In this document: in pieces, positions 1 to 64,000 of the stretch
Layout of the letters: each line of letters begins with the position of its first letter
Position numbering within the stretch: the stretch's first letter is position 1
Source: Acholeplasmatales bacterium
Lineage (GTDB): Bacteria; Bacillota_I; Bacilli_A; Acholeplasmatales; Anaeroplasmataceae
Direction of reading: 5' to 3'
Assembly: GCA_017449215.1 (NCBI GenBank)
Contig: JAFSJY010000087.1
Location: 1-64,000, forward strand
Length of the DNA: 64,000 nucleotides
Notes under the pieces: model-generated
Database searches by the model: none
What the model was told of the DNA's origin: nothing
The model's input: the letters and a program-made list of their open reading frames with translations, nothing else
Made by a program: the position numbers and the translations under genes

Positions 1-110
1 CTTATATCCCGCCTATGACTCACCCATGGAAGAAAGCATCTTTTGACGCTTTCGTAGCTAAACAAAAACACCGCCTTGAATACGATCAAAGCAGTGCTTA
101 TATTAAGTAA
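1..110 (+). mobile_element. 3' end of a probable transposase gene (partial)
   Basis: The frame beginning at base 3 is open from the window edge to TAA at 108-110 and gives 35 residues containing PPMTHPWKKASF. The P-P-x-x-H-P-W stretch resembles the C-terminus of DDE-type transposases of integrase/ISNCY-like elements. I recognise it only by pattern, and the exact IS family is unknown. Codons such as CCG, CGC and GCC are richer in GC than the neighbouring genes, which favour AGA and A/T third positions, so recent acquisition is plausible. The element's end should lie between 111 and about 150, but no inverted repeat can be verified because the other end is outside the window. Confidence 0.5.
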
Positions 111-161
111 ATTATAGGAACTTTTCAAAAGTCATTGACAGCAATAATTATATATATATAA

Positions 162-635
162 TTAGTCGTTATAGCTTCTATCCTTAAGCTTATTTAATCT
201 CTGATTAAGCTTAGCGATATTATCGCATGTTTTCTTATATTCTAATAAATAATTTTCTAATAATTTATTTACATTATTCTTTAGCTTATCAGTTTCACTA
301 ATAAGCTTTCTATTTAATTCATCCTCTAATATTTTAGATTCCTCTCCATCAAATTCCGGATTCATTTCTAAAATACTTTTCTTTTTATTATTAAGCTCAT
401 TAATTGAATCAGAATAAATAGTTTTAAATGAATCAATTGATTTATGCATTTCATCAATATTTTTATTGATCATATCAGAAAACTCAGATACCTTCTTAGA
501 ATATTCATTAACAAAGGTATTAAGCTTTCTTAAGAAAAATTCATATGAATCATTATAATCCTTTAAGCTATTTATTTTTTCATCAATATAATTATCTAAT
601 TTTTCAAGCTTTAATGCTTCATCCTTATTAATCAT
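162..635 (-). CDS. Small cytoplasmic coiled-coil protein, unknown function
   Basis: The product is 157 residues, very rich in Lys, Glu, Asp, Asn and Leu, with no signal peptide, membrane segment or cysteine cluster. Heptad-like hydrophobic spacing through most of its length predicts one long alpha-helical coiled coil. It starts 5 bases after the stop of the SF1 helicase gene, and its Shine-Dalgarno (AAGGGA) overlaps that stop, so the two are surely cotranscribed and translationally linked. I do not recognise a family. A role as a partner or regulator of the helicase is inference from position only. The transposase remnant and a short (TA)n run lie just downstream. Confidence 0.75.
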   Translation of the reverse strand: MINKDEALKLEKLDNYIDEKINSLKDYNDSYEFFLRKLNTFVNEYSKKVSEFSDMINKNIDEMHKSIDSFKTIYSDSINELNNKKKSILEMNPEFDGEESKILEDELNRKLISETDKLKNNVNKLLENYLLEYKKTCDNIAKLNQRLNKLKDRSYND

Positions 636-640
636 ATTTT

Positions 641-3298
641 TTATCCCTTCGCATGAATATTAGAAATCTTATTTCTTAATTCATTCTTCTTTCTTTCAAA
701 ATATCCAGTTTTTGAAATGAATTCAATATCCTCATCATTTAAATATTTTTCTTCATTTAAAATAATATTTTTATAATCTAAATCACTAAATCTATCTACA
801 TTAATATTTTCTCTTAAATCCATAACAATTTGCATATTGTTATTATCTAATACTACATAGATAACTCTAGCTAAATCATATCTTCTCTTAATCTTATATT
901 CATTAGCAAGCTCTGCTAGCTTATCGCTATTATCAATACCATCTAATTCCTCATTTAATAATTTTATTGCATATTTTAAATTATCAAAATCAGTACCTAA
1001 ATAGAATGATAAATTATCTGAAGCTGCCTTAAAGTCTAAATTTCTAAATGAATCAATAGCTCTAAAATAGAAATTAGCCTTAGATGATAATAGCTCTTCC
1101 TTGAATAAATCAATATTTTCATCTAATAATACAGCAATTAAATCAGTTAAATTCTTAATAGTATTAGGTCCTAGCTTAGTATCATCCTCAATCTCTAAGA
1201 AATTAACCTTACATCTAGTAATACCTACATATAGCTGATTATAAAAGATTCTTCCAGCTCTAGAATATTGATAATCATCAGAGAATATACCTTCATATTC
1301 GGCTGCCTTAGATGTACATAGCTTATATACTACTACAAAATCCTCTTCTCTACCCTTAGATTCACTAACAGTAAATACCTTATCAGCTTGTACCTTAAAG
1401 TCATTTATAAGCTCCTGCTTAGCCTCATTATCAGATACTATATACATAATATTTTGAAGCTTTGCCTTAGCTATATCCTTTAATAATTCTTTACCCTTAT
1501 TAAAGTTTAATAATAAATTACCACCAGTTTCAAATTCCTTTGATGCATTACTTACAAGTGGTAAATAGCCACTCATATCCTCAGTACCAAATAGTTTCTT
1601 CCCCTTTTCTCTTAATGCCTCAAGCTCTCTACAAATAGCTTGGCTATATCTAAATGATGATGATAATATTTGCTTCTCATAATCATTTATATCATTAACC
1701 ATATAGATAGTTTCTACATTTTCCATTTGTAGGAATGTAGGGTTGATAGTTTGCTCAAAATCACCAAAGATATGTGCAACTCCACCATTAGTTAGCTTAA
1801 CTATAGTATGTACCTGACGCTCAGTCATATCCTGGAATTCATCTACTATAATGTTTTTGAAGCTTCCATCCTCTAATACCTTATCGATATTTAAAAGAAC
1901 AAAATATGCTAAATCATTATCATCATATAGATTATTATTTTCTAAATATTTTTGATATGCTATACACATTTCATAAAGGATCTTAATTTCATCATCAAAA
2001 TCCTTTCTTGTTTCTCCTCTATAGCCTTCAATTAATAAGGCTTCTCTTTTAAATAATTCAAAATAATCTATATATTTTTTGTTTTCTCTTACAGGATTAG
2101 CAAAATCAAAATATTCTTTATAAATATTATATAATCCATCTAACTCTCTAAATCTTGCAGGTATTTGCTTAAATGTAGATGTATATCTTCTAGAGGCTAG
2201 CTTATACCATTCATCAAATGAATCAAATGATTCTAAATCATCACTATTTTCTACATAATCATCTAATAATGTTTTTAAGCTTTCAAATTCCTTTATATCT
2301 ATATTATGCTTATTAGTAAAATAATCATTTATTTCTTCATCAGAAACCTTATTAATTATCTTACCCTTATAAATACCTCTAAAAAATAAATATGGATAAT
2401 CAATACCATATTTTTCAATGATTGAATTTAGATTAGGTACATATACCTTATTCATAAATTCAAATCCATTCTTAGTCCAATTTAGGAATGTATTATTATT
2501 TGCGATTACATCATTTAATAAATTCTTATTATTAACATATGAATTATTTTTTAATTCATATCCTTTAATATCAAATTTAATATTAGATAATATTTGAATT
2601 AAAAAATCCTTAGTTGTATATACATTCTTCTTTATTGGATTTTTATAATCATCCCAGAATATATCCATCATGTAGCATACATAATCAGATAGCTTTTTAC
2701 TATATGTTATAAATACGTCATCCTTAATTGAACCATTCTTAATTTTATCAAGTGGTAATGAATTAATATATGAATGTATCGCAACATCAGTTTTACCTGT
2801 ACCTGCGGCACCAAGTACTACATTATAGCCACTATAATTAGCTATTCTTTTTTGTGTATCTGTTGGTATATATTCCTTTTTCCATTCAATTAGATTATTT
2901 AATAAATCCTTGATATTATCAATCTTAGCTTCTAATTTAGAGATAGCTAATAGCTTATATTCATTTTCCTTTAATAAGGCCTTTTCCTCAATAAAGGTAA
3001 TCTTAAAAAATGAATTGCTAGGAATATATTCCTTTAATCCCTTATAGATATTAGATAAATCCTTAATATCATCTCTTTGATTAAAATATTTATTAATTTC
3101 ATCAGAATCAGAATATTTTAAGAAATCAATAAATCTAGTTGTTACCTTAACAACCTCTCTATTATATTTAACATCAAAGCTTTTACCCTCTGGAATTAAT
3201 GAATCTCCAGCAATACCATTATCAATATGCGCTAATCTATTCTTTAAATCCTCATTTAAGCCTTGATTTAAAAATATTTTTCTATTTGATTTTTTCAT
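641..3298 (-). CDS. UvrD/Rep-like superfamily 1 DNA helicase
   Basis: This is an 885-residue SF1 ATP-dependent helicase, predicted to translocate on single-stranded DNA. Motifs seen: Walker A GAAGTGKT at residues 163-170; Walker B/motif II VDEFQD near 482-487; motif III GDFEQT; motif IV SSFRYSQ; motif V with ESKGREEDFVVV; motif VI YVGITRC near 690. About 160 residues precede Walker A, without a nuclease signature. After motif VI comes a helical, possibly TPR-like tail of roughly 180 residues not typical of UvrD, PcrA or Rep. The large insertion between Walker A and motif II resembles the orphan helicase-IV-like group. It sits 11 bases downstream of the ABC-F gene and 5 bases upstream of the coiled-coil gene. 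The exact substrate is unknown. Confidence 0.88.
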   Translation of the reverse strand: MKKSNRKIFLNQGLNEDLKNRLAHIDNGIAGDSLIPEGKSFDVKYNREVVKVTTRFIDFLKYSDSDEINKYFNQRDDIKDLSNIYKGLKEYIPSNSFFKITFIEEKALLKENEYKLLAISKLEAKIDNIKDLLNNLIEWKKEYIPTDTQKRIANYSGYNVVLGAAGTGKTDVAIHSYINSLPLDKIKNGSIKDDVFITYSKKLSDYVCYMMDIFWDDYKNPIKKNVYTTKDFLIQILSNIKFDIKGYELKNNSYVNNKNLLNDVIANNNTFLNWTKNGFEFMNKVYVPNLNSIIEKYGIDYPYLFFRGIYKGKIINKVSDEEINDYFTNKHNIDIKEFESLKTLLDDYVENSDDLESFDSFDEWYKLASRRYTSTFKQIPARFRELDGLYNIYKEYFDFANPVRENKKYIDYFELFKREALLIEGYRGETRKDFDDEIKILYEMCIAYQKYLENNNLYDDNDLAYFVLLNIDKVLEDGSFKNIIVDEFQDMTERQVHTIVKLTNGGVAHIFGDFEQTINPTFLQMENVETIYMVNDINDYEKQILSSSFRYSQAICRELEALREKGKKLFGTEDMSGYLPLVSNASKEFETGGNLLLNFNKGKELLKDIAKAKLQNIMYIVSDNEAKQELINDFKVQADKVFTVSESKGREEDFVVVYKLCTSKAAEYEGIFSDDYQYSRAGRIFYNQLYVGITRCKVNFLEIEDDTKLGPNTIKNLTDLIAVLLDENIDLFKEELLSSKANFYFRAIDSFRNLDFKAASDNLSFYLGTDFDNLKYAIKLLNEELDGIDNSDKLAELANEYKIKRRYDLARVIYVVLDNNNMQIVMDLRENINVDRFSDLDYKNIILNEEKYLNDEDIEFISKTGYFERKKNELRNKISNIHAKG

Positions 3299-3309
3299 AA
3301 AAGTATCAC

Positions 3310-4857
3310 CTACTTCTCTCCAAATTCAAGCTTTAAATCAACTAAGCCATCATAGAAATCATCCTCATGTGTAACTAAGATAACAGATCCTGGGAACTTA
3401 TCAATTGAATCCCATAGTTCTGACTTAGAATGAACATCTAAATGATTTGTAGGCTCGTCGAAGATTAATACATTACTTTTCTTCATTGTCATTAAAGCAA
3501 GTCTAACCTTAGTTTGCTCACCACCTGATAGCTCTCTCATTGGCTTTATAGCTAAATCTCCCTTTATACCAGCAGATGCTAATATGCTTCTTAGCTCTCC
3601 ATCAGTTTTTAAATGATAATAATATCTTAAATAATTTACAGCATTAACATCATTATCAAATAATTCCTCTTGAGCAAAGTAATTTAAATCAGCAGATGGA
3701 TTCCATTTAAAATCTCCATCTAATGGCTTAATTAATCCCATAATAGTTTTAATTATTGTAGATTTACCAATACCATTTTTACCTAGAATAACAACCTTTT
3801 GATTTTGCTTCAAAAGAAAATCTATATTTTCTAATACTACTTTATTTTCATATCCAACTGTTAAATTAGATAGTTTTAATACCTCTTGACCTAAGCCCTT
3901 TGAAAAAGGGAATGTTAGATGCATAGGCTCATGATTCTTAGGCTTTTCAAGCTTTTCAATTCTTTCTAGCATCTTTCTTCTAGATTTAGCCTGCTTAGAT
4001 GTTGTAGCTCTAACAATATTTCTTTGAATAAAATCCTCAGTTCTTTTTATAAATGCCTGTTGCGAATTATAAGCATTTAAATATTGTTCCTCTCTTAATG
4101 CTCTATCCTTTAAATATTGCGAATAATTAACATTATATCTAGTTAATACCTTATTAGAAAGACAATATACAACCTCTGCTATTTCATTTAAGAACCATTC
4201 ATCATGGCTAATGACTACAAATGCCTTTTTAGAATCCTTTAAATATTTAGCTAGCCACTCGATATGAGCACTATCTAGGAAGTTAGTAGGCTCATCCATT
4301 AACAATACATCTGGTGCTTCTAATAATAGCTTAGCTAAATATACCTTGGCTCTTTGACCACCTGATAGCTTACCAAGCTTTGTGTCTAATCCATATTCCT
4401 TAATACCAAGTCCATTAATCATATTACCAAGTGTTGAATTAATCCAATAAAAATTATTCTTTTCTAATTCTATTTGTATAGATTCTGCATAATTCATCCA
4501 CTTCTCATATTCATATTCTGGACATGTTGCTAGCTTTTCATAATATGAATTCATTAATGCTTCCTTTTCAAATAAAGGCTTGAATACATCAATAATATAA
4601 TCCTCTATTGATACATCATCAGTAACCTTTAAATGCTGATCTAGATAAGCATATTTAATATTATTCATCCAGCTAATAGTTCCACTATCTGGAATTAAAT
4701 TCTTACAAATGAGCTTCATAAAGGTCGATTTACCAGCACCATTATCACCAACTAATACGATATGGTCACCTTGTAAAATTCTAAATGAAACTTCATTAAA
4801 TAGGTTTTCATCCTTATATTTAAATTTTAATCCTTCAACCTCTAATAAACCGCCCAT
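3310..4857 (-). CDS. ABC-F family ATPase (ribosome-associated type)
   Basis: The 515-residue protein has two ABC domains and no transmembrane segment, the ABC-F layout of translation factors and antibiotic-resistance proteins that bind the ribosomal E site. Domain 1 shows GDNGAGKST (about 37-45), signature LSGGQRAKV and Walker B LLMDEPTNFLD. Domain 2 shows GKNGIGKST, LSGGEQTKV and LIFDEPTNHLD. The linker between them (about 240-320) is charged and helical with many Arg/Lys, matching the P-site tRNA interaction motif region. It lies 3 bases after the stop of the upstream membrane-protein gene. Nothing in the sequence decides between a housekeeping (EttA/YbiT/Uup-like) and a resistance role. 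Confidence 0.93.
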   Translation of the reverse strand: MGGLLEVEGLKFKYKDENLFNEVSFRILQGDHIVLVGDNGAGKSTFMKLICKNLIPDSGTISWMNNIKYAYLDQHLKVTDDVSIEDYIIDVFKPLFEKEALMNSYYEKLATCPEYEYEKWMNYAESIQIELEKNNFYWINSTLGNMINGLGIKEYGLDTKLGKLSGGQRAKVYLAKLLLEAPDVLLMDEPTNFLDSAHIEWLAKYLKDSKKAFVVISHDEWFLNEIAEVVYCLSNKVLTRYNVNYSQYLKDRALREEQYLNAYNSQQAFIKRTEDFIQRNIVRATTSKQAKSRRKMLERIEKLEKPKNHEPMHLTFPFSKGLGQEVLKLSNLTVGYENKVVLENIDFLLKQNQKVVILGKNGIGKSTIIKTIMGLIKPLDGDFKWNPSADLNYFAQEELFDNDVNAVNYLRYYYHLKTDGELRSILASAGIKGDLAIKPMRELSGGEQTKVRLALMTMKKSNVLIFDEPTNHLDVHSKSELWDSIDKFPGSVILVTHEDDFYDGLVDLKLEFGEK

Positions 4858-4860
4858 AAA

Positions 4861-5232
4861 CTAATCCTTAAACTTCTTAATGTTTTTCTTTAAAATATAA
4901 TATACTTCTTCATTTAAATCACTATTTAAAAAGAAAAATGCCTGTGCCTTATTAAAGAATAAAAATGTGTAATTTTTACTCTTAATACATTTTATAAAAT
5001 CACTATATTTTAATACCTTGTGCTGATTTAATTCTTTAGAATTAACTGCAATAGCTAGTTCATCCTCATAAAAGGTATATTTATATTCAACATCCTTATA
5101 ATTAGATCTTTTAATTCTAAATATTATAAAAAAATAAAAACATAAAGTTATTGCTGTCATAACAAAGCATATAATTCCAGCAACCATAAAGGTAAGAACA
5201 TTAGTCTTATTATTTGGTAAAATTATGAACAC
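4861..5232 (-). CDS. Small integral membrane protein; true start probably further upstream
   Basis: From the GTG at 5230-5232 this gives 123 residues, with a hydrophobic helix near 12-37 followed by a soluble domain of about 80 residues. The GTG has no well-spaced ribosome binding site. The same frame stays open upstream to 5367 and encodes coding-like sequence with a further hydrophobic helix, so the natural protein is probably about 165 residues with two membrane helices. That layout matches the 160-residue protein at 30068-30550 (two helices, then a small soluble domain), suggesting distant paralogy. It leads the operon with the ABC-F and helicase genes. Function is unknown. Confidence 0.7.
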   Translation of the reverse strand: MFIILPNNKTNVLTFMVAGIICFVMTAITLCFYFFIIFRIKRSNYKDVEYKYTFYEDELAIAVNSKELNQHKVLKYSDFIKCIKSKNYTFLFFNKAQAFFFLNSDLNEEVYYILKKNIKKFKD

Positions 5233-5367
5233 TCCACCTAATAAAATGAGAAATGTACTATAAATAGTAAAAAATAATAAAAATCTTTCTTTTATATTCT
5301 CTTTAGATGCAAGTTTTACATCATCACTATTATATGTTCTTTCGTTATTTAAAATAATTTTCTTTTC
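5233..5367 (-). other. Upstream in-frame extension of the membrane-protein gene, no ATG/GTG/TTG
   Basis: Reading in the frame of the 4861-5232 gene, 45 further sense codons run back to a TAG at 5368-5370. They encode a hydrophilic, charged stretch followed by a strongly hydrophobic helix (RFLLFFTIYSTFLILLGG), as expected of a real N-terminus. None of the codons is ATG, GTG or TTG. An AGGA box at about 5363-5366 precedes two ATT codons (5356-5358 and 5353-5355), a rare but known initiator as in infC. A disrupted start codon or a small indel near 5360-5375 is the alternative. Confidence 0.6.
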
Positions 5368-5389
5368 CTATAATCACCTATAAACACAT

Positions 5390-5418
5390 AAAATGGTCTG
5401 GTTAAACCAGGCCATTTT
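5390..5418 (-). terminator. Hairpin terminator after thrS
   Basis: Inverted repeat AAAATGGTCTGGT (5390-5402) / ACCAGGCCATTTT (5406-5418) lies 5 bases past the thrS stop. The stem has one wobble/mismatch and is flanked by A and T runs, so it could work in either direction. On the minus strand it is followed by a short T run. Confidence 0.7.
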
Positions 5419-5422
5419 TAAA

Positions 5423-7348
5423 TTAATTTAATTCTTCGTTATGCTTGTTAATTAAATTGATGAATTCATCAATTGTAACTGTAGTTTGTTCTTGGCTACC
5501 ATATCTTCTATAAGTGATAGTTCCGTTCTTAACCTCATTATCACCAATAACTAATTGATATGGAATCTTCTTCATTTGAGCCTCTCTAATCTTATAGCCA
5601 AGCTTTTCATCTCTATAATCTACTTCAGCTCTGATCTTAGCCTTCTTAAATCTAGCAAATAAATTATCAGTAAATTCCTTATGATATTCTAAATTTACTG
5701 GAATTAACTTAACCTGAACTGGAGCTAACCATACAGGGAAGATACCCTTAGTTTCCTCAAGTAAGAAGGCAATGAATCTATCCATTGAGCCTAAGATTGC
5801 TCTATGGATAACTACTGGTCTTGCCTTTTGACCCTTTTCATCAATGTATTCAAGTTCAAATCTTTCAGGTAATTGATAATCTAATTGAATTGTTGATAAT
5901 GTTACATCATGACCAATTGCAGATCTAACCTGTACATCTAGCTTAGGACCATAGAATGCAGCCTCACCAATTGCTTCATAATAATCAACACCTAATTCAT
6001 TTAATACTTCTCTTAATTGAGATTCAGACTTAGCCCATAATTCATCATTACCGAAATACTTTTCAACATCGTTAGGATCTCTTAATGATAAACGGAATTT
6101 ATAATTTTGGAAGCCAAAGTCATGATATACATCAAGGATTAGCTTTGTTACTTCCTTAAATACATCACCAATTTGAGATGGTGTACAGAAAATATGAGAG
6201 TCATTCTGATAGAAGGCACGAGTTCTTTCAATACCAGTTAAAGCACCAGATGCCTCAAATCTAAAGTCAGCTGCGATTTCTGCAATACGAAGTGGTAATT
6301 CTCTATATGAGTGTAATGTACTTCTATACATAACCATATGATGAGGACAGTTCATTGGACGTAATACATATGATTCATCATCTACATCCATCTTAGGGAA
6401 CATGTCATCTTTATAATGAGCCCAGTGACCTGAAGTCTTATATAATTCAACATTACCAATTGCAGGAGTCATAACATGCTTATAGCCAAGCTCATATTCC
6501 TTATCCATGATATAATCCTGAAGCTTTCTTCTTACGATAAAGCCATTAGGTAACCACATAGGTAAGCCTCTACCTACTAGCTCATCAAACATGAAAATAC
6601 CTAATTCCTTACCAAGCTTTCTATGATCTCTTGCCTTTCTTTCCTCAAGGATTACTAAATACTCATCTAATTCTTCCTTAGTAAACCAGCAAGTACCATA
6701 AATACGAGTCATTACATCATTCTTAGCATCGCCTCTCCAATAAGCACCTGCTACATTTAATAATTTAAAATTCTTTAAAACGCCAGTAGAAATAACATGA
6801 GGTCCTCTACAAACATCAGAATAATCTCCTTGCTCATAAATACCTACAATGTCAGTACCCTTAACTGCGTCAATAAGTTCACACTTATATTTATCTGAAG
6901 CGAACATCTTCTTAGCTTCATCCTTTGTTAAATTATAATGATTGATTGAAATGTTTTCCTTAACAATCTTCTTCATTTCATTTTCAATCTTTGGTAAATC
7001 CTCAATAGTGATTTGAGCATCTACACCAAAGTCATAATAGAATCCTTCCTCAATTGCAGGACCTACACCAAACTTTGTATTTGGATATAATCTCTTCATA
7101 GCCTGAGCTAAAAGGTGGGCACATGAGTGGTTAATAACCTCAAAAGCCTCTTCCTTATTTTCAGGTGTGACTAGTTCTAGCTTACAATCAGCTGTAATAG
7201 GTGTCTTTAAATCAACAAGCACACCATCTATTTTAGCAACAATAGCCTTCTTAGCTAGGCTTGGTGATAATTCCTTAGCAACGCTAATTACTAGTGTACC
7301 CTTTTCTACTTCCTTAACACTATTATCTGGTAAAGTAACTTTAATCAT
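5423..7348 (-). CDS. thrS: Threonyl-tRNA synthetase
   Basis: This class II aminoacyl-tRNA synthetase charges tRNA-Thr. The length of 641 residues is typical. Domains: TGS about 1-62, the editing/SAD domain with the zinc-type HxxxH (HSCAHLLAQAM near 74-84), class II catalytic core with motif 2 around FRFEASGAL and the NCPHHMVMY zinc/ATP site, and the anticodon-binding domain from about 540. The start ATG is preceded by TAGGAGG with ideal spacing. It is a single-gene transcript controlled by the T-box leader and promoter immediately upstream, and it ends in a hairpin terminator. Confidence 0.98.
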   Translation of the reverse strand: MIKVTLPDNSVKEVEKGTLVISVAKELSPSLAKKAIVAKIDGVLVDLKTPITADCKLELVTPENKEEAFEVINHSCAHLLAQAMKRLYPNTKFGVGPAIEEGFYYDFGVDAQITIEDLPKIENEMKKIVKENISINHYNLTKDEAKKMFASDKYKCELIDAVKGTDIVGIYEQGDYSDVCRGPHVISTGVLKNFKLLNVAGAYWRGDAKNDVMTRIYGTCWFTKEELDEYLVILEERKARDHRKLGKELGIFMFDELVGRGLPMWLPNGFIVRRKLQDYIMDKEYELGYKHVMTPAIGNVELYKTSGHWAHYKDDMFPKMDVDDESYVLRPMNCPHHMVMYRSTLHSYRELPLRIAEIAADFRFEASGALTGIERTRAFYQNDSHIFCTPSQIGDVFKEVTKLILDVYHDFGFQNYKFRLSLRDPNDVEKYFGNDELWAKSESQLREVLNELGVDYYEAIGEAAFYGPKLDVQVRSAIGHDVTLSTIQLDYQLPERFELEYIDEKGQKARPVVIHRAILGSMDRFIAFLLEETKGIFPVWLAPVQVKLIPVNLEYHKEFTDNLFARFKKAKIRAEVDYRDEKLGYKIREAQMKKIPYQLVIGDNEVKNGTITYRRYGSQEQTTVTIDEFINLINKHNEELN

Positions 7349-7369
7349 AATCTTTTCCTCCTATAATAT

Positions 7370-7592
7370 AAAAAGTCCTTAAAGCATAATGCTCTAAGGA
7401 CGAATTGTCGCGGTACCACCTTAGTTCTGTATAAAAAATATACAGCACCTCAATTAACTCTTAACGCGAGTAACGGAATCTCATTTCCTAGATTCATCTC
7501 CTTGGGTAGTAACAATAAGAAATTCATAAGCACTTCCACCAGCCGTGCTCTCTCTTGAAATCCTTTCAGATTATCTCGTCCCAAATCATAGA
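7370..7592 (-). promoter_or_regulatory. T-box leader of thrS
   Basis: The minus strand carries the conserved T-box AAGGTGGTACCGCGA (complement of 7408-7422), which pairs with the free CCA end of uncharged tRNA. It is followed by an intrinsic terminator: GTCCTTA/TAAGGAC plus AGCAT/ATGCT arms and a T run (7370-7402). The Stem I region contains AGAGAGCACGGCTGGTGG, typical of T-box apical motifs. A candidate specifier ACC (complement of 7505-7507) lies in TTACTACCC, fitting threonine, though ACT next to it cannot be excluded. Uncharged tRNA-Thr should favour the antiterminator and switch thrS on. Confidence 0.93.
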
Positions 7593-7599
7593 CAAAATT

Positions 7600-7628
7600 A
7601 TTATATCAAAAGATAGCACTAAATTCAA
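7600..7628 (-). promoter_or_regulatory. Promoter of thrS T-box transcript
   Basis: TTGAAT (7623-7628) and a perfect TATAAT (7600-7605) on the minus strand are separated by exactly 17 bases. The predicted start falls just at the 5' end of the T-box Stem I. Confidence 0.8.
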
Positions 7629-7637
7629 TTTAATTTT

Positions 7638-7816
7638 CTATTTTAAAGTAATCTTATCCGCAACTATAAACTTAGGATTATATGATGTATATAATTCATC
7701 ATATTCAAAAATCAATTTAGCACCAGCCTCAAGATTCAAAGTGTATCCATCATCAGTCTTAACAAATGCATTTCCCTCTCATATATAAAACGATTAATAA
7801 TTTTAAAAGGTGACAT
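7638..7816 (-). pseudogene. Frameshifted remnant of a short ORF
   Basis: An ATG at 7814-7816 opens MSPFKIINRFIYERE. That frame stops at about 7735, but one frame over the sequence continues as NAFVKTDDGYTLNLEAG... to TAG at 7638-7640. The second part (about 45 residues) has normal local codon use and amino-acid composition and no start codon of its own, because a TGA lies just before it. A single indel near 7768-7776 would join the two into a protein of about 60 residues. I recognise no family. It lies between the dnaI terminator and the thrS promoter in the only gene-poor stretch longer than 300 bases (7349-7874), the rest of which is T-box leader. Confidence 0.45.
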
Positions 7817-7833
7817 TATTATTGCATTTCCTC

Positions 7834-7861
7834 AAAAAAAGTCCAGACGTATTGCCTGGAC
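7834..7861 (-). terminator. Terminator of the polA-dnaI operon
   Basis: GTCCAG/CTGGAC stem (7841-7861) with a 9-base loop is followed on the minus strand by seven T residues (7834-7840), 13 bases after the dnaI stop. Confidence 0.88.
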
Positions 7862-7874
7862 TACAATTGTTTAA

Positions 7875-8702
7875 TTATCTTAAATAGCTCTCACCATCAT
7901 CTAACGAAATCTTCTTTACTAAAGAAATCATTCTAGAAGCTATTCTTCCTGCCTTAGTTTTTTCTTCTGAACTTGAATTCATCATAAAATGCTTTTCTAA
8001 ATCTTTTGGAGCTATATTAGATGAGATAAACATAGGCTTCTTTAGATTCATTCTATAATTAATGATAGGTCCTAATACCTCATCTCTTAACCAAGGTGTC
8101 ATATTTTCAGCGCCTAGGTCATCTAATAATAAAACATCAGTTTCCTTTAAAAGCTCAATAATTTGGTCATATTTGCCATTTTCCATCGCAGCCTTAATCT
8201 CGATAACCAAATCAGGAAAATACGCAAATATATGGTCTATACCATACGCAGATAAAGCTTTAGCTGTAAGCATTAAAGAATAAGTCTTTCCATATGAAAA
8301 GCCACCATAAATGTATAAGCCCTTCATAGGTTCTTTCTTATAATTAGTAGTAAATTCTTTTATATAATCATATATTTTTTGTCTACTCTCAGTGTTTAAA
8401 TCATAGTTTTTTGAAGAGGCATCACTTAATGCTTCATTATACTCACTCTTAAGTAGATTAGGATGTGAGCTTTTTTGTAGCTCAGTTAAATATTTACATC
8501 TAACCTGAACGAATCCATCCTTTGTCTTAGATAAATAAAAGCCTTGATTACTGTTTTGACAATCATTTAATCCCTTACAATTTTTACAATTATTTTTATC
8601 ACAAAGGATTATATAAAAGTCACTTACATTCTCAATATTAACATTTTCGTTAGGAAATGATTTTGAAACTTCCTTAATAAAATCCTCTGTTTCTTTTCTC
8701 AT
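7875..8702 (-). CDS. dnaI: Primosomal protein DnaI, helicase loader
   Basis: This AAA+ ATPase loads the replicative helicase. The 275-residue protein has an N-terminal cysteine-containing region (CDKNNCKNCKGLNDC, about 34-48) that matches the zinc-binding helicase-interaction domain of DnaI. It then has a DnaC-like ATPase with Walker A GGFSYGKT (about 132-139) and Walker B LLLDDLGAE (about 191-199). The start overlaps the dnaB stop by 4 bases (ATGA), indicating translational coupling. As in Bacillus, it is the last gene after dnaB. It is followed by a strong terminator. Confidence 0.95.
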   Translation of the reverse strand: MRKETEDFIKEVSKSFPNENVNIENVSDFYIILCDKNNCKNCKGLNDCQNSNQGFYLSKTKDGFVQVRCKYLTELQKSSHPNLLKSEYNEALSDASSKNYDLNTESRQKIYDYIKEFTTNYKKEPMKGLYIYGGFSYGKTYSLMLTAKALSAYGIDHIFAYFPDLVIEIKAAMENGKYDQIIELLKETDVLLLDDLGAENMTPWLRDEVLGPIINYRMNLKKPMFISSNIAPKDLEKHFMMNSSSEEKTKAGRIASRMISLVKKISLDDGESYLR

Positions 8703-9895
8703 AGAGATTCGAATCCTCCGTCTTCTTTGTCAAATGGATTATTCTTTACCTTAGATTTGCTACTATAGCCACTACCCTTTTCTTCCTTTAATGTAGTTAC
8801 ATATTTAATAGCATCCTTAGTAGTTAATACATTATCAGCCATCCAAGATTCGGCTACCTTTTCAAAATATTTAACGCCAGGTAATTCGCCACCCTTATCT
8901 CTTAATACCTTACAAATCATACAATTAATTACACCACGTGGTAAATTAATTTTACTATATATCTCATTAATTGTAGATAAATAAGATGTAGGATAATTTG
9001 GAGACATTACCTCTAATAAATCTACTGGATTTATTTTATCTAAATATTCTATTTGATCAACATTAGCTTCTCCTTCATTCTTTTCTACTATCTTAGGAGA
9101 ATCTAAATTTCTCTTAGCTTGGAAATATACACCAATCTTCTTCTTTAATAAATTAAGACTGAATTCATTCTTTCTATCTAGTGATTCACTAAATATATAA
9201 GACATTTCATCCTCATTAAATTGATATACATAAGCTAATTGAATAATACTTTCCTTAAATTCATTTGTTACGCCTGCAGGTAAATATGCCTTATCGATAA
9301 GCTTAACAAATTTATCAAAATCAAATGACTTATCACTAATCTTAAATTTAGATGCATTCTTACCTAGGATATAGCCAAACTTCTTAATTGTATCATCAGT
9401 ATACACATCTGATTGGAATACCTCATCAAATGATTTAGTAATGTTTTCTAGTTCAGTCTTATCTACTGAATCAAGAACAAATCTATCATAAATTCTTTTA
9501 AATGAATCCTCTGATAGTTTTGACTTTAAATAAAAAATAAGTGGTGAATCTATAATAAAATTCTTAGCAGTATATGGTGGATTTAATAAATAAGTAAATT
9601 CACCATCATTAGAAACATATGAGTTTAAAAGTCCAGCTCCTTCTAGCTTGAATCTAGCCTTATTGAAGCTTTGAAGAGTAAAAGAAAAAGCATCGAATAA
9701 ATCCTTATGCTTCAATCCTTTACATGCTAATGTAGATTTATCTAGCAAGGATGTTAACCCCATATAAAGTAAAAAAGCATCACTCCCAATGAGTGGTGCA
9801 TATAGTAACGATAGGGTATTAACATCATCGGCTGAGAGATTAAAACTCGCATAAATATTAAATTTAGAATTTGAATTTATTGCCTTTGATGTCAT
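8699..9895 (-). CDS. dnaB: Replication initiation/primosome protein DnaB (Bacillus type)
   Basis: The 398-residue protein matches the Firmicutes DnaB/DnaD-like helicase-loading protein, which is not the E. coli DnaB helicase. The N-terminal winged-helix-like region starts with FNIYASFNLSADDVNTLSLLYAPLIG. The C-terminal DnaB/DnaD domain lies roughly at 285-370 and includes the YYxxxIW-like segment with AESWMADNVLTTKDA. The identification rests on those features and on its place directly upstream of and coupled to dnaI. nrdR, often found next to it in Bacillus, is absent. Confidence 0.92.
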   Translation of the reverse strand: MTSKAINSNSKFNIYASFNLSADDVNTLSLLYAPLIGSDAFLLYMGLTSLLDKSTLACKGLKHKDLFDAFSFTLQSFNKARFKLEGAGLLNSYVSNDGEFTYLLNPPYTAKNFIIDSPLIFYLKSKLSEDSFKRIYDRFVLDSVDKTELENITKSFDEVFQSDVYTDDTIKKFGYILGKNASKFKISDKSFDFDKFVKLIDKAYLPAGVTNEFKESIIQLAYVYQFNEDEMSYIFSESLDRKNEFSLNLLKKKIGVYFQAKRNLDSPKIVEKNEGEANVDQIEYLDKINPVDLLEVMSPNYPTSYLSTINEIYSKINLPRGVINCMICKVLRDKGGELPGVKYFEKVAESWMADNVLTTKDAIKYVTTLKEEKGSGYSSKSKVKNNPFDKEDGGFESL

Positions 9896-9908
9896 ATATG
9901 AATACTTC

Positions 9909-10256
9909 CTACTTATGAAGGGCTACACCCTTAAATTCATATTGCTCCTCAAGCTTTTTATAAACACTATTAATGAATGCTAAAGCCTTCTTGTTATTAC
10001 CAACAAGGTATTCAGCGTTGATATAAAAATCAATTGAAGTCTCAATAGGTGTTTGTTCAATAATTTTAGCAATTACAGTAAAATGAGGAACCTCTGAATA
10101 AATTTCATGATAATCATCATTTGTACTTACGATAGTATGCTTTAAAGATTCAACTAATTCTAAATATACCTTTTTTACTTGATCATAGCTTGCCTTATAA
10201 TAATGTGTTTGATAAGCTAAGTCCTTTGCGTTTTCACTTGTTTCAATTACTGCCAT
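9909..10256 (-). CDS. Conserved small protein between coaE and dnaB, unknown function
   Basis: This is a 115-residue soluble protein, predicted alpha/beta, with no signal peptide or membrane helix. Part of it (HFTVIAKIIEQTPIETSIDFYINAE) reads as alternating beta strands, giving a small START/SRPBCC-like or DUF1499-like impression that I cannot confirm. It begins 2 bases after the coaE stop, with the Shine-Dalgarno GGAGTG inside the coaE 3' end, so it belongs to the polA-dnaI operon. No function is assigned. Confidence 0.8.
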   Translation of the reverse strand: MAVIETSENAKDLAYQTHYYKASYDQVKKVYLELVESLKHTIVSTNDDYHEIYSEVPHFTVIAKIIEQTPIETSIDFYINAEYLVGNNKKALAFINSVYKKLEEQYEFKGVALHK

Positions 10257-10258
10257 AA

Positions 10259-10852
10259 TTACAACACTCCTTTAATATCATTTATTACATTCAACACTAA
10301 TAGTTTAGTTTCTTCAAACGTTCCCTTTGAATCAATAACAAAATCTGCTAATGATTTCTTCATATACAAATCCATCTGTGAATGGATTTTAGCTAGTGCA
10401 TAATCCTCATCAATTCCTTCTCTATCCATCAAACGCTGAACCTGAAGTCTCTTCTGAAGAAATACACATATAATTTTATCACAAATACTATCAAATTTAG
10501 ACTCATATAATAATGGAGCCTCTAGGAATACTAATCCATCACTAATCTTATCCAATCTTTTCTTTACTTCTTCATAAATGATTGGATGAGTGATTTTATC
10601 AAGTAATTCCTTTGATTTAGAATCATTGAAAATCTTTTTGGCTAGCTTTTTTCTATCTAAATCACCATTATCTAGTAAAAAATCTTCACCAAATTCTTTA
10701 ACTATAACATTATAAAGTAATCCACCCTGAACTGATAACTCAGCTGTTATCTTATCACAATCTATAACAGGATAGCCATCTTGTTCTATGATATTACAAA
10801 CATTTGATTTGCCACTGGCAATTCCGCCTGTAACTCCAATAATTTGCTTCAT
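10259..10852 (-). CDS. coaE: Dephospho-CoA kinase
   Basis: This enzyme catalyses the last step of coenzyme A synthesis, phosphorylating the 3'-hydroxyl of dephospho-CoA. The 197-residue P-loop kinase has Walker A GGIASGKS (about 9-16), the family motif VIDCDKI, a lid with QRLMDREGID and the substrate segment FLEAPLLYES. Length is typical. It follows mutM by 8 bases, with the ribosome site GAGGTAA overlapping the mutM stop. The mutM-coaE pair downstream of polA is a standard Firmicutes arrangement. Confidence 0.96.
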   Translation of the reverse strand: MKQIIGVTGGIASGKSNVCNIIEQDGYPVIDCDKITAELSVQGGLLYNVIVKEFGEDFLLDNGDLDRKKLAKKIFNDSKSKELLDKITHPIIYEEVKKRLDKISDGLVFLEAPLLYESKFDSICDKIICVFLQKRLQVQRLMDREGIDEDYALAKIHSQMDLYMKKSLADFVIDSKGTFEETKLLVLNVINDIKGVL

Positions 10853-10860
10853 AATGTATC

Positions 10861-11676
10861 TTACCTCTGACAGTTCTTACAATAATAAGTTGTCCTTCCA
10901 TTTATTTTAACACGAATTAAAGCGTTTTTGCAATGAGGACATTCTTTTTTTGTATGAACATTCAAAAATTTTTGGAATTGTCCTTCAACTCCAAGGCTTG
11001 AAGTATAGCTTCTTATAGTTGTTCCTTTAAATTCTATAGCACGAGAAAGTATAGAAATTGATGAATTAACTATTCTATCTACCTCATCTAATTTAATAGA
11101 ATTTGAAGGACGTGTAGGATCTATATTTGATAAAAACAATACCTCATCAACATAAATATTTCCTAGTCCAGCAATAATAGACTGGTCTAAAAGAGTTGTT
11201 TTTATCGCCACACTCCTTGATATTATTTTATCATATATTTTTTCAATATCAATTTTTTTATTTAAAATAGGGTCAATTCCTACCTCATTTAGTGGTTTTG
11301 TGGTAAATAACTCACTATTAGACCTATAAGTCATTCTACCAAATTTTCTAACATCTTGGTAAATTAGGCTATATCCATTATCAAAATAATAAATGACATG
11401 AACATGCTTATTATCAAATGTATCTCTTGGCAAATAAAAATATTTACCCTCCATTCTAAGATGTGAAATTAGATTCCCTTCATTTAAATTAAATATTAGA
11501 AATTTACCTAATCTTTCTGTACTAACTATTCTTTTTCCAATGATATTTTTCTTAAATTCTTGAATATCATAATCAATAATATTATCATATTTTATTTTAA
11601 TATCAGTAATAGTTAATCCAACAATATCCTTATCTAATACTCTTCTTACTGTTTCTACCTCTGGTAATTCTGGCAT
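10861..11676 (-). CDS. mutM: Formamidopyrimidine-DNA glycosylase (Fpg)
   Basis: This glycosylase/AP lyase removes 8-oxoguanine and formamidopyrimidines. The 271-residue protein starts MPELPEVETVRR with catalytic Pro2 and Glu3. It has the helix-two-turn-helix region (IIAGLGNIYVDEVLF, about 165-180) and a C-terminal zinc finger of the CxxC-x16-CxxC kind (CPHCKNA ... YYCKNC, about 244-269). All key residues are present. It sits 2 bases after the nitroreductase stop within the polA operon. Confidence 0.97.
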   Translation of the reverse strand: MPELPEVETVRRVLDKDIVGLTITDIKIKYDNIIDYDIQEFKKNIIGKRIVSTERLGKFLIFNLNEGNLISHLRMEGKYFYLPRDTFDNKHVHVIYYFDNGYSLIYQDVRKFGRMTYRSNSELFTTKPLNEVGIDPILNKKIDIEKIYDKIISRSVAIKTTLLDQSIIAGLGNIYVDEVLFLSNIDPTRPSNSIKLDEVDRIVNSSISILSRAIEFKGTTIRSYTSSLGVEGQFQKFLNVHTKKECPHCKNALIRVKINGRTTYYCKNCQR

Positions 11677-11678
11677 CT

Positions 11679-12185
11679 TTAACCTCTATTATAATTAATG
11701 ATTGGCTTTTGTCTCATTTCATAGAAGCAATCCTCATCAATAGGATAGCCAAGGCAAATGAAGGTAAATACAAATCTACCATCATTTATTCCTAATATAT
11801 TATTAGCCTTTTCTACTCTTTCCTTATCAGGATATGTACCAAGCATTACAGAACCAATTCCCTTATTTACTGCCTCAACCATAATATTTTCGGTTGCACA
11901 GGCTAAATCTATGGGCTGGAAGCTTGGGCATGGTAAGTCATCTGGATTCTTACCAATTACTCCAATCATTGTATTACATTCCTCAATAATCATTGTACAT
12001 TTATATATCTTAGCTAATTCATTAATAATTTCTTGTTTGTTAATAATTACATATTCTCTAGAATCCTGGCGTCTAGCTCTTGGAGCCTCTTCACCAGCCA
12101 TAATTAATTCTTCTAATATACTATCTGGTATTTTCTTTGTTAAATCAAATTTTCTAACACTACGTCTCTTAGTTACTATACTCAT
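11679..12185 (-). CDS. Nitroreductase-family FMN oxidoreductase
   Basis: This 168-residue member of the nitroreductase fold is predicted to bind FMN and use NAD(P)H. Visible signatures are the N-terminal RRSVRKF phosphate-binding segment (about 7-13), the middle DLACATENIMVEAVNKGIGSVMLG block and the C-terminal LGYP with FYEMRQKP. It is short for the family. Its ATG overlaps the polA stop by one base (TAATG), so it is translationally coupled to polA. The natural substrate is unknown. Insertion of this gene between polA and mutM is not part of the usual Bacillus order. Confidence 0.88.
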   Translation of the reverse strand: MSIVTKRRSVRKFDLTKKIPDSILEELIMAGEEAPRARRQDSREYVIINKQEIINELAKIYKCTMIIEECNTMIGVIGKNPDDLPCPSFQPIDLACATENIMVEAVNKGIGSVMLGTYPDKERVEKANNILGINDGRFVFTFICLGYPIDEDCFYEMRQKPIINYNRG

Positions 12186-14824
12186 TATTTTACCTCATAC
12201 CAATTCTTTCCAAATGAATCATCTACAATTAAAGGAACTCTTAGCTTAACTGCGTTTTCCATTGCGTTTCTTACAAGCTTTTGTAATACTTCCTCTTCGC
12301 CCTTTTCTACCTCGAATACAAGCTCATCGTGAACCTGAACTAATAGCTTTGATTTTAAATTATTCTTTTCTAATTCATTATCAACATTAACCATAGCTAT
12401 TTTAATAATATCTGCAGCACTTCCTTGAATAGGTGTATTCATTGCTGTTCTTTTTGCAAATTCCTTTTGCATAAATATTTTAGAATTAATATCTGGTATA
12501 TATCTAATTCTATTTTTCATAGTAGTTACATATCCATCTCTTTGACAATCCTCAATTGTCTTATTCATAAATTCCTTAATTTCAGGATATGCTTCATAAT
12601 ATTTCTTAATGAATTCTGCAGCCTGTGAATTTGTAATACCAATATCCTGTCCTAGGCCATAGGCAGAAATACCATAAACAATACCAAAGTTTACAGCCTT
12701 TGCCTTTCTTCTATCATCTGGAGTTATTTCAGTTTTACCAAATACCTCCATTGCTGTTTTAGTATGAATATCAATACCCGAATTAAAGGCATCTATTAGC
12801 TTAGATACATTAGCCATATGAGCTAATACTCTTAATTCTACCTGTGAATAGTCAGCTGAATATAATGAATTATTCTTTCCCTCAGGTATAAACATTTTTC
12901 TAATCATATGTCCAAGTGGTGTTCTAATTGGAATATTTTGTAAATTAGGCTCAATTGATGATAATCTACCTGTTGATGTTAAGGCCTGTTGATAAATTGT
13001 ATGTACCTTTCCATCAGGATATATAACATCTCTTATTCCTTGAATATATGTAGAATATAATTTAGTCTTTGCTCTATAATCCATGATTAATGGAACGATA
13101 GGGTGAGCATTTTTAATAGTATCTAATATAGATTGATCTGTTGAATATGTATTACCCTTCTTCTTTGGATAAGGTAGCTGTAGCTCATCAAATAATACAC
13201 TACCTAATTGCTTAGGAGAGCTTACATTAAATTCTCTTTTTGCTAAATTATGTATTTCCTTTTCAGTATTGCTTATTTCAGCTACTAATTCAGCTTCCTG
13301 TCTATTTAGCTCATCAATATCTACAACCATACCATTAAATTCCATTTTACCTAATACCTTAGAAAGTGGAATTTCTATATCAGTTAATAATGACATTTGA
13401 TCATGCTCATTTAATTTTTCTATAGCCTTAGCCTTTAAATTATGTAATGCATTAACCTTCTTTAGGATATGACCATAAATTATATTTCTTTCAGGAATAG
13501 CCTTCTTAGCTCCCTTACCATAGATTTGCTCATCGTATAATACATCATCATATTCATAGAAGTCCGCAATACCCTTAAATTCATCCTTAGCTACACTTGG
13601 ATTAATAATATATGTAGCTAATAATAAATCAAATGTAACACCTAATAATTCAAATCCATATCTTTTAGATATTACATATGCTCTCTTATAATCAAAGATT
13701 GATTTATTGTTTTCCATATTCTTTAAATAATCAGCTAACAATTGATTATTTGAATTTAAGAATTCAGGCTCAATAATAAATGTTCCCTTATCATTTTTAA
13801 TACCAATACCTAAAAGTGGTGAATTATGATAATTATAATCAAACGTTTCAAAGATTATAGATGAATTAGGAACTAATACATTCTTTAATTCATCATTATT
13901 TCTAATAATTTTATATTCAGAATCAGATACAATTGGCTTATTTTCAGTAGCTAAATCTAATTCCTTAATTAATGATTTAAATTCTAATTCCTTATAGAAG
14001 CCTAATAGCTTTTCCTTATCAGCTTCCTTTTTCTCTAAATCATCAATAGTAATCTTGATATCAAAATCTCTAAAGATTGTTGCCATCTTTTGACAAAGCT
14101 TAGCTGATTCCTTTCCAGCCTCTACCTTTTGTCCTAATGCACCCTTTATTTCAGATGCATGCTCAATAATACCATCTAATGTTTGATATTGATTTAAAAG
14201 CTTAACACCTGTCTTTTCACCAACACCAGGAATACCAGGTAGGTTATCAGATGGGTCTCCCATTAATGCCTTTAAATCAACCCATTGTGTATATTCAATA
14301 CCATATTTTTCTTTAAAGTGATTAGCATCAAAATCCTCTAATTCTGTCATTCCCTTTTTAGTTAGATGGACAGTTGTGTTATCGGAAATTAATTGTAATA
14401 AATCCTTATCAGATGAATAAATATCAACATGATAGCCTAGACTGTTTGCCTTATTAGCTAATGTACCAATAATATCATCAGCCTCATATAAATCCTGCTC
14501 ATATCTTTTAATTCTTGCTAAATCTAGATATTCCTTAATATAAGCAATTTGCATTCTGAATTCATCAGGCATTGGACTTCTACCACCCTTGTAGTCCTCC
14601 ATCCAATCATGTCTAATTGTTTTCTTTCCAGCATCAAAGGCAACTAAGATAGCATCATAATTTGATTTGCATAAATTATTTACCATCTTTACAAATCCAT
14701 AAATAGCGTTTGTATATAATCCCTTTGAATTTTGCATTAAATTTCCCATTGCTGCAGTGCCATAATATGCACGATACATCAATGAATTTCCATCTACTAA
14801 AATTAATCTCTTCATAATTTTCAT
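12185..14824 (-). CDS. polA: DNA polymerase I, without functional 3'-5' proofreading residues
   Basis: The 879-residue polymerase has an N-terminal 5'-3' exonuclease (DDIIGTLA, SSDKDLLQL, GIPGVGEKTG), a middle exonuclease-like domain and a C-terminal polymerase. Polymerase motifs: A DYSQVELRVLAHM, B RRKAKAVNFGIVYG, C QVHDELVFE. In the middle domain the Exo I position reads IIFETFDY in place of the catalytic DxE, and no YxxxD Exo III motif is visible, so proofreading is probably lost, as in Bacillus PolA. The first ATG (14824) and a second (14815, MKRLILVDG) both follow GAGG; the second matches family N-termini better. It leads the seven-gene replication/repair operon ending at dnaI. Confidence 0.96.
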   Translation of the reverse strand: MKIMKRLILVDGNSLMYRAYYGTAAMGNLMQNSKGLYTNAIYGFVKMVNNLCKSNYDAILVAFDAGKKTIRHDWMEDYKGGRSPMPDEFRMQIAYIKEYLDLARIKRYEQDLYEADDIIGTLANKANSLGYHVDIYSSDKDLLQLISDNTTVHLTKKGMTELEDFDANHFKEKYGIEYTQWVDLKALMGDPSDNLPGIPGVGEKTGVKLLNQYQTLDGIIEHASEIKGALGQKVEAGKESAKLCQKMATIFRDFDIKITIDDLEKKEADKEKLLGFYKELEFKSLIKELDLATENKPIVSDSEYKIIRNNDELKNVLVPNSSIIFETFDYNYHNSPLLGIGIKNDKGTFIIEPEFLNSNNQLLADYLKNMENNKSIFDYKRAYVISKRYGFELLGVTFDLLLATYIINPSVAKDEFKGIADFYEYDDVLYDEQIYGKGAKKAIPERNIIYGHILKKVNALHNLKAKAIEKLNEHDQMSLLTDIEIPLSKVLGKMEFNGMVVDIDELNRQEAELVAEISNTEKEIHNLAKREFNVSSPKQLGSVLFDELQLPYPKKKGNTYSTDQSILDTIKNAHPIVPLIMDYRAKTKLYSTYIQGIRDVIYPDGKVHTIYQQALTSTGRLSSIEPNLQNIPIRTPLGHMIRKMFIPEGKNNSLYSADYSQVELRVLAHMANVSKLIDAFNSGIDIHTKTAMEVFGKTEITPDDRRKAKAVNFGIVYGISAYGLGQDIGITNSQAAEFIKKYYEAYPEIKEFMNKTIEDCQRDGYVTTMKNRIRYIPDINSKIFMQKEFAKRTAMNTPIQGSAADIIKIAMVNVDNELEKNNLKSKLLVQVHDELVFEVEKGEEEVLQKLVRNAMENAVKLRVPLIVDDSFGKNWYEVK

Positions 14825-14835
14825 GTCCTCTTACA

Positions 14836-14874
14836 ATTTGTTATTATTATAACAAATATAATACAAAAATTAAA
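14836..14874 (-). promoter_or_regulatory. polA promoter with overlapping inverted repeat
   Basis: TATAAT (complement of 14846-14851) lies 21 bases upstream of the polA start, with a weak TTTAAT 17 bases further up. The -10 box is enclosed by a perfect inverted repeat, ATTTGTTA (14836-14843) and TAACAAAT (14850-14857). Its outer half-sites match those of the palindrome at the gapA promoter. Repressor binding here would block polA transcription. Confidence 0.5.
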
Positions 14875-14885
14875 GGAGCATAAAG

Positions 14886-14913
14886 AAAATGGCCTAGATT
14901 AAATCTAGACCAT
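14886..14913 (-). terminator. Terminator of adhE-yhbY
   Basis: Arms ATGGCCTAGATT (14889-14900) and AATCTAGACCAT (14902-14913) form a 12-bp stem with one mismatch or wobble, followed on the minus strand by a short T run. The hairpin begins about 6 bases after the yhbY stop. Confidence 0.8.
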
Positions 14914-14918
14914 AATTC

Positions 14919-15215
14919 TTACTTTCTCGGTAATTCAATTGGATTCTTAGCATCATCAGATTGCATATAGAATATGAATTGTCTTCCTATCTTTTGAATG
15001 AATTCCATTCCATATGATTCAAAGAATTCGATAACATCGTCATCATCCTCTTCGCAATTCTGTAAAATAGAAATTTTAATTAATTCATACTTAATTAGAT
15101 AATTGACAACATCATTTGCCATATTATCATTTAAGCCACCCTTTCCAATTTGGAATGTAGGTTTAATCTTTTGTGCTAAGCTTCTTAAATATACCTTTTG
15201 TTTTGTTGTTAACAT
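14919..15215 (-). CDS. yhbY: YhbY/CRM-domain RNA-binding protein
   Basis: This single CRM-domain protein of 98 residues associates with pre-50S ribosomal particles in other bacteria. It starts LTTKQKVYLRSLAQ and contains the signature IGKGGLNDN (about 23-31) in the RNA-binding loop. Length is typical. It starts 2 bases after the adhE stop. In Bacillus yhbY-type genes lie with yqeH and nadD; here it is tied to adhE, an uncommon pairing that may simply reflect local rearrangement. Confidence 0.92.
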   Translation of the reverse strand: MLTTKQKVYLRSLAQKIKPTFQIGKGGLNDNMANDVVNYLIKYELIKISILQNCEEDDDDVIEFFESYGMEFIQKIGRQFIFYMQSDDAKNPIELPRK

Positions 15216-15217
15216 GA

Positions 15218-17851
15218 CTACTTCTCTTCTTTATCTAAAAATTCTTCGGTGTCATATGTAATTCTTATGATATCCTGAATTGCGTCAATCATAGGAACTC
15301 TAGGATTTGCTGGAGAGCATTGATCCTCATATGCAAGATAGCTTAATCTTTCTACCTGTGCCATATAATTATCCTTGTCTAGGCCTTGAGACTTGAAGTT
15401 CATCTTAATGCCTACTCTCTTACCTAATTCGCCTACTGCCTTAGCGTAAGCTTCAACACCCTCTTCTATTGTATCAAATTTTAAGCCAATTGCAGCAGCA
15501 AGTTCAGCATATTTTTCATCAGCCTTATAATAATTATATTTTGGCCATGTAGAAAGCTTTTGTGGCTTTTGACCATTATATCTAATTACATATGGCAATA
15601 GGATTGCATTGGCACGTCCATGAGGAACATGGAATTCAGCACCCATCTTATGAGCAATTGAGTGATTCATACCTAAGAATGCATTAGCAAATGCCATACC
15701 TGCAAGTGTTGATGCATTATGCATCTTCTCTCTAGCCTCTGGGTCATTCTTACCATTAATTACTGAACGCTCTAAATATTTAAATACTAGCTTAACTGCT
15801 TGAATAGCTAAACCATCTGTATAATCAGATGCTAATGTAGATACGAATGCTTCTGTTGCATGTGTTAATACGTCCATACCTGTATCAGCTGCGATAGACT
15901 TAGGTAAATTAGTTACAAATTCAGGGTCAACGATAGCTACAGTTGGAGTTAAAGAATAATCTGTTAATGGATACTTCTTATGCTCAACCTTATCTGTAAT
16001 AACGGCGAATGGTGTAACCTCACTACCAGTACCTGATGTAGTTGGAATACATACTAGCTTTGCCTTATGTCCTAATTCAGGATATTGGAATGCTCTCTTT
16101 CTAATATCCATAAACTTTTGCTTTAAATCATTGAAGTTAACCTCTGGATGCTCATAGAATAACCAAATACCCTTAGCACAGTCCATTGCAGAACCACCAC
16201 CTAATGCGATGATTGTATCTGGCTCAAATGATCTCATTAGCTCAACACCTTTTAATACAGTTTGAATTGATGGATCTGGTTCAACATCACAGAATAATTG
16301 ATATGGAACCTCTGGAGATCTTTGCTCTAGCTGTGCAATTACCTTATTAACATAGCCAAGCTCTACTAATGAACGGTCAGTTACGATAAGAGCCTTCTTC
16401 ATTTCCTTCATTTGATGTAGATATTCAATTGAATTTCTTTCAAAGTAAATCTTTGATGGAATCTTAAACCACTGCATATTATTTCTTCTACGTCCTACTT
16501 TCTTAACATTGATTAGATTAACTGGACCAACATTACCAGCTACTGAGTTGTGACCATAAGAACCACATCCTAATGTTAATGATGGAATGAATGAATTATA
16601 TACATTACCAATTCCACCAAATGTTGAAGGTGAATTACATATAATTCTAATTGCAGGTACTAAATCACCAAATTTTACTTCTAATTCCTTTGATGCTGTA
16701 TGAATAGCAGCTGAATGTCCTAAACCATTGAATTCAACCATTTGTTTAGACATTTGTAAGCCTTCATCAGTTGAATTAGATTTTAAGATAGCTAATACTG
16801 GAGAAAGCTTTTCTCTAGTTAATGGCTCATCTACTCCAACCTTAGAGCATTCTACAGCTAAGATTACTGTAGTTGCAGGAACCTCAAAGCCAGCCTCATG
16901 AGCAATCCATGTTGCTGCTTGACCAACTACTGGTGCGAATAGCTTAGCATTTGGCTTATCCTCATTGCTATTGACACCAAACATAAATGCTTCAAGCTTT
17001 TTCTTTTCAGCCTTATTTACAAAATATACGCCATACTTCTTAAATTCAGCAATCGCCTCATCATAAATTTCCTTATCAATAATAGCTGCTTGCTCTGAAG
17101 CACAAACCATACCATTATCAAATGACTTAGACATAACAATGTCATTTACAGCCTGACGTACATTACATGTCTTTTCCATATATGCAGGTACGTTACCAGC
17201 ACCTACACCTAAAGCCGGCTTACCACATGAATAAGCTGCCTTAACCATCGCATTACCACCTGTTGCTAAAATGGTTGCAACACCTGGATGATTCATTAAT
17301 GCAGATGTAGCCTCCATTGAAGGATGCTCAATCCACTGAATACAATTTTCAGGAGCACCTGCAGCTATTGCAGCTTCATATACAACTCTTGCAGCGGCTG
17401 CTGATGAGTTTTGTGCATTTGGATGGAATCCAAAGATAATTGGATTTCTAGTTTTTATACAAATTAAAGATTTAAAAATTGCAGTTGATGTTGGATTTGT
17501 AACTGGAGTGATACCAGCAACTACACCAACTGGCTCTGCTATTTCAGTAATACCAGTTACTGGATTTTCTGAAACAACACCAACAGTTTTTAATCTCTTC
17601 ATGTTGTTAGTTACATATTCACAAGCAAATAGATTCTTTGTAGCCTTATCCTCAAATACACCACGCTTAGTTTCATCGATTGCAAGCTTTGCTAGCTCAC
17701 CATGCTTATCAAGTGCGGCTACGCTACATTTAGCAACGATATAATCAATTTTCTCTTGATCGTAAGTTGCATATTCATCTAATGCCTTCAATGCCTTTTT
17801 TACAAGACCATCAACCTCTTCGGCTGGAGTTAATACTCTTTCGTTTTCCAT
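15218..17851 (-). CDS. adhE: Bifunctional aldehyde/alcohol dehydrogenase AdhE
   Basis: This enzyme reduces acetyl-CoA to acetaldehyde and then ethanol, reoxidising two NADH, the main electron sink of many fermenters. The 877-residue fusion has an N-terminal CoA-acylating aldehyde dehydrogenase (about 1-440) with the catalytic Cys in GMVCASEQ near 250. Its iron alcohol dehydrogenase half (about 460-877) has GGGSAMDCAK, GMDVLTHATEAFVS and the metal-ligand region NHSIAHKMGAEFHVPHG. AdhE forms helical spirosomes in studied species. The upstream region contains a 17-base element identical to one at gapA, plus cre-like and Rex-like sites. Confidence 0.98.
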   Translation of the reverse strand: MENERVLTPAEEVDGLVKKALKALDEYATYDQEKIDYIVAKCSVAALDKHGELAKLAIDETKRGVFEDKATKNLFACEYVTNNMKRLKTVGVVSENPVTGITEIAEPVGVVAGITPVTNPTSTAIFKSLICIKTRNPIIFGFHPNAQNSSAAAARVVYEAAIAAGAPENCIQWIEHPSMEATSALMNHPGVATILATGGNAMVKAAYSCGKPALGVGAGNVPAYMEKTCNVRQAVNDIVMSKSFDNGMVCASEQAAIIDKEIYDEAIAEFKKYGVYFVNKAEKKKLEAFMFGVNSNEDKPNAKLFAPVVGQAATWIAHEAGFEVPATTVILAVECSKVGVDEPLTREKLSPVLAILKSNSTDEGLQMSKQMVEFNGLGHSAAIHTASKELEVKFGDLVPAIRIICNSPSTFGGIGNVYNSFIPSLTLGCGSYGHNSVAGNVGPVNLINVKKVGRRRNNMQWFKIPSKIYFERNSIEYLHQMKEMKKALIVTDRSLVELGYVNKVIAQLEQRSPEVPYQLFCDVEPDPSIQTVLKGVELMRSFEPDTIIALGGGSAMDCAKGIWLFYEHPEVNFNDLKQKFMDIRKRAFQYPELGHKAKLVCIPTTSGTGSEVTPFAVITDKVEHKKYPLTDYSLTPTVAIVDPEFVTNLPKSIAADTGMDVLTHATEAFVSTLASDYTDGLAIQAVKLVFKYLERSVINGKNDPEAREKMHNASTLAGMAFANAFLGMNHSIAHKMGAEFHVPHGRANAILLPYVIRYNGQKPQKLSTWPKYNYYKADEKYAELAAAIGLKFDTIEEGVEAYAKAVGELGKRVGIKMNFKSQGLDKDNYMAQVERLSYLAYEDQCSPANPRVPMIDAIQDIIRITYDTEEFLDKEEK

Positions 17852-17884
17852 ATTAAATTCCTCCCATACGTAAATCCTAATTTC

Positions 17885-17991
17885 ATTATATACTAATAAA
17901 ATACAATGAAAATAAGTAAACGTTTTTCAAAATTTAAAGAAAGTGTTGAATATTAACCACCTTTAACAAGAGTGTCCGAAAACGTTTAAGT
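17885..17991 (-). promoter_or_regulatory. adhE promoter/operator region
   Basis: TATAAT is the complement of 17885-17890; no good -35 is visible. Upstream are GTAAACGTTT (about 17916-17925, cre-like core), an imperfect 18-bp palindrome GTGTTGAATATTAACCAC (17943-17960, Rex-like) and TCCGAAAACGTTTAAGT (17975-17991), which recurs exactly at gapA (20948-20964). Control by carbon status (CcpA) and NADH/NAD ratio (Rex) is inferred from these resemblances and the enzyme's role. Confidence 0.55.
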
Positions 17992-17998
17992 TGTAGTC

Positions 17999-18024
17999 AA
18001 AAAAAGACTAGGTTTACCCTAGTC
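17999..18024 (-). terminator. Terminator of ECF S-component gene
   Basis: GACTAGG (18006-18012) pairs with CCTAGTC (18018-18024), a 7-bp stem with a small loop, followed on the minus strand by seven T residues, 8 bases past the stop. Confidence 0.88.
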
Positions 18025-18032
18025 ATTTAATT

Positions 18033-18953
18033 TTATACATTGTGTAAGTTTGTTGTGTTTGTATCAACTGTTACTTCTTCAGTTGCATTTTCAGTTACTT
18101 CTTCTGAGTCCTCATTTTCAATTAAATCTACTGTATCATCCTTAAATACAGTTAAATTCTTAACACCCTTATAGATAGGCTCATAAATTAATACTGCTAG
18201 GAATACACTTAGGAATCCTGTAATTAATGAACCAGGAATCTTAGATGTAGCTGTTGCTAAAGATACTGTAAATCCATCATCTAAATCAGATACTAATACA
18301 TTGAATGTTCCTTCTAATAACCATCTTAAAATAAATTCACCAACAATATTAATTAATACTGCAGATAGAATTGCAAATAACGCTGCCTTTGATCTTGTAG
18401 ATAGCTTTCTTTCAAATACGATTGATAGTACAGTACCAATTGCGAATACTATAGAGAAGATTGGAATATATAATGAAATCTTTACTGTCTTACCACTTCC
18501 TAAGAAATTAGCAAAATTAGAAGATAAGCCATTAGAGAATCCAAAATCAGCAAAATCACCAGCTATAAATAATCCAAGTGAAATACCAAATATTAGTACA
18601 AAGAATGATGTAGCACCAATTAATAAATACTTTGTATTTAATTGCTTCTTTAAAATTAATCTAAATAAATAACCAACTAGGAAGCCTACTAGGAACTTTA
18701 ATATAAATGTTCTAATTATTGTTGATGGCTTAGATGTGTAATAAATTAAATCATATATACCCATACCTAAGCTACCTACAGCTCCACCTTCTAATCCACC
18801 TAATAATAAAGCCGCTATAATCATAACGAAATTACCTAAGTGAACCATATCTCCTGTTGGCATCTTAATCTGAATAAATACTCCTGCGAATGTTAATGCC
18901 GTAAATAATGCAATTACTGTTATCTTATTTAATACCTTTCTAGAATTGCTCAT
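18033..18953 (-). CDS. ECF transporter S component (vitamin or precursor uptake), C-terminally extended
   Basis: This integral membrane substrate-binding subunit of an energy-coupling-factor transporter has about six hydrophobic helices. The segment MVHLGNFVMIIAALLLGG...GSLGMGIYDLI matches the family's GD/GN-H-G first-helix pattern (PF07155/ECF-S-like). Start chosen: ATG at 18951-18953, preceded by GGGGTGA 7 bases away; the longer frame to 19022 lacks a ribosome site. That gives 306 residues, longer than the usual 170-200 because of an extra membrane segment block and an acidic Glu/Thr-rich tail. No riboswitch is seen upstream, so the substrate (riboflavin, pyrimidine or other vitamin) is not decided. 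The A, A' and T subunits are not in the window. Confidence 0.8.
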   Translation of the reverse strand: MSNSRKVLNKITVIALFTALTFAGVFIQIKMPTGDMVHLGNFVMIIAALLLGGLEGGAVGSLGMGIYDLIYYTSKPSTIIRTFILKFLVGFLVGYLFRLILKKQLNTKYLLIGATSFFVLIFGISLGLFIAGDFADFGFSNGLSSNFANFLGSGKTVKISLYIPIFSIVFAIGTVLSIVFERKLSTRSKAALFAILSAVLINIVGEFILRWLLEGTFNVLVSDLDDGFTVSLATATSKIPGSLITGFLSVFLAVLIYEPIYKGVKNLTVFKDDTVDLIENEDSEEVTENATEEVTVDTNTTNLHNV

Positions 18954-19055
18954 AAATAAATCACCCCAATTTCTAAATACAGCTTCTATTATAAATGTTT
19001 TTGAAACTATTAAAATATTCAATTTTGTTATTTTTTATGGTACCAGATTGAATAA

Positions 19056-19081
19056 AAAATAAGATGCATACTAAATGCATC
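19056..19081 (-). terminator. Terminator of ung
   Basis: Inverted repeat GATGCAT / ATGCATC between 19063 and 19081 overlaps the ung stop codon and is followed on the minus strand by TTATTTTTTA. Confidence 0.7.
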
Positions 19082-19728
19082 TATTTATACCACTTAATTG
19101 GTTCTAATCCTTTTGATATTAAAAAGTCATTAGTTTTAGAAAAAGGCTTTGAACCAAAGAATCCTCTATAGGCAGAAAGTGGAGATGGATGCTCACTTTC
19201 TACTATAAAATGATTGGGGTTATTTATATATTTCTTCTTTTGAATTGCCTTAGCTCCCCATAATATAAATACAATAGGATTATCTATTTTATCTAATTCC
19301 TTAATTAGATTATCTGTAAATGTTTCCCATCCCATATTCTTATGAGAATTCGCTTCACCATTTCTTACTGTTAAAACAGTATTTAATAATAGGACACCCT
19401 GCCGGCTCAAATATTCTAAATTACCATCCTGATTTATTTTTACATTTAAATCAGATTCCATTTCCTTATATATATTCTTTAAGGAAGGTGGTAGCTTATC
19501 GCATAATACAGAGAACGCTAAGCCATGAGCTTGATTTACTTCATGATATGGATCCTGTCCAAAGATAACTACCTTTATATTATTGAATGGTGTTAGCTGA
19601 AAGGCTCTAAATATTAAATCTCTTGATGGATGGCATAGATGATTTGAATATTCATCATCAACGAAATCCATTAGCTTATTATAATATTCCTTTTTTTCTT
19701 CATTAATAACAAATTCTTCAAATGTCAT
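19081..19728 (-). CDS. ung: Uracil-DNA glycosylase
   Basis: This family 1 UDG excises uracil from DNA. The 215-residue protein has the water-activating motif GQDPYH (about 57-62), LLNTVLTVR, ILWGAKA and the minor-groove loop HPSPLSAYRGF (about 180-190). All catalytic residues are present. AGGAGAG precedes the ATG. The gene lies between the gapA terminator and the ECF gene, with no strong promoter of its own visible, so it may depend on read-through from gapA. Confidence 0.97.
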   Translation of the reverse strand: MTFEEFVINEEKKEYYNKLMDFVDDEYSNHLCHPSRDLIFRAFQLTPFNNIKVVIFGQDPYHEVNQAHGLAFSVLCDKLPPSLKNIYKEMESDLNVKINQDGNLEYLSRQGVLLLNTVLTVRNGEANSHKNMGWETFTDNLIKELDKIDNPIVFILWGAKAIQKKKYINNPNHFIVESEHPSPLSAYRGFFGSKPFSKTNDFLISKGLEPIKWYK

Positions 19729-19741
19729 AAACTCTCTCCTA

Positions 19742-19772
19742 AAAAATAAAGGCTAAGCAATGCCTAGCCTTT
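19742..19772 (-). terminator. Terminator of gapA
   Basis: AAAGGCTA (19748-19755) / TAGCCTTT (19765-19772) stem, followed on the minus strand by TATTTTTTA. It lies about 10 bases past the gapA stop. Confidence 0.85.
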
Positions 19773-19781
19773 ATAACTTTT

Positions 19782-20813
19782 TTACTTTAATTCAGCGAAA
19801 TACTTAATAGTACGAACCATTTGGCTTGTATATGAATTTTCGTTATCATACCAAGAAACAACTTGTACTTGATAAGTATCCTCGTCAATCTTAGTTACCA
19901 TTGTTTGAGTTGCATCAAATAATGAACCATATCTCATACCTATAACGTCAGATGAAACGATTGGGTCTTCGTTATAACCGAATGAATCAGAAGCTGCAGC
20001 CTTCATAGCAGCGTTGATACCATCAATTGTAACATCCTTACCCTTAACTACTGCAACTAAAATAGTTGTAGAACCAGTAGCTACTGGAACTCTTTGAGCA
20101 GAACCAATTAGCTTACCGTTTAATTCAGGAATAACTAAACCGATTGCCTTAGCTGCACCAGTTGAGTTTGGAACGATGTTTGCAGCACCAGCTCTAGCAC
20201 GTCTTAAGTCACCCTTTCTGTGTGGACCATCAAGAATCATTTGGTCACCAGTGTAAGCATGAATTGTTGACATGATACCAGATTGAATTGGAGCATACTT
20301 GTTTAATGTGTCAGCCATAGGAGCTAAACAGTTAGTTGTACAAGATGCAGCAGAGATGATTTGATCATCCTTAGTTAATGTCTTTTCATTTACTGAGTAA
20401 ACGATAGTCTTAAGATCATTTCCTGCTGGAGCAGAAATAACAACCTTCTTAGCGCCGGCATTGATATGAGCCATTGCCTTTTCCTTCTTAGTATAGAAAC
20501 CAGTACATTCTAATACTACGTCTACATTTAATTCACCCCAAGGTAAATTGTTAGCGTCAGCTTGATCGTAGATAGTGATCTTCTTACCATCAACTACGAT
20601 GTAGTTCTCACCAGCTTCAACAGTGTGCTTGCCTTCGCCAATCTTTCCACAATAACCACCTTGTGCAGTGTCATACTTTAATAAGTTTGCTAACATTGCA
20701 GGAGCAGTTAAATCGTTAATTGCTACTACTTCATAACCTTCAGCATCGAACATTTGTCTGAAAGCTAAACGGCCGATACGACCGAAACCATTAATTGCTA
20801 CTTTAACAGCCAT
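19782..20813 (-). CDS. gapA: Glyceraldehyde-3-phosphate dehydrogenase (glycolytic)
   Basis: This enzyme oxidises glyceraldehyde-3-phosphate to 1,3-bisphosphoglycerate with NAD. The 343-residue protein has the Rossmann start [13 protein letters not shown], catalytic Cys in [10 protein letters not shown] near 156, and [28 protein letters not shown] in the substrate-binding region. It is monocistronic, with its own promoter and terminator. Its codon use is more biased than most neighbours, consistent with high expression. It supplies the NADH that AdhE (15218-17851) reoxidises, and both genes share upstream elements. Confidence 0.98.
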
Positions 20814-20860
20814 AATAATATTAATCCTCCTAAAATTAATGTGTAAATAATTACAAAATC

Positions 20861-20889
20861 ATTATACAACTACCATTTGTTAATATCAA
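20861..20889 (-). promoter_or_regulatory. gapA promoter
   Basis: TTGATA (complement of 20884-20889) and TATAAT (complement of 20861-20866) are exactly 17 bases apart. The -35 lies inside the palindrome ATTTGTTAATATCAACAAAT (20875-20894), which resembles a Rex operator but has a 2-base shorter spacer than the classical 18-bp site. Confidence 0.75.
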
Positions 20890-20923
20890 CAAATTTTGAC
20901 CAAACGAGCATTTTTATTTTTAA

Positions 20924-20964
20924 TGTAAACGTTATCATAACTATATTTCCGAAAACGTTTAAGT
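20924..20964 (-). promoter_or_regulatory. cre site and shared 17-mer upstream of gapA
   Basis: TGTAAACGTTATCA (20924-20937) fits the CcpA consensus TGWNANCGNTNWCA at every defined position. Twenty-six bases further upstream (centre to centre), TCCGAAAACGTTTAAGT (20948-20964) is identical to the sequence at 17975-17991 ahead of adhE. Both contain the AAACGTTT-type LacI-family core. A position upstream of the -35 would suit activation by CcpA. Confidence 0.65.
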
Positions 20965-20968
20965 AATT

Positions 20969-21745
20969 TCAGTCTTTTGAGATAATAAATGTCCTATTTA
21001 TTCTTTTAATAAAGCTTAATTGCTCATGGTATCCCATTTTAATATTATTCTTTTTATAATCTATTATCATTGATTCTAAATGATTTTGCTTATATGTAAT
21101 ATTATCTGCGGTAATATACACATCAGTTTCATTAGAATTAACCTCAAGTCTTATTCTTCTTTCATCTGATAATACTAAAGGTGAAGATAATGTTTTATAA
21201 GCATTTGAGTTAATACTTGCTATCTCTGTTAGCTGCATCAATTTTAAAGATGTATCTACTACAGATCCATTTAATGACTTATTATAGGCAGTTGAACCAA
21301 ATGGAGTAGATATTGCCAAGCCAGTACCTCTAAATCTTTCAAAATATTCATCATCAATATAAACATCTATTCTTAATGTTCTACCTGGAGATAAAATAGT
21401 GACTTCATTTATAGCAAAATCATTCTTATTCCCATCAGAATCTGTAAATGATGCTTCTAATGAATCTAGGTAATCAACCTTATATTTATTATTATTAATA
21501 TCATCTATTAATATATCTAATTTATCTGAATCATAATTAGCAAAGAATCCTAGGTGTCCTGTATGAACTCCAAAGATTATAGCATCAGGATATTTATGAA
21601 CAGCTGTTAGAATTGTTCCATCTCCACCTACTGCTATAACAATTTTTGGATTTATTTCATTCTTATTTAATTTGATTTTAGATTCTAAAAAATCCTTTAT
21701 TTCTCTAGATTTTTCATCATCCCTAATGACAAACGCATAGCTCAT
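20969..21745 (-). CDS. nadK: NAD kinase
   Basis: This kinase phosphorylates NAD to NADP, the only known route to NADP. Start chosen: ATG at 21743-21745 after GGAGG with 8-base spacing; the longer TTG frame to 21760 contains that ribosome site. The resulting 258 residues are typical. The family GGDGT motif appears as VGGDGTILTAV (about 40-50), followed by NEVTILSPGR and STPFGSTAYNKSL. It completes the NAD pathway encoded at 30619-37208. The neighbouring divergent CYTH gene is also a common neighbour of nadK in Firmicutes. Confidence 0.95.
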   Translation of the reverse strand: MSYAFVIRDDEKSREIKDFLESKIKLNKNEINPKIVIAVGGDGTILTAVHKYPDAIIFGVHTGHLGFFANYDSDKLDILIDDINNNKYKVDYLDSLEASFTDSDGNKNDFAINEVTILSPGRTLRIDVYIDDEYFERFRGTGLAISTPFGSTAYNKSLNGSVVDTSLKLMQLTEIASINSNAYKTLSSPLVLSDERRIRLEVNSNETDVYITADNITYKQNHLESMIIDYKKNNIKMGYHEQLSFIKRINRTFIISKD

Positions 21746-21792
21746 ACGGAATACCTCCAAATGTCAAATCTAGGACTATTTTAACACAAGTA

Positions 21793-21821
21793 TTGATTTT
21801 TTAAAATAAATATTAGATAAT
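21793..21821 (+). promoter_or_regulatory. Promoter of CYTH gene
   Basis: TTGATT (21793-21798) and GATAAT (21816-21821) are separated by exactly 17 bases, with the predicted start near 21828. Confidence 0.65.
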
Positions 21822-21832
21822 AAAGGAGAACA

Positions 21833-21852
21833 TTATGTAAAGGTTTACATAA
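21833..21852 (+). promoter_or_regulatory. Palindrome at the 5' end of the CYTH transcript
   Basis: TTATGTAAA-GG-TTTACATAA has perfect 9-bp arms immediately after the predicted transcription start. It is either an operator or a 5' stabilising hairpin of the mRNA; the sequence does not decide. Confidence 0.45.
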
Positions 21853-21870
21853 ATGTCTGAGGGAAAGATT

Positions 21871-22413
21871 ATGTATTTAAATAAGGAAATTGAATTTAAG
21901 TCATTTATATCTGAGGCTAAATACAATGAGCTTTTAGAGAAATTTGGATTAGACAATAATGTCTTTGCTCAAACAAATCATTATTTCGATACTCCAGATA
22001 CTAAATTGCTTCAGGAGAAAACAGTCTTAAGAATTAGACAAAAGGGTAACAACTTCAAGATTACTAAGAAAACAAGAGCCGAGGTTGGTGCTAATGAAAC
22101 ACATATTCTTATTTCTAAGGAAAAAGCCTTAGAATATTTAAAGAACGGATTTGACGGTTCTATTATAGGTGTTCCATATTATGTTAATAAGATTGCTGAA
22201 TTAACTACATATAGAGTATCTACTCCTTATAAGAATGGTGTTCTATTCTTTGATAAGAGTGAATATTATGGAAAGACTGATTATGAAATTGAATATGAGG
22301 TTGATGACGATAAGGTAGGATATAATGATTTCTTAAGCTTCCTTAAGGAATACAATGTTGAATATAAAGAATCAATCAGAAAATCAAAGAGAGCATATGA
22401 CAATAGAAAATAG
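21871..22413 (+). CDS. CYTH domain protein (YjbK-like, polyphosphate/triphosphate tunnel)
   Basis: This member of the triphosphate tunnel metalloenzyme superfamily acts on or senses triphosphate or polyphosphate ligands. The defining ExExK motif appears as EIEFK near the N-terminus, followed by NHYFDTPD, LRIRQKGNNFKITKK and EIEYEVDD, the alternating charged strands lining the tunnel. Start chosen: ATG at 21871 preceded by GAGGG with 7-base spacing, giving 180 residues; the ATG at 21853 would add six residues but lacks a good site. YjbK-type proteins neighbour nadK in Firmicutes, as here. The cellular ligand is not determined. Confidence 0.87.
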   Translation: MYLNKEIEFKSFISEAKYNELLEKFGLDNNVFAQTNHYFDTPDTKLLQEKTVLRIRQKGNNFKITKKTRAEVGANETHILISKEKALEYLKNGFDGSIIGVPYYVNKIAELTTYRVSTPYKNGVLFFDKSEYYGKTDYEIEYEVDDDKVGYNDFLSFLKEYNVEYKESIRKSKRAYDNRK

Positions 22414-22430
22414 CATACGCTCTTTTCTTT
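22389..22430 (+). terminator. Terminator of CYTH gene
   Basis: GAGAGCATATG (22389-22399) pairs with CATACGCTCT (22413-22422) with one G-U pair, enclosing the stop codon, followed by TTTTCTTTTTTT. Confidence 0.8.
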
Positions 22431-22457
22431 TTTTAATATAAATGATATAATTCATTT

Positions 22458-22630
22458 AGTACTTTATATTATCTAATATTTAAGCGACTAGGGGATAGTG
22501 AAAGCCTTAGAATGATATATAAGGGAATTGGGTTAATTACAATTTTAGATTAAAGAGCTGACTTGTCAGAATTAAGGTGGCACCGCGCTTACAAGCGTCC
22601 TTAAGAATTTTATTCTTTTGGCGCTTTTTT
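22458..22630 (+). promoter_or_regulatory. T-box leader of trpS
   Basis: The T-box AAGGTGGCACCGCG is at 22574-22587. The terminator that follows (22593-22630) has AAGCG/CGCTT outer arms, an AAGAAT/ATTCTT inner stem and a T run. A TGG specifier fits at 22529-22531 in GAATTGGGTT, matching tryptophan. The 5' boundary is set from a TATAAT at 22446-22451 and is uncertain, since no good -35 is present and the upstream sequence is the previous gene's terminator. The leader is short for a T-box. Uncharged tRNA-Trp should relieve termination. Confidence 0.9.
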
Positions 22631-22650
22631 ATTTATAGGAGGGGTTTAAA

Positions 22651-23649
22651 ATGAGATTATTATCTGGTATTCAGCCTAGTGGTAATATTACACTTGGCAA
22701 CTATTTAGGAGCTTTAAAGAATTTCGTAAAGCTACAGGATAAGGAGGAAATTACAGACTTTCTAGTATTCGTAGCTGATATGCATGCTATTACTGTTCCA
22801 CAGGATAAGCAAGCATTAAGACAAAACATTAAATCATTAGTAGCTACATATTTAGCTTGTGGCTTAAATCCTGAAAAGGTTCATATTTTTATTCAATCAG
22901 AGGTTCCAGCACATGCACAACTTGGTTGGGTATTACAATGTAATGGCTATATTGGTGAGCTAGAAAGAATGACTCAATTTAAGGATAAAAAGGAAAAGCA
23001 GGTTGCTGGTGTATCAGTAGGCCTATTAACATATCCTTCATTAATGGCAGCCGATATTCTTCTTTATGATGCTGATGCGGTACCTGTTGGTCAAGACCAA
23101 AAGCAGCATCTAGAGCTAACTAGAACATTAGCTGAAAGATTTAATAATAAATATGGTGATACATTCATTGTACCAGAGCCATATATCGCAGAGGCTGGTG
23201 CGAAGGTTATGTCATTAACTGAGCCAACAAAGAAAATGTCTAAATCAGATCCTAATCCAAAGGCATATATTGCTTTATTAGATGATATTAATGTAGCTAA
23301 GAAAAAGATTAAATCAGCTGTAACTGATTCAGATGGTAAAATTGCATTTGATACAGTTAATAAGCCTGGTATTTCAAATCTATTAACTATTCTATCTTGC
23401 TTAACTAATACTTCTATTAAGGATTTAGTAGAAAAATATAAGGATTCTAATTATGCAACATTTAAGGAAGATGTAGCTAACGCAGTAGCTAATGAATTAG
23501 AGCCAATCCAAAAGAGATATAATGAATTAATTAATTCACCTAAGCTAGATGAAATATTAAATGAAGGTAGAGATTATGCTAATTATTTAGCAAATAAGAA
23601 AATATCTAAGGTTTATAATAAAGTAGGCTTAGGAAGAAAAACAAAATAA
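22651..23649 (+). CDS. trpS: Tryptophanyl-tRNA synthetase
   Basis: This class I synthetase charges tRNA-Trp. The 332-residue protein has the N-terminal SGIQPSGNITLGNYLGAL (the class I HIGH-like site is GNYLG), the tryptophan-site DADAVPVGQDQKQHLEL and the KMSKS loop as KKMSKSDPN near 196-204. Length and motifs are standard. The Shine-Dalgarno AGGAGGGG precedes the ATG. Expression is controlled by the T-box leader. Its TAA overlaps the next gene's ATG by one base. Confidence 0.98.
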   Translation: MRLLSGIQPSGNITLGNYLGALKNFVKLQDKEEITDFLVFVADMHAITVPQDKQALRQNIKSLVATYLACGLNPEKVHIFIQSEVPAHAQLGWVLQCNGYIGELERMTQFKDKKEKQVAGVSVGLLTYPSLMAADILLYDADAVPVGQDQKQHLELTRTLAERFNNKYGDTFIVPEPYIAEAGAKVMSLTEPTKKMSKSDPNPKAYIALLDDINVAKKKIKSAVTDSDGKIAFDTVNKPGISNLLTILSCLTNTSIKDLVEKYKDSNYATFKEDVANAVANELEPIQKRYNELINSPKLDEILNEGRDYANYLANKKISKVYNKVGLGRKTK

Positions 23650-23951
23650 TGAAAATAATAGATACAATTGAGAATTTAAATCTTCAGCTTGATGATCCTA
23701 ATTGTCAGGAGCTTTCTAAAAAGCTAAAGAAAAAATATTCTATCTTAGGTAATCTATTCTTCTATATAGGATTAATTATTTCTATTTCTTCTCTTATTGT
23801 AATTATTACTATTTCTGTTTATGCAATTGTAGAAAAGAAAATTATCTATTGGCATATGTTCTTAATAATTGGAATGCTTATCTTTGCTATTATGGCAATT
23901 ATAGGCAAAATCTTCCAATCACTCGCAAAGTCAATAATAATAAAAAAATAA
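23649..23951 (+). CDS. Small two-helix membrane protein, unknown
   Basis: The 100-residue protein has a charged N-terminal 36 residues, a hydrophobic helix at about 37-61, a short basic loop (EKKI), and a second helix at about 67-90. Both ends are predicted cytoplasmic or both outside. It is translationally coupled to trpS through TAATG and should be controlled by the same T-box. I recognise no family. It resembles small YlaC/DUF-type membrane proteins only in layout. Confidence 0.7.
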   Translation: MKIIDTIENLNLQLDDPNCQELSKKLKKKYSILGNLFFYIGLIISISSLIVIITISVYAIVEKKIIYWHMFLIIGMLIFAIMAIIGKIFQSLAKSIIIKK

Positions 23952-23977
23952 CGGTTAGCACTAACCGTTAATTTTTT
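23949..23977. terminator. Bidirectional terminator between convergent genes
   Basis: AACGGTTAG (23950-23958) / CTAACCGTT (23961-23969) is a perfect 9-bp stem with A-rich and T-rich flanks on either side. It serves the trpS transcript (plus) and the rny-ymcA transcript (minus), and it overlaps both stop regions. Confidence 0.88.
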
Positions 23978-24287
23978 TGTCTATTTGATATTCAACCTCT
24001 TTAACAAAGCTATTAATCATTTGATCAACATAATTCATTAATTCTAAATATTCCTCTACAAATGGAATATCTAATAATTCCTGATTTAATCTTTTATATT
24101 CGTCCTCAAAAACCTTTAATTGATTTATTTGATTAAACTCTCTTGCGTTTACTAATTGCTTTTGAACATTCTTTATTTCATCAAATTTATTAATAATCTT
24201 TTCATTTGATTCAATATAATTTTTTAATTCCTTTAGTCTAATAACCTCTGGAATATTATTGAAATAATCTAATAGCTTATTATTCAA
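23961..24287 (-). CDS. ymcA: YmcA (RicA)-like protein, YlbF/YmcA family
   Basis: This 108-residue all-helical protein matches the YlbF/YmcA family, whose Bacillus members form the RicA-RicF-RicT complex that modulates RNase Y. The recognisable pattern is IPEVIRLKELKNYIESNEKI followed by VQKQLVNAREF and a C-terminal helix. It overlaps the miaB 3' end by 8 bases. Location in one cluster with rny supports a link to RNA processing. Partner proteins RicF and RicT are not in this window. Confidence 0.85.
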   Translation of the reverse strand: MNNKLLDYFNNIPEVIRLKELKNYIESNEKIINKFDEIKNVQKQLVNAREFNQINQLKVFEDEYKRLNQELLDIPFVEEYLELMNYVDQMINSFVKEVEYQIDKKING

Positions 24288-25728
24288 CTAAATCACCAAT
24301 CATAAACCAGCTCTTAGCATCAGTTATTTTAACCTTAACAATTTTACCAATTAAGGATTTATCATCTGATTTAAAATGAGTAAGCTTATTATGCTTAGAA
24401 TATCCTGATAGCATACCTAAATCTGATTTAGATTCACCATCTACTAATACCTCAACTACCTGTCCTACAAATCTTTGAGTACCTCTTAAATAGCCCTCAT
24501 CTACTGCTTCCTTTAATTGGTTAAACCATACATGCTTTTCTTCTTCAGAAATTGGGTCTTCCATTTTCGCTGCTGGTGTACCCTCTCTTTTAGAATAAAT
24601 AAATGTAAATGCACCCTCAAAGCCAGCTTCCTTAACTAAAGTTAGGGTATCATTAAATTCTTCCTTTGTTTCACCAGGGAAGCCAACAATGATATCAGTT
24701 GTAATAGAAATACCAGGAATTTCTTCATTTAATCTTTTAATCTTATAAAGATATTCCTCTCTTGTATATTTTCTATTCATTATCTTTAATACTCTATCAT
24801 TACCAGATTGAACTGGGAAATGCAGATGAGGCATAACTGATTTACATGTTGCCATTGCATTAATTGCATTTTCATCCATATCTCTTGGGTGAGGTGATGT
24901 AAATCTTACTCTTTCAATACCAGTTTTATCAATATCTCTTAATAAGTCACCAAATGTATATTCACCATTATTAATGTCCTTACCATAGGCATTTACATTT
25001 TGACCTAATAGAGTAATTTCCTTATAGCCCTTTTCTACTAATTCCTTAACCTCAGCTAGGATATCCTCCTTAGCTCTAGATCTTTCTCTACCTCTTGTAT
25101 AAGGTACGATACAATATGTACAGAATTCATCACAACCATACATAATATGAACCCATGCCTTAAATGTAGATTCTCTTACCTTTGGAGCACTTTCTAAAAT
25201 ATTACCTTCAGTAGATAATACCTCTACTGCCTTTTCCTTAGTAAAATATGCTTGGTAAATAAGCTTTGGTAAATTACCTCTATTATGAGTACCAAAGATT
25301 ATATCTACAAACGGATATGATTCAATAAGCTTTTGAGTCGCATTCTCCTCCTGTGGCATACATCCACAAATACCTATTAGCATATCAGGATGATTTCTCT
25401 TTCTTCCCTTTAATTGACCTAATACTCCCCAAATTCTTTGTTCTGCATTTTCTCTTACAGCACAAGTATTTAGTAGTACTACATCTGCCTCTAGTGGATC
25501 CTCGGCGTGCTTATATCCAACAGATTCTAAGATACCTGCCATAATTTCTGAGTCAGCCTCATTACCCTGACAACCATATGTATAAATATAATATGTCTTA
25601 CCATCACCTAGATGAGCATATTTATCCTCTACCTTATATTTAATTGTTTCAGTTTTAAAATTTCTTCTTAAACGTGCTTCCTTTAATGAAGGTAGCACCA
25701 TATTTTCCTTATTAACACACTTTGCCAT
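24280..25728 (-). CDS. miaB: tRNA-2-methylthio-N6-dimethylallyladenosine synthase MiaB
   Basis: This radical-SAM methylthiotransferase adds the ms2 group to i6A37 in tRNA; MiaA at 57549-58439 makes its substrate. The 482-residue protein has an N-terminal UPF0004 domain (YTYGCQGNEADSE with cluster cysteines, LNTCAVRENAEQR, GCMPQEE) and radical-SAM CxxxCxxC in GCDEFCTYCIVPYTRGRERSR. It ends in a TRAM domain (about 410-480). All cluster cysteines are present. The gene lies between ymdB and ymcA, as in Bacillus (ymcB-ymcA). Confidence 0.96.
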   Translation of the reverse strand: MAKCVNKENMVLPSLKEARLRRNFKTETIKYKVEDKYAHLGDGKTYYIYTYGCQGNEADSEIMAGILESVGYKHAEDPLEADVVLLNTCAVRENAEQRIWGVLGQLKGRKRNHPDMLIGICGCMPQEENATQKLIESYPFVDIIFGTHNRGNLPKLIYQAYFTKEKAVEVLSTEGNILESAPKVRESTFKAWVHIMYGCDEFCTYCIVPYTRGRERSRAKEDILAEVKELVEKGYKEITLLGQNVNAYGKDINNGEYTFGDLLRDIDKTGIERVRFTSPHPRDMDENAINAMATCKSVMPHLHFPVQSGNDRVLKIMNRKYTREEYLYKIKRLNEEIPGISITTDIIVGFPGETKEEFNDTLTLVKEAGFEGAFTFIYSKREGTPAAKMEDPISEEEKHVWFNQLKEAVDEGYLRGTQRFVGQVVEVLVDGESKSDLGMLSGYSKHNKLTHFKSDDKSLIGKIVKVKITDAKSWFMIGDLVE

Positions 25729-25751
25729 AATACAACCTCTTTTAAATAACG

Positions 25752-25766
25752 AGAGTATTATACTCT
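25752..25766 (-). promoter_or_regulatory. Short palindrome between ymdB and miaB
   Basis: AGAGTATTATACTCT is a perfect 15-base palindrome (7-bp arms, 1-base centre) covering the ymdB stop codon. It also contains TATAAT on the minus strand about 30 bases ahead of the miaB start. It could be a weak internal promoter, an operator or an mRNA hairpin. Confidence 0.35.
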
Positions 25767-26519
25767 AACTTTAAGATTTAATCTAGTTATTTTATTTACT
25801 GTATCTAAATCTAAAATTACTCCATTAATTCTATAATATTCTGATTTAGCTACACTTGATTTTTCATATACTCCAGTTTTAAATCTTCTTAATATTGTTT
25901 CAATATCATCACCAATGACAGAATCATAAGGACCATTCATTCCAATATCTGTAATATAGCAGGTATTTTTATATACCTCCTCATCAGCAGTTTGAACATG
26001 AGTATGAGTACCTATAATAGCATCTACTCTTCCTGCAAACTCATACATAAATGCCTTTTTTTCTGATGTGGCATCACCATGGAAATCTACAATAATCTTA
26101 TCAGCCTTGATATCCTTCAATAATCTTTCCATTGTTTTAAAAGGACAATCTAGTGGAGTATTTGAATATACTCTACCTAGCATATTAACGATAGCGATTC
26201 TTTTATCGTTATATTTAATATATAAAACATCCTTACCATATTCAGTATTTAAATTAGCAGGACGACAAATAGTGGCATCGTTAATATAATCCTTTATTTC
26301 AGATTTAGAATACGTATGATTACCCATAGACATTCCCTGAATACCTATAGTCTTTAATTCCTTATAATGCTTTTCTGATAAGCCTAGGCCACCAGTAACA
26401 TTTTCGGCATTAGCTAAAACAATATTGATGCCATATTCCTTTTTAATTGACTCTAAATTGTTTTTTAATACTGCAATAGTATTTTCACCTACTATATCTC
26501 CTAAATAAAGAATTTTCAT
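25758..26519 (-). CDS. ymdB: YmdB-type metallophosphoesterase (2',3'-cyclic nucleotide phosphodiesterase family)
   Basis: This is a calcineurin-like phosphoesterase. Metal-ligand motifs are GDIVGE (start), NAENVTGGLGLS, MGNHTYS, DFHGDATSEK and GTHTHVQTADE. Start chosen: ATG at 26517-26519 after GGGGTGA, giving 253 residues; the longer frame to 26555 reads through the hairpin behind rny and the ribosome site. Bacillus YmdB hydrolyses 2',3'-cAMP and affects biofilm/motility decisions and RNase Y output. The rny-ymdB adjacency is conserved. Confidence 0.92.
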   Translation of the reverse strand: MKILYLGDIVGENTIAVLKNNLESIKKEYGINIVLANAENVTGGLGLSEKHYKELKTIGIQGMSMGNHTYSKSEIKDYINDATICRPANLNTEYGKDVLYIKYNDKRIAIVNMLGRVYSNTPLDCPFKTMERLLKDIKADKIIVDFHGDATSEKKAFMYEFAGRVDAIIGTHTHVQTADEEVYKNTCYITDIGMNGPYDSVIGDDIETILRRFKTGVYEKSSVAKSEYYRINGVILDLDTVNKITRLNLKVRV

Positions 26520-26538
26520 ACATTTCACCCCTTTGAAA

Positions 26539-26564
26539 CAAAAGAGAGTGAACAATCACTCTCT
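26539..26564 (-). terminator. Hairpin between rny and ymdB
   Basis: AGAGAGTG (26543-26550) / CACTCTCT (26557-26564) is an 8-bp stem directly behind the rny stop, followed on the minus strand by TTTTGTTTC. It probably reduces rather than abolishes read-through into ymdB, since no separate ymdB promoter is seen. Confidence 0.65.
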
Positions 26565-26570
26565 CATATT

Positions 26571-28154
26571 TTATTTTGCAACATCTGTAGCTCTAGTTTC
26601 TCTAATAACTGTAACCTTGATAGTACCAGGATAGTTAAGCTTAGCTTCGATTTCTTCCTTAATTTGTCTTGCGATAGTGATTGTTTGTAAATCATCAACC
26701 TGCTCAGGGTTAACAATAACTCTAACCTCTCTACCTGCTTGAATAGCAAATGAAGATTGAACACCCTTAATGCTATTAGAAATAGCCTCAAGGTTTTCTA
26801 GTCTCTTAGCATAATTTTCTAAGCTATCTGATCTAGCACCAGGTCTAGCACTTGATAATGCATCTGCTGCAGCAACTAATACTGCAATAATTGATTTTGG
26901 TGCAACGTCCTCATGATGAGATGCGATTGCATCAATAACCTCTCTAGGCTCATGATATTTCTGAGCTAGCTCTACACCGATGTCAACATGGCTTCCTTCA
27001 ATCTCATGATCGACTGCCTTACCGATATCATGTAATAAGCCTGCACGTCTTGCAAGCATTTCATTTTCACCAATTTCAACAGCTAGCTTACCAGCAATCA
27101 TTGCTGTCTCAATTGAGTGCTTTAATACGTTTTGACCATAGCTTGTACGATAATTTAATCTACCAATTAATCTTACTAGATCTGGATGAATCTTACCGAT
27201 GCCTGTCTTGAATACAGCATCCTCACCCATTTCTCTAATATTCATCTCGATTTCACTTCTACAACGCTCAACTACCTCTTCGATTCTACCTGGATGGATT
27301 CTACCATCAGTAACTAAAATCTCAAGTGAACGCTTAGCTATCTCACGTCTGATAGGATCAAAGCCTGATAATACTACAGCCTCTGGAGTATCATCAATAA
27401 TTAAATCTACACCAGTTAATGATTCAAACGCACGAATATTTCTACCCTCACGTCCGATAATTCTACCCTTCATTTCCTCAACTGGAAGTGAAACTGTAGT
27501 AACTGTAGATTCACTCGCAACCTCACCAGCATACTTTTGAACTGCAATTGCAAGTAAATTCTTGGCCTTATTCTTTACTACTCCCTTAGCCTTTTCTTCC
27601 TCATCCTTGATATAAGTTGCGATTTCCTCTCTCATTGATTCACGTACCATTTCCATGATAAGCTTACGTGCATCATCACGAGACATCTCAGCTACTTCCT
27701 CAAGTTTTTTCTCTTGCTCTCTTAGTAAAGCCTCTACCTTATTATTCTGTTGTTCTAATTCAGCCTTCTTCTCGTCAATCTTTGACTCTTTAGAATTTAG
27801 CATTTCTTCACGCTTATCTAGATTTAAAGATCTTCTATCTAGCATATCCTCACGTGAATTTAATTTGTTTTCAAGCTCAACAACGACATTCTTTCTTTCA
27901 CGAATATCATTTTCAGCATCAGTCTTCATCTTTGATACTTCATTTCTAGCATCATCTAAAGACTGCTTTCTAATCTTCTCTGCTTCAGAATTAGCATTGG
28001 CAATAATTTTTTCTGCCTCTGCATTTGATGCTGCCACTGATTTTTCATGTGTTTTGATACGAATGAAGTATCCTAACGCAGCACCACCTAAAAATAACAC
28101 AATAACAAGGATGATTAATACTATTTCAAGAGTTGATAATCCCTCTAAAAACAT
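26571..28154 (-). CDS. rny: Ribonuclease Y
   Basis: This membrane-anchored endoribonuclease initiates mRNA decay in Firmicutes. The 527-residue protein has an N-terminal membrane helix (about 8-28), a long charged coiled coil (about 35-190), a KH domain with [15 protein letters not shown] (about 218-232), an HD domain with [12 protein letters not shown] and [10 protein letters not shown], and a conserved C-terminal domain. Length and order are standard. It heads the rny-ymdB-miaB-ymcA cluster, with a good promoter upstream. Confidence 0.97.
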
Positions 28155-28206
28155 CTTTTATCTCCTTTTATTATTTATAATAAGTTTTTCACAAAACTCT
28201 AAAACC

Positions 28207-28235
28207 ATTGTAACATTAATATAATAAATAATCAA
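28207..28235 (-). promoter_or_regulatory. rny promoter
   Basis: TTGATT (complement of 28230-28235) and TACAAT (complement of 28207-28212) with 17-base spacing, about 55 bases upstream of the start codon. Confidence 0.7.
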
Positions 28236-28352
28236 TACAAAAAAGCAGTTTTTGAACATGTTTACAAAGTAAAAAACAAGAAAAAATCAATTCAAAAAAA
28301 TAATAATCAATAAATTTTTGTTATTTCAAAATATTTATTTTTTAATATTATT

Positions 28353-28361
28353 TGGTATAAT
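28353..28361 (+). promoter_or_regulatory. Extended -10 promoter for the 28382 gene
   Basis: TGGTATAAT combines the TGN extension with a perfect -10 box, 20 bases before the ATG. No convincing -35 is present, as is usual for extended -10 promoters. The predicted 5' untranslated region is very short. Confidence 0.65.
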
Positions 28362-28381
28362 ATTAGACGAGGTAATTAAAT

Positions 28382-29167
28382 ATGGCAAGTGATAATAAAG
28401 GATGGAGACCAGGTAGAAACCTTCTTACACTAATATTAGTGATAATATTATTTGCACTAATTCTATTATGTATTTATGTTCCTACTACAATAGTCTCAAA
28501 TTATAAGGCTGGAAAAGTAACATATTTCCAGGATATTGATTCAGTTACAGATTTAAAAAGCGTATATAATGAGGATGAAATAGTATATTATGAAAATTCA
28601 TCTGATTATAAGGATTGGGTTATCAAGTTAGAGGCTTATGAATATAAAGATGTTCAGGATGCATTATTTATAGCTGATAACTATAATAAGAGAGTTGAAA
28701 CAACTGAAAAGGATACCGCTGGTACAGAAACAACTAAGGTAACCTATGAGGATGAATTCTCAGGAGATAAAATTAATTTCAGTATTACAATTTCTTTACC
28801 TGAGGATAAGGCAGATTTAAGTGAGTATCAAACAATTTCAAGTAGCTATGTAATCTATGCTGGATTGTCTACTGCGACAAATTGGATTGCAGATCATTCA
28901 GTATATTCTACTACTATTAAATTTACAAGCAACAATATTACAAGTGCTAAAACATTAACAGGTAAGACAATTACTTGTAAGGCATCTTATCCAGCAAAAA
29001 GAACAATTTGCTGGCCAGTTGTAAAGAATGTTGATTCACCAGATGTTTATCTATATTTATATTTCAAGGATTCAAAAGGTAAATCTCATCAAGCTGTTAT
29101 AAGATATACTTATAAAGAATATATGACAGCTGATACAATTGGAGCCATCGTAAATCCACATGATTAA
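28382..29167 (+). CDS. Membrane-anchored extracytoplasmic protein, unknown
   Basis: The 261-residue protein has a short basic N-terminus, one strong membrane helix (about 15-38) and a large domain predicted outside the cell. That domain is Tyr-, Thr- and Ser-rich and mostly beta. No cysteine lipobox is present. The ATG is preceded by GAGG with 8-base spacing. It is a single-gene transcript divergent from rny. I recognise no domain; a surface or cell-envelope role is inference from topology. Confidence 0.75.
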   Translation: MASDNKGWRPGRNLLTLILVIILFALILLCIYVPTTIVSNYKAGKVTYFQDIDSVTDLKSVYNEDEIVYYENSSDYKDWVIKLEAYEYKDVQDALFIADNYNKRVETTEKDTAGTETTKVTYEDEFSGDKINFSITISLPEDKADLSEYQTISSSYVIYAGLSTATNWIADHSVYSTTIKFTSNNITSAKTLTGKTITCKASYPAKRTICWPVVKNVDSPDVYLYLYFKDSKGKSHQAVIRYTYKEYMTADTIGAIVNPHD

Positions 29168-29189
29168 TCTAGATTAAATCTAGATTTTT
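29166..29189 (+). terminator. Terminator of the 28382 gene
   Basis: AATCTAGA (29166-29173) / TCTAGATT (29179-29186) stem followed by a T run, starting at the stop codon. Confidence 0.75.
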
Positions 29190-29205
29190 CTTTTTGTCTA
29201 GGGAA

Positions 29206-29233
29206 ATTAAAAAAGCTTAGTTTCCTAAGCTTT
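29206..29233 (-). terminator. Terminator of the 249-residue protein gene
   Basis: AAAGCTTAG (29212-29220) / CTAAGCTTT (29225-29233) is a perfect 9-bp stem with a 4-base loop, followed on the minus strand by a T run. Confidence 0.85.
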
Positions 29234-29241
29234 ATAATCTA

Positions 29242-29991
29242 TTAAGCATTTACTGCCTTTTCAGTAACGATATGAGTATTTACATCAGCGTCATATAATT
29301 CTTCTTCTGATTCACCAATACCATTTAAGAATAAAGCAGCTGAATATACAGAAATCTTATTTCTGAAATCAACACCGACAGTAACTCTAGATGCGAAGTC
29401 AATAACAACCTCTTCATCCTTCTTATCTGCGTCAAAGAAATTGAATCCTAAGAATCCAGATAATTGAGAATTGAAGCCAATTATCTTCATCATAATAGTG
29501 ATATCATTTTCCTTAGCATACTTTAAGAATAAATCCTTCTTTGCCTTAATAAATTCATATAATGTAGAAATTCCTTCTGCATAAGGCATGAAATAGAATA
29601 CTCTATCATCATTTGGAGCTTCTTTAGAATTATTCTCCATCGCTTGCTTCTTTAGATTTACCATATCCTTAGATAATGCTTCTACCATCTTAGGATCTAC
29701 ATTAAATCTATTTGGAGCTGCATTATATTGATTAATGAATTCCTCAGTATAATAATAATTTACTGAACCAAAGAATGGGAATCCCTCATTCTTAATAATT
29801 TCAATAAGTCCATCAGTATAATCCTTATCAACTGTAACCTCAAACATGAATTTTGAAGTAGATGATAAAGGTGGATAAGGAACATATTCCTTAGTGTAAT
29901 CTAGCATAGTATTAAAACTTCTAGCTAAACCATTTTTATTTGCTCTAGCAGCATTCTTTTCAAATGCCTTAATTGTAACTTCTTGTGCCAT
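29242..29991 (-). CDS. Soluble protein of unknown function (249 residues)
   Basis: There is no signal peptide or membrane helix. The protein is mixed alpha/beta, with aromatic-rich segments (YVPYPPLSS, FPFFGSVNYYYTEEF, GFLGFNFFD). I see no nucleotide-binding, catalytic or nucleic-acid-binding motif and do not recognise the family. It is an independent gene with a good terminator. The start ATG has AAGAGG 6-8 bases upstream. Confidence 0.72.
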   Translation of the reverse strand: MAQEVTIKAFEKNAARANKNGLARSFNTMLDYTKEYVPYPPLSSTSKFMFEVTVDKDYTDGLIEIIKNEGFPFFGSVNYYYTEEFINQYNAAPNRFNVDPKMVEALSKDMVNLKKQAMENNSKEAPNDDRVFYFMPYAEGISTLYEFIKAKKDLFLKYAKENDITIMMKIIGFNSQLSGFLGFNFFDADKKDEEVVIDFASRVTVGVDFRNKISVYSAALFLNGIGESEEELYDADVNTHIVTEKAVNA

Positions 29992-30067
29992 AATATAAAC
30001 CTCTTAATTCTAAATAAATCTAAATAAATTTTACCATTTTTGATAATAATTATCAAGGAAATAAATA

Positions 30068-30550
30068 TTAATCTTCACACTCTGAAAAATAATTTATTAT
30101 TATTTTTAAATCCTCTTCCTTAACATTTTGAATGCAGAATGGAACTACTGTTTTATCAGTCTTATAAATATAGATAAAATGCTTAGTTTTTCTTGTCTTA
30201 ATAATATTTTTATATATAATCTTTTCTTGCTCTAGAATTTCTTCACCCTTAACTCTTTTTAGGATGACATATTTCTTACAAAAGTCATAAACTAATTCAA
30301 TATTAGAATCCTTTTGTTCCTTACCAATCTTAATAATGATTATTATACATATTAAAGAAAATGTTATAAATAATAATCCTATTACCATTAATAATGAGCA
30401 ATAAAAGCTTTCTAATAAATTAAATAATGTAGATACAACACCATAGGCTGTAACTGCTATACCTATTAGCATTACTATAAGCCAAGATATCATATTCTTT
30501 CTATTTAATTCCTTATTTACATTCTTATCTAATTTAGTAACATAAACCAT
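30068..30550 (-). CDS. Two-helix membrane protein with small cytoplasmic domain
   Basis: Start chosen: ATG at 30548-30550 after TTGGAG; the longer TTG frame to 30565 contains the ribosome site. The 160 residues show two hydrophobic helices (about 25-45 and 53-78) and then a domain of about 80 residues ending in KIIINYFSECED. The layout resembles YcxB-like proteins and the protein at 4861-5367. Function is unknown. A weak AT-only hairpin at about 30039-30055 lies downstream. Confidence 0.7.
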   Translation of the reverse strand: MVYVTKLDKNVNKELNRKNMISWLIVMLIGIAVTAYGVVSTLFNLLESFYCSLLMVIGLLFITFSLICIIIIIKIGKEQKDSNIELVYDFCKKYVILKRVKGEEILEQEKIIYKNIIKTRKTKHFIYIYKTDKTVVPFCIQNVKEEDLKIIINYFSECED

Positions 30551-30586
30551 ATTAAATATCTCCAATAAAACAATACAATTATAGCA

Positions 30587-30615
30587 TTAAAAAAGCCCAT
30601 ATTCAAATGGGCTTT
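30587..30615 (-). terminator. Terminator of the NAD operon
   Basis: AAAGCCCAT (30592-30600) / ATGGGCTTT (30607-30615) is a perfect 9-bp stem with a 6-base loop and a T run on the minus strand, directly behind the nadBC stop. Confidence 0.9.
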
Positions 30616-30618
30616 AAA

Positions 30619-32961
30619 TTATTTTATATCATGGAATTTTAAGCTAATATCAAATGCCATAACTGAGTGAGTTAAAGCACCTACAGAAATATAATCTACT
30701 CCTGTTTCTGATACTTCCTTAATTCTACCTAATGTCATATTTCCTGATGCCTCAAGCTTCTTCTTATGATCATTTAGCTTAACACATTCAGCCATCATTT
30801 CAGTTGACATATTATCTAGCATAATAATATCAGCTTCTGTATTTAAGGCTTCCTTAAATTGGTCTATATTTTCTACTTCAACCTCAACCTTAATATTTGA
30901 AGGCACCTTAGTCTTAATTAATTCTACGGCCTTTGTAATGCTACCTACGGCATCAATATGATTATCCTTAAGCATTACCATATCAGATAATGAGAATCTA
31001 TGATTAGTACCTCCACCATGCTTAACAGCTAGCTTTTCAATATATCTTAAATTAGGTGTAGTCTTTCTTGTATCTAAGATTTTAGTATCACCTACAACCT
31101 CATGAACATATTTATTAGTTACTGTTGCGATACCTGACATTCTTTGCATCAAATTAAGAGCTACTCTTTCACCCTTTAAGATTGTCTTAGTCTCACCATC
31201 TATTTCAGCGATAACATCATATTTATTAACCTTATCGCCATCCTTAACATTAAATTTGATATTGAATTCTCCACCAACAATTTCAAATACTCTCTTTACT
31301 ACCTCACATCCAGATACGATACCTGTATCCTTGGCAATAAATTTGGCATGAGATTTATCTCCATCCTTAAAGATATTATCAGTTGTAATATCTCCTGCTG
31401 GCATATCCTCCTTTAAGGCATTCTTAATTATTCTATCTACAACCATTAAATCCATATTATAGTTAATTCTATAATGTGAACCAACTGATTCAGTTCTTCT
31501 AATAGCTGCGTTAATAATTAATAATGCACATGTAACCATATTTAATGTTTCAAAATAATATCTACTCATTACATGAATCTTTAATAAATTCTTATAATGT
31601 GTTTCAATAATATTTTTAGCAATTTCAAGTCCATCTGGAGTTCTTACAATTGATACATATTTATCCATCAATTGTCTAACCTCAACTCTAATTGACTTGA
31701 AGTTATATTTCTTAAATTCATGTGGTAATTCAGGAATATAGCTACTCTTTGGATTTATATCAGTAGCCTTATTAATATCATCAGCGATTCTTTTACCAAA
31801 TACTAAGCATTCAAGTAATGAATTAGATGCTAATCTATTCGCACCATGAACACCAGTATTAGCACATTCACCTACTGCGTATAAATTAGTAAGTGATGTA
31901 TGTCCATAAACATCTACATTAATACCACCACATAGGAAATGCTCAATTGGGGCAACAGGGATATAATCCTTAGACATATCAACACCAATTGATAAGCACT
32001 TATTGTAGATTGTAGGGAATCTCTTCATTAAGAATTCCTTACTCTTATGAGTAATATCTAGATATACATGGTCACTCCATGTATCAAACATTTCTCTATA
32101 AATAGATTGAGATACTACATCTCTTGGAGCTAGCTCCATTCTTTCCTTATCATATTTTGCCATGAAGCGCTCTCCTTCAATGTTCTTTAAGATAGCACCC
32201 TCACCACGAACTGCCTCACTAATTAAGAATCTTTGACCAGTCTTATCCTCTTCATAAAGACCAGTTGGATGGAATTGAACGAATTCCATATTCTTAATTT
32301 CAACACCAGCTCTATAAGCAAGTGCGATACCATCACCCATTGCGAACTTCTCATTAGTAGAATTCTTATAAATACCACCACAGCCACCAGTTGCGATAAC
32401 TATTTTATTAGAAAATATTGCATGTGGCTCATTTTCTTGGTTAATTACAATAACACCTACGGCCTTATTATTTTCCTTAATAATGCTAAATGCCATCCAA
32501 TCCTCAAATACAGAAATATTACTTCTTGCATGTAATGCATTTCTTAAATCCTCCATTACACGCGCACCAGTGGCATCACCACCAGCATGTAATATTCTTC
32601 TAGATCTATGGCCACCTTCTAATGTTTTAACAAGCTCGCCACTTTCATTCTTATCAAAATTAACACCAATATTAATTAGATTCTTAATATTTTCTCCAGC
32701 CTCATTAACTAATATTCTAGTAGCTTCCTTATCATTAATATAAGAACCAGCTCTTAGAGTATCCTCATAATGCTCCTGAATCTTTTCTGGATTAAAATCA
32801 ATTTCAGCTGCGATACCACCTTGTGCTAAATTCGAAGATCCCTTATCAATTTTATCCTTGGCAAAAATACCAATCTTATAATTAGGATTAATATTCATTG
32901 CAGTATACATACCTGCAAGACCAGCACCTAATATAACGACATCAAATACTTCCTTTTTCAT
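30619..32961 (-). CDS. nadBC: L-aspartate oxidase / quinolinate phosphoribosyltransferase fusion (NadB-NadC)
   Basis: One 780-residue chain carries two steps of de novo NAD synthesis. Residues 1 to about 495 are NadB: FAD-binding GAGLAGMYT, SNLAQGGIAAEID, HSRRILHAGGDATG and EFVQFHPTGLY. From about 500 to the end is a complete NadC: DRIIKNALKEDMPAGDITTD, LNLMQRMSGIAT, DTRKTTPNLRYIEKLAVKHGG and VEVEVEN. The join is seamless, with no stop, frameshift or internal ribosome site visible. Coupling aspartate oxidation to quinolinate consumption could limit release of unstable iminoaspartate-derived intermediates, although NadA acts between them. It is the last gene of the NAD operon, 14 bases after nadA. 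Confidence 0.95.
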   Translation of the reverse strand: MKKEVFDVVILGAGLAGMYTAMNINPNYKIGIFAKDKIDKGSSNLAQGGIAAEIDFNPEKIQEHYEDTLRAGSYINDKEATRILVNEAGENIKNLINIGVNFDKNESGELVKTLEGGHRSRRILHAGGDATGARVMEDLRNALHARSNISVFEDWMAFSIIKENNKAVGVIVINQENEPHAIFSNKIVIATGGCGGIYKNSTNEKFAMGDGIALAYRAGVEIKNMEFVQFHPTGLYEEDKTGQRFLISEAVRGEGAILKNIEGERFMAKYDKERMELAPRDVVSQSIYREMFDTWSDHVYLDITHKSKEFLMKRFPTIYNKCLSIGVDMSKDYIPVAPIEHFLCGGINVDVYGHTSLTNLYAVGECANTGVHGANRLASNSLLECLVFGKRIADDINKATDINPKSSYIPELPHEFKKYNFKSIRVEVRQLMDKYVSIVRTPDGLEIAKNIIETHYKNLLKIHVMSRYYFETLNMVTCALLIINAAIRRTESVGSHYRINYNMDLMVVDRIIKNALKEDMPAGDITTDNIFKDGDKSHAKFIAKDTGIVSGCEVVKRVFEIVGGEFNIKFNVKDGDKVNKYDVIAEIDGETKTILKGERVALNLMQRMSGIATVTNKYVHEVVGDTKILDTRKTTPNLRYIEKLAVKHGGGTNHRFSLSDMVMLKDNHIDAVGSITKAVELIKTKVPSNIKVEVEVENIDQFKEALNTEADIIMLDNMSTEMMAECVKLNDHKKKLEASGNMTLGRIKEVSETGVDYISVGALTHSVMAFDISLKFHDIK

Positions 32962-32975
32962 AAGCTACCTCCAAA

Positions 32976-33887
32976 TTATTTACTAAGCTCAAGCATCTTA
33001 TCTAAGGCAACTCTTGCCTTATCCATAGTATCCTTATCTAAGGTTACCTCAAATTCCTCATTTAAAAGACATTTATAAACATCCTCTAATGAGATAAGCT
33101 TCATAGATTTACATAATAAGCCATCACTTAATAAATAGAATTTCTTATTAGGATTTCTCTTTTCTAGCTCATGCATAATACCATTTTCAGTACCAATAAT
33201 AAATTCAGTTGCCTCACTCTTAGTACAATATTCAATTATACCCTTAGTTGAGCCTGCATAATCTGCAATTTGTGTAAGCTCATATGGAGCCTCAGGATGA
33301 ACACAGAATAAAGCATTAGGATGTGCTTCCTTTGCTTTCTTAACATCATCTAATGTTAATCTATCATGGATTTGACAACAGCCATTCCATAAATCAATAT
33401 CATATCCATATTCCTTAGCTGCGTAATTACCTAAATTCTTATCTGGGCAATATAGAATCTTTTGATCCTTATAATGCTCTAAAATCTTTAAAGCATTTGA
33501 AGATGTAACGCAGCAGTCAGATAAGGCCTTTACATCAGCGTATGTATTTACATAGGAAATGACTACTCTATCAGGATGCTCTTCCTTATATTTTCTTAAT
33601 GATCTTGCATTTATTAAATTTGCCATGTAGCATGGTAAATTCTTATGTGGCATTAATACCTTTTTATCAGGAGATAAAATCTTGGCAGTTTCACCCATAA
33701 ATAATACACCACAGAATACTATAATTTTAGCATCAGTCTTTTGAGCAATTACTGATAAATTATATGAATCTCCTAAATAATCAGCAATATCCTGAACCTC
33801 ATCCTTTTGATAATAATGAGCAAGAATAATTGCATTCTTTTCCTTCTTTAATCTATTGATTTCCTTAATCATTTCATCTTTTGTCAT
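32976..33887 (-). CDS. nadA: Quinolinate synthase
   Basis: This [4Fe-4S] enzyme condenses iminoaspartate with dihydroxyacetone phosphate. Start chosen: ATG at 33885-33887, 7 bases after AGGAGG, giving 303 residues; the longer frame to 33935 starts inside the upstream gene. Family segments are ILAHYYQKDEVQDIADYLGDS, FCGVLFMGETAKIL, a Cys in SDCCVTSSNA, CVHPEAP, TENGI and LCKSMKLISLEDV, with the cluster cysteines apparently kept. The start overlaps the 3' end of nadD-nrtR by 14 bases, so translation is coupled. Confidence 0.96.
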   Translation of the reverse strand: MTKDEMIKEINRLKKEKNAIILAHYYQKDEVQDIADYLGDSYNLSVIAQKTDAKIIVFCGVLFMGETAKILSPDKKVLMPHKNLPCYMANLINARSLRKYKEEHPDRVVISYVNTYADVKALSDCCVTSSNALKILEHYKDQKILYCPDKNLGNYAAKEYGYDIDLWNGCCQIHDRLTLDDVKKAKEAHPNALFCVHPEAPYELTQIADYAGSTKGIIEYCTKSEATEFIIGTENGIMHELEKRNPNKKFYLLSDGLLCKSMKLISLEDVYKCLLNEEFEVTLDKDTMDKARVALDKMLELSK

Positions 33888-35298
33888 TTTCATTCCTCCT
33901 AGTAAATAGCGCGGCTGGTCTATGACCACCATCACTTCTTACCTCATCTGTTTTTATTACTAAATCACTAATACTTCTTCTAAATACTGGATCTAATAGC
34001 TTTTTATCTAAGATTGCCTCATATACTAATTGTAATTCCTTTAATGTAAATTTTTCAGGCATCATATGGAATACAATATCAGTATAATTAATCTTACTTT
34101 GTAATCTTTTTATAGATGTTACTATAACCTCTAAATTATCAAATGCTAAATCATTATTTTCCTTTTCTTTATATGATTCTATACCATATTGGTCTATAGT
34201 CTTAGAAACCTTACAATTAAATGATTCATCATCATTAGAAAAATTAATTTCTATTTCATTGTCATTTTCAATAAATGAGATATTAAAGAATGACGCATTT
34301 GGATTTAGATTATCTAATACCTTAGCCTTATCAACCAATCCTAAATAGCTACATGATAATACTCTTCCTCTAATATCTCTATCGATATCAGAAAATGTAT
34401 ATAGCTGTTCAAGATAAATATCATCTAGATTGGCATCAGAGAATAATACTCTTTTAGCACAATCTAATAATGTTTCATCTAGCGAAAGAAATCCTCCAGG
34501 TAAGCACCACTTACCCTTAAATGGTGGAGTAGTTCTTTTAATTAATAATACACTAAATGCCTTCTTATTATTCTTTCTATAATTAGATTTAGAAATATCA
34601 CTAACACTAAATAATGTAATATCAGTAGTAATACTCATCTTTTCATAATCATCAGCGTTATATGATTTTAAGAATTCCTCATCAGTCATATTAGAATAAT
34701 CATTATCTACATAATTTTTCTTATAGAATCCTTTTTTTATAATATAATCATAAACATTAGAATCTAAATATTCCTTAACCTTAGGATCCTCCTCTTCAAG
34801 CATTCTTCTTATTTCACTTGAATTAGTAGGAGCTAAATCAATATCCATAAATTCTAATTCACCATTATATTTACTATATTTTTCTATTTCATTTTTAGCA
34901 TCTACATTTTTTCTATCAATAACTAATAAATTATATTGATTTAAAATATATTCATATCTTTTCCATGTATTAAAGCTTTTTAAATTATCAGAGCCTAATA
35001 TAAAATATAATTTATCTCCCTTATACATATTAGCTAAATAATCTAAGCTTCTATATGTACAAATTAAATTATTCTTAAATTCATAATCAGAAATGATAAC
35101 TCTATCATTTCCCTTAAACATAAGTTCTAACATTTGTATTCTATATTCGCCCTTTAGTAAATTACTTTTATTATAATAATTACCAGTTGGAATAATTACA
35201 ATTCTATCAAATATATTTCTATTTAATAATTCCTCTACTAATTTTTTATGAGCTAGATGACATGGATTGAATGAACCTCCATATACACCTATTTTCAT
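33874..35298 (-). CDS. NadD fused to an NrtR-like Nudix/winged-helix NAD regulator
   Basis: Residues 1-194 are nicotinate-nucleotide adenylyltransferase (NadD): GGSFNPCHLAH at 7-17, LGSDNLKSF and TNSSEIRRML at 158-167. Residues about 222-370 form a Nudix-like domain with LLIKRTTPPFKGKWCLPGGF. The Nudix box keeps G269, E275 and R283 but the REUxEE glutamates are replaced (RVLFSD), so hydrolysis is unlikely. Residues about 413-466 (EKFTLKELQLVYEAI, FRRSI, GGHRPAALF) match the winged helix of NrtR, the Nudix-related repressor of NAD genes that senses ADP-ribose or NAD. It overlaps nadE by 4 bases and nadA by 14. The enzyme plus autoregulator role is inference. Confidence 0.9.
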   Translation of the reverse strand: MKIGVYGGSFNPCHLAHKKLVEELLNRNIFDRIVIIPTGNYYNKSNLLKGEYRIQMLELMFKGNDRVIISDYEFKNNLICTYRSLDYLANMYKGDKLYFILGSDNLKSFNTWKRYEYILNQYNLLVIDRKNVDAKNEIEKYSKYNGELEFMDIDLAPTNSSEIRRMLEEEDPKVKEYLDSNVYDYIIKKGFYKKNYVDNDYSNMTDEEFLKSYNADDYEKMSITTDITLFSVSDISKSNYRKNNKKAFSVLLIKRTTPPFKGKWCLPGGFLSLDETLLDCAKRVLFSDANLDDIYLEQLYTFSDIDRDIRGRVLSCSYLGLVDKAKVLDNLNPNASFFNISFIENDNEIEINFSNDDESFNCKVSKTIDQYGIESYKEKENNDLAFDNLEVIVTSIKRLQSKINYTDIVFHMMPEKFTLKELQLVYEAILDKKLLDPVFRRSISDLVIKTDEVRSDGGHRPAALFTRRNENDKR

Positions 35299-37208
35299 AA
35301 ATTCTCTAGCTCCTTTAAATACATTTTATTAAATGTGTCAGAGCTCATTCTTAAATCACCTCTTGGTGATACAGCAACGCTACCTACCTTAATACCATCA
35401 GGTACACAGTTACGCTTAAATTGCTGAGTAAAGAATCTTCTAACAAATACCTTTAGGGTTGCCTTTATTTCCTCTTCCTTAAATTCATCCTTAAATGTAC
35501 GGCAGGCTAGGAAATAAATTTTCTTTAATGGCGCACCATAACGTAGGAAATGATATAGGAAAAAGTCATTTAAAATATATGGTCCTACACTCTTTTCAGT
35601 TGCTTGAGCGATATTACCATTATCATCTAGTGGTAATAGCTCAGGTGAAATAGGTGTATTTAATATATCTGTTAATGTTTCCTTTATAATACCTTCCTCA
35701 CCATCTCTAATATGACCAATTAATGTTGTTACTAATGTTTTAGGAATAGAGCAGTTAACACCATAATTAGACATATGATCTCCATTATATGTTGCCCATC
35801 CTAAGGCAAGCTCACTCATATCTCCTGTTCCTACTACTATACCATTTTCTTGGTTAGCAACATCAAATAATATTTGAGTTCTTTCTCTTGCTTGAACATT
35901 TTCATATGTAATATCATAAACTCCATCTGGATGCTTTATATCCTTAAAATGCTGGATACATGCATCCTTAATAGAGATTTCTCTAAAATCAGCACCATAT
36001 GCCTTTATTAAATTAACTGAATTATTATAGGTTCTTCCTGATGTACCAAAGCCTGGCATTGTAATTGCTATTACATTAGTAGAAGGTAAATTTAATATTC
36101 TAGTTACCTTCATTGATACTAGGAAGGCAAGTGTTGAATCAGCACCACCTGAAATACCAATTACCATTTTAGAATTTCCAATATGCTTTACTCTCTTAGC
36201 TAAAGCATAGGCTTGAATATTTAAGATTTCCTCTAAGCCTTCCTTTGTATGAGCAAGGAATGGTTTTTTATTATATTCTCTTAATAATTCATTTTCTCTT
36301 CTTACTAATGAGAAGTGAGTTTCCTTAACATCAATATCAAAATCTACAGTTTCATAGCTTCTTTCTTTAATTCTATCACTCATTATTCTTTGAATATCGA
36401 CATCCTGAATAATCATATTAGATTCAAACTTAAATCTTTCATTTTCAATAAATGTTCCATCTGGTTCAGCAATCATGGCATGACCTGAGAATAATATATC
36501 ACTTGTAGATTCATTAATACCACTAGATGCGTATACGTAAGCGGCTAATGTTTTAGATGCTTGCATCTTAACAAGATTTCTTCTATATGAAACCTTACCA
36601 ATTGTTTCATTAGATGAAGATAAATTAAAGATGATATTAGCACCCTTTAATGATGTGAAATTTGATGGAGTATTAGCCATCCATAAATCCTCACATAAAT
36701 CTATTGCGTATGTAACATCAAAATTATCACACTTATATAATAGCTTATTTGATATTACTACCTTTTCTCCTAATAATTCTATTGAATCTAGCTTTAATTC
36801 ATTTCCACTCTTAAAATATCTAGCCTCATAGAATTCATTATAGTTTGGAATATATGTTTTTGGAGTTATACCAATAATATGACCATCATAAAATGAAATT
36901 GCACAGTTATATAATGAATTATTAATTCTAATTGGTGAACCAACAATAAAGATAGTTTTAGTTTCCTTACTAAAGCTTTTTAATGCTGCTAATCCATTAA
37001 TACATCCATTATATAAATCAGTATTTAAGAACATATCCTGAGCTGTATAGCCTACAATAGATAATTCAGGGAATGTTACTATTTCTACTCCCTTACTATC
37101 AGCTTCCTTTACTAATCTAACAATTTCAGATACATTGTAATCTACATCACATAAATGTATTTCATTTACAATAGCACCAACTCTTACATAGCCATATTCC
37201 TTTAACAT
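35295..37208 (-). CDS. nadE: Glutamine-dependent NAD synthetase
   Basis: This enzyme amidates nicotinate adenine dinucleotide to NAD using glutamine. The 637-residue two-domain form has an N-terminal nitrilase-type glutaminase (Glu in FPELSIVGY, Lys in TPKTYIPNYNEFYE, Cys in AIDLCEDLW) and a C-terminal ammonia-dependent synthetase with the P-loop GISGGADSTLAFLV and GTGDMSELALGWAT. Start chosen: ATG at 37206-37208, 8 bases after GGAGG; the frame to 37223 contains that site. It is first in the operon nadE, nadD-nrtR, nadA, nadBC, with a promoter that carries palindromes. Confidence 0.97.
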   Translation of the reverse strand: MLKEYGYVRVGAIVNEIHLCDVDYNVSEIVRLVKEADSKGVEIVTFPELSIVGYTAQDMFLNTDLYNGCINGLAALKSFSKETKTIFIVGSPIRINNSLYNCAISFYDGHIIGITPKTYIPNYNEFYEARYFKSGNELKLDSIELLGEKVVISNKLLYKCDNFDVTYAIDLCEDLWMANTPSNFTSLKGANIIFNLSSSNETIGKVSYRRNLVKMQASKTLAAYVYASSGINESTSDILFSGHAMIAEPDGTFIENERFKFESNMIIQDVDIQRIMSDRIKERSYETVDFDIDVKETHFSLVRRENELLREYNKKPFLAHTKEGLEEILNIQAYALAKRVKHIGNSKMVIGISGGADSTLAFLVSMKVTRILNLPSTNVIAITMPGFGTSGRTYNNSVNLIKAYGADFREISIKDACIQHFKDIKHPDGVYDITYENVQARERTQILFDVANQENGIVVGTGDMSELALGWATYNGDHMSNYGVNCSIPKTLVTTLIGHIRDGEEGIIKETLTDILNTPISPELLPLDDNGNIAQATEKSVGPYILNDFFLYHFLRYGAPLKKIYFLACRTFKDEFKEEEIKATLKVFVRRFFTQQFKRNCVPDGIKVGSVAVSPRGDLRMSSDTFNKMYLKELENL

Positions 37209-37231
37209 AGTTAAATCCTCCATTTTAGTTT

Positions 37232-37260
37232 ATTCTAATACTATTAGAAATCATAGTCAA
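37232..37260 (-). promoter_or_regulatory. NAD operon promoter
   Basis: TTGACT (complement of 37255-37260) and TAGAAT (complement of 37232-37237) are exactly 17 bases apart. The same two hexamers and spacing occur at the lipoprotein promoter 39232-39260. Confidence 0.8.
37233..37249 (-). promoter_or_regulatory. Candidate operator over the NAD operon -10 box
   Basis: TTCTAATACTATTAGAA is a perfect 17-base palindrome (8-bp arms, single central base) that covers the -10 hexamer and part of the spacer. Position and symmetry fit a dimeric repressor; the NrtR-like domain encoded by the second gene is the obvious candidate. This is inference. Confidence 0.6.
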
Positions 37261-37267
37261 TATGTTT

Positions 37268-37288
37268 TTATCAATTTGATAATATCAA
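37268..37288 (-). promoter_or_regulatory. Overlapping palindromes upstream of the NAD promoter -35
   Basis: TTATCAATTTGATAA (37268-37282) and TTGATAATATCAA (37276-37288) are two perfect odd-length palindromes sharing seven bases, just upstream of the -35 box. They may be a second operator or an activator site, but AT-only palindromes arise easily in this composition. Confidence 0.35.
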
Positions 37289-37307
37289 AAAGATAAAAAG
37301 TATAAGA

Positions 37308-37334
37308 TAAAAGAAAATGCCTCCTAAGAGGCAT
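37308..37334 (-). terminator. Terminator of the YD-like lipoprotein gene
   Basis: AATGCCTC (37315-37322) pairs with GAGGCATT (37327-37334), with a short loop and TTTTC tail on the minus strand, 8 bases past the stop. Confidence 0.85.
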
Positions 37335-37341
37335 TATCTAT

Positions 37342-39180
37342 TTAAGATAGATTTGCTGGAATAAAATCGTTCGCACCAGTATCCCACTTATATTGTGTAG
37401 TATTTTCAGTTTCATAATTGTCAGAGTATGTATAAATAGTTCTTCTATTTTGAGATACATCATCATAGTAAGTTGTATATGATACAGATTTAAGAATATT
37501 ACCTTCATAAGTATATGCAGCAACACTATAAACAGTCTCCATATCTGAAGACACTTTACTAGTAATTACTTTGCCAGTATTGTCATATGTATATTCAAGT
37601 ATTCGAGCCCTTTCAGTATCGCTATACCATTCTTCTGACTTATAAGGGTATAAACTATCATTATAATATCTCTTATATAAATATGTTGATGTTTGTTGTC
37701 CTTCTGAATTATAGTCCTTATTAGATTGAGTTTGAGTTAAACCTACATAGCCTCTTGATTGTTCTGATGTCTTTATTTCTTGACTACCTACAATATTGTA
37801 ACTGATGACTGTGATTGGATTTGCATATGTAGATATCATTTTTGAATATTCTACCTTGCTTCCCTTTGTATAAGTAATATTAGCTGTAGCTACAGTAAAG
37901 TCAGCATTATATGTATATACATATTCCTTTGATGTTTCACTTGTTGCTTCAGTCATCTTAGTAATAATTCTATTGGCATTATATTCGGAAACAATTGAAC
38001 GTTCTAATGATAAATCATCATTATACGCAATAATTGAAGTTGGTTGTCCAATATCATTATACTTATATTCATGCTTACCTTTCATTTCACCAGCTAAAGC
38101 AACTTCAATTTCGTTATTATTCTTATAATCAAAATCAGCAGTTATTGAATCTTGACCTACAATTTGGATTTTTTTAATCTTACCAGAATCATATGTTATT
38201 GTTGCATTTCCATCTGTTCCAAATTGATTATATGGCATTTGTATTTTATTATCCTCTACTGTTGTAATATTTACGGTCTCAGTAGTTGGATTTTCTAGAA
38301 TAAACTCACCCCAATTAGTTTGACTAACATTTATTGTAGTAGCTATAGTTGTTGTTTTATAATTAGAATCTATTGTTGCTCTCATAGAAGAATAATCAAT
38401 TACCTTATTATAATTTTCATTCCATTCTGAAACCTTTGTCTCTGCGAATGTGTCAGTTACTTCATATGACAAATTAGTATATTCTAGAAACTTACTTCCT
38501 TTAGCGCTATAACTCTTATTAATAACCTTTGAACCATCATATGTTATTTCGGCCTTACCTTCAAGGCTTTCTGATATTAACATATTATTTTCAAATTTAT
38601 TATTATAGCGTCCCGTTTTTAAACCAGTTGAATCAACCTTCTTAAAGTCAGTAGATTCAACAGTACCATCTAGCTTAATCTTATATAAGTCTAATCCTGC
38701 TTCTTTTACATTAATTGCATTATCCTTATATTCAGCATAGCTATATGCTGGAGCTGGATAATATGAATAATTTGAAATATTCTTGAAATAAATAGGATTA
38801 TTCCCATTTAATGTCACTATGTCAGTACTTACACCCAAAAATGAATTAAATGAACATACCTTAACCTTTTCGGGTACATTATTATTATAAACTAACTTAC
38901 AAAAGTTTGGTTCAGAGCCATCCATGTATACAAAGCTATCAAGCTTTGAATTTGATGTATAAGTCATTAAAAATATTGGTTCAGTATCATTTTGAGCGGC
39001 ATATACCTTAACATCATCTGCACTTTGAGTTGAGCTTCCAGAACTTCCACCACTAGGGTTTGATTCACTACTGCCACTATTATCTCCACTTGGATCATCA
39101 GTCTTTGTATCATCGCCACATGAGCTTAAAGCAAAGACTCCAGTTAAAGCAAGTAAAGAAAATATATAAATCTTCTTCAT
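37342..39180 (-). CDS. Surface lipoprotein with YD/RHS-like beta repeats
   Basis: The 612-residue protein is predicted to be exported and lipid-anchored: basic MKK, hydrophobic core, lipobox ALSSC with Cys at about 21. A Gly/Ser/Asp-rich spacer follows (about 22-55). The mature part contains many short elements of the type YTYDNTGKVITSKV, YKYNDIGQPTSII and YTYNADFTVATANI, resembling YD/RHS-type beta repeats. I count more than ten by eye, imperfect in length. It has its own promoter and terminator. Ligand and function are unknown; surface exposure is inferred. Confidence 0.82.
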   Translation of the reverse strand: MKKIYIFSLLALTGVFALSSCGDDTKTDDPSGDNSGSSESNPSGGSSGSSTQSADDVKVYAAQNDTEPIFLMTYTSNSKLDSFVYMDGSEPNFCKLVYNNNVPEKVKVCSFNSFLGVSTDIVTLNGNNPIYFKNISNYSYYPAPAYSYAEYKDNAINVKEAGLDLYKIKLDGTVESTDFKKVDSTGLKTGRYNNKFENNMLISESLEGKAEITYDGSKVINKSYSAKGSKFLEYTNLSYEVTDTFAETKVSEWNENYNKVIDYSSMRATIDSNYKTTTIATTINVSQTNWGEFILENPTTETVNITTVEDNKIQMPYNQFGTDGNATITYDSGKIKKIQIVGQDSITADFDYKNNNEIEVALAGEMKGKHEYKYNDIGQPTSIIAYNDDLSLERSIVSEYNANRIITKMTEATSETSKEYVYTYNADFTVATANITYTKGSKVEYSKMISTYANPITVISYNIVGSQEIKTSEQSRGYVGLTQTQSNKDYNSEGQQTSTYLYKRYYNDSLYPYKSEEWYSDTERARILEYTYDNTGKVITSKVSSDMETVYSVAAYTYEGNILKSVSYTTYYDDVSQNRRTIYTYSDNYETENTTQYKWDTGANDFIPANLS

Positions 39181-39231
39181 ATCTTTTCCTCCTCATTTTT
39201 ATTATTTTTTTATGAATAGATAAACACAAAA

Positions 39232-39260
39232 ATTCTATATTTTTTTATCAAAAAAGTCAA
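39232..39260 (-). promoter_or_regulatory. Promoter of the YD-like lipoprotein gene
   Basis: TTGACT (complement of 39255-39260) and TAGAAT (complement of 39232-39237) with 17-base spacing. Confidence 0.75.
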
Positions 39261-39313
39261 ATTACTATACTAAAACGCTACTATTCCAAATTAATTTGAG
39301 AAAACTGACATAA

Positions 39314-39345
39314 AGAAAAAAGGATTCGATTATTATCAAACCCTT
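39314..39345 (-). terminator. Terminator of the XRE membrane regulator
   Basis: On the minus strand AAGGGTTTGAT pairs with ATCGAATCCTT (39320-39345) through 11 pairs including two G-U, followed by six T residues. Confidence 0.82.
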
Positions 39346-39361
39346 AATACGAAAACTATAA

Positions 39362-40240
39362 TTAATCCTTATTCTTAATATTTTTATATAATGCGAATGG
39401 ATATGTAAATAAAGATAAGAAACCACAAAGCACTAATGCAAATATAAATGCTAAAACTGAGATTATAATACCTATAACTGCAAATAATAGCTTCATTAAA
39501 ATTAAGAACTTTAATCCATCTAAATCAAAGCTGAATATTATTCCTGGGAAATGAATACTCCATCCTGCAATATCTTCAAATAAATCAAATACAAAGTTAT
39601 TATCTAAGATGAAGCATGACACCATTGTAAACATAGCTACTGAGAATATAGAACCAACTACAAACATAGTAGCTGTATCATCTGAATGAGTTGCGACAAA
39701 TGCGAAAATACCAAATGAAATAGCAAATGCTAGTATACCTAAGAAAATAGATAATAATAATCTTCTTCTGTTACTTTCAGCTTGTTGTTTCTTGGCAATA
39801 GCTACCTTTGTTCTACCACAGTCAGTATGCATTAAATATTCAGTTGAATAGCCTCTACCATGATGCCTATCTTTAATGAATTCTTCATTATCATAAATAG
39901 GCTTTTTACAATAATCACATACACCTACAACCGCATGTAACTGAATAGGTTTTTCTACTACAACATCCTTTTCAACCATGACTGGTTTTTCTACTACTAT
40001 TGGTTTTTCTACAATCTTTTCTACCTCTACTATCTTTGGCTCTGTTTCATTACCTAATAATTCATCAGTAGAAACATTAAATATTGTAGCCATTTGCTTT
40101 ATAGTACCAACTGATGGCTCAACCTCATCTGATTCCCATCTTGATACTGCCTGTGCAGTAACATTTAATTTTTCTGATAATTCCTTTTGAGTCATCCCAT
40201 TTGAATTTCTTAACTCTTTAATTTTTGAACCTAACGACAT
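39362..40240 (-). CDS. Membrane-tethered XRE-family transcription regulator with CxxC/H/C motif
   Basis: The 292-residue protein begins with a canonical HTH_3 domain (about 4-62: IKELRNSNGMTQKELSEKLN, AQAVSRWESDEVEPS). A Val-Glu-Lys-Pro rich linker with five near-repeats of VEKP/VEK (about 70-100) follows. Next is a small putative metal site, CDYCKKPI...RHH...HTDCG (about 107-140). The C-terminal half has about four hydrophobic helices (about 160-285). A DNA-binding domain tied to the membrane suggests signal-dependent regulation at the membrane. Its promoter shares a 12-mer with that of the adjacent lipoprotein. The signal sensed is unknown. Confidence 0.85.
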   Translation of the reverse strand: MSLGSKIKELRNSNGMTQKELSEKLNVTAQAVSRWESDEVEPSVGTIKQMATIFNVSTDELLGNETEPKIVEVEKIVEKPIVVEKPVMVEKDVVVEKPIQLHAVVGVCDYCKKPIYDNEEFIKDRHHGRGYSTEYLMHTDCGRTKVAIAKKQQAESNRRRLLLSIFLGILAFAISFGIFAFVATHSDDTATMFVVGSIFSVAMFTMVSCFILDNNFVFDLFEDIAGWSIHFPGIIFSFDLDGLKFLILMKLLFAVIGIIISVLAFIFALVLCGFLSLFTYPFALYKNIKNKD

Positions 40241-40267
40241 CTTCGTATCCTCCCTTGAGACACTTTC

Positions 40268-40296
40268 ATTATAGTGTACAACTCAACAAATTGTAA
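40268..40296 (-). promoter_or_regulatory. Promoter of XRE membrane regulator with internal inverted repeat
   Basis: TATAAT (complement of 40268-40273) with TTACAA (complement of 40291-40296) 17 bases upstream. Between them TACAA...TTGTA (40277-40295) is an imperfect inverted repeat suited to autoregulation. TCAACAAATTGT at 40283-40294 recurs on the opposite strand at 43113-43124. Confidence 0.5.
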
Positions 40297-40389
40297 ATAA
40301 ACAAAAAGTTGAATTTAATAAACAAAAACGTAAGTAGCCGTTTTTCTAATAAAAAACAACGTTTTTTAAATAATATTTTTTAATTCTTT

Positions 40390-40413
40390 AGAAAAGACCA
40401 CCTAAGTGGTCTT
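40390..40413 (-). terminator. Terminator of the repeat lipoprotein gene
   Basis: AAGACCAC (40394-40401) / GTGGTCTT (40406-40413) stem with a 4-base loop and TTTTC on the minus strand, about 17 bases past the stop. Confidence 0.83.
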
Positions 40414-40430
40414 AATATTAAATGATTGAA

Positions 40431-43064
40431 TTATTCAAATTGAGCTAAATATTCTTTAATATCATCAGATGTCATTTTTTTGTTTTTAATAAAGATTTCG
40501 ATTAAAGTATCGTAATCTGCTAATACTTTATTTAAATCGGCTTGATCCATAGTAACTGATGATTCTATACCATAAGCTTTTTCCATATCTGATGGATAAT
40601 CTGTAAAGTTAGTATCATTATCGTTATCTTCCTGAATAAACATCATTGGTACTTTTACTTCATGTGCAACATATGTTTTATTTTCAGAATCATATGTATA
40701 GTAGAATCTTGAACGTAATTCAATATCAAATTTTCTACTTGTTTCTCTGCTAAATTTTGTATTGTATTTAGAATATAATAATTTATTTGACCCATTTAAA
40801 TATACATCTACAGTACTTCTTGATGAAGGATTTTCATCTGTTTTATCTGTAACCTTTATTGAAGTGATTCCAGAAATATCCCATAAGTTAAACCATAAGG
40901 TATTATATGTTCCAGTTATTTTACCAATTATAGGAACATTAATAGTTTTTTCTTCTTTTACTTCATAGCCAAGAAGTCTACCTTCACTTGCCTTATAAAG
41001 TTCAGTTACGTAGCCATCAAAGCCAGCCAAACCAGATGCTTTATTACCAACAACTGATACATAATCATTTTCTACATAGAAATCAGCACATGCTGAAATC
41101 TTATCTGAACCATTAATTGTAGTATATTCATAGATATGACCTATTGTCTTTGTTTCGTTATTTACAACTGATAAATAAGATGTTCTTGAGCCTGATACAC
41201 CAGCGATAGTTACACCATATGTTGTAGCCATTTCATAAGCATCATTTGAAACTAAATACTTAACCTTATATGCATCACCTAACGAAATGAACATTGCCTT
41301 AGTTTCAGATGATAAATCATAAACCATCTTTACAACTGGCTTTACAGTACCAACACCTGGAACTGTAATTGATGTAGTAATATTGATAATAAACATCAAT
41401 TGGTCATCCTTAAACACAAATTTTCCAGTATATCCATCACCAGATAATTCTTTTTCCATTTCTTCAGCATATGAATTTTCAATATATACATTAACTGCTT
41501 GTGTTGCAGCATTTAATGCAGTTTGTGCTAAATTAAATACCTTAGCCATTGTAATACTTTGATTAATGTTTTCAACTACCATTTGCCATTGTTCGCCAAA
41601 ACCGGCTTGATTAATATCAGATACATTAGTGAATGTTGTGAAATCATAATTAATTGATGAAACATCAGTAACTTTATTTGGTTCATAACTTGGTGCCATA
41701 GCAGCTGGTAAATAATCATAAGCCGTTGCTGTTTCAATCTTTGTTAATTTAGTTAAATAATCCTTAACAACACTTGCAAGTAATGACTTAATATAAGCTT
41801 CTGTTTCTTGTAATACTGTTGTTAATGTAGTAGGAACATCCTCTACCTTAGTTACAGCCTCTAATTTTTCAATTTCTTCATTTTCGAAACCTTCTAAATC
41901 AGACTTTAGCTTTTGATTTGGAAGCTTAGCTAATCCAGCATCAATAACATCGTCTAGTGCAGCAACTGCAACCTTAATAGTTTCTGCAACAGCAAAATCT
42001 GATAAATCCTTCTTAATCTTTTCAACACATGTTGGAATATCATCTAATTTTGTTACAGCTTCAAGTGTTTTCTTTTCCTTAGCATATTCAGCTTGTGTAT
42101 CTGTCTTTACTGTATCATATGGAATCTTATCAATTAATGCATTTACATAAGGATCTAATGCAGCTATTGCTAGTTTAATAGTTTCTTGAACTGCAAAATC
42201 TAATAAATCAGATTTAATTGTTTCTACGCATGTTGGAACACCTTCAATAGTGTCTACAGCTGCTAGTAACTTCTTTTCTTCAACATATTGTGCTTGTAAA
42301 TCTGTCTTTAATGATTCATTTGTTATCTTTGCTATTAAAGCTTCTACATACTTATCTAATTCTTCTAATGCCTTATTCTTTAATGCTAAGACAACCTTAG
42401 CTGTTTCAGTCTTAATATAATCCTTAGTATCATCTAGAATTTCCTTATAAGTTGTTGCTACATTGTCTAATGTTTCAATGGCATCAACCTTAGCCATTTC
42501 AGTATTATAGAATGTTTGAACTGATGCCTTTAAAGTATCATCAGGAATTGCAGCAATTAATGGATTAATAATTGCATTTAATTTAGTAACTGCAAGTGGC
42601 TTTAATGTAGTTACAGCAAATGTCTTAGTATCTTCAACTACCTTATTTAATGCAGCCTTTGCAGTATCTACATCAGTAATACCATTAATATATTGCTTTT
42701 CTGTATCATAGTAAGTTTGGATTGCAGCCTTTAATTCATCATTAGTAATCTTTGCAATCACAGGATTTATTAATTCATCTAATTTAGCAATTGCTGCTGA
42801 CTTATTTGTAGCTAGCTCTGTAGATTCAGCCTGACTTTGGCCTTCTCCACCTTGCTGTCCTTGACTGCCCTGTTGACCTTCAGAACTACCTTGTTGGCTT
42901 TGAGTTCCATCAGAGCCACCTTGATTTTGGCTTCCACCATTATCAACTACGCTTGATGAACCACCATTATTTACAGGCTTTTCATCACCACATGCTGATA
43001 AAGCTAAAAGTGCTGTTGCACTTAATAATACACTTAAAAAAACCTTCTTTTTCACTTTAATCAC
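40431..43064 (-). CDS. Large surface lipoprotein with five tandem ~70-residue helical repeats
   Basis: The 877-residue protein has an N-terminal signal with lipobox LALSAC (Cys about 25) and a Gly/Gln/Ser-rich low-complexity spacer (about 27-80). From about 88 to 440 there are five tandem helical repeats of roughly 70 residues. Each contains a pattern like L(D/N)xxIxxxIAKIxxxxLK, a Q-x-x-Y/F-x-x-E segment and a final helix. Repeats 3 and 4 also share PTCVE. The remaining ~430 residues are mixed beta/alpha with repeated Tyr/Thr strands. It resembles cell-wall helical-repeat proteins (DUF1542/FIVAR-like) only in architecture. It has its own terminator; its promoter shares a 12-mer with the XRE regulator gene. 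Confidence 0.85.
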   Translation of the reverse strand: MIKVKKKVFLSVLLSATALLALSACGDEKPVNNGGSSSVVDNGGSQNQGGSDGTQSQQGSSEGQQGSQGQQGGEGQSQAESTELATNKSAAIAKLDELINPVIAKITNDELKAAIQTYYDTEKQYINGITDVDTAKAALNKVVEDTKTFAVTTLKPLAVTKLNAIINPLIAAIPDDTLKASVQTFYNTEMAKVDAIETLDNVATTYKEILDDTKDYIKTETAKVVLALKNKALEELDKYVEALIAKITNESLKTDLQAQYVEEKKLLAAVDTIEGVPTCVETIKSDLLDFAVQETIKLAIAALDPYVNALIDKIPYDTVKTDTQAEYAKEKKTLEAVTKLDDIPTCVEKIKKDLSDFAVAETIKVAVAALDDVIDAGLAKLPNQKLKSDLEGFENEEIEKLEAVTKVEDVPTTLTTVLQETEAYIKSLLASVVKDYLTKLTKIETATAYDYLPAAMAPSYEPNKVTDVSSINYDFTTFTNVSDINQAGFGEQWQMVVENINQSITMAKVFNLAQTALNAATQAVNVYIENSYAEEMEKELSGDGYTGKFVFKDDQLMFIINITTSITVPGVGTVKPVVKMVYDLSSETKAMFISLGDAYKVKYLVSNDAYEMATTYGVTIAGVSGSRTSYLSVVNNETKTIGHIYEYTTINGSDKISACADFYVENDYVSVVGNKASGLAGFDGYVTELYKASEGRLLGYEVKEEKTINVPIIGKITGTYNTLWFNLWDISGITSIKVTDKTDENPSSRSTVDVYLNGSNKLLYSKYNTKFSRETSRKFDIELRSRFYYTYDSENKTYVAHEVKVPMMFIQEDNDNDTNFTDYPSDMEKAYGIESSVTMDQADLNKVLADYDTLIEIFIKNKKMTSDDIKEYLAQFE

Positions 43065-43117
43065 CTAACCCTTGTTTTTATTATACAACTATGTATTTAT
43101 AAAAATAAATAAACAAT

Positions 43118-43143
43118 TTGTTGATACGGATTGTTGATACGGA
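43118..43143. repeat. Perfect 13-bp tandem duplication
   Basis: TTGTTGATACGGA occurs twice head to tail (43118-43130 and 43131-43143), upstream of the repeat-lipoprotein gene and just behind the GGDEF gene terminator. The first copy overlaps the 12-mer shared with the XRE regulator promoter. Confidence 0.85.
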
Positions 43144-43168
43144 AAAAAGGAGCATTTTAATTGCTCCT
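43142..43168 (-). terminator. Terminator of the diguanylate cyclase gene
   Basis: AGGAGCA (43148-43154) / TGCTCCT (43162-43168) stem overlapping the stop codon, followed on the minus strand by six T residues. Confidence 0.85.
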
Positions 43169-44539
43169 GATTTTTCCTTCCTTCATTTCCTTTTTGCGCT
43201 TATACATTTCTTGGTCAGCTCTTTCAAATACGCTTGTTGAGTCATCACCATCTTCATTGAATGCTGCACCAATTGCGGCTGTTACCTTTTCCCAAGGCTC
43301 TAGATTTGGATTATTTACTAATTCCTCAAATTGAACCTCAAGTTCATCCCTATGTTCAAAGTAATTCTCATAATCCTTCTTAAATAATATAACTGCAAAT
43401 TCATCTCCACCAATACGAAATACTGGAGATTTACTAAATACCTCACATATCATATTAGCAAGCTTTATAATTGCTATATTACCCTTATCATGTCCATATG
43501 TATCATTTATAGTTTTTAAATTATTTAAATCTATAACAACAATACCATATTTCTTTTCTGTTAAGGAATTTATAGTTGCATCATATGCTGTTTTATTTCT
43601 AACACCAGTTAAAGCATCATGTGTCGCAATCTCACGCATATATGCGACCTTTTTTTCTGCACTAATGATATCAGATACATATTTCTTCATATCCTCTGTC
43701 ATTGTTTCCACTGCGCTTGATAATGATTTAATTTCATTATCCTGCTTTACATATACATGCTCAAATTCTAAATTATCAATGTTTCTATTATCTGTACTTC
43801 TATCTACAAAATTAACAGCACTATGCTCTAGTTTCTTTAATGGATCAATAATATATTTTCTAAACCAAATGAAGAATAATGAAATAAATGCTAAGCCTAA
43901 AACGACTGTAATACTTACATTAATTACTGCATATTTAATAATAGTACTTCTAATAAATGTAATATCGATATCTACTGCAAGTACTGCAATACCCTTACCA
44001 GTTGAATCCTTAATAGGAACAGCACCTGTATAATCAATACCCCATTCAGTAGTTTCCTCAAAAAATACAATTTTATCTCCATTCATTACATCCATCATTA
44101 GCTTAGCTGTTTCACTATCAAATTCATCATCTGAAATCCATCCTAAATATAAATTGCCTTCAGTATCCTCATATCTATCATGATATCTTTCGGCAGAAAA
44201 TACTGACATTACATTTTCTGTTTCATTTGTATTTAAAGGTAATATAGCATAAAGATAATGTATGTCATTATAATGATTGATTATGTCATCCATAAACAAT
44301 AATGTTTCCTTATATTTATCGCTTTCTTCTTTACTATCTATACACTTCTTTAAATCATCAGCGTCTATGTGTGATTTAGTATAATCTAATATTTCAGTAA
44401 TATAATTTTCATAATCTGTATAAACAAAGTTTGTATGTAAAGCTATATTAGTAACACTTAAGCTTGTACAAATTATAATTAAAAAAATAATACTGGCTAT
44501 ACCAATAGCTCTATTAAGTGGTTGTTTATGCTTCGTCAT
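43157..44539 (-). CDS. Membrane diguanylate cyclase with extracellular sensor (GGDEF)
   Basis: The protein is predicted to make cyclic di-GMP. The 460 residues comprise a membrane helix (about 11-33), an extracytoplasmic Cache-like sensor (about 35-200, with ALAVDIDITFI-type strand near its end), a second helix (about 203-225), a linker/HAMP-like coiled region, and a GGDEF domain. The domain starts at THDALTGVRNKTAYD, with an intact RIGGDEF near 374-380. The inhibitory RxxD site usually five residues before GGDEF is not present. No EAL, HD-GYP or PilZ protein is seen in the window, so the output pathway is unknown. Confidence 0.93.
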   Translation of the reverse strand: MTKHKQPLNRAIGIASIIFLIIICTSLSVTNIALHTNFVYTDYENYITEILDYTKSHIDADDLKKCIDSKEESDKYKETLLFMDDIINHYNDIHYLYAILPLNTNETENVMSVFSAERYHDRYEDTEGNLYLGWISDDEFDSETAKLMMDVMNGDKIVFFEETTEWGIDYTGAVPIKDSTGKGIAVLAVDIDITFIRSTIIKYAVINVSITVVLGLAFISLFFIWFRKYIIDPLKKLEHSAVNFVDRSTDNRNIDNLEFEHVYVKQDNEIKSLSSAVETMTEDMKKYVSDIISAEKKVAYMREIATHDALTGVRNKTAYDATINSLTEKKYGIVVIDLNNLKTINDTYGHDKGNIAIIKLANMICEVFSKSPVFRIGGDEFAVILFKKDYENYFEHRDELEVQFEELVNNPNLEPWEKVTAAIGAAFNEDGDDSTSVFERADQEMYKRKKEMKEGKIRSN

Positions 44540-44604
44540 AAAATCATCTCGCTCTCAATTAAATTAAATGAATAGTATATTTGTTTAATTGTAACACGAA
44601 AAAC

Positions 44605-44640
44605 AAAAAAATATCCCTTAAGTTTATCACTTAAGGGGTA
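44605..44640 (-). terminator. Strong terminator of the 157-residue protein gene
   Basis: TATCCCTTAAG (44612-44622) / CTTAAGGGGTA (44630-44640), an 11-bp stem with one G-U pair, followed on the minus strand by seven T residues. Confidence 0.9.
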
Positions 44641-44648
44641 TAAATTAA

Positions 44649-45122
44649 TTATTTTGCAGATTTTTGCATACAAATATCATAACGTTCTGATTCGCCAATC
44701 ATATTATAATATTTCATTGCCATTGAATAATCTCCTCTTAATTCATATAGATAAGCATCCTTTGCGATACCATCATGATCAGAGGCAGCTATTCTTTGAA
44801 AGCCAACCATTTCAAAATGATTGTGTCTTAATAATACTCTTTCAAGACCAGTAAAATATAAATCTCTATAGTCTCTATCTATTTCTTCAAATGAATAATT
44901 AGAAATTATATTTAATATTCTCTTCTTAGAATTTAAATCTAGCTTTTGATAACCTAATTCATCTAATAGATTCTTATATACATCCTCATAGATTGCCATA
45001 TCTGCTCTAGCATCTGCTGGCATCATTGAGAAAGCTGCTAAATCCATTTGATAGCATAAATCAATTGATTCTCTACTTTGGGTACGAACACCTAGAAATT
45101 TTAGCATTTCTTCAATAGACAT
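44649..45122 (-). CDS. Helical cytoplasmic protein, unknown function
   Basis: Start chosen: ATG at 45120-45122, 9 bases after GGAG; the TTG frame to 45131 begins on top of the ribosome site. The 157 residues are nearly all helical. The C-terminus (AYLYELRGDYSMAMKYYNMIG) reads like one TPR/Sel1-type helix pair. There is no catalytic motif, export signal or membrane helix. It lies downstream of tgt with its own terminator. I do not recognise the family. Confidence 0.75.
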   Translation of the reverse strand: MSIEEMLKFLGVRTQSRESIDLCYQMDLAAFSMMPADARADMAIYEDVYKNLLDELGYQKLDLNSKKRILNIISNYSFEEIDRDYRDLYFTGLERVLLRHNHFEMVGFQRIAASDHDGIAKDAYLYELRGDYSMAMKYYNMIGESERYDICMQKSAK

Positions 45123-45224
45123 TAGGGTCAACTCCTTTTATAAAAAAATTTCGCCCCTATTGTAACATATAAAAATTAATATTAAAAGAAATTTTTACCA
45201 TTTTTTTTAGTAGGTAGTTATTTC

Positions 45225-46855
<1,631 letters not shown>

Positions 46856-46866
46856 AAATGTCCTCC

Positions 46867-47894
46867 TTATTTTATAAACATTGCATCACCGAATGAGAAG
46901 AATCTATATTTTTCTTCTACCGCGTGCTTATATGCCTCTAATATGAATTCTCTTCCTGCTAGTGCTGATACTAGCATAATAAGAGTTGATTTGGTAAATG
47001 GAAATTAGTTATTAAAGCATCGATGGCTTTAAATTTATAGCCTGGATAAATAAAGATATTTGTATTCTCACAGGCCTCTCTAAATCCAACACCTTCCTTA
47101 TAGTTAGATTCAAGAGTTCTTGTAGATGTAGTACCTACAGATATAATTCTTTTTCCATTTTTCTTTGCTTCATTTAAAGTATCAGCTGCTTCCTTTGATA
47201 CCTCATAATATTCTGTATGCATTACATGCTTTGAGGCATCCTCCTCATCTACTGGTCTAAATGTACCTAGTCCTACATGAAGGGTAACATAAACAATTGT
47301 AGCACCCTTCTTCTTTACTTCCTCTAATAATTCCTTAGTGAAATGAAGTCCTGCAGTAGGTGCGGCTGCTGATCCTGGATTTTTAGCATAGACTGTTTGA
47401 TATCTATCCTTATCCTCAAGCTTTTCATGAATATATGGTGGAAGTGGCATTTCACCAAGCTTATCTAATATCTCTACTAAAATACCATCATAGATTAGCT
47501 CAAATTCACAAATACCTTGTTCCTCTAGCTTAACACATTTAGCTTTAAGCATTCCATCTCCAAAGCTAATGATTGAACCAATCTTAACTCTTCTTTGAGG
47601 ACGTGCTAATGTTTGCCATCTATTTTCTCCTAAGTCCTTTAGTAATAATAATTCGATAGCGGCATTAGTTTCCTCCTTAACTCCATATAGTCTTGCAGGA
47701 ATAACCTTTGTATCATTTAAAACTAATACATCATTTTCAGTTATATATTCTAAAATGTTATTAAATTTTCTATCCTCATATGTTTTAGTTTCTCTATCTA
47801 AAACTAATAATCTTGATTCACTTCTTACCTTTAAAGGAGTTTGGGCAATAAGCTCTTCTGGTAAATCATAATTATAATCTTCAGTTCTTATCAT
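46867..47894 (-). pseudogene. queA: queA (S-adenosylmethionine:tRNA ribosyltransferase-isomerase) with a one-base frameshift
   Basis: The main frame (47894 to 46971, 307 residues) starts [20 protein letters not shown] and carries typical QueA motifs ([32 protein letters not shown]) to NFHLPNQ. It then reads LLLC and stops. One frame over, the sequence continues [18 protein letters not shown] ... [12 protein letters not shown]-like to TAA at 46867-46869, the normal QueA C-terminus. Total length 1028 bases equals a 342-residue QueA minus one base. The lost base is near 46989-46992, where PKSTLIML would be expected. This is a real mutation, a sequencing error or, less likely, recoding. It overlaps the ruvB stop by 4 bases. 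Confidence 0.85.
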
Positions 47895-48913
47895 GAAAAC
47901 AACCCCTTATAATACTTAATGCCTAGCTTTTGATATGCTTTTTCTGTAGCTATTCTTCCTCGGTTACTTCTTTTAATGTAGCCCTCCTGTAATAAATATG
48001 GCTCATATACATCCTCAATTGTTGAAACCTCCTCTGAAATAGTAGCCGCTAGGCTTTCTACTCCAACAGGACCTCCCTTAAATGTTTCAATAATTGCCTT
48101 TAAATATCTATAGTCTGTATAATCTAAGCCATCATTATCAATACCTAGTTTCTTTAATGCTTCCTTACAAACATCAATAGAAATTACACCATCATTTTTA
48201 ACATCGGCAAAATCTCTTACTCTTCTAAATAATCTATTAGCAATACGAGGAGTACCTCTACTTCTCATACCTAATTCTTGAACAGCCTCTAAATCAATCT
48301 TAGTATCATATACCTTAGCTGTTCTTGTGATGATTTCCTTTAATTCGTCATCACTATAATATTCAAGTCTTAATACAACACCAAATCTATCTCTAAGTGG
48401 TGCTGATAAATCTCCAAATCTAGTTGTCGCTCCAACTAATGTAAATGGAGGTAGGTCCACTCTTATTGTTCTTGTTTGTGATTCCTTACCAACAACAATA
48501 TCTAATACATAATCCTCCATTGCGCTATATAGTACCTCTTCAACATAGCGTGGTAGTCTATGTATTTCATCAATGAATAATACATCTCCTGCCTCTAGTG
48601 TTGAAAGCACAGATGCTAAATCACCGCTTCTTTCAATTGAAGGTCCTGAAATAACCTTTAAATTAACTCCAAGCTCATTAGCGATAATTTGAGCTAGTGT
48701 TGTTTTACCTAGTCCTGGAGGACCATATAATAAAACATGGTCTAAGGATTCATTACGCTTTAATGCTGCCTTAATATAAACATCAAGCATTTCCTTAGCT
48801 TCCTTTTGACCGATATATTCCTTAAGCTTTTGAGGTCTTAGGGAAAGCTCAGAATCAGCCTCATTTGGTTCTATATTTGGATCAACAATTCTTTCTTCAT
48901 TATTACTTTCCAT
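47891..48913 (-). CDS. ruvB: Holliday junction branch-migration ATPase RuvB
   Basis: This hexameric AAA+ motor drives branch migration with RuvA. The 340-residue protein starts with the N-terminal [12 protein letters not shown], then Walker [10 protein letters not shown] (about 65-73), Walker B/DEIH as [11 protein letters not shown], sensor [18 protein letters not shown] and the C-terminal winged helix [14 protein letters not shown]. Typical length. It lies 14 bases after ruvA and overlaps the queA start by 4 bases. Confidence 0.98.
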
Positions 48914-48927
48914 AATTTACCTCAAAT

Positions 48928-49500
48928 CTATTTTACAAGCTTCTTTAGAGCTTCCTTAACTAATACACCCTCATCTAATGATGGGTCAAGCTTTTCTACT
49001 ACCTTAGTAGCTTCCTTCTTTGTATAGCCTAGTGCTACTAAAGCATCAATAACATCAGTTAATTTAGATGAATATGCAGCACTTCCTGCTGACTTAATAC
49101 TTGCAGTATATGACATCTTACCAGCTAAATCTAAAATGATTTGCTGAGAAGCTTTAGCACCAATTCCTGGGAATTTCTTTAAATATACATCATTTCTAGA
49201 TTCAATCGCATTTACAATTTCATTAACTGTACCAGTTGCTAAAATCGATAGTGCACTCTTAGGACCAATTCCAGAAACTGAAATTAGCTTTAAAAATAAT
49301 TCCTTTTCGTCCTCTGTTAAAAATCCATATAAATCTAAGGTATCCTCTCTTACATATTGATGAGTATACACCTTATATTCAGTATCAATTTTATAGTTGT
49401 AAGGGTTTGGAACTATTATTAAATATCCTATTCCATTATTTTCAACAATTATATTTTTAGGAGTAATTTTTGTAACTATTCCTTTGATATATCCATACAT
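48928..49500 (-). CDS. ruvA: Holliday junction DNA-binding protein RuvA
   Basis: The 190-residue protein has the N-terminal OB domain (MYGYIKGIVTKITPKNI), two helix-hairpin-helix motifs (LISVSGIGPKSALSIL and LKKFPGIGAKASQQIILDL), and the C-terminal domain that binds RuvB (about 145-190). It starts the ruvA-ruvB-queA-ppiB-tgt transcript. GGTGG serves as the ribosome site. The intergenic region to the divergent coiled-coil gene is 141 bases. Confidence 0.97.
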   Translation of the reverse strand: MYGYIKGIVTKITPKNIIVENNGIGYLIIVPNPYNYKIDTEYKVYTHQYVREDTLDLYGFLTEDEKELFLKLISVSGIGPKSALSILATGTVNEIVNAIESRNDVYLKKFPGIGAKASQQIILDLAGKMSYTASIKSAGSAAYSSKLTDVIDALVALGYTKKEATKVVEKLDPSLDEGVLVKEALKKLVK

Positions 49501-49560
49501 CTAAACCACCATAACAATATTAACATAAATAAGCTAAAAATTAAAGAGCATTACCGTTCA

Positions 49561-49580
49561 TTAAGTAATAAATTACTTAA
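49561..49580. promoter_or_regulatory. Palindrome upstream of the giant coiled-coil gene
   Basis: TTAAGTAAT-AA-ATTACTTAA has perfect 9-bp arms and lies 6 bases upstream of the -35 box of the coiled-coil gene. Its half-site AAGTAA also forms the palindrome in the ftsZ leader (54440-54460). Confidence 0.5.
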
Positions 49581-49586
49581 CTATAC

Positions 49587-49615
49587 TTTACTAAAAAGTT
49601 TACTAATTGTATAAT
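49587..49615 (+). promoter_or_regulatory. Promoter of the giant coiled-coil gene
   Basis: TTTACT (49587-49592) and TATAAT (49610-49615) are 17 bases apart, 27 bases before the ATG. Confidence 0.75.
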
Positions 49616-49641
49616 TAAAGAAAAAAGTAAGGAGGTAAAAT

Positions 49642-52600
49642 ATGACTTTTAGTGAAGATTTAAAAAAGTTTTCTGAAAAATTCACAGAATTACTGAAGCA
49701 AATTGAAATTGAAAAAAGCTCATTATTAACTCCTTTAATGTCTACTACTGCTGAAAAGGAATTAAAATCATTTATTGAAAATTCATTAAAGGCAATCAAT
49801 TCCTTTAGTGAAACAGATAAGAAAAATAGAGAAAAATTCTCTAGATTATTAAGTGATTATAAGGACGCAGTTGATAATATTCATTTCCAATATGAAATGG
49901 ATATTAAAAATTTAAATGATATTACATTAGAAAAAACAAAAAAGCTAAAGGTAGAAAATACAGAAGCAACATTAGAATTAAAAAAGAAAACAACTGAAAT
50001 CGAATTAGAGGTAAGCTGGAATAAAAATAAAAATGATAATAATATAGAATTATTCGAAACAGAATACCATAATTCAATCGCAAGATTTGATTATCAGCTA
50101 GATAATTCAAAGGTTGCCTATAACGAAACAGTTAATTATTTTAATAATGATTTAAAGAAACAATTAGACTTAGAAAATAGTAAGCATAATACCGAATTAA
50201 AGGAATATATTAAGGAAACTGACAATATCAAGAATAGATATAATGATACTATTTCTAAGGAAAGCGATGAGCTTAACGAATACATTAATAAGTTCAATGA
50301 GATTCAAGCAAATCAAAAGGAAAATAAATATATTGAGACAGTTGATTTAAATGCTAGAATCAGAAGCTTAGTTAATGAAAAGAATCAAAAAATAGTTGCC
50401 GAAAGAATCGATTATTCTAAGGACCAAAACGTAAATAAGATTGAGCACGATATGAAAAAGCGTGAGTCTCTTCTTTCTGCTCAGCAGACATCTAAGGAAT
50501 TCGTATTAAACATGGATAAGCTTAATAATAAGATGGTTAATACAAAGGATAGCTATCTACTTAAAAAGGATAAGCTAGAAAAGGATTTACAGGTTGATAT
50601 TTTACGTAAGGTTAGGGAAGAGGAAGCTAATTTAAGAAATTATATCAATAATGATTCTAAGGATTCTATTAAGAAAATTAAAAAGATTCAAAAGGAATAT
50701 GAAATCCAAAGAAAGACAGAAAAAAATAAAACTAGCGCTGAATTAATAAAGCTTGAAAAGGAATATAAAAGAAAGACTGCTATTAATAATCTAGATAAGA
50801 ATATTCTAGATATAAATAGAAATTATGATTTAAAGATTAATAATGAAAAGGAAAATGCCGATAATAAGTACTTCCAGGCTTTAAATAATATCGATGAAAA
50901 TGACTTTACATTTAAAACAAAGATTCATAATAATAATTACAATATTAATGCCAATATTTTAAAGCTAGAGAATTCTATTAAAACAATTAATCTAGATTCA
51001 AAATATGAAAAGGAAAATGCAGATCATCAAATTGCTATTCAAAAGCTTACAAATAAGCTTAAGAAAACTAATATTGAATTAAATACTATTGTTGATATCC
51101 AAGAAAAGATAATTAATTATGAGGAGTTAAGACATGAAAAAAGTGTTAAATTCCTAACAATTAATAATCTATTAGAGATTGAAAAATGTAAAACGTTAGC
51201 TGAATTTAATACTAGAAATTATAATCAAAATGTTGAAAATGCTAAAAAAGTATTAGAGCTAAGTAAGAGAAATATTCATATGCAAAATAGTAGATTTTCT
51301 TCTTTAGCTAATCTAGAAATAGAGAAAAATAATGTATTGGTTGAAAAGAAAATCATAGAGAATAATAGTAGGATTGAATTAATATCATTAAAGCAGGATA
51401 AGGAAATAGAGCTATTAGAAAGAAAACTTGTTTATGATACTGAGACTTTAATTAATAAGCTATTAACAAATAGATTTAATTGTGAGCTTAGTATAATTAG
51501 TAAGCTTGTTACTACATTTATAAAGCTAGTTAAGGAGCTTGAGCATACTTGTACCTTCCTAGTAGATAACTTCTTCGATTCTATTACATTTAGACCTGAA
51601 TATGTTGATCCTGTTAGAGATTTAATGTCTAATGCTTTTACTATTGTTTATGATTATTATTTAGCAATAGTTGATACATTCTCAAATCATATTTCTGAAA
51701 TGATTGAGCGTAGATTCTCATTTGAAAAGGATTTTAAGTATAAATCTAATTATGAGGAATTGATGGTTCAGTATAATACTATCTTCGAGGAATTATATGA
51801 TAAGAAGGATAGATTAGAAAATGAATTAACTGAATTAAGTATTGAAATAGATTTAAAGAATCAGGCTATATTCGCCATTAAAAACCAAATTAACATGGCT
51901 AGAAGCCCTTCTAACAAATCTACTATTGGTGTTATTAAAAAGAGTATTTCTGAGCTTCGTAAGCAACAAAAATATAATGAGGTTGAATTAATTAATTTAT
52001 TAAATAAGCAAAATGATATTAATAAAAAGCTAAATGATTTAGTAGCTGAAATAAATCGTGTTAGAGAGGAAAACGAAAGAAAGGAACAAGAAATATCTCA
52101 AATCCAATATAATGGTTCTATTTCTTATTACTTATTAAAGAGAGATTATAATTTATGCTTCGTTAATATGGCTACTACATATAAGCAAAAAATATTCTCA
52201 ATTGATGAGGATAATGTAAATGTTACTAATTATGAAAAGATATTAGTAGAAAAGCGTAGTGAAATATTAGATTTTAATAATTCATTATTTAGTAAGCTAT
52301 ATAATGTAATGAATAAATTCTCTTCTACTGCTGTTAACAATTTTGATAAGACTGATAAGATTACTAATAATAAGTATGAGGATGATACTAATAAGCTAAA
52401 TGAAAAGGCTAATAATGAATATTCTATTATTTTACAAAAGATAGATAACAATAATAGAATTCATGATAATAAGCTTGCCGATATTCAAAAGAGAATTAGT
52501 AGTACTAATAGATATTACTACCTGATGCAAAAGAATTTCCAAAATGAACAATCCTCTACTTCTAAGAATTCTGTATTAGAAAAGGAAAAGATTGAGCAAC

Positions 52601-53043
52601 GATTCTATTCTGAGCTTTATGCTATAAGAGATAATCAAGCAATGATTATTAAGGATTATGAGGATACTATTGCTAGATATCATAATGAATCATTAGCATT
52701 CCAAAATGAATTAGTTAGTAAATCAAATATGACTAAGGATAATCTTGATGAGGACTTAAAGAAATTCATTAATCAAAAATATGAATATGTTAAGGCCTTG
52801 CCTGAAAGAATTAAAGCACAGGAAATTAACTTAACTAAGGAAACTAAGGAAATAAATAAAAATATCCAAAAGCAAAAGGTTTTGGATAGAGATGATTATT
52901 TCACTTTAAGAAGTGAATATTTTAAGAATTTAGCTGAATTACAAAATACCTATAATTTAAAGCTTAAAACATATAATTCAGAAAGAAAGAGTAAGATAAG
53001 ACAATTAAAGAGGCATCACTCTACTGAATTAAGAAGGATATAG
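49642..53043 (+). CDS. Giant cytoplasmic coiled-coil protein (1133 residues), candidate cytoskeletal or scaffold protein
   Basis: The ATG has AAGGAGG at 6-base spacing and a good promoter. The protein is dominated by Lys, Glu, Asn, Asp, Ile and Leu with heptad-like spacing. It has no signal peptide, no membrane helix and no P-loop or SMC-type head, so it is not an SMC or Rad50 ATPase. Coiled-coil runs cover about 60-600 and 715-1130. They are interrupted near 610-700 by a less charged, aromatic, Cys-containing segment (FIKLVKELEHTCTFLVDNFF) that may be a hinge or small globular domain. The tail is basic (RKSKIRQLKRHHSTELRR). It is convergent with ftsZ. A filament-forming, division or polarity role is inference; I recognise no family. 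Confidence 0.88.
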   Translation: MTFSEDLKKFSEKFTELLKQIEIEKSSLLTPLMSTTAEKELKSFIENSLKAINSFSETDKKNREKFSRLLSDYKDAVDNIHFQYEMDIKNLNDITLEKTKKLKVENTEATLELKKKTTEIELEVSWNKNKNDNNIELFETEYHNSIARFDYQLDNSKVAYNETVNYFNNDLKKQLDLENSKHNTELKEYIKETDNIKNRYNDTISKESDELNEYINKFNEIQANQKENKYIETVDLNARIRSLVNEKNQKIVAERIDYSKDQNVNKIEHDMKKRESLLSAQQTSKEFVLNMDKLNNKMVNTKDSYLLKKDKLEKDLQVDILRKVREEEANLRNYINNDSKDSIKKIKKIQKEYEIQRKTEKNKTSAELIKLEKEYKRKTAINNLDKNILDINRNYDLKINNEKENADNKYFQALNNIDENDFTFKTKIHNNNYNINANILKLENSIKTINLDSKYEKENADHQIAIQKLTNKLKKTNIELNTIVDIQEKIINYEELRHEKSVKFLTINNLLEIEKCKTLAEFNTRNYNQNVENAKKVLELSKRNIHMQNSRFSSLANLEIEKNNVLVEKKIIENNSRIELISLKQDKEIELLERKLVYDTETLINKLLTNRFNCELSIISKLVTTFIKLVKELEHTCTFLVDNFFDSITFRPEYVDPVRDLMSNAFTIVYDYYLAIVDTFSNHISEMIERRFSFEKDFKYKSNYEELMVQYNTIFEELYDKKDRLENELTELSIEIDLKNQAIFAIKNQINMARSPSNKSTIGVIKKSISELRKQQKYNEVELINLLNKQNDINKKLNDLVAEINRVREENERKEQEISQIQYNGSISYYLLKRDYNLCFVNMATTYKQKIFSIDEDNVNVTNYEKILVEKRSEILDFNNSLFSKLYNVMNKFSSTAVNNFDKTDKITNNKYEDDTNKLNEKANNEYSIILQKIDNNNRIHDNKLADIQKRISSTNRYYYLMQKNFQNEQSSTSKNSVLEKEKIEQRFYSELYAIRDNQAMIIKDYEDTIARYHNESLAFQNELVSKSNMTKDNLDEDLKKFINQKYEYVKALPERIKAQEINLTKETKEINKNIQKQKVLDRDDYFTLRSEYFKNLAELQNTYNLKLKTYNSERKSKIRQLKRHHSTELRRI

Positions 53044-53070
53044 AAGGACGAGAAATTGTTCTTCTTTTTC
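53041..53070 (+). terminator. Terminator of the coiled-coil gene
   Basis: AGAAGGAC (53042-53049) / GTTCTTCT (53058-53065) stem with one G-U pair followed by a T run; it starts in the stop codon. Confidence 0.75.
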
Positions 53071-53078
53071 GTTATAAA

Positions 53079-53106
53079 AAGAAAAGGGAGAAATTTGATT
53101 CTCCCT
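53079..53106 (-). terminator. Terminator of ftsZ
   Basis: AGGGAGAA (53085-53092) / TTCTCCCT (53099-53106) stem with a 6-base loop, followed on the minus strand by TTTTCTTTTT. Confidence 0.87.
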
Positions 53107-53110
53107 AATA

Positions 53111-54409
53111 TTACTTATGTAACCAAGAAGGCATATTACCTTGATTTTGCTTAACAGGCTCTTCTTGAACGATTCCCTTCTTGCTCAATTTCTTTTCTTG
53201 CTTTTCACGCTTCTTTTCGTCACGTCTTAGCTTCTTTTGAGCCTTAGGATCAACCTCTTCAAAGATTTCATCTAATCTTTGAGCATTTTCTACTGATAGA
53301 TTATCATAAGATGTTTCTTGAACTGGTTCAGATGTTTCAAAGATTGAATCTGCCTTATTTTCAGACTTAGTGAATGAAATATTTTGATCACTCATATTTC
53401 TGAAGATAGCATCCTTAATATCAATGAAGCCATTAGATTGAGCTCTCATTTCGTAACCTGTAGCTACTACTGTTACTACTAATTCATCATCTAGGTCAGT
53501 ATTGATTGCTGTACCGAAGATAATATTTACATCCTTACCAGAATTATTTCTAATTTCATCAATAGCAGCATCAACCTCAGTTAATGATAGGTTTTGAGAT
53601 GCAGAAATATTTACAATCGCATCAGTCGCACCATCGATAGTAACTTCTAGTAATGGCGAATGAATTGCATTACGGGCAGCCTCTACTGCTCTATTTGGAC
53701 CCTTAGCAACACCAATACCAATTAAGGCTGTACCCTTGTTAGACATTACAGTATGAACATCGGCAAAGTCGATATTAATTAATGAAGGTAACTGAATGAT
53801 TTCAGCTATACCGCTAACACCTTGTCGTAATACATTATCGGCTTCTCTAAATGCCTCTAGGATTGATGTTCCTGGAGCTACCATTGATAATAATCTTTGG
53901 TTAGGAACAACGATTAATGTATCTACATATTCACGCATATTCTCTAAGCCGGCTACGGCATTAGCCATACGTGTAGGACCTTCAAATGCAAATGGCTTTG
54001 TACAAATACCAACAGTTAAGCAGTTATGCTCTCTAGCAACCTTTGCAATAATAGGAGCGGCACCAGTACCTGTTCCTCCACCCATACCACAAGTGATAAA
54101 TACCATTTGAGCATCACCAATCATCTCATGGATATCATCCTCAGATTCAATAGCTGCCTCTCTACCAATTTCAGGGTTAGCACCAGCACCTAAGCCATGA
54201 GTTGTTGTACGACCAATTAAAAGCTTTCTTTTTGGATCTACTTTACATATTTTCAAGTCCTGGGCATCAGTATTTACTGCATAGAATTCAACACCCATTA
54301 CTTGGTTTTCAATCATGTGATTGATAGCATTTTTACCTGCTCCACCAACACCAATTACTTTAATTCTAGTCTTGGCAGAATCAAGATCATCTAAATCATC
54401 AAAAATCAT
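53111..54409 (-). CDS. ftsZ: Cell division protein FtsZ
   Basis: This tubulin-like GTPase forms the division ring. Start chosen: ATG at 54407-54409 after GGAG with 8-base spacing, giving 432 residues; the GTG frame to 54418 overlaps the ribosome site. Motifs: IKVIGVGGAGKNAINHM, tubulin signature GGGTGTGAAP, and T7 loop region PSLINIDFADVHTVM. A disordered linker rich in Lys/Glu (about 325-420) leads to the C-terminal peptide NMPSWLHK, a shortened form of the usual conserved tail. No ftsA or other dcw genes adjoin it, so it has left the classic cluster. Its leader carries a palindrome. Confidence 0.98.
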   Translation of the reverse strand: MIFDDLDDLDSAKTRIKVIGVGGAGKNAINHMIENQVMGVEFYAVNTDAQDLKICKVDPKRKLLIGRTTTHGLGAGANPEIGREAAIESEDDIHEMIGDAQMVFITCGMGGGTGTGAAPIIAKVAREHNCLTVGICTKPFAFEGPTRMANAVAGLENMREYVDTLIVVPNQRLLSMVAPGTSILEAFREADNVLRQGVSGIAEIIQLPSLINIDFADVHTVMSNKGTALIGIGVAKGPNRAVEAARNAIHSPLLEVTIDGATDAIVNISASQNLSLTEVDAAIDEIRNNSGKDVNIIFGTAINTDLDDELVVTVVATGYEMRAQSNGFIDIKDAIFRNMSDQNISFTKSENKADSIFETSEPVQETSYDNLSVENAQRLDEIFEEVDPKAQKKLRRDEKKREKQEKKLSKKGIVQEEPVKQNQGNMPSWLHK

Positions 54410-54439
54410 ACCAATCACTCCTTTTCTACAAAATTTTTA

Positions 54440-54460
54440 TAAAGTAATTTACTTACTTTA
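54440..54460 (-). promoter_or_regulatory. Palindrome in the ftsZ leader
   Basis: TAAAGTAA and TTACTTTA form perfect 8-bp arms around 5 bases, between the predicted ftsZ transcription start and the start codon. It is a position for repression or an mRNA hairpin. The AAGTAA half-site is shared with the palindrome at 49561-49580. Confidence 0.5.
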
Positions 54461-54473
54461 TCCACACTAATAC

Positions 54474-54502
54474 AGTATATTAATTTTAAACTATTTTTAC
54501 AA
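54474..54502 (-). promoter_or_regulatory. ftsZ promoter
   Basis: TTGTAA (complement of 54497-54502) and TATACT (complement of 54474-54479) with 17-base spacing, giving a leader of about 60 bases. Confidence 0.7.
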
Positions 54503-54584
54503 ACTTTTCAATAAAACGCTTGTAGTTTTGTTTGGATTTTATTTTTTCATCATTTTCATTAATTCTACTTATAAATATAGGTAA

Positions 54585-54620
54585 AAAATAAAAGTCTTCA
54601 GTCGATTAGACTAAAGACTT
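54585..54620 (-). terminator. Terminator of the mutS-to-CNNM gene block
   Basis: AAGTCTTCAGTC (54592-54603) / GACTAAAGACTT (54609-54620) stem with one mismatch, followed on the minus strand by TTATTTTTTA, 8 bases past the stop of the CNNM/CorC gene. Confidence 0.87.
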
Positions 54621-54627
54621 AAATTCA

Positions 54628-56016
54628 TTATTTTTCTTCCTCCATACGCTTATTATGAGCTTCAATTTCCTCATCGCTCGCGTCTCTAATTGTGACCTTA
54701 ACAGTCTCAATTCTTCTATTTTTAACCTGGTCAATTGTGAATGTAATTACCTTCGCAAAATCCTCATATTCCTCTTCTTCATTTTGCTTAGTATAAATCG
54801 CAATATAATCAAATGAGAAGCCTGGCTCTGGAATACTTTCACATTTAGCAAACATCCATCCAGAAAGCTTAGATGGTACATCATCTGGCTGATCTCCAAT
54901 GCCTAGCTTATCAAATAAATCATCAACGAACCATTCACCATCTACGATATAAGCTCCATCCTCTTCCTCTAAGAAGACTAAATCATTATCACCTGGAATA
55001 TCATGCTCATCATAGATTTCACCTACAATTTCCTCTATCGCATCCTCTAGTGTAACAAGACCTAATACGTCACCATATTCTCCTGATACAATTGCGATAT
55101 GAGTTTTAGCCCTTTGTAATTCCTCAATTAGGGCATCAACCTTCATTGAGCCGGCTACGAATTTAGCAGGTCTAATAACTCTTCTCCAGCTCATTTTTGG
55201 ATTTTTAATTAAAGCTGGGAAAAAGTCTCTTTCATATAAGATACCAATGATATGGTCCTTATCTGTTTTATATACTGGAATTCTAGAATAAGGATTATCA
55301 ATCATAAATGATTTAACCTCTTCTAGTGTTGATTCATAATTTAACGCATCCATTTGAATTCTTGGAATCATAATATCTGAAACAGAACGGTCATTTAAAT
55401 CAAATACATTTCTAATTGTTTCTGCCTCATCATGCTCAATTTCACCTTGATCCTCCATTTGATCAATTAATACACCAAGCTCATCCTCATCAATTGCTTC
55501 AGATTCAGTTTGTTTACGTGTAAATAGCTTTTGAATACCTAAGAAGAAATATACTAAAGGTGTTAATATAAGCATAATTACATAGACAGGCCATGCGACC
55601 TTAGTAGCGATAGCCTCTGGGTATTGCTTCGCAATAACCTTTGGTAATATCTCACCAAAGATTAAAATTGTAATAGTAACTACCGCAGTTGAAACAACAG
55701 ATAATAAAGTATCATTATCCTGAATTAAATATCCGAAGAATAAAACGGCTAATGTTGATAATAAGACATTAACAATATTATTACCAATTAATAATGTAAT
55801 TAATGTCTTATCAAAGCATGTGGCTAATTGTAGGGCCTTCTTAGCTCCGCCCTTTCTTTCTTCAATTAATAATCTTAGCTTCGCATCTGTAGTAGATGAA
55901 AAGGCAGTTTCACTCATAGAGAAAAATGCCGAAAAAGCTACTAGCACGATCATTACAGCTATTAAAATTCCACCAGTTACCCCTATCGAAAGAGGGATTA
56001 TCGATTGTACATCCAA
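54628..56016 (-). CDS. CNNM/CorC (hemolysin C) family membrane protein, putative Mg2+ transporter
   Basis: The 462-residue protein has an N-terminal DUF21/CNNM membrane domain with about four helices (about 10-155), a CBS pair (about 205-335, with MIPRIQMDAL, YSRIPVY and GLVTLEDAIEEIVGEI) and a C-terminal CorC_HlyC transporter-associated domain (about 350-440). It starts at TTG (56014-56016) with AGGAG 9 bases upstream; no in-frame ATG fits. Related proteins move or sense Mg2+; the older hemolysin label is historical. It follows efp by 21 bases and is the last gene of the block that starts beyond the right edge. Confidence 0.92.
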   Translation of the reverse strand: MDVQSIIPLSIGVTGGILIAVMIVLVAFSAFFSMSETAFSSTTDAKLRLLIEERKGGAKKALQLATCFDKTLITLLIGNNIVNVLLSTLAVLFFGYLIQDNDTLLSVVSTAVVTITILIFGEILPKVIAKQYPEAIATKVAWPVYVIMLILTPLVYFFLGIQKLFTRKQTESEAIDEDELGVLIDQMEDQGEIEHDEAETIRNVFDLNDRSVSDIMIPRIQMDALNYESTLEEVKSFMIDNPYSRIPVYKTDKDHIIGILYERDFFPALIKNPKMSWRRVIRPAKFVAGSMKVDALIEELQRAKTHIAIVSGEYGDVLGLVTLEDAIEEIVGEIYDEHDIPGDNDLVFLEEEDGAYIVDGEWFVDDLFDKLGIGDQPDDVPSKLSGWMFAKCESIPEPGFSFDYIAIYTKQNEEEEYEDFAKVITFTIDQVKNRRIETVKVTIRDASDEEIEAHNKRMEEEK

Positions 56017-56037
56017 TTTTCTACACTCCTATTTATA

Positions 56038-56598
56038 TTAGGCTCTACTTGAATATTTACCATCAATTGTTGAAACGATGATTTCCTCACCATTTTCAAT
56101 AAATAAAGGCACCTTAACAACTAAGCCAGTTTCTAATTTTGCGTCCTTCATTGCTCCACCTGATTTTGTATCACCCTTAATTGCAGGCTCGCACTCAACA
56201 ATTTGAAGAGTTACCTTATCAGGTAAAATAATACCAATTATTTCATCATTGTATTTTTCAATTTCAATAATTTGATTCTCTCTTAAGAACTTACGCTCTT
56301 CACTAACTAGATTATAAGGAATCTCTGTTTGCTCATAAGTTTCAGTATCCATAAAGCATAATGCATCACCAGTATCATATAAATATTGACTCTTAAATTT
56401 AACAATATCTGCTAATTGTACTCTTTCTGCATTTTGGAATGTGATATCAACTATAGCACCACTTCTTAAATTTCTTAGCTTAGTTCTTACGAATGCTGCA
56501 CCCTTACCAGGTTTAACATGCATAAACTCCATAATTTTATATAAATTTCCTTCATATAAAATTGTCATTCCATTTTTAAAATCATTACTTGAAACCAT
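56038..56598 (-). CDS. efp: Translation elongation factor P
   Basis: EF-P rescues ribosomes stalled at polyproline stretches. The 186-residue protein has three beta-barrel domains: the KOW-like N-terminal domain with the loop VKPGKGAAFVRTKLRNL, whose tip Lys (in PGKGA) is the usual modification site, then two OB domains ending SGGAMKDAKLETGLVVKVPLFI. Length is standard. TAAGGAGAG precedes the ATG. The aroQ-efp pairing is common in Firmicutes. Confidence 0.97.
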   Translation of the reverse strand: MVSSNDFKNGMTILYEGNLYKIMEFMHVKPGKGAAFVRTKLRNLRSGAIVDITFQNAERVQLADIVKFKSQYLYDTGDALCFMDTETYEQTEIPYNLVSEERKFLRENQIIEIEKYNDEIIGIILPDKVTLQIVECEPAIKGDTKSGGAMKDAKLETGLVVKVPLFIENGEEIIVSTIDGKYSSRA

Positions 56599-56642
56599 TG
56601 CTTTCTCTCCTTAAAACTAATTATGTTGACTATTATATCAAA

Positions 56643-57071
56643 TTATTCCGATTTTTTCAAATAATTAAGCGCATCAATGTAGCTGCCTTCCTTTTTACCA
56701 GCGAAGGTTTTAGTACATACGCTTCTTACAAAATTTATTTTTCTGAAGTCCTCTCTATCATCTACCTCTGATAAATGAACCTCAATTTTTTCTCCATTAA
56801 ACATCTCTAGGGCATCATGTATAGCAACACTTGTATGTGTATAAGCACCTGGATTAATAATAATTGCATCTGCACTTCCAAGTACTGCCTCTTGAATCTT
56901 AGTAACTATATCACCTTCATAATTAGATTGATAAAATTCTAAATTCATATCAGCACTCTTATTATCCATCATTAGCTTATTAATCTCATCTAATGTTAAA
57001 GAACCATAATGTTCCTTTGGTCTTTTACCTAGCATATTTAAATTTGGACCATTAATTACTAATATATTCAT
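56643..57071 (-). CDS. aroQ: 3-dehydroquinate dehydratase, type II
   Basis: This shikimate-pathway enzyme converts 3-dehydroquinate to 3-dehydroshikimate. The 142-residue protein has the signature NGPNLNMLGKRPKEHYG with the active-site Tyr, NPGAYTHTSVAIHDAL with the catalytic His region lying in ..VHLSEVDDRE. Typical length. It starts 1 base after the aroK stop. The only other shikimate gene in the window is aroK. Confidence 0.96.
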   Translation of the reverse strand: MNILVINGPNLNMLGKRPKEHYGSLTLDEINKLMMDNKSADMNLEFYQSNYEGDIVTKIQEAVLGSADAIIINPGAYTHTSVAIHDALEMFNGEKIEVHLSEVDDREDFRKINFVRSVCTKTFAGKKEGSYIDALNYLKKSE

Positions 57072-57072
57072 A

Positions 57073-57552
57073 TTATTTAAGCTCCTTTAATAAATTTGCT
57101 AAAGCTACTTCTATATCTACATTTTCTACTTCAATATCCTTGAAATAGTCATATAAATCTTTTCTTTCATTAAAGATATCTTCAATTGTTCTAGTTTGAA
57201 GTAATGGTCTAACTATATCAGATTCATCACATCTTTTTTGTAAAATATCACAAGGTACTCTTAAATAGATGCATTTACCATCCATAAGCTCCTTATTAGT
57301 CTTATCCTTTATTACTCCTCCACCAGTTGCGATAATAACATTATCCATCTTTTGGAAATCCTTTAATGTATTCTTTTCATATGCTCTAAACCAAGGCTCA
57401 CCATAATCATTAAAGATTTCCTCTATAGTCTTTTGAGCAGTATTTTCAATATATAAATCCATATCAATGAATTCATATCCTAATTCCTTTGCTAATCTCT
57501 TACCTAGGGTTGATTTGCCTGACCCCATCATTCCAATTAAATAAAGTCTCAT
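57073..57552 (-). CDS. aroK: Shikimate kinase
   Basis: This kinase phosphorylates shikimate at the 3-hydroxyl. Start chosen: ATG at 57550-57552, forming an ATGA overlap with the miaA stop, with TGGAGA upstream; the TTG frame to 57564 covers that site. The 159 residues include the P-loop GMMGSGKSTLGKRLA, the substrate-binding DMDLYIE and GEPWFRAYE, and GGGVIKD. The lid arginine lies in SDIVRPLLQTR. It is coupled to miaA upstream and aroQ downstream. Confidence 0.95.
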   Translation of the reverse strand: MRLYLIGMMGSGKSTLGKRLAKELGYEFIDMDLYIENTAQKTIEEIFNDYGEPWFRAYEKNTLKDFQKMDNVIIATGGGVIKDKTNKELMDGKCIYLRVPCDILQKRCDESDIVRPLLQTRTIEDIFNERKDLYDYFKDIEVENVDIEVALANLLKELK

Positions 57553-58439
57553 TTTAATCTCCAATCATCTATATCTTTTATTATATTATCGATAGTCTCA
57601 TTTATATTATCAAGATTGACAGTATAAAAATGTGACTCCATTTGATTCTTAAACCAGGTTTCCTGTCTTTTAGCTAAATGTCTAGTATTTAGCTTAATAG
57701 TTTCCTTTACCTCATCTAATGTTTTTTCACCCTTAAAATAAGGTATGAATTCCTGATAGCCTATTGCGTGAGGATAGATATTCTTATCATATAAATCTCT
57801 AACCTCTTTTTCTAGTCCATCATCAAACATTTGATCTACTCTTTTATTAATTCTTTCATATAATATTTCTCTTGGTAATGATAAATAGCATATGAAATAA
57901 TCATATAATGGCTCATCCTTATGGTTAAAGCTATGGATAGAATCTCCTGTATCCTCCTTAACCTCTAAGGCTCTTAATACTCTTTTCCTATTATTTGGAT
58001 GAAGCTTAGTAGTATCAATATTAGGATCCTTTTCTAATAATAGCTTAAATAATTCATCATTAGATAAATTCTCATATTTCTTACCAAAATCTAAGTCTCT
58101 ACCCTTAGCCATAAATTCATAATTAAATATAGCACTTTTAATATATAAGCCTGTACCACCAGCTATAATAGATAATTCATTATTATCAATTATCCTTCTA
58201 GCCTCTCTTTGGAAATCAGCTGTACTATATTCCTCATTAGGCTCTCTTACATCAATTAGATGATGAATAACTCCATCCATCTCTTCCTTTGTTGGCTTGG
58301 CACTACCTATATCAAGGCTTTTATATACAGCTACAGAATCACCACTAATAATATCAACGCCATAGTGCTTAGCAATCATTATTGAAATTTTAGTTTTTCC
58401 CACAGCTGTAGGCCCTAATATAGCAATTACCTTTTTCAT
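57549..58439 (-). CDS. miaA: tRNA dimethylallyltransferase MiaA
   Basis: This enzyme adds the isopentenyl group to A37 of tRNAs reading UNN codons, the substrate later thiomethylated by MiaB (24280-25728). The 296-residue protein shows the P-loop GPTAVGKTKIS, GDSVAVYKSLDIGSAKP, HHLIDVREPNEEYSTADF and GGTGLYIKSA near 97-106. It ends in TGA, confirming the standard code. The start overlaps the mutL stop by one base (TAATG). The mutS-mutL-miaA order is conserved. Confidence 0.97.
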   Translation of the reverse strand: MKKVIAILGPTAVGKTKISIMIAKHYGVDIISGDSVAVYKSLDIGSAKPTKEEMDGVIHHLIDVREPNEEYSTADFQREARRIIDNNELSIIAGGTGLYIKSAIFNYEFMAKGRDLDFGKKYENLSNDELFKLLLEKDPNIDTTKLHPNNRKRVLRALEVKEDTGDSIHSFNHKDEPLYDYFICYLSLPREILYERINKRVDQMFDDGLEKEVRDLYDKNIYPHAIGYQEFIPYFKGEKTLDEVKETIKLNTRHLAKRQETWFKNQMESHFYTVNLDNINETIDNIIKDIDDWRLK

Positions 58440-60262
58440 TACTTTGATTGAATCCTTTCAAACATTCTTTCTAGCTCCTCACAGGAAATATTAATAATTG
58501 CTGGTCTTCCGTGAGGACATGTATATGGATTATTACATTTATTTAATCTTTCTAATAGAGTATCAATTTCAACCTTTGATAAGGCATGATTAGCCTTAAT
58601 AGAGGCCTTACATGCCACCATCTTAGCAATTGATTCTCTAAAATATGCAACACTAACCTTATTATTTTCAATCATTTTAGCAATAACATCATACGCAATA
58701 GCTTCAAAATTATCAAGCTTAGCCCATAATGGTACTGTTCTAATAACAAAATCAGTATCACCTATTTGCTCTAAATCAAATCCTATTTCGCTAAATTCAG
58801 CTATATGCTCCTCAACATATAAGGCTTCCTTTTTAGAAATAGATAATGAGATAGGAATTAATAAATCACTCTTAGGCTGATTATTATTTCCTAATATCTC
58901 ATAATAATATTCATAATTAATTCTTTCAGCAGCTGCGTGCTGATCCATTAAATATAAGCCCTTATCATTTTGGAAAATTAAATATGTACCAAAGGCTTGT
59001 CCTATATATTCCATGTATGGAAGCTTCTTCTTAGGTTCTTCCTTTATTGCCTTTGGTTCTTCTTTAACTTCTATCTTCTTTTCCTCTACCTTAATTTCTT
59101 CCTTTTCAATATATTCATCCTTTTTAATATCTAAATTAAAAATAGAATTATCTACCTTTTTAGTTTCTTCCTTAGGCTTATTATATACTGGCTCCTCATT
59201 TAAAATATCAGTATCAAATATAGAAGTCTTTTCATATTTAGTTTGCTTTGGAGTGATTTCTCTTGTTGGAATTAAAATATCACTCTTTAAGCATTCTATT
59301 ATCTTTTTCTTTAATAATGCACAAATCTCTGTCTCATTAGCAAGCTTTATTTCAAGCTTATTAGGATGACAGTTACAATCTACTAATAATGGGTCTATAT
59401 CAAAATATAAAATAGTTATTGGATTTTTACCAATTGGTAGGAATGTATCATATGCATCTACTGTTGTATTAGTAATTGCATAATTCTTAACAAATCTACC
59501 ATTAATAACTAATGTAATTTCTAATTTATTAGATCTATAAAATTGAGGCTTTAATAAAACTAAATGAGCCTTATAGCCATCTCCTACATATGATGTTTCT
59601 AAAACACCCTTAGCGGCCTCTAAGCCATAAACCTCACCAACGAGGTTTACTATCTTATTAGAACCAGATGTAGTAAATTGAAGCTTATCATCATTATAGA
59701 CAGTAAATCTAATATCAGGATGTGCCATCGCAATTCTTTCTACAAAGAATAAAATAGATGAAAGCTCACTCTTTTCACTTTTCATATATTTTAATCTTGC
59801 AGGGGTATTAACAAATAAATTCTTTACAGTTATTTGAGTACCCTTATTAGAAGGTGTTATTGAAGCTTCCTTTCTAATACCACCCTTATATAGACATCTA
59901 TATCCTTCAATACCATCCAGAGATGATATTATTTCCATTTCAGATACAGCTGCGATAGAGGCAATAGCTTCTCCTCTAAAGCCTAATGTTAATATTCTAA
60001 ATAAATCATATTCTGTTTTAATCTTTGATGTTGCGTGTGGCACGAATGCCATTTCAACATCATCCTTGTCCATTCCATCACCATCATCAGTGATTCTAAT
60101 GAATTCAAGTCCAGCGTTTTTTAATTGAATCTTAATTGATTTTGCATTAGCGTCAATTGAGTTTTCAACTAATTCCTTAACAACACTTGATGGTCTTTCT
60201 ACAACCTCACCTGCCGCTATCTTATTAGCAAGCTCAGGAGACATTCTTAATATCTTACCCAT
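58439..60262 (-). CDS. mutL: DNA mismatch repair protein MutL (endonuclease type)
   Basis: This is a GHKL ATPase that links MutS to strand incision. Start chosen: ATG at 60260-60262, 10 bases after GGAG; the TTG frame to 60271 overlaps that site. The 607 residues include IAAGEVVERPSSVVKELVENS, DDGDGMD and GFRGEAIASIA. The Glu/Lys-rich linker is about 330-430. The C-terminal endonuclease motif is DQHAAAERINYE with ACKASIKA and CPHGRP. Presence of the metal-site motif implies methyl-independent mismatch repair, as in most bacteria without MutH. Confidence 0.97.
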   Translation of the reverse strand: MGKILRMSPELANKIAAGEVVERPSSVVKELVENSIDANAKSIKIQLKNAGLEFIRITDDGDGMDKDDVEMAFVPHATSKIKTEYDLFRILTLGFRGEAIASIAAVSEMEIISSLDGIEGYRCLYKGGIRKEASITPSNKGTQITVKNLFVNTPARLKYMKSEKSELSSILFFVERIAMAHPDIRFTVYNDDKLQFTTSGSNKIVNLVGEVYGLEAAKGVLETSYVGDGYKAHLVLLKPQFYRSNKLEITLVINGRFVKNYAITNTTVDAYDTFLPIGKNPITILYFDIDPLLVDCNCHPNKLEIKLANETEICALLKKKIIECLKSDILIPTREITPKQTKYEKTSIFDTDILNEEPVYNKPKEETKKVDNSIFNLDIKKDEYIEKEEIKVEEKKIEVKEEPKAIKEEPKKKLPYMEYIGQAFGTYLIFQNDKGLYLMDQHAAAERINYEYYYEILGNNNQPKSDLLIPISLSISKKEALYVEEHIAEFSEIGFDLEQIGDTDFVIRTVPLWAKLDNFEAIAYDVIAKMIENNKVSVAYFRESIAKMVACKASIKANHALSKVEIDTLLERLNKCNNPYTCPHGRPAIINISCEELERMFERIQSK

Positions 60263-60263
60263 A

Positions 60264-62822
60264 TTATTCAATCTCCTTTAGCTCATATATTAAATTAATA
60301 GCTTCCTTTGGTGTTAATTTATCAATATCAATTTCATCTAATCTTTTCTTTATCTTTAAAGCAATAGAATCTTCCTTAACCTCAGGCTTTTCATCAAATT
60401 CATCAAAATTAAATAAATCTAATGTAATATTACCCTTTAATTGGCTTTGCTCCTCTAAATGCTCTAATATCTTCTTACTTCTTTCAGTTAATGATTTAGG
60501 AAGTCCTGCAAGCTCAGCAACGTTAATACCATATGATTTATCTGTTGGACCATCAATAACCTTATGTAGGAAGGCTACACCATTAGATGTTTCCTTTGCC
60601 TCTACATGAACGTTCTTTAATCTTGATAGCTTAGAATCTAGTGATGTTAGCTCATGATAATGTGTAGAGAATAATGTTACACAGCCAACCTTTTCATGTA
60701 AATATTCTAAGATGGCTTGAGCTAGTGCCATACCATCGAATGTGGCAGTACCTCTACCAATTTCATCAAATAATACTAATGAATTCTTAGTAGCGTTTGT
60801 AATAGCATAATTAGCCTCACTCATTTCAACCATGAATGTTGATTGACCTGAAACCAAGTCATCTGATGCACCAATTCTTGTAAATATTGAATCAAATACC
60901 ATTAGGTCCGCAACCTTTGCAGGAACGAATGACCCTATTTGAGCTAATATTACAATAGTAGCTAGCATCTTCATATAGGTAGATTTACCACTCATATTAG
61001 GACCAGTAATAAGCATCATGTTATATTTATTAATTACAACATCATTAACAATATATTGATCACCAATTAATGCCTCTAATACTGGGTGTCTACCTTCAAC
61101 AATATTAATTTCTCTTTTATCATTAAATTTAGGTCTTACATAATTAAATTTAACTGCAACATCAGATAATGCACAGTAACAGTCAATTACAGATATAGCA
61201 TCTGCTAAATCCTGTAGGCTCTTTATAAATTCAGATGCCTTTCTTCTAATTGAAACAAAGATTTCATATTCTAATGACATTACCTTATCAGAAGCTGATA
61301 AAACCTTAGTTTCATATTCCTTTAAGGCAGGAGATATAAATCTTTCTGCGTTAACTAATGTAGATCTTCTAATATATCCAGAATCCTCTGGTATATTTTC
61401 TATTTGTCCCTTAGATACCTCAATAAAGTATCCAGTTACCTTATTATAGCCAACCTTTAAATTCTTAATTCCAGTTCTTTCACGTTCAGATGCTTCATAA
61501 TTTAAAATCCATTCCTTACCATTTCTAGCAATAGATCTTATTTCATCTAAATCTTTTTCAAAGCCATCCTTAATAATATCTCCATCCTTTACAGTAAATG
61601 GAGGATTATCAACTATAGCTGCCTCTAAAAGATTATATAAATCAGTATGAGCATCAATCTTTTCATTTAAGGCACTAGCTCCTTCAATATCCATATTAGC
61701 TAATAATCTTTTTAGCTCAGGGATATCCTTTAAGCTTCTTCTTAGCCATACTAAATCCTTAGCATTGGCAGAGCCTGATGAGATTCTTCCTATGATTCTT
61801 TCTAAATCATATACATCCTTAAATATCTTTTTAATTTCTTCCTTAGCTACAAAATCTAAATTTAAGGCCTCAACGAAATTTAATCTTTCATTTATTTCTT
61901 CCTTATCAGCTAAAGGCTTATCTAGCCACTTATGAATCATTCTAGATCCCATAGCTGTATTACATTTATCTATTAACCAAAGTAGAGAACCATTTCTATT
62001 AGCTAATCTAATAGTTTCAGTTAATTCTAGATTCTTCTTTGTAAAGGCATCTAGATGTAAATATGATTCCTTAACATATGATTTAAATTTCTTAAAGAAT
62101 AAAGGCTTTTGATATTGAGTTAAAATATAATAATTAATTAATGTTCTACAAGCATTCTTATAATTCTCTTCAATATCAGAATAGATGAATTCTAAATTAG
62201 AATCCTCATCTACATTATCACATACTGAAAAGGCAATAGAATTTGTATCTATAAATTCCTTAAGCTTTTTATTATTAAATTTAGAATCAACAATAACTTC
62301 CTTTATATGTAATCCTAAAACCTCATTTAATAAAATATCAAATGACTTAAATGATGTAACATATCCTTCACCAGTTGTTATATCTGCGTAGCATAGGATA
62401 TATTCTCTTTTAACATAATCAATTACGGCAATAAAATTATTATCCTTTTCTCTAATACCAGATTCAATAGTACCTGGTGTAATAATTTTAATTACGCCTC
62501 TCTTAACAATACCTACTGCCTCTTTTGGATCCTCGATTTGCTCAACAATCGCAATCTTATATCCTCTAGATACTAGCTTTTCAATATATTCGTTAGCGGC
62601 ATGATATGGAATACCACACATTGGTACTCTTTCCTCCGCACCAGCATCCTTACCAGTTAATGCTAGCTCTAACTCTCTAGATGCAGTATAGGCATCCTCA
62701 AAAAACATTTCATAGAAGTCACCTAAACGGAAAAAGACTATAGTTTCCTTATAGTCCTTTTTGATTTCTAAATATTGTTCCATCATTGGTGTATATTTCG
62801 CACCAGGTGCTTTCTTTGACAT
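60264..62822 (-). CDS. mutS: DNA mismatch recognition protein MutS
   Basis: The 852-residue protein binds mismatches. The N-terminal domain has the FFRLGDFYEMFFEDA wedge carrying the Phe-x-Glu mismatch motif, followed by connector, lever and clamp domains. The ATPase shows GPNMSGKSTYMK near 612-623, ATFDGMALA, LVLFDEIGRGT and THYHELTSL. A dimerisation helix-turn-helix follows. All key residues are intact. TAA of mutS lies one base before the mutL ATG. Confidence 0.98.
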   Translation of the reverse strand: MSKKAPGAKYTPMMEQYLEIKKDYKETIVFFRLGDFYEMFFEDAYTASRELELALTGKDAGAEERVPMCGIPYHAANEYIEKLVSRGYKIAIVEQIEDPKEAVGIVKRGVIKIITPGTIESGIREKDNNFIAVIDYVKREYILCYADITTGEGYVTSFKSFDILLNEVLGLHIKEVIVDSKFNNKKLKEFIDTNSIAFSVCDNVDEDSNLEFIYSDIEENYKNACRTLINYYILTQYQKPLFFKKFKSYVKESYLHLDAFTKKNLELTETIRLANRNGSLLWLIDKCNTAMGSRMIHKWLDKPLADKEEINERLNFVEALNLDFVAKEEIKKIFKDVYDLERIIGRISSGSANAKDLVWLRRSLKDIPELKRLLANMDIEGASALNEKIDAHTDLYNLLEAAIVDNPPFTVKDGDIIKDGFEKDLDEIRSIARNGKEWILNYEASERERTGIKNLKVGYNKVTGYFIEVSKGQIENIPEDSGYIRRSTLVNAERFISPALKEYETKVLSASDKVMSLEYEIFVSIRRKASEFIKSLQDLADAISVIDCYCALSDVAVKFNYVRPKFNDKREINIVEGRHPVLEALIGDQYIVNDVVINKYNMMLITGPNMSGKSTYMKMLATIVILAQIGSFVPAKVADLMVFDSIFTRIGASDDLVSGQSTFMVEMSEANYAITNATKNSLVLFDEIGRGTATFDGMALAQAILEYLHEKVGCVTLFSTHYHELTSLDSKLSRLKNVHVEAKETSNGVAFLHKVIDGPTDKSYGINVAELAGLPKSLTERSKKILEHLEEQSQLKGNITLDLFNFDEFDEKPEVKEDSIALKIKKRLDEIDIDKLTPKEAINLIYELKEIE

Positions 62823-62834
62823 ATATAAAATCTC

Positions 62835-64000
62835 CTAAAGTATAGCAATTCCTAAGGCAACGCCTGCTAAGATTACTATTAATCCTGCAAAAACACAAAT
62901 TGTTATATTCTTGCTTCTACTATTTTTAAATAACTTTTTTTCCTTTAAAGCATATTGCTCATTTGGAATTGTTGAATTAATATCAATTCCTAATTTATCC
63001 TTAAGAGGAACAACTACCTCTTTTTTAACTGGAGCTTGCTCAATCTTAATTTCTTGAGGCTTAGGCTCTTCCTTAATTGGTTCCTTCTTTAGTTCTTCAA
63101 GAACAGCCTTTGTTTCACCTGGCTTTAATGGTCTTTCAATTTCAACCGCAGGTAATTCCTCTACTTTCTCTTCAACAGGCTCTTCAACAATTTCAACAGG
63201 ATTATTTATTAAATCAAGCATTTTGTTGAATTCCTCTGAATCTGCCTCCTCACCCTGATAATGGATAATCTTTTTAGCATCACCATTACCAAATGGAGTA
63301 ATAGCACTTAAATCAATTGTGAATTCAAGTGGCTTATAAATAGATTCATCATAAACAATTTGAGATACTGTTGAATAAGGTATTTCACATTGTTCTAGAA
63401 TATAGAATAAATAAGTAACTAAATCATCCTTACTCATTGCTGGCTGCATTGGAATACCCTCACGCTTAGCGTAAATAGATAAACCATTAATAGACATTTC
63501 ATCTAATACCTCATCAGCCTCTTCTGTAAGTCTTCCTTGTTGGCTTAGATAATATTTAATAAATCCAACATACTCATCCTTTTGTAATCTTTCAGGAACT
63601 GTAATACCATACTTTTCACCAATTAAAATAATTTCTTGGTTAGTAGCTGTAAACATTAGATCCTTCTTTAAATCCTCAATTAAGGAACCATCAAATGTAC
63701 CAGGCTGCTCAAGACATGCCGCACTTACATAGCCACAATATTCCTCAAAGCCCTTAATTTTAGTTTTCTTTAAATTCTTTAAATAAGTAATTTCACCATC
63801 ATTTATATCTAAAGCCTCATAGTTATCTACTATAAGCTTCATTAAATTAAATCTATATTGTGAAAAATCCTCAGATGTAGGGTTTAAAGCTAAGAATAAA
63901 TTTTCTAATTGAGTTTCTGTAAAGCTTGAATAATGCTGTAATCTTACAAAATAATCCTTTGTTAAGGAATTAGAATGTAAAAATTTAATTTTATTATTTA
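62835..64000 (-). CDS. Tail-anchored protein of unknown function, 5' end beyond the window
   Basis: The frame is open from the stop at 62835 through the right edge. The ATG at 63840-63842 is internal, because the 52 codons above it are all sense and coding-like (for example FTETQLENLFLALNPTSEDF). The visible part has alpha-helical segments (about the first 180 residues) and a Pro/Glu/Lys-rich disordered linker. It ends in one hydrophobic helix (ICVFAGLIVILAGVALGIAIL region), preceded by Arg/Lys. That is a C-terminal membrane anchor with the bulk in the cytoplasm. It is 12 bases upstream of mutS in the same orientation. Family unknown. Confidence 0.8.
   Translation of the reverse strand, partial: NNKIKFLHSNSLTKDYFVRLQHYSSFTETQLENLFLALNPTSEDFSQYRFNLMKLIVDNYEALDINDGEITYLKNLKKTKIKGFEEYCGYVSAACLEQPGTFDGSLIEDLKKDLMFTATNQEIILIGEKYGITVPERLQKDEYVGFIKYYLSQQGRLTEEADEVLDEMSINGLSIYAKREGIPMQPAMSKDDLVTYLFYILEQCEIPYSTVSQIVYDESIYKPLEFTIDLSAITPFGNGDAKKIIHYQGEEADSEEFNKMLDLINNPVEIVEEPVEEKVEELPAVEIERPLKPGETKAVLEELKKEPIKEEPKPQEIKIEQAPVKKEVVVPLKDKLGIDINSTIPNEQYALKEKKLFKNSRSKNITICVFAGLIVILAGVALGIAIL

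Follow-up and report, generated by a model that had tools for sequence, protein, structure and literature searches.

Can an enzyme of NAD synthesis and the regulator of the operon that encodes it be one and the same protein? The question is raised by an open reading frame in a 64,000-nt stretch of Acholeplasmatales DNA (the window; all coordinates are positions in it). An earlier note, made by reading the sequence without database searches, proposed that this frame joins nicotinate-nucleotide adenylyltransferase (NadD) to a Nudix-like domain and a winged helix with the architecture of NrtR, a Nudix-related regulator of NAD genes, and that the enzyme and the regulator of its own operon are thereby combined in one chain. 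The frame starts with ATG, encodes 474 amino acids and contains no internal stop codons. Its parts are:

33874–35298, minus strand: nadD::nrtR fusion gene, 474 aa, kept at full length in two genera
34717–35298, minus strand: NadD domain, residues 1–194 (TIGR00482, PDB and Foldseek)
34690–34716, minus strand: linker, residues 195–203 (alignment of 14 fusions)
34075–34689, minus strand: Nudix-like effector domain of NrtR with an N-terminal extension, residues 204–408 (PF00293; 5bs6, 3gz5)
33904–34074, minus strand: NrtR winged-helix DNA-binding domain, residues 409–465 (PF21906)

Domain composition of the fusion protein

The presence of all these domains in one frame was borne out by Pfam and NCBIfam models, each of which scored above its cut-off. 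The NadD part matches TIGR00482 (121.6 bits; NCBIfam cut-off 112.45) as well as PF01467, and it contains the nucleotidyltransferase motifs GGxFxPxHxxH and SSxxIR in the form of GGSFNPCHLAH and SSEIR. These motifs are kept across the fusions, except for H14, which is Asn in one of them. Residues 244–323 match PF00293 (NUDIX; 34.5 bits, Pfam cut-off 21.1), and this domain is followed by PF21906 (NrtR_WHD; 66.4 bits, cut-off 27), which is the domain order of NrtR. The earlier note had made its reading depend on a significant match of the winged helix to NrtR, and this match was found with an E-value of 2.4e-18. The start of the regulatory part required adjustment: whereas the Nudix-like domain had been placed from about residue 222, the NrtR part begins at about residue 204, its N-terminal extension (MTDEEFLKSYN...) being homologous to the extreme N-terminus of stand-alone NrtR (MTEAEYLANY in SoNrtR). 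Because of this homology, it is a complete NrtR that is fused to NadD, via a linker of ~10 aa. The position of the junction is constant in 14 aligned fusions, with length differences of 1–2 aa only.

Searches of the PDB by sequence revealed matches of the N-terminal 194 residues to NadD structures (best 8aih, E 7e-13) and of the C-terminal 280 residues to BtAraR (5bs6, E 6e-25), SoNrtR (3gz5, E 3e-20), an Enterococcus Nudix protein (2fml) and NadQ. A structure prediction, which the earlier note had suggested for comparison with NrtR crystal structures, leads in the same direction. The AlphaFold2 model, a monomer of medium confidence (pLDDT 78) built from the 14 fusions, resembles AraR/NrtR structures as well as the NadD structures of Bacillus and Enterococcus, with 5bs6 (E 1e-15) and 3gz6 (TMt 0.73) retrieved by Foldseek for the NrtR part and 1kaq (TMt 0.82) for the NadD part. 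Thus, by the features tested, the protein is a NadD and a member of the NrtR family, an identification on which sequence, fold and phylogeny (see below) agree.

In the Nudix box (signature GX5EX7REUXEEXGU), G269, E275 and R283 are retained and VLFSD takes the place of EUxEE, as had been read from the window. The three retained residues are invariant in 14/14 aligned fusions, and the first catalytic Glu is Val or Ile in all 14. An impaired Nudix signature was reported for NrtR and AraR proteins (PMC4666351), and the impaired box fits a sensor rather than a hydrolase. The equivalent of His131 of BtAraR is Asn in the window's protein and in roughly half of the fusions, a difference that could affect how a ligand is bound. 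The ligand-contact residues known for AraR are mostly common to the family and point to no particular effector. The label of ADPR-responsive NrtR was not transferred to the fusion, because the score against the corresponding equivalog model of NCBIfam, NF050029, is 127 bits for a cut-off of 400.

The fusion gene encodes the only NadD in the window's genome, which is 98.7% complete. As it is the only one found, its NadD domain likely has NaMN adenylyltransferase activity. One other match to TIGR00482 in this genome was rejected as a second NadD; it is weak and partial and lies in a 163-aa frame, the size of a CoaD-like protein.

Distribution and origin of the fusion

The domain order was searched for in other genomes, as had been proposed. 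In an order-level sample of 160 genomes, the full-length fusion was found in about 14 further species from two genera of the window's family, with 57–88% identity, besides partial fusions at contig ends. A contig search of an independent genome collection yielded only members of the same clade, i.e., the fusions of Bacillales bacterium UBA7004 and Anaeroplasma sp. SUG234 (L032, L033), and stand-alone relatives. Outside the clade, the architecture was absent from a class-level sample of ~395 genomes and a phylum-level sample of ~392, in which all other PF21906 matches were in stand-alone frames of ≤325 aa. The arrangement was found nowhere else in the genomes searched. The open-access literature, a scope that leaves out the founding NrtR papers of 2008 and 2009, yielded no earlier description of a NadD-NrtR fusion.

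In quick trees, with SH-aLRT but no bootstrap support values, the fused NadDs form one clade (SH-aLRT 98), and so do the fused NrtRs (SH-aLRT 100), which argues that the fusion arose once. The fused NadDs group with the NadDs of NAD operons in which the genes are separate (SH-aLRT 91) and not with the stand-alone NadDs of their own family. The closest stand-alone NrtRs come from a different family of the same class and are encoded in NAD operons, where nadD is located upstream of nrtR, as in the orders pncA-pncB-nadE-nadD-x-nrtR (L034) and nadE...nadD...nrtR-nadK (L164). A separate nadD upstream of nrtR in one operon is, therefore, the likely ancestral state, and the simplest history would be that the two genes of such an operon fused once, in an ancestor shared by the two genera.

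Since the analysis relies on draft genomes, and in many cases on metagenome bins, one could suppose that an assembly error or a frameshift joined two neighbouring genes, and the earlier note itself had considered confinement to one assembly with an indel at the junction. The probability of such an artefact is negligible. The fusion is present at full length in at least 14 independent assemblies with a constant junction, and each half forms a single clade.

The nad operon and its predicted operator

The fusion gene is the second of a set of genes on the minus strand, for which the following features were found, listed from upstream to downstream:

37316–37335, minus strand: predicted terminator of the preceding gene, which is thereby set apart from the nad operon
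37265–37299, minus strand: predicted operator TTTTTATCTTTTTGATATTATCAAATTGATAAAAA, composed of two NrtR-like boxes that overlap; adjoins the −35 of nadE
37232–37260, minus strand: predicted promoter of the nad operon, TTGACT-17-TAGAAT, with the same layout in related species
35295–37223 (likely start 37208), minus strand: nadE, glutamine-dependent NAD synthetase, first gene (NF002730, 783 bits vs. 473)
32976–33935 (likely start 33898), minus strand: nadA, quinolinate synthase (PF02445, E 3e-118)
30619–32961, minus strand: nadB::nadC, fusion of L-aspartate oxidase and quinolinate phosphoribosyltransferase, with which the pathway operon ends (TIGR00551 and TIGR00078, above cut-offs)

In the window's genus, the genes are arranged in the order nadE, nadD::nrtR, nadA, nadB::nadC and are overlapping or closely spaced. 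An ATGA is shared by nadE and nadD::nrtR, and the likely start of nadA overlaps the end of the fusion gene. Together, they encode the complete set of enzymes that lead from aspartate to NAD. The sister genus lacks nadA, nadB and nadC downstream of nadE and nadD::nrtR. Neither PncB (TIGR01513) nor NiaR was found in the window's genome, and no known riboswitch was matched between 29000 and 38000 (Rfam, up to E 1).

Two further observations concern the distal genes. The nadB::nadC fusion is a single gene of 780 codons, with a 778-aa counterpart on contig L156 of the same genus. NadA of the window (32976–33898) is only ~35–41% identical to that of most species of the genus (L038–L043), whereas its neighbours NadE, NadB and NadC are ~65–84% identical in the same comparison; an in situ replacement of nadA seems to have taken place.

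The candidate operator is a 35-bp near-palindrome with 15 of 17 symmetric pairs. It is the best 35-mer in the window, where all others reach at most 13 such pairs; the maximum in 1 Mb of Markov sequence was 14. In all nine readable operons of the genus, it is located 2–4 nt upstream of the −35, with a mean pairwise identity of 0.87 vs. 0.39 and 0.44 in the flanks, and symmetric changes within the palindrome are seen (GATATTATC to GTTATTAAC). In the sister genus, where the site is also close to the −35, TTTTTAGCAGAATGATAATAA is invariant at the same place in seven species and the remaining upstream region differs. The core motif alone was discarded as a genome-wide marker: it has an exact match in 23 of 55 genomes, mostly away from nadE. 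Since it is too common, the complete 35-bp site and its position near the −35 were used instead. This site, with 30–32 of 32 consensus positions, occurs only upstream of nadE in fusion operons; all other core matches are at background level (≤24/32), and there is no further full-length copy among those in the window's genome.

In operons with a stand-alone NrtR, boxes of the type TTATTAAC-N5-GTTAATAA are located over the −10 and in the leader. A symmetric weight matrix trained on these operons only ranked the site beside the −35 first in 16/16 fusion promoters, a result that is not fully blind, as the seed was picked after the fusion promoters had been seen. Some training sites are weak. In one promoter (G101), the best frame was shifted, still inside the same palindrome. 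Several positions in the window score as high as the weaker operator sites. Because of these caveats, position and conservation carry the argument. The palindrome at 37265–37299 is probably the operator of the nad operon, and the suggestion that the fusion regulates its own operon gains support from a conserved, single-copy site of this kind at the operon promoter, resembling the sites of stand-alone NrtRs.

The TTATTAAC-N5-GTTAATAA box is usually present in two copies, one of them over the −10, in the upstream regions of L034, L161, L162, L166 and L167, and it is probably the box of uncharacterised stand-alone NrtRs in Bacilli.

Function of the fusion and comparison with known systems

We consider it quite probable that nadD::nrtR encodes a bifunctional protein, i.e., a NadD enzyme and the autoregulator, most likely a repressor, of nadE-nadD::nrtR-nadA-nadB::nadC. 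The N-terminal domain would make nicotinate adenine dinucleotide, the NadD step, whilst the complete NrtR half would form dimers via its Nudix-like domains and, by binding to the 35-bp palindrome that adjoins the −35 of nadE, control its own operon. Binding of a NAD-derived ligand, such as ADP-ribose, in the Nudix-like cleft would cause the repressor to leave the DNA. Both the repression and the release by such a ligand are probable by analogy with characterised NrtRs, since those that act on NAD genes have proved to be repressors (PMC6800001; PMC4666351; PMC12735969).

The position of the site, from about −40 to −74, is one where activators are more usual than repressors. With a box centred at about −57, the classical position of an activator, throughout the nine operons of the genus, and near the −35 in the sister genus as well, the NrtR half might bind its operator and activate. 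Since the box is located upstream of the −35, activation is a live rival, yet an unlikely one, given the repressors just cited. Moreover, the same box overlaps the −10 and the leader in the related stand-alone operons, which is the geometry of a repressor, and blocking of an UP element is another way in which an A/T-rich box between −40 and −74 could act. Considerably less probable is the idea that the palindrome belongs to another regulator and that the fused NrtR acts elsewhere or nowhere. NrtR sites do differ greatly from group to group (PMC4666351), and resemblance to published boxes is thus no basis for assigning a site. However, the same type of box precedes NAD operons with a stand-alone NrtR in another family, and NiaR and a second full-length site among the core matches are lacking from the genome. 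We attach as little probability to a loss of DNA binding, after which the Nudix-like domain and the winged helix would merely serve NadD as an allosteric or structural module. An adenylyltransferase followed by a Nudix domain is also the order in NadM-Nudix proteins, of which 2qjo and 2r5w are among the fold matches, but whole NadM chains fail to superpose (TM 0.26–0.30) and the Nudix box is impaired, unlike that of NadM. Furthermore, the winged helix keeps its family-level conservation (FRR, DGGH.P) in the aligned fusions and scores well over the PF21906 cut-off, and a conserved predicted operator is present.

A different issue is whether the two halves communicate. The chances are not far from even that both halves work and that their union in one chain brings fixed stoichiometry only, a reading that is compatible with a bifunctional autoregulator and denies only the coupling. 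NAD genes of this family fuse readily, as illustrated by nadB::nadC in the window and by a NadD-NadE protein in L147 and L148. On the other hand, all related genomes with a whole readable locus, in both genera, have retained the fusion, but the same outcome is also expected from inheritance after a neutral fusion. The alternative, which we put forward tentatively, is a flux-sensing trigger enzyme, in which the catalytic state of NadD or its dinucleotide product controls whether the NrtR half, within the same dimer, binds DNA. The sole NadD would then read its own turnover and set the transcription of the whole pathway from aspartate to NAD. In BtAraR, the N-terminus crosses to the ligand cleft of the partner (PMC4666351), and NadD is attached at precisely this end, so a direct coupling to turnover is possible.

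Known members of the NrtR family (SoNrtR, 3gz5/3gz6; MsNrtR; SsNrtR; and the divergent BtAraR, 5bs6, and NadQ, 7q91) share with the fusion the order of a Nudix-like domain and a winged helix, the impaired Nudix box, the linkage to NAD genes and a palindromic operator at the promoter, which is predicted here. They are stand-alone proteins of ~225–340 aa, whereas the fusion has a complete NadD at its N-terminus. NadR of enterobacteria resembles the fusion in combining an adenylyltransferase of NAD synthesis with a regulator of NAD genes on one chain, but its hosts have a separate NadD. The repressor domain of NadR is N-terminal and is joined to an NMN adenylyltransferase of weak activity and a ribosylnicotinamide kinase domain (PMC6800001). 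In the fusion, NadD itself is the fused enzyme, the sensor is Nudix-like, and families and order are different, with no regulatory family in common; its score against the NadR model TIGR01526 is 19 bits vs. 341, and no N-terminal HTH or kinase domain was matched. NadM-Nudix proteins (2qjo, 2r5w), which are both NMN adenylyltransferases and ADP-ribose pyrophosphatases, also have their adenylyltransferase N-terminal to a Nudix domain, but the enzyme is of the NadM type, the Nudix domain is catalytic and the winged helix is absent; against the NCBIfam models (PRK05379), the fusion scores ≤37.5 bits for cut-offs of 354–449. It would seem that, separately from NadR and with different families, an adenylyltransferase of NAD synthesis has here merged with a transcription factor of NAD genes. 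The fusion is found in relatives of Anaeroplasma among gut bacteria, within an operon covering the complete route from aspartate to NAD. It offers a compact, testable trigger-enzyme model with a precise predicted operator and, for a group of stand-alone NrtRs in Bacilli that are still uncharacterised, a likely DNA motif.

Some other NAD-related proteins and genomes deserve mention. The NadD-NadE protein of L147 and L148 (G126 and G127) is 805 aa long, with NadD N-terminal to glutamine-dependent NadE. Several nearly complete genomes of the window's genus (G089, G095, G109, G114 and others) contain no NadD above the cut-off, fused or separate, and some other genomes of the genus encode a PncB-like protein of 401–408 aa. 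The bin G090 of the same genus (L055, L156) contains the end of a fusion-type operon (nrtR end-nadA-nadB::nadC) as well as a stand-alone NrtR that accompanies a salvage operon (pncA-pncB-prs-nadK); either two NrtRs are present in one genome or the bin is mixed. A stand-alone NrtR-like protein in G044 (L056:519–1418) has an intact-looking Nudix box (RELKEE) and may, therefore, still be a hydrolase. Finally, a 523-aa protein from the window's family (G116, L152:2157–3725) combines a NadD-like adenylyltransferase with a microbial-type poly(ADP-ribose) glycohydrolase (PARG) domain (PF10021, E 1e-23), a pair suggestive of NAD recycling or NAD-based conflict.

Follow-up and report, generated by a model that had tools for sequence, protein, structure and literature searches.

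A conserved overlapping dyad upstream of a NAD operon promoter as the candidate operator of a NadD-NrtR fusion protein

The window analyzed here, a 64-kb stretch of DNA taken as a whole, carries on its minus strand an operon for NAD synthesis (Table 1). An earlier note on this DNA had proposed the gene order nadE, nadD-nrtR, nadA, nadBC behind a TTGACT-17-TAGAAT promoter. Both proposals hold: a promoter scan recovered the promoter on the minus strand with 10/12 consensus matches, and NadD-Nudix-NrtR_WHD and NadB-NadC fusions were identified among the products. Furthermore, -35 and -10 boxes with a spacing of 16 to 17 nt could be read in all 15 fusion-bearing nadE promoters. The nadE gene likely starts at the ATG at 37208, since the ATG further upstream (37223) coincides in part with the ribosome-binding site. 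NadB and NadC are joined in one 780-aa protein (30619-32961), adjoining the NadD-NrtR fusion. Upstream, the nad promoter region is bounded by the intrinsic terminator of the lipoprotein gene that precedes it. A search of the nadE leader against Rfam found nothing up to E = 1, and a riboswitch or other known leader RNA was rejected on this ground.

Table 1. Features of the NAD operon and its upstream region in the window.
Feature	Position	Strand	Evidence or remark
Intrinsic terminator of preceding lipoprotein gene	37316..37335	-	
37-bp candidate NrtR-type operator, CTTTTTATC TTTTT GATATTATC AAATT GATAAAAAC	37264..37300	-	
Distal overlapping 23-bp dyad, CTTTTTATC-TTTTT-GATATTATC	37278..37300	-	
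Proximal 23-bp dyad, GATATTATC-AAATT-GATAAAAAC	37264..37286	-	in 15/15 fusion-bearing promoters
-35 box TTGACT	37255..37260	-	promoter scan and comparison of fusion-bearing promoters
17-bp palindrome TTCTAATACTATTAGAA	37233-37249	no strand	perfect 8-1-8 dyad
-10 box TAGAAT	37232..37237	-	promoter scan and comparison of fusion-bearing promoters
nadE, glutamine-dependent NAD+ synthase	35295..37208	-	
nadD-nrtR fusion, 474 aa	33874..35298	-	
nadA, quinolinate synthase	32976..33935	-	ORF span; true start probably slightly inside
nadB-nadC fusion, 780 aa	30619..32961	-	

The fusion protein consists of NadD (residues 5-192), a Nudix sensor (~204-325) and an NrtR winged helix (409-465). The NadD motifs GGSFNPCHLAH and SSEIR look intact, and, judging by sequence, the NadD part probably retains enzyme activity. 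The NrtR-like domain named in the earlier note was borne out by profile matches of the winged helix to PF21906 (NrtR_WHD; 2.4e-18, 66.4 bits, cut-off 27) and of residues 244-323 to the Nudix profile PF00293 (34.5 bits versus a cut-off of 21.1). The winged helix also matched the structures of SoNrtR and AraR (PDB 3gz5 and 5bs6, in two stretches each). The full-length NCBIfam model for NrtR, NF050029, matched at 7e-37 and 127 bits, below its cut-off of 400, which serves one narrow equivalog and does not define the whole NrtR family. The features of that family, namely a C-terminal winged helix, a Nudix-like domain ahead of it and NAD-metabolism genes as neighbors, are all found here. Apart from AraR_C, a marginal match that falls on the winged helix as well, the profile matches were to CTP_transf_like, NUDIX and NrtR_WHD only; the N-terminal repressor and ribosylnicotinamide kinase domains of enterobacterial NadR were not found in the fusion by profile search. 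The catalytic RE..EE of the Nudix box is lost, with RVLFSD in its place. This degenerate domain would be a sensor only, as has been described for other NrtR proteins with a lost catalytic Nudix box (PMC12735969).

Relatives of the fusion, some complete and some truncated at contig ends, occur in about ten other genomes of the window's genus, g1, and in eight of g6, a second genus of the same family. Among the NrtR_WHD matches from 160 genomes of the order and a sample of 395 from the class, open frames of ~470-486 aa are confined to this Bacilli family, and outside it NrtR is a stand-alone protein. The fusions group in a single clade (support 100/99) of a tree built from 47 NrtR domains. In this survey the NadD-NrtR fusion was limited to one clade and to two genera of that family. 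One genome, G005, encodes NrtR twice: once as a stand-alone protein in a pncA-pncB-prs-nadK operon (L050 325-1188), and once as the truncated end of a fusion-like NrtR ahead of nadA-nadBC (L096 1-429).

Immediately upstream of the -35 box lies a 37-bp element made of three 9-bp half-sites with N5 gaps, in 14-bp steps (promoter strand, CTTTTTATC-N5-GATATTATC-N5-GATAAAAAC). It can be described as two 23-bp dyads (9-N5-9) that overlap by 9 bp and have their centers 14 bp apart; the shared middle half-site, GATATTATC, is itself palindromic. The proximal dyad ends 3 bp upstream of the -35 box, and its center lies at ~-50 from the expected transcription start (~-48 to -50 for the nadE operators overall). 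With a matrix that includes the site itself, the proximal dyad scored 30.0, the next unrelated site in the window 8.0 and the distal dyad 16.8. Within any single genome, the upstream 45 bp taken alone mostly do not score significantly as a dyad. The case for the element rests on its conservation and on out-of-sample matches.

The proximal 23-mer is kept in 15/15 fusion-bearing nadE promoters examined, all of which come from one family and are therefore not independent. Its mean pairwise identity is 0.91 in g1 and 1.00 in g6. The corresponding values are 0.47 and 0.73 in the promoter spacer and 0.41 and 0.29 in the 23 bp that lie past the element. The distal dyad was found in g1 (degenerate in G013) and is missing from g6, where the proximal dyad stands by itself. 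The gap between the proximal dyad and the -35 box varies from 1 to 4 bp. The halves of the middle half-site often co-vary, GATATTATC becoming GTTATTAAC in G002, G026 and G023. When 60 relatives were searched with a 24-base pattern of the g1 site, matches with 0-1 mismatch fell only upstream of nadE, in nine fusion-bearing g1 genomes, the window genome with its one locus included; the best match in genomes without NrtR had 3 mismatches. A looser, degenerate 23-bp pattern, run for more regulon members, gave counts near control and was thus uninformative.

The element is missing upstream of nadE in three sister genomes that keep a close nadE and in which no fusion was detected (G018, G019 and G022). 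In G018, G019 and probably G022, nadE lies behind a different, unfused adenylyltransferase-like gene (L094 4463-4987; L095 8087-10310; L097), and in G019 these two genes form a salvage operon with pncA and pncB. In g6, no nadA or nadBC follows the fusion (L047 8044-11408; L138; L142), so that only nadE and nadD-nrtR stand under the conserved operator.

The out-of-sample matches were obtained by training a matrix on the nadE sites only and running it on stand-alone NrtR loci, with 85 kb of DNA as control. The best matches fell in NAD-operon promoters or beside nrtR, with scores of 12 to 24 versus a control peak of 9.4. Specifically, L037 gave 19.5, 18.8 and 18.0, L038 14.7, L039 20.2 and L147 23.8. 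The L037 sites lie before pncA (over the TATAAT of TTGACA-17-TATAAT), before pncB and before nrtR, and that of L038 lies over the -10 box and downstream. These are unlinked operons, and their sites often overlap or directly trail the -10 box. Both L039 and L147 have site pairs with the 14-bp offset, in the geometry seen in the window. The L039 site (3003-3039; Oscillospiraceae) is an overlapping 37-bp site before radical-SAM-like and aminoacyl-tRNA-synthetase-like genes in an operon with NrtR. After the matrix was widened by the first matches, more 14-bp-offset pairs appeared before nrtR at L180, L181, L182, L190 and L196; with the strict matrix, the scores of some of these pairs, and of several f12 sites, barely exceed those of shuffles or do not exceed them at all.

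The fusion clade is sister to stand-alone NrtRs that include those of L037, L038 and G005. In the larger clade, to which the fusion belongs, a matching site lies beside nrtR at most stand-alone loci; no clear site was found at L200, L201, L202, L144 and L050, the last of which is cut off. In the outgroup NrtR clade, no site with these letters lies beside nrtR. Two outgroup loci (L194 2225-2247 and L195 928-950) have a 9-N5-9 dyad with other letters (GTTTTAAAC-N5-GTTTTAAAC) upstream of nrtR.

We consider it likely that 37264-37300 is the operator through which NadD-NrtR, as one or two dimers, represses its own operon until released by ADP-ribose. The autoregulatory circuit of the earlier note survives in this form, as the element tracks NrtR, while the palindrome that the note had chosen as the site does not. 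We infer that the NrtR part of the fusion binds the 37-bp element, each dimer on one 23-bp dyad. So bound, it would block RNA polymerase and its upstream contacts over ~-61 to -39 and beyond, and repression would extend to nadE, nadD-nrtR, nadA and nadBC. ADP-ribose, a product of NAD consumption, would release the repressor, as reported for other NrtR proteins (PMC6800001, PMC12735969).

The predicted nadE operator lies upstream of the -35 box, whereas sites at other NrtR loci lie at or after the -10 box, and this atypical position leaves room for activation. The element could be an activator site through which NrtR acts positively, or chiefly an A-tract UP element that boosts transcription; it terminates in an A-tract, and its position is one at which activators and the alpha subunit of RNA polymerase bind. 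However, the 1-4 bp variation in its gap to the -35 box fits contact-dependent activation poorly, the homologous sites at other loci overlap or trail the -10 box, and the characterized NrtR proteins of NAD metabolism have been described as repressors (PMC4666351, PMC6800001). An UP element alone would leave the dyad symmetry and the match to unlinked NrtR promoters unexplained, and physiological logic also disfavors activation. We therefore regard a positive role as unlikely.

The palindrome over the -10 box, which the earlier note had taken as the repressor site, is real and located exactly where it was claimed. It covers the last 12 spacer bases and the first five of TAGAAT on the minus strand. 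Perfect 8-1-8 palindromes number four in the window, this one included, and a dyad as good arises in ~0.7% of 300 shuffles of its own -35-to-ATG stretch. Of 14 other fusion-bearing promoters, only that of the nearest relative, G008, has kept it; the remaining 13 pair 1-6 of the 8 palindrome positions. By the earlier note's own criterion, conservation in relatives that keep the fusion, the palindrome is therefore not the operator. TTCTAATACTATTAGAA has no second exact copy in the 2.05-Mb genome. The scan for further copies that the note had suggested returned 198 matches per strand at up to 3 mismatches versus 196 in the reversed control, and a genome-wide motif was rejected at this control level.

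A narrower role may nevertheless be envisaged. The window genome (G000) and G008, the nearest pair among the genomes compared, share 12/12 palindrome spacer bases, whereas their nadE fourfold sites are 65% identical; the chance of twelve unchanged bases is ~0.006. The palindrome may have a minor, lineage-specific role in these two genomes. In this species and G008 it could itself be bound by a dimeric repressor, NrtR or a different one, that adds a second level of control, and its perfect, locally unusual symmetry would agree with this. Yet it is absent from 13 of the 14 other promoters and unlike NrtR dyads, and its near-copies occur at chance level, the two with 1 mismatch lying at genes without evident link to NAD synthesis; such binding is, in our view, quite improbable.

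That some transcription factor other than NadD-NrtR binds the 37-bp element is very unlikely: these genomes encode many regulators and the pairing is deduced from sequence, but the element tracks NrtR genes across families, even at the Oscillospiraceae locus, adjoining nrtR or its operon, and a single NrtR_WHD protein is encoded in the window genome. NiaR as the regulator was rejected, its 3H domain being missing from the 8 genomes searched and detected in the Bacillus subtilis control.

Beyond repression by NadD-NrtR at the 37-bp element, the catalytic state of NadD might join the switch, with NadD substrate or product and ADP-ribose at the Nudix domain together setting binding, and two dimers sharing the palindromic middle half-site. 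We see this as a rather doubtful extension. If it were so, the fusion and NadR would be counterparts that evolved independently.

NrtR, its operators and its autoregulation are already known. The fusion, the predicted operator upstream of the -35 box and its overlapping layout with a 14-bp offset set the present system apart from these; no description of a NadD-NrtR fusion was found in the literature searched, of which the original NrtR regulon paper was not part. Our analysis corrects the site to test and supplies an exact 37-bp probe. The predicted geometry, 9-N5-9-N5-9 in 14-bp steps, would be common to NrtR genes of several Bacilli families and could be used for finding NAD regulons in uncultured relatives.

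A dyad of ~21-23 bp at nrtR-linked NAD promoters is expected of NrtR operators and is present here. The Mycobacterium NrtR operator, GTTTTCGA-N7-TCGAAAAC, spans 23 bp as 8-N7-8 (PMC6800001); the 23-bp dyad of the window has the same layout, whereas its letters differ. Like MsNrtR of Mycobacterium smegmatis and SoNrtR of Shewanella, the fusion combines a Nudix sensor, with a degenerate Nudix box, and an NrtR winged helix, and has NAD genes as likely targets and a predicted 23-bp operator at its own operon. In contrast to both, NadD is fused ahead of NrtR, the operator lies upstream of the -35 box, and in g1 it is an overlapping pair with a 14-bp offset. With BtAraR, an NrtR-family regulator of Bacteroides, tandem operators yield a pair of shifted bands, interpreted as one and two bound dimers (PMC4666351). 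It is a dimer whose subunits likewise join a Nudix-like part to a winged helix; however, it senses arabinose, and its 21-bp tandem sites are separated by a few bp instead of overlapping by 9 bp as in the window. Enterobacterial NadR, which carries an N-terminal repressor and a ribosylnicotinamide kinase domain (PMC6800001), resembles the fusion in principle, in that a NAD-pathway adenylyltransferase and a repressor of NAD genes share one protein. Unlike NadR, the fusion is built of NadD, Nudix and a C-terminal winged helix; the regulatory domains are unrelated and the resemblance is one of plan only. The penultimate enzyme of NAD synthesis here carries the likely regulator of its own operon, by a route other than that of NadR.
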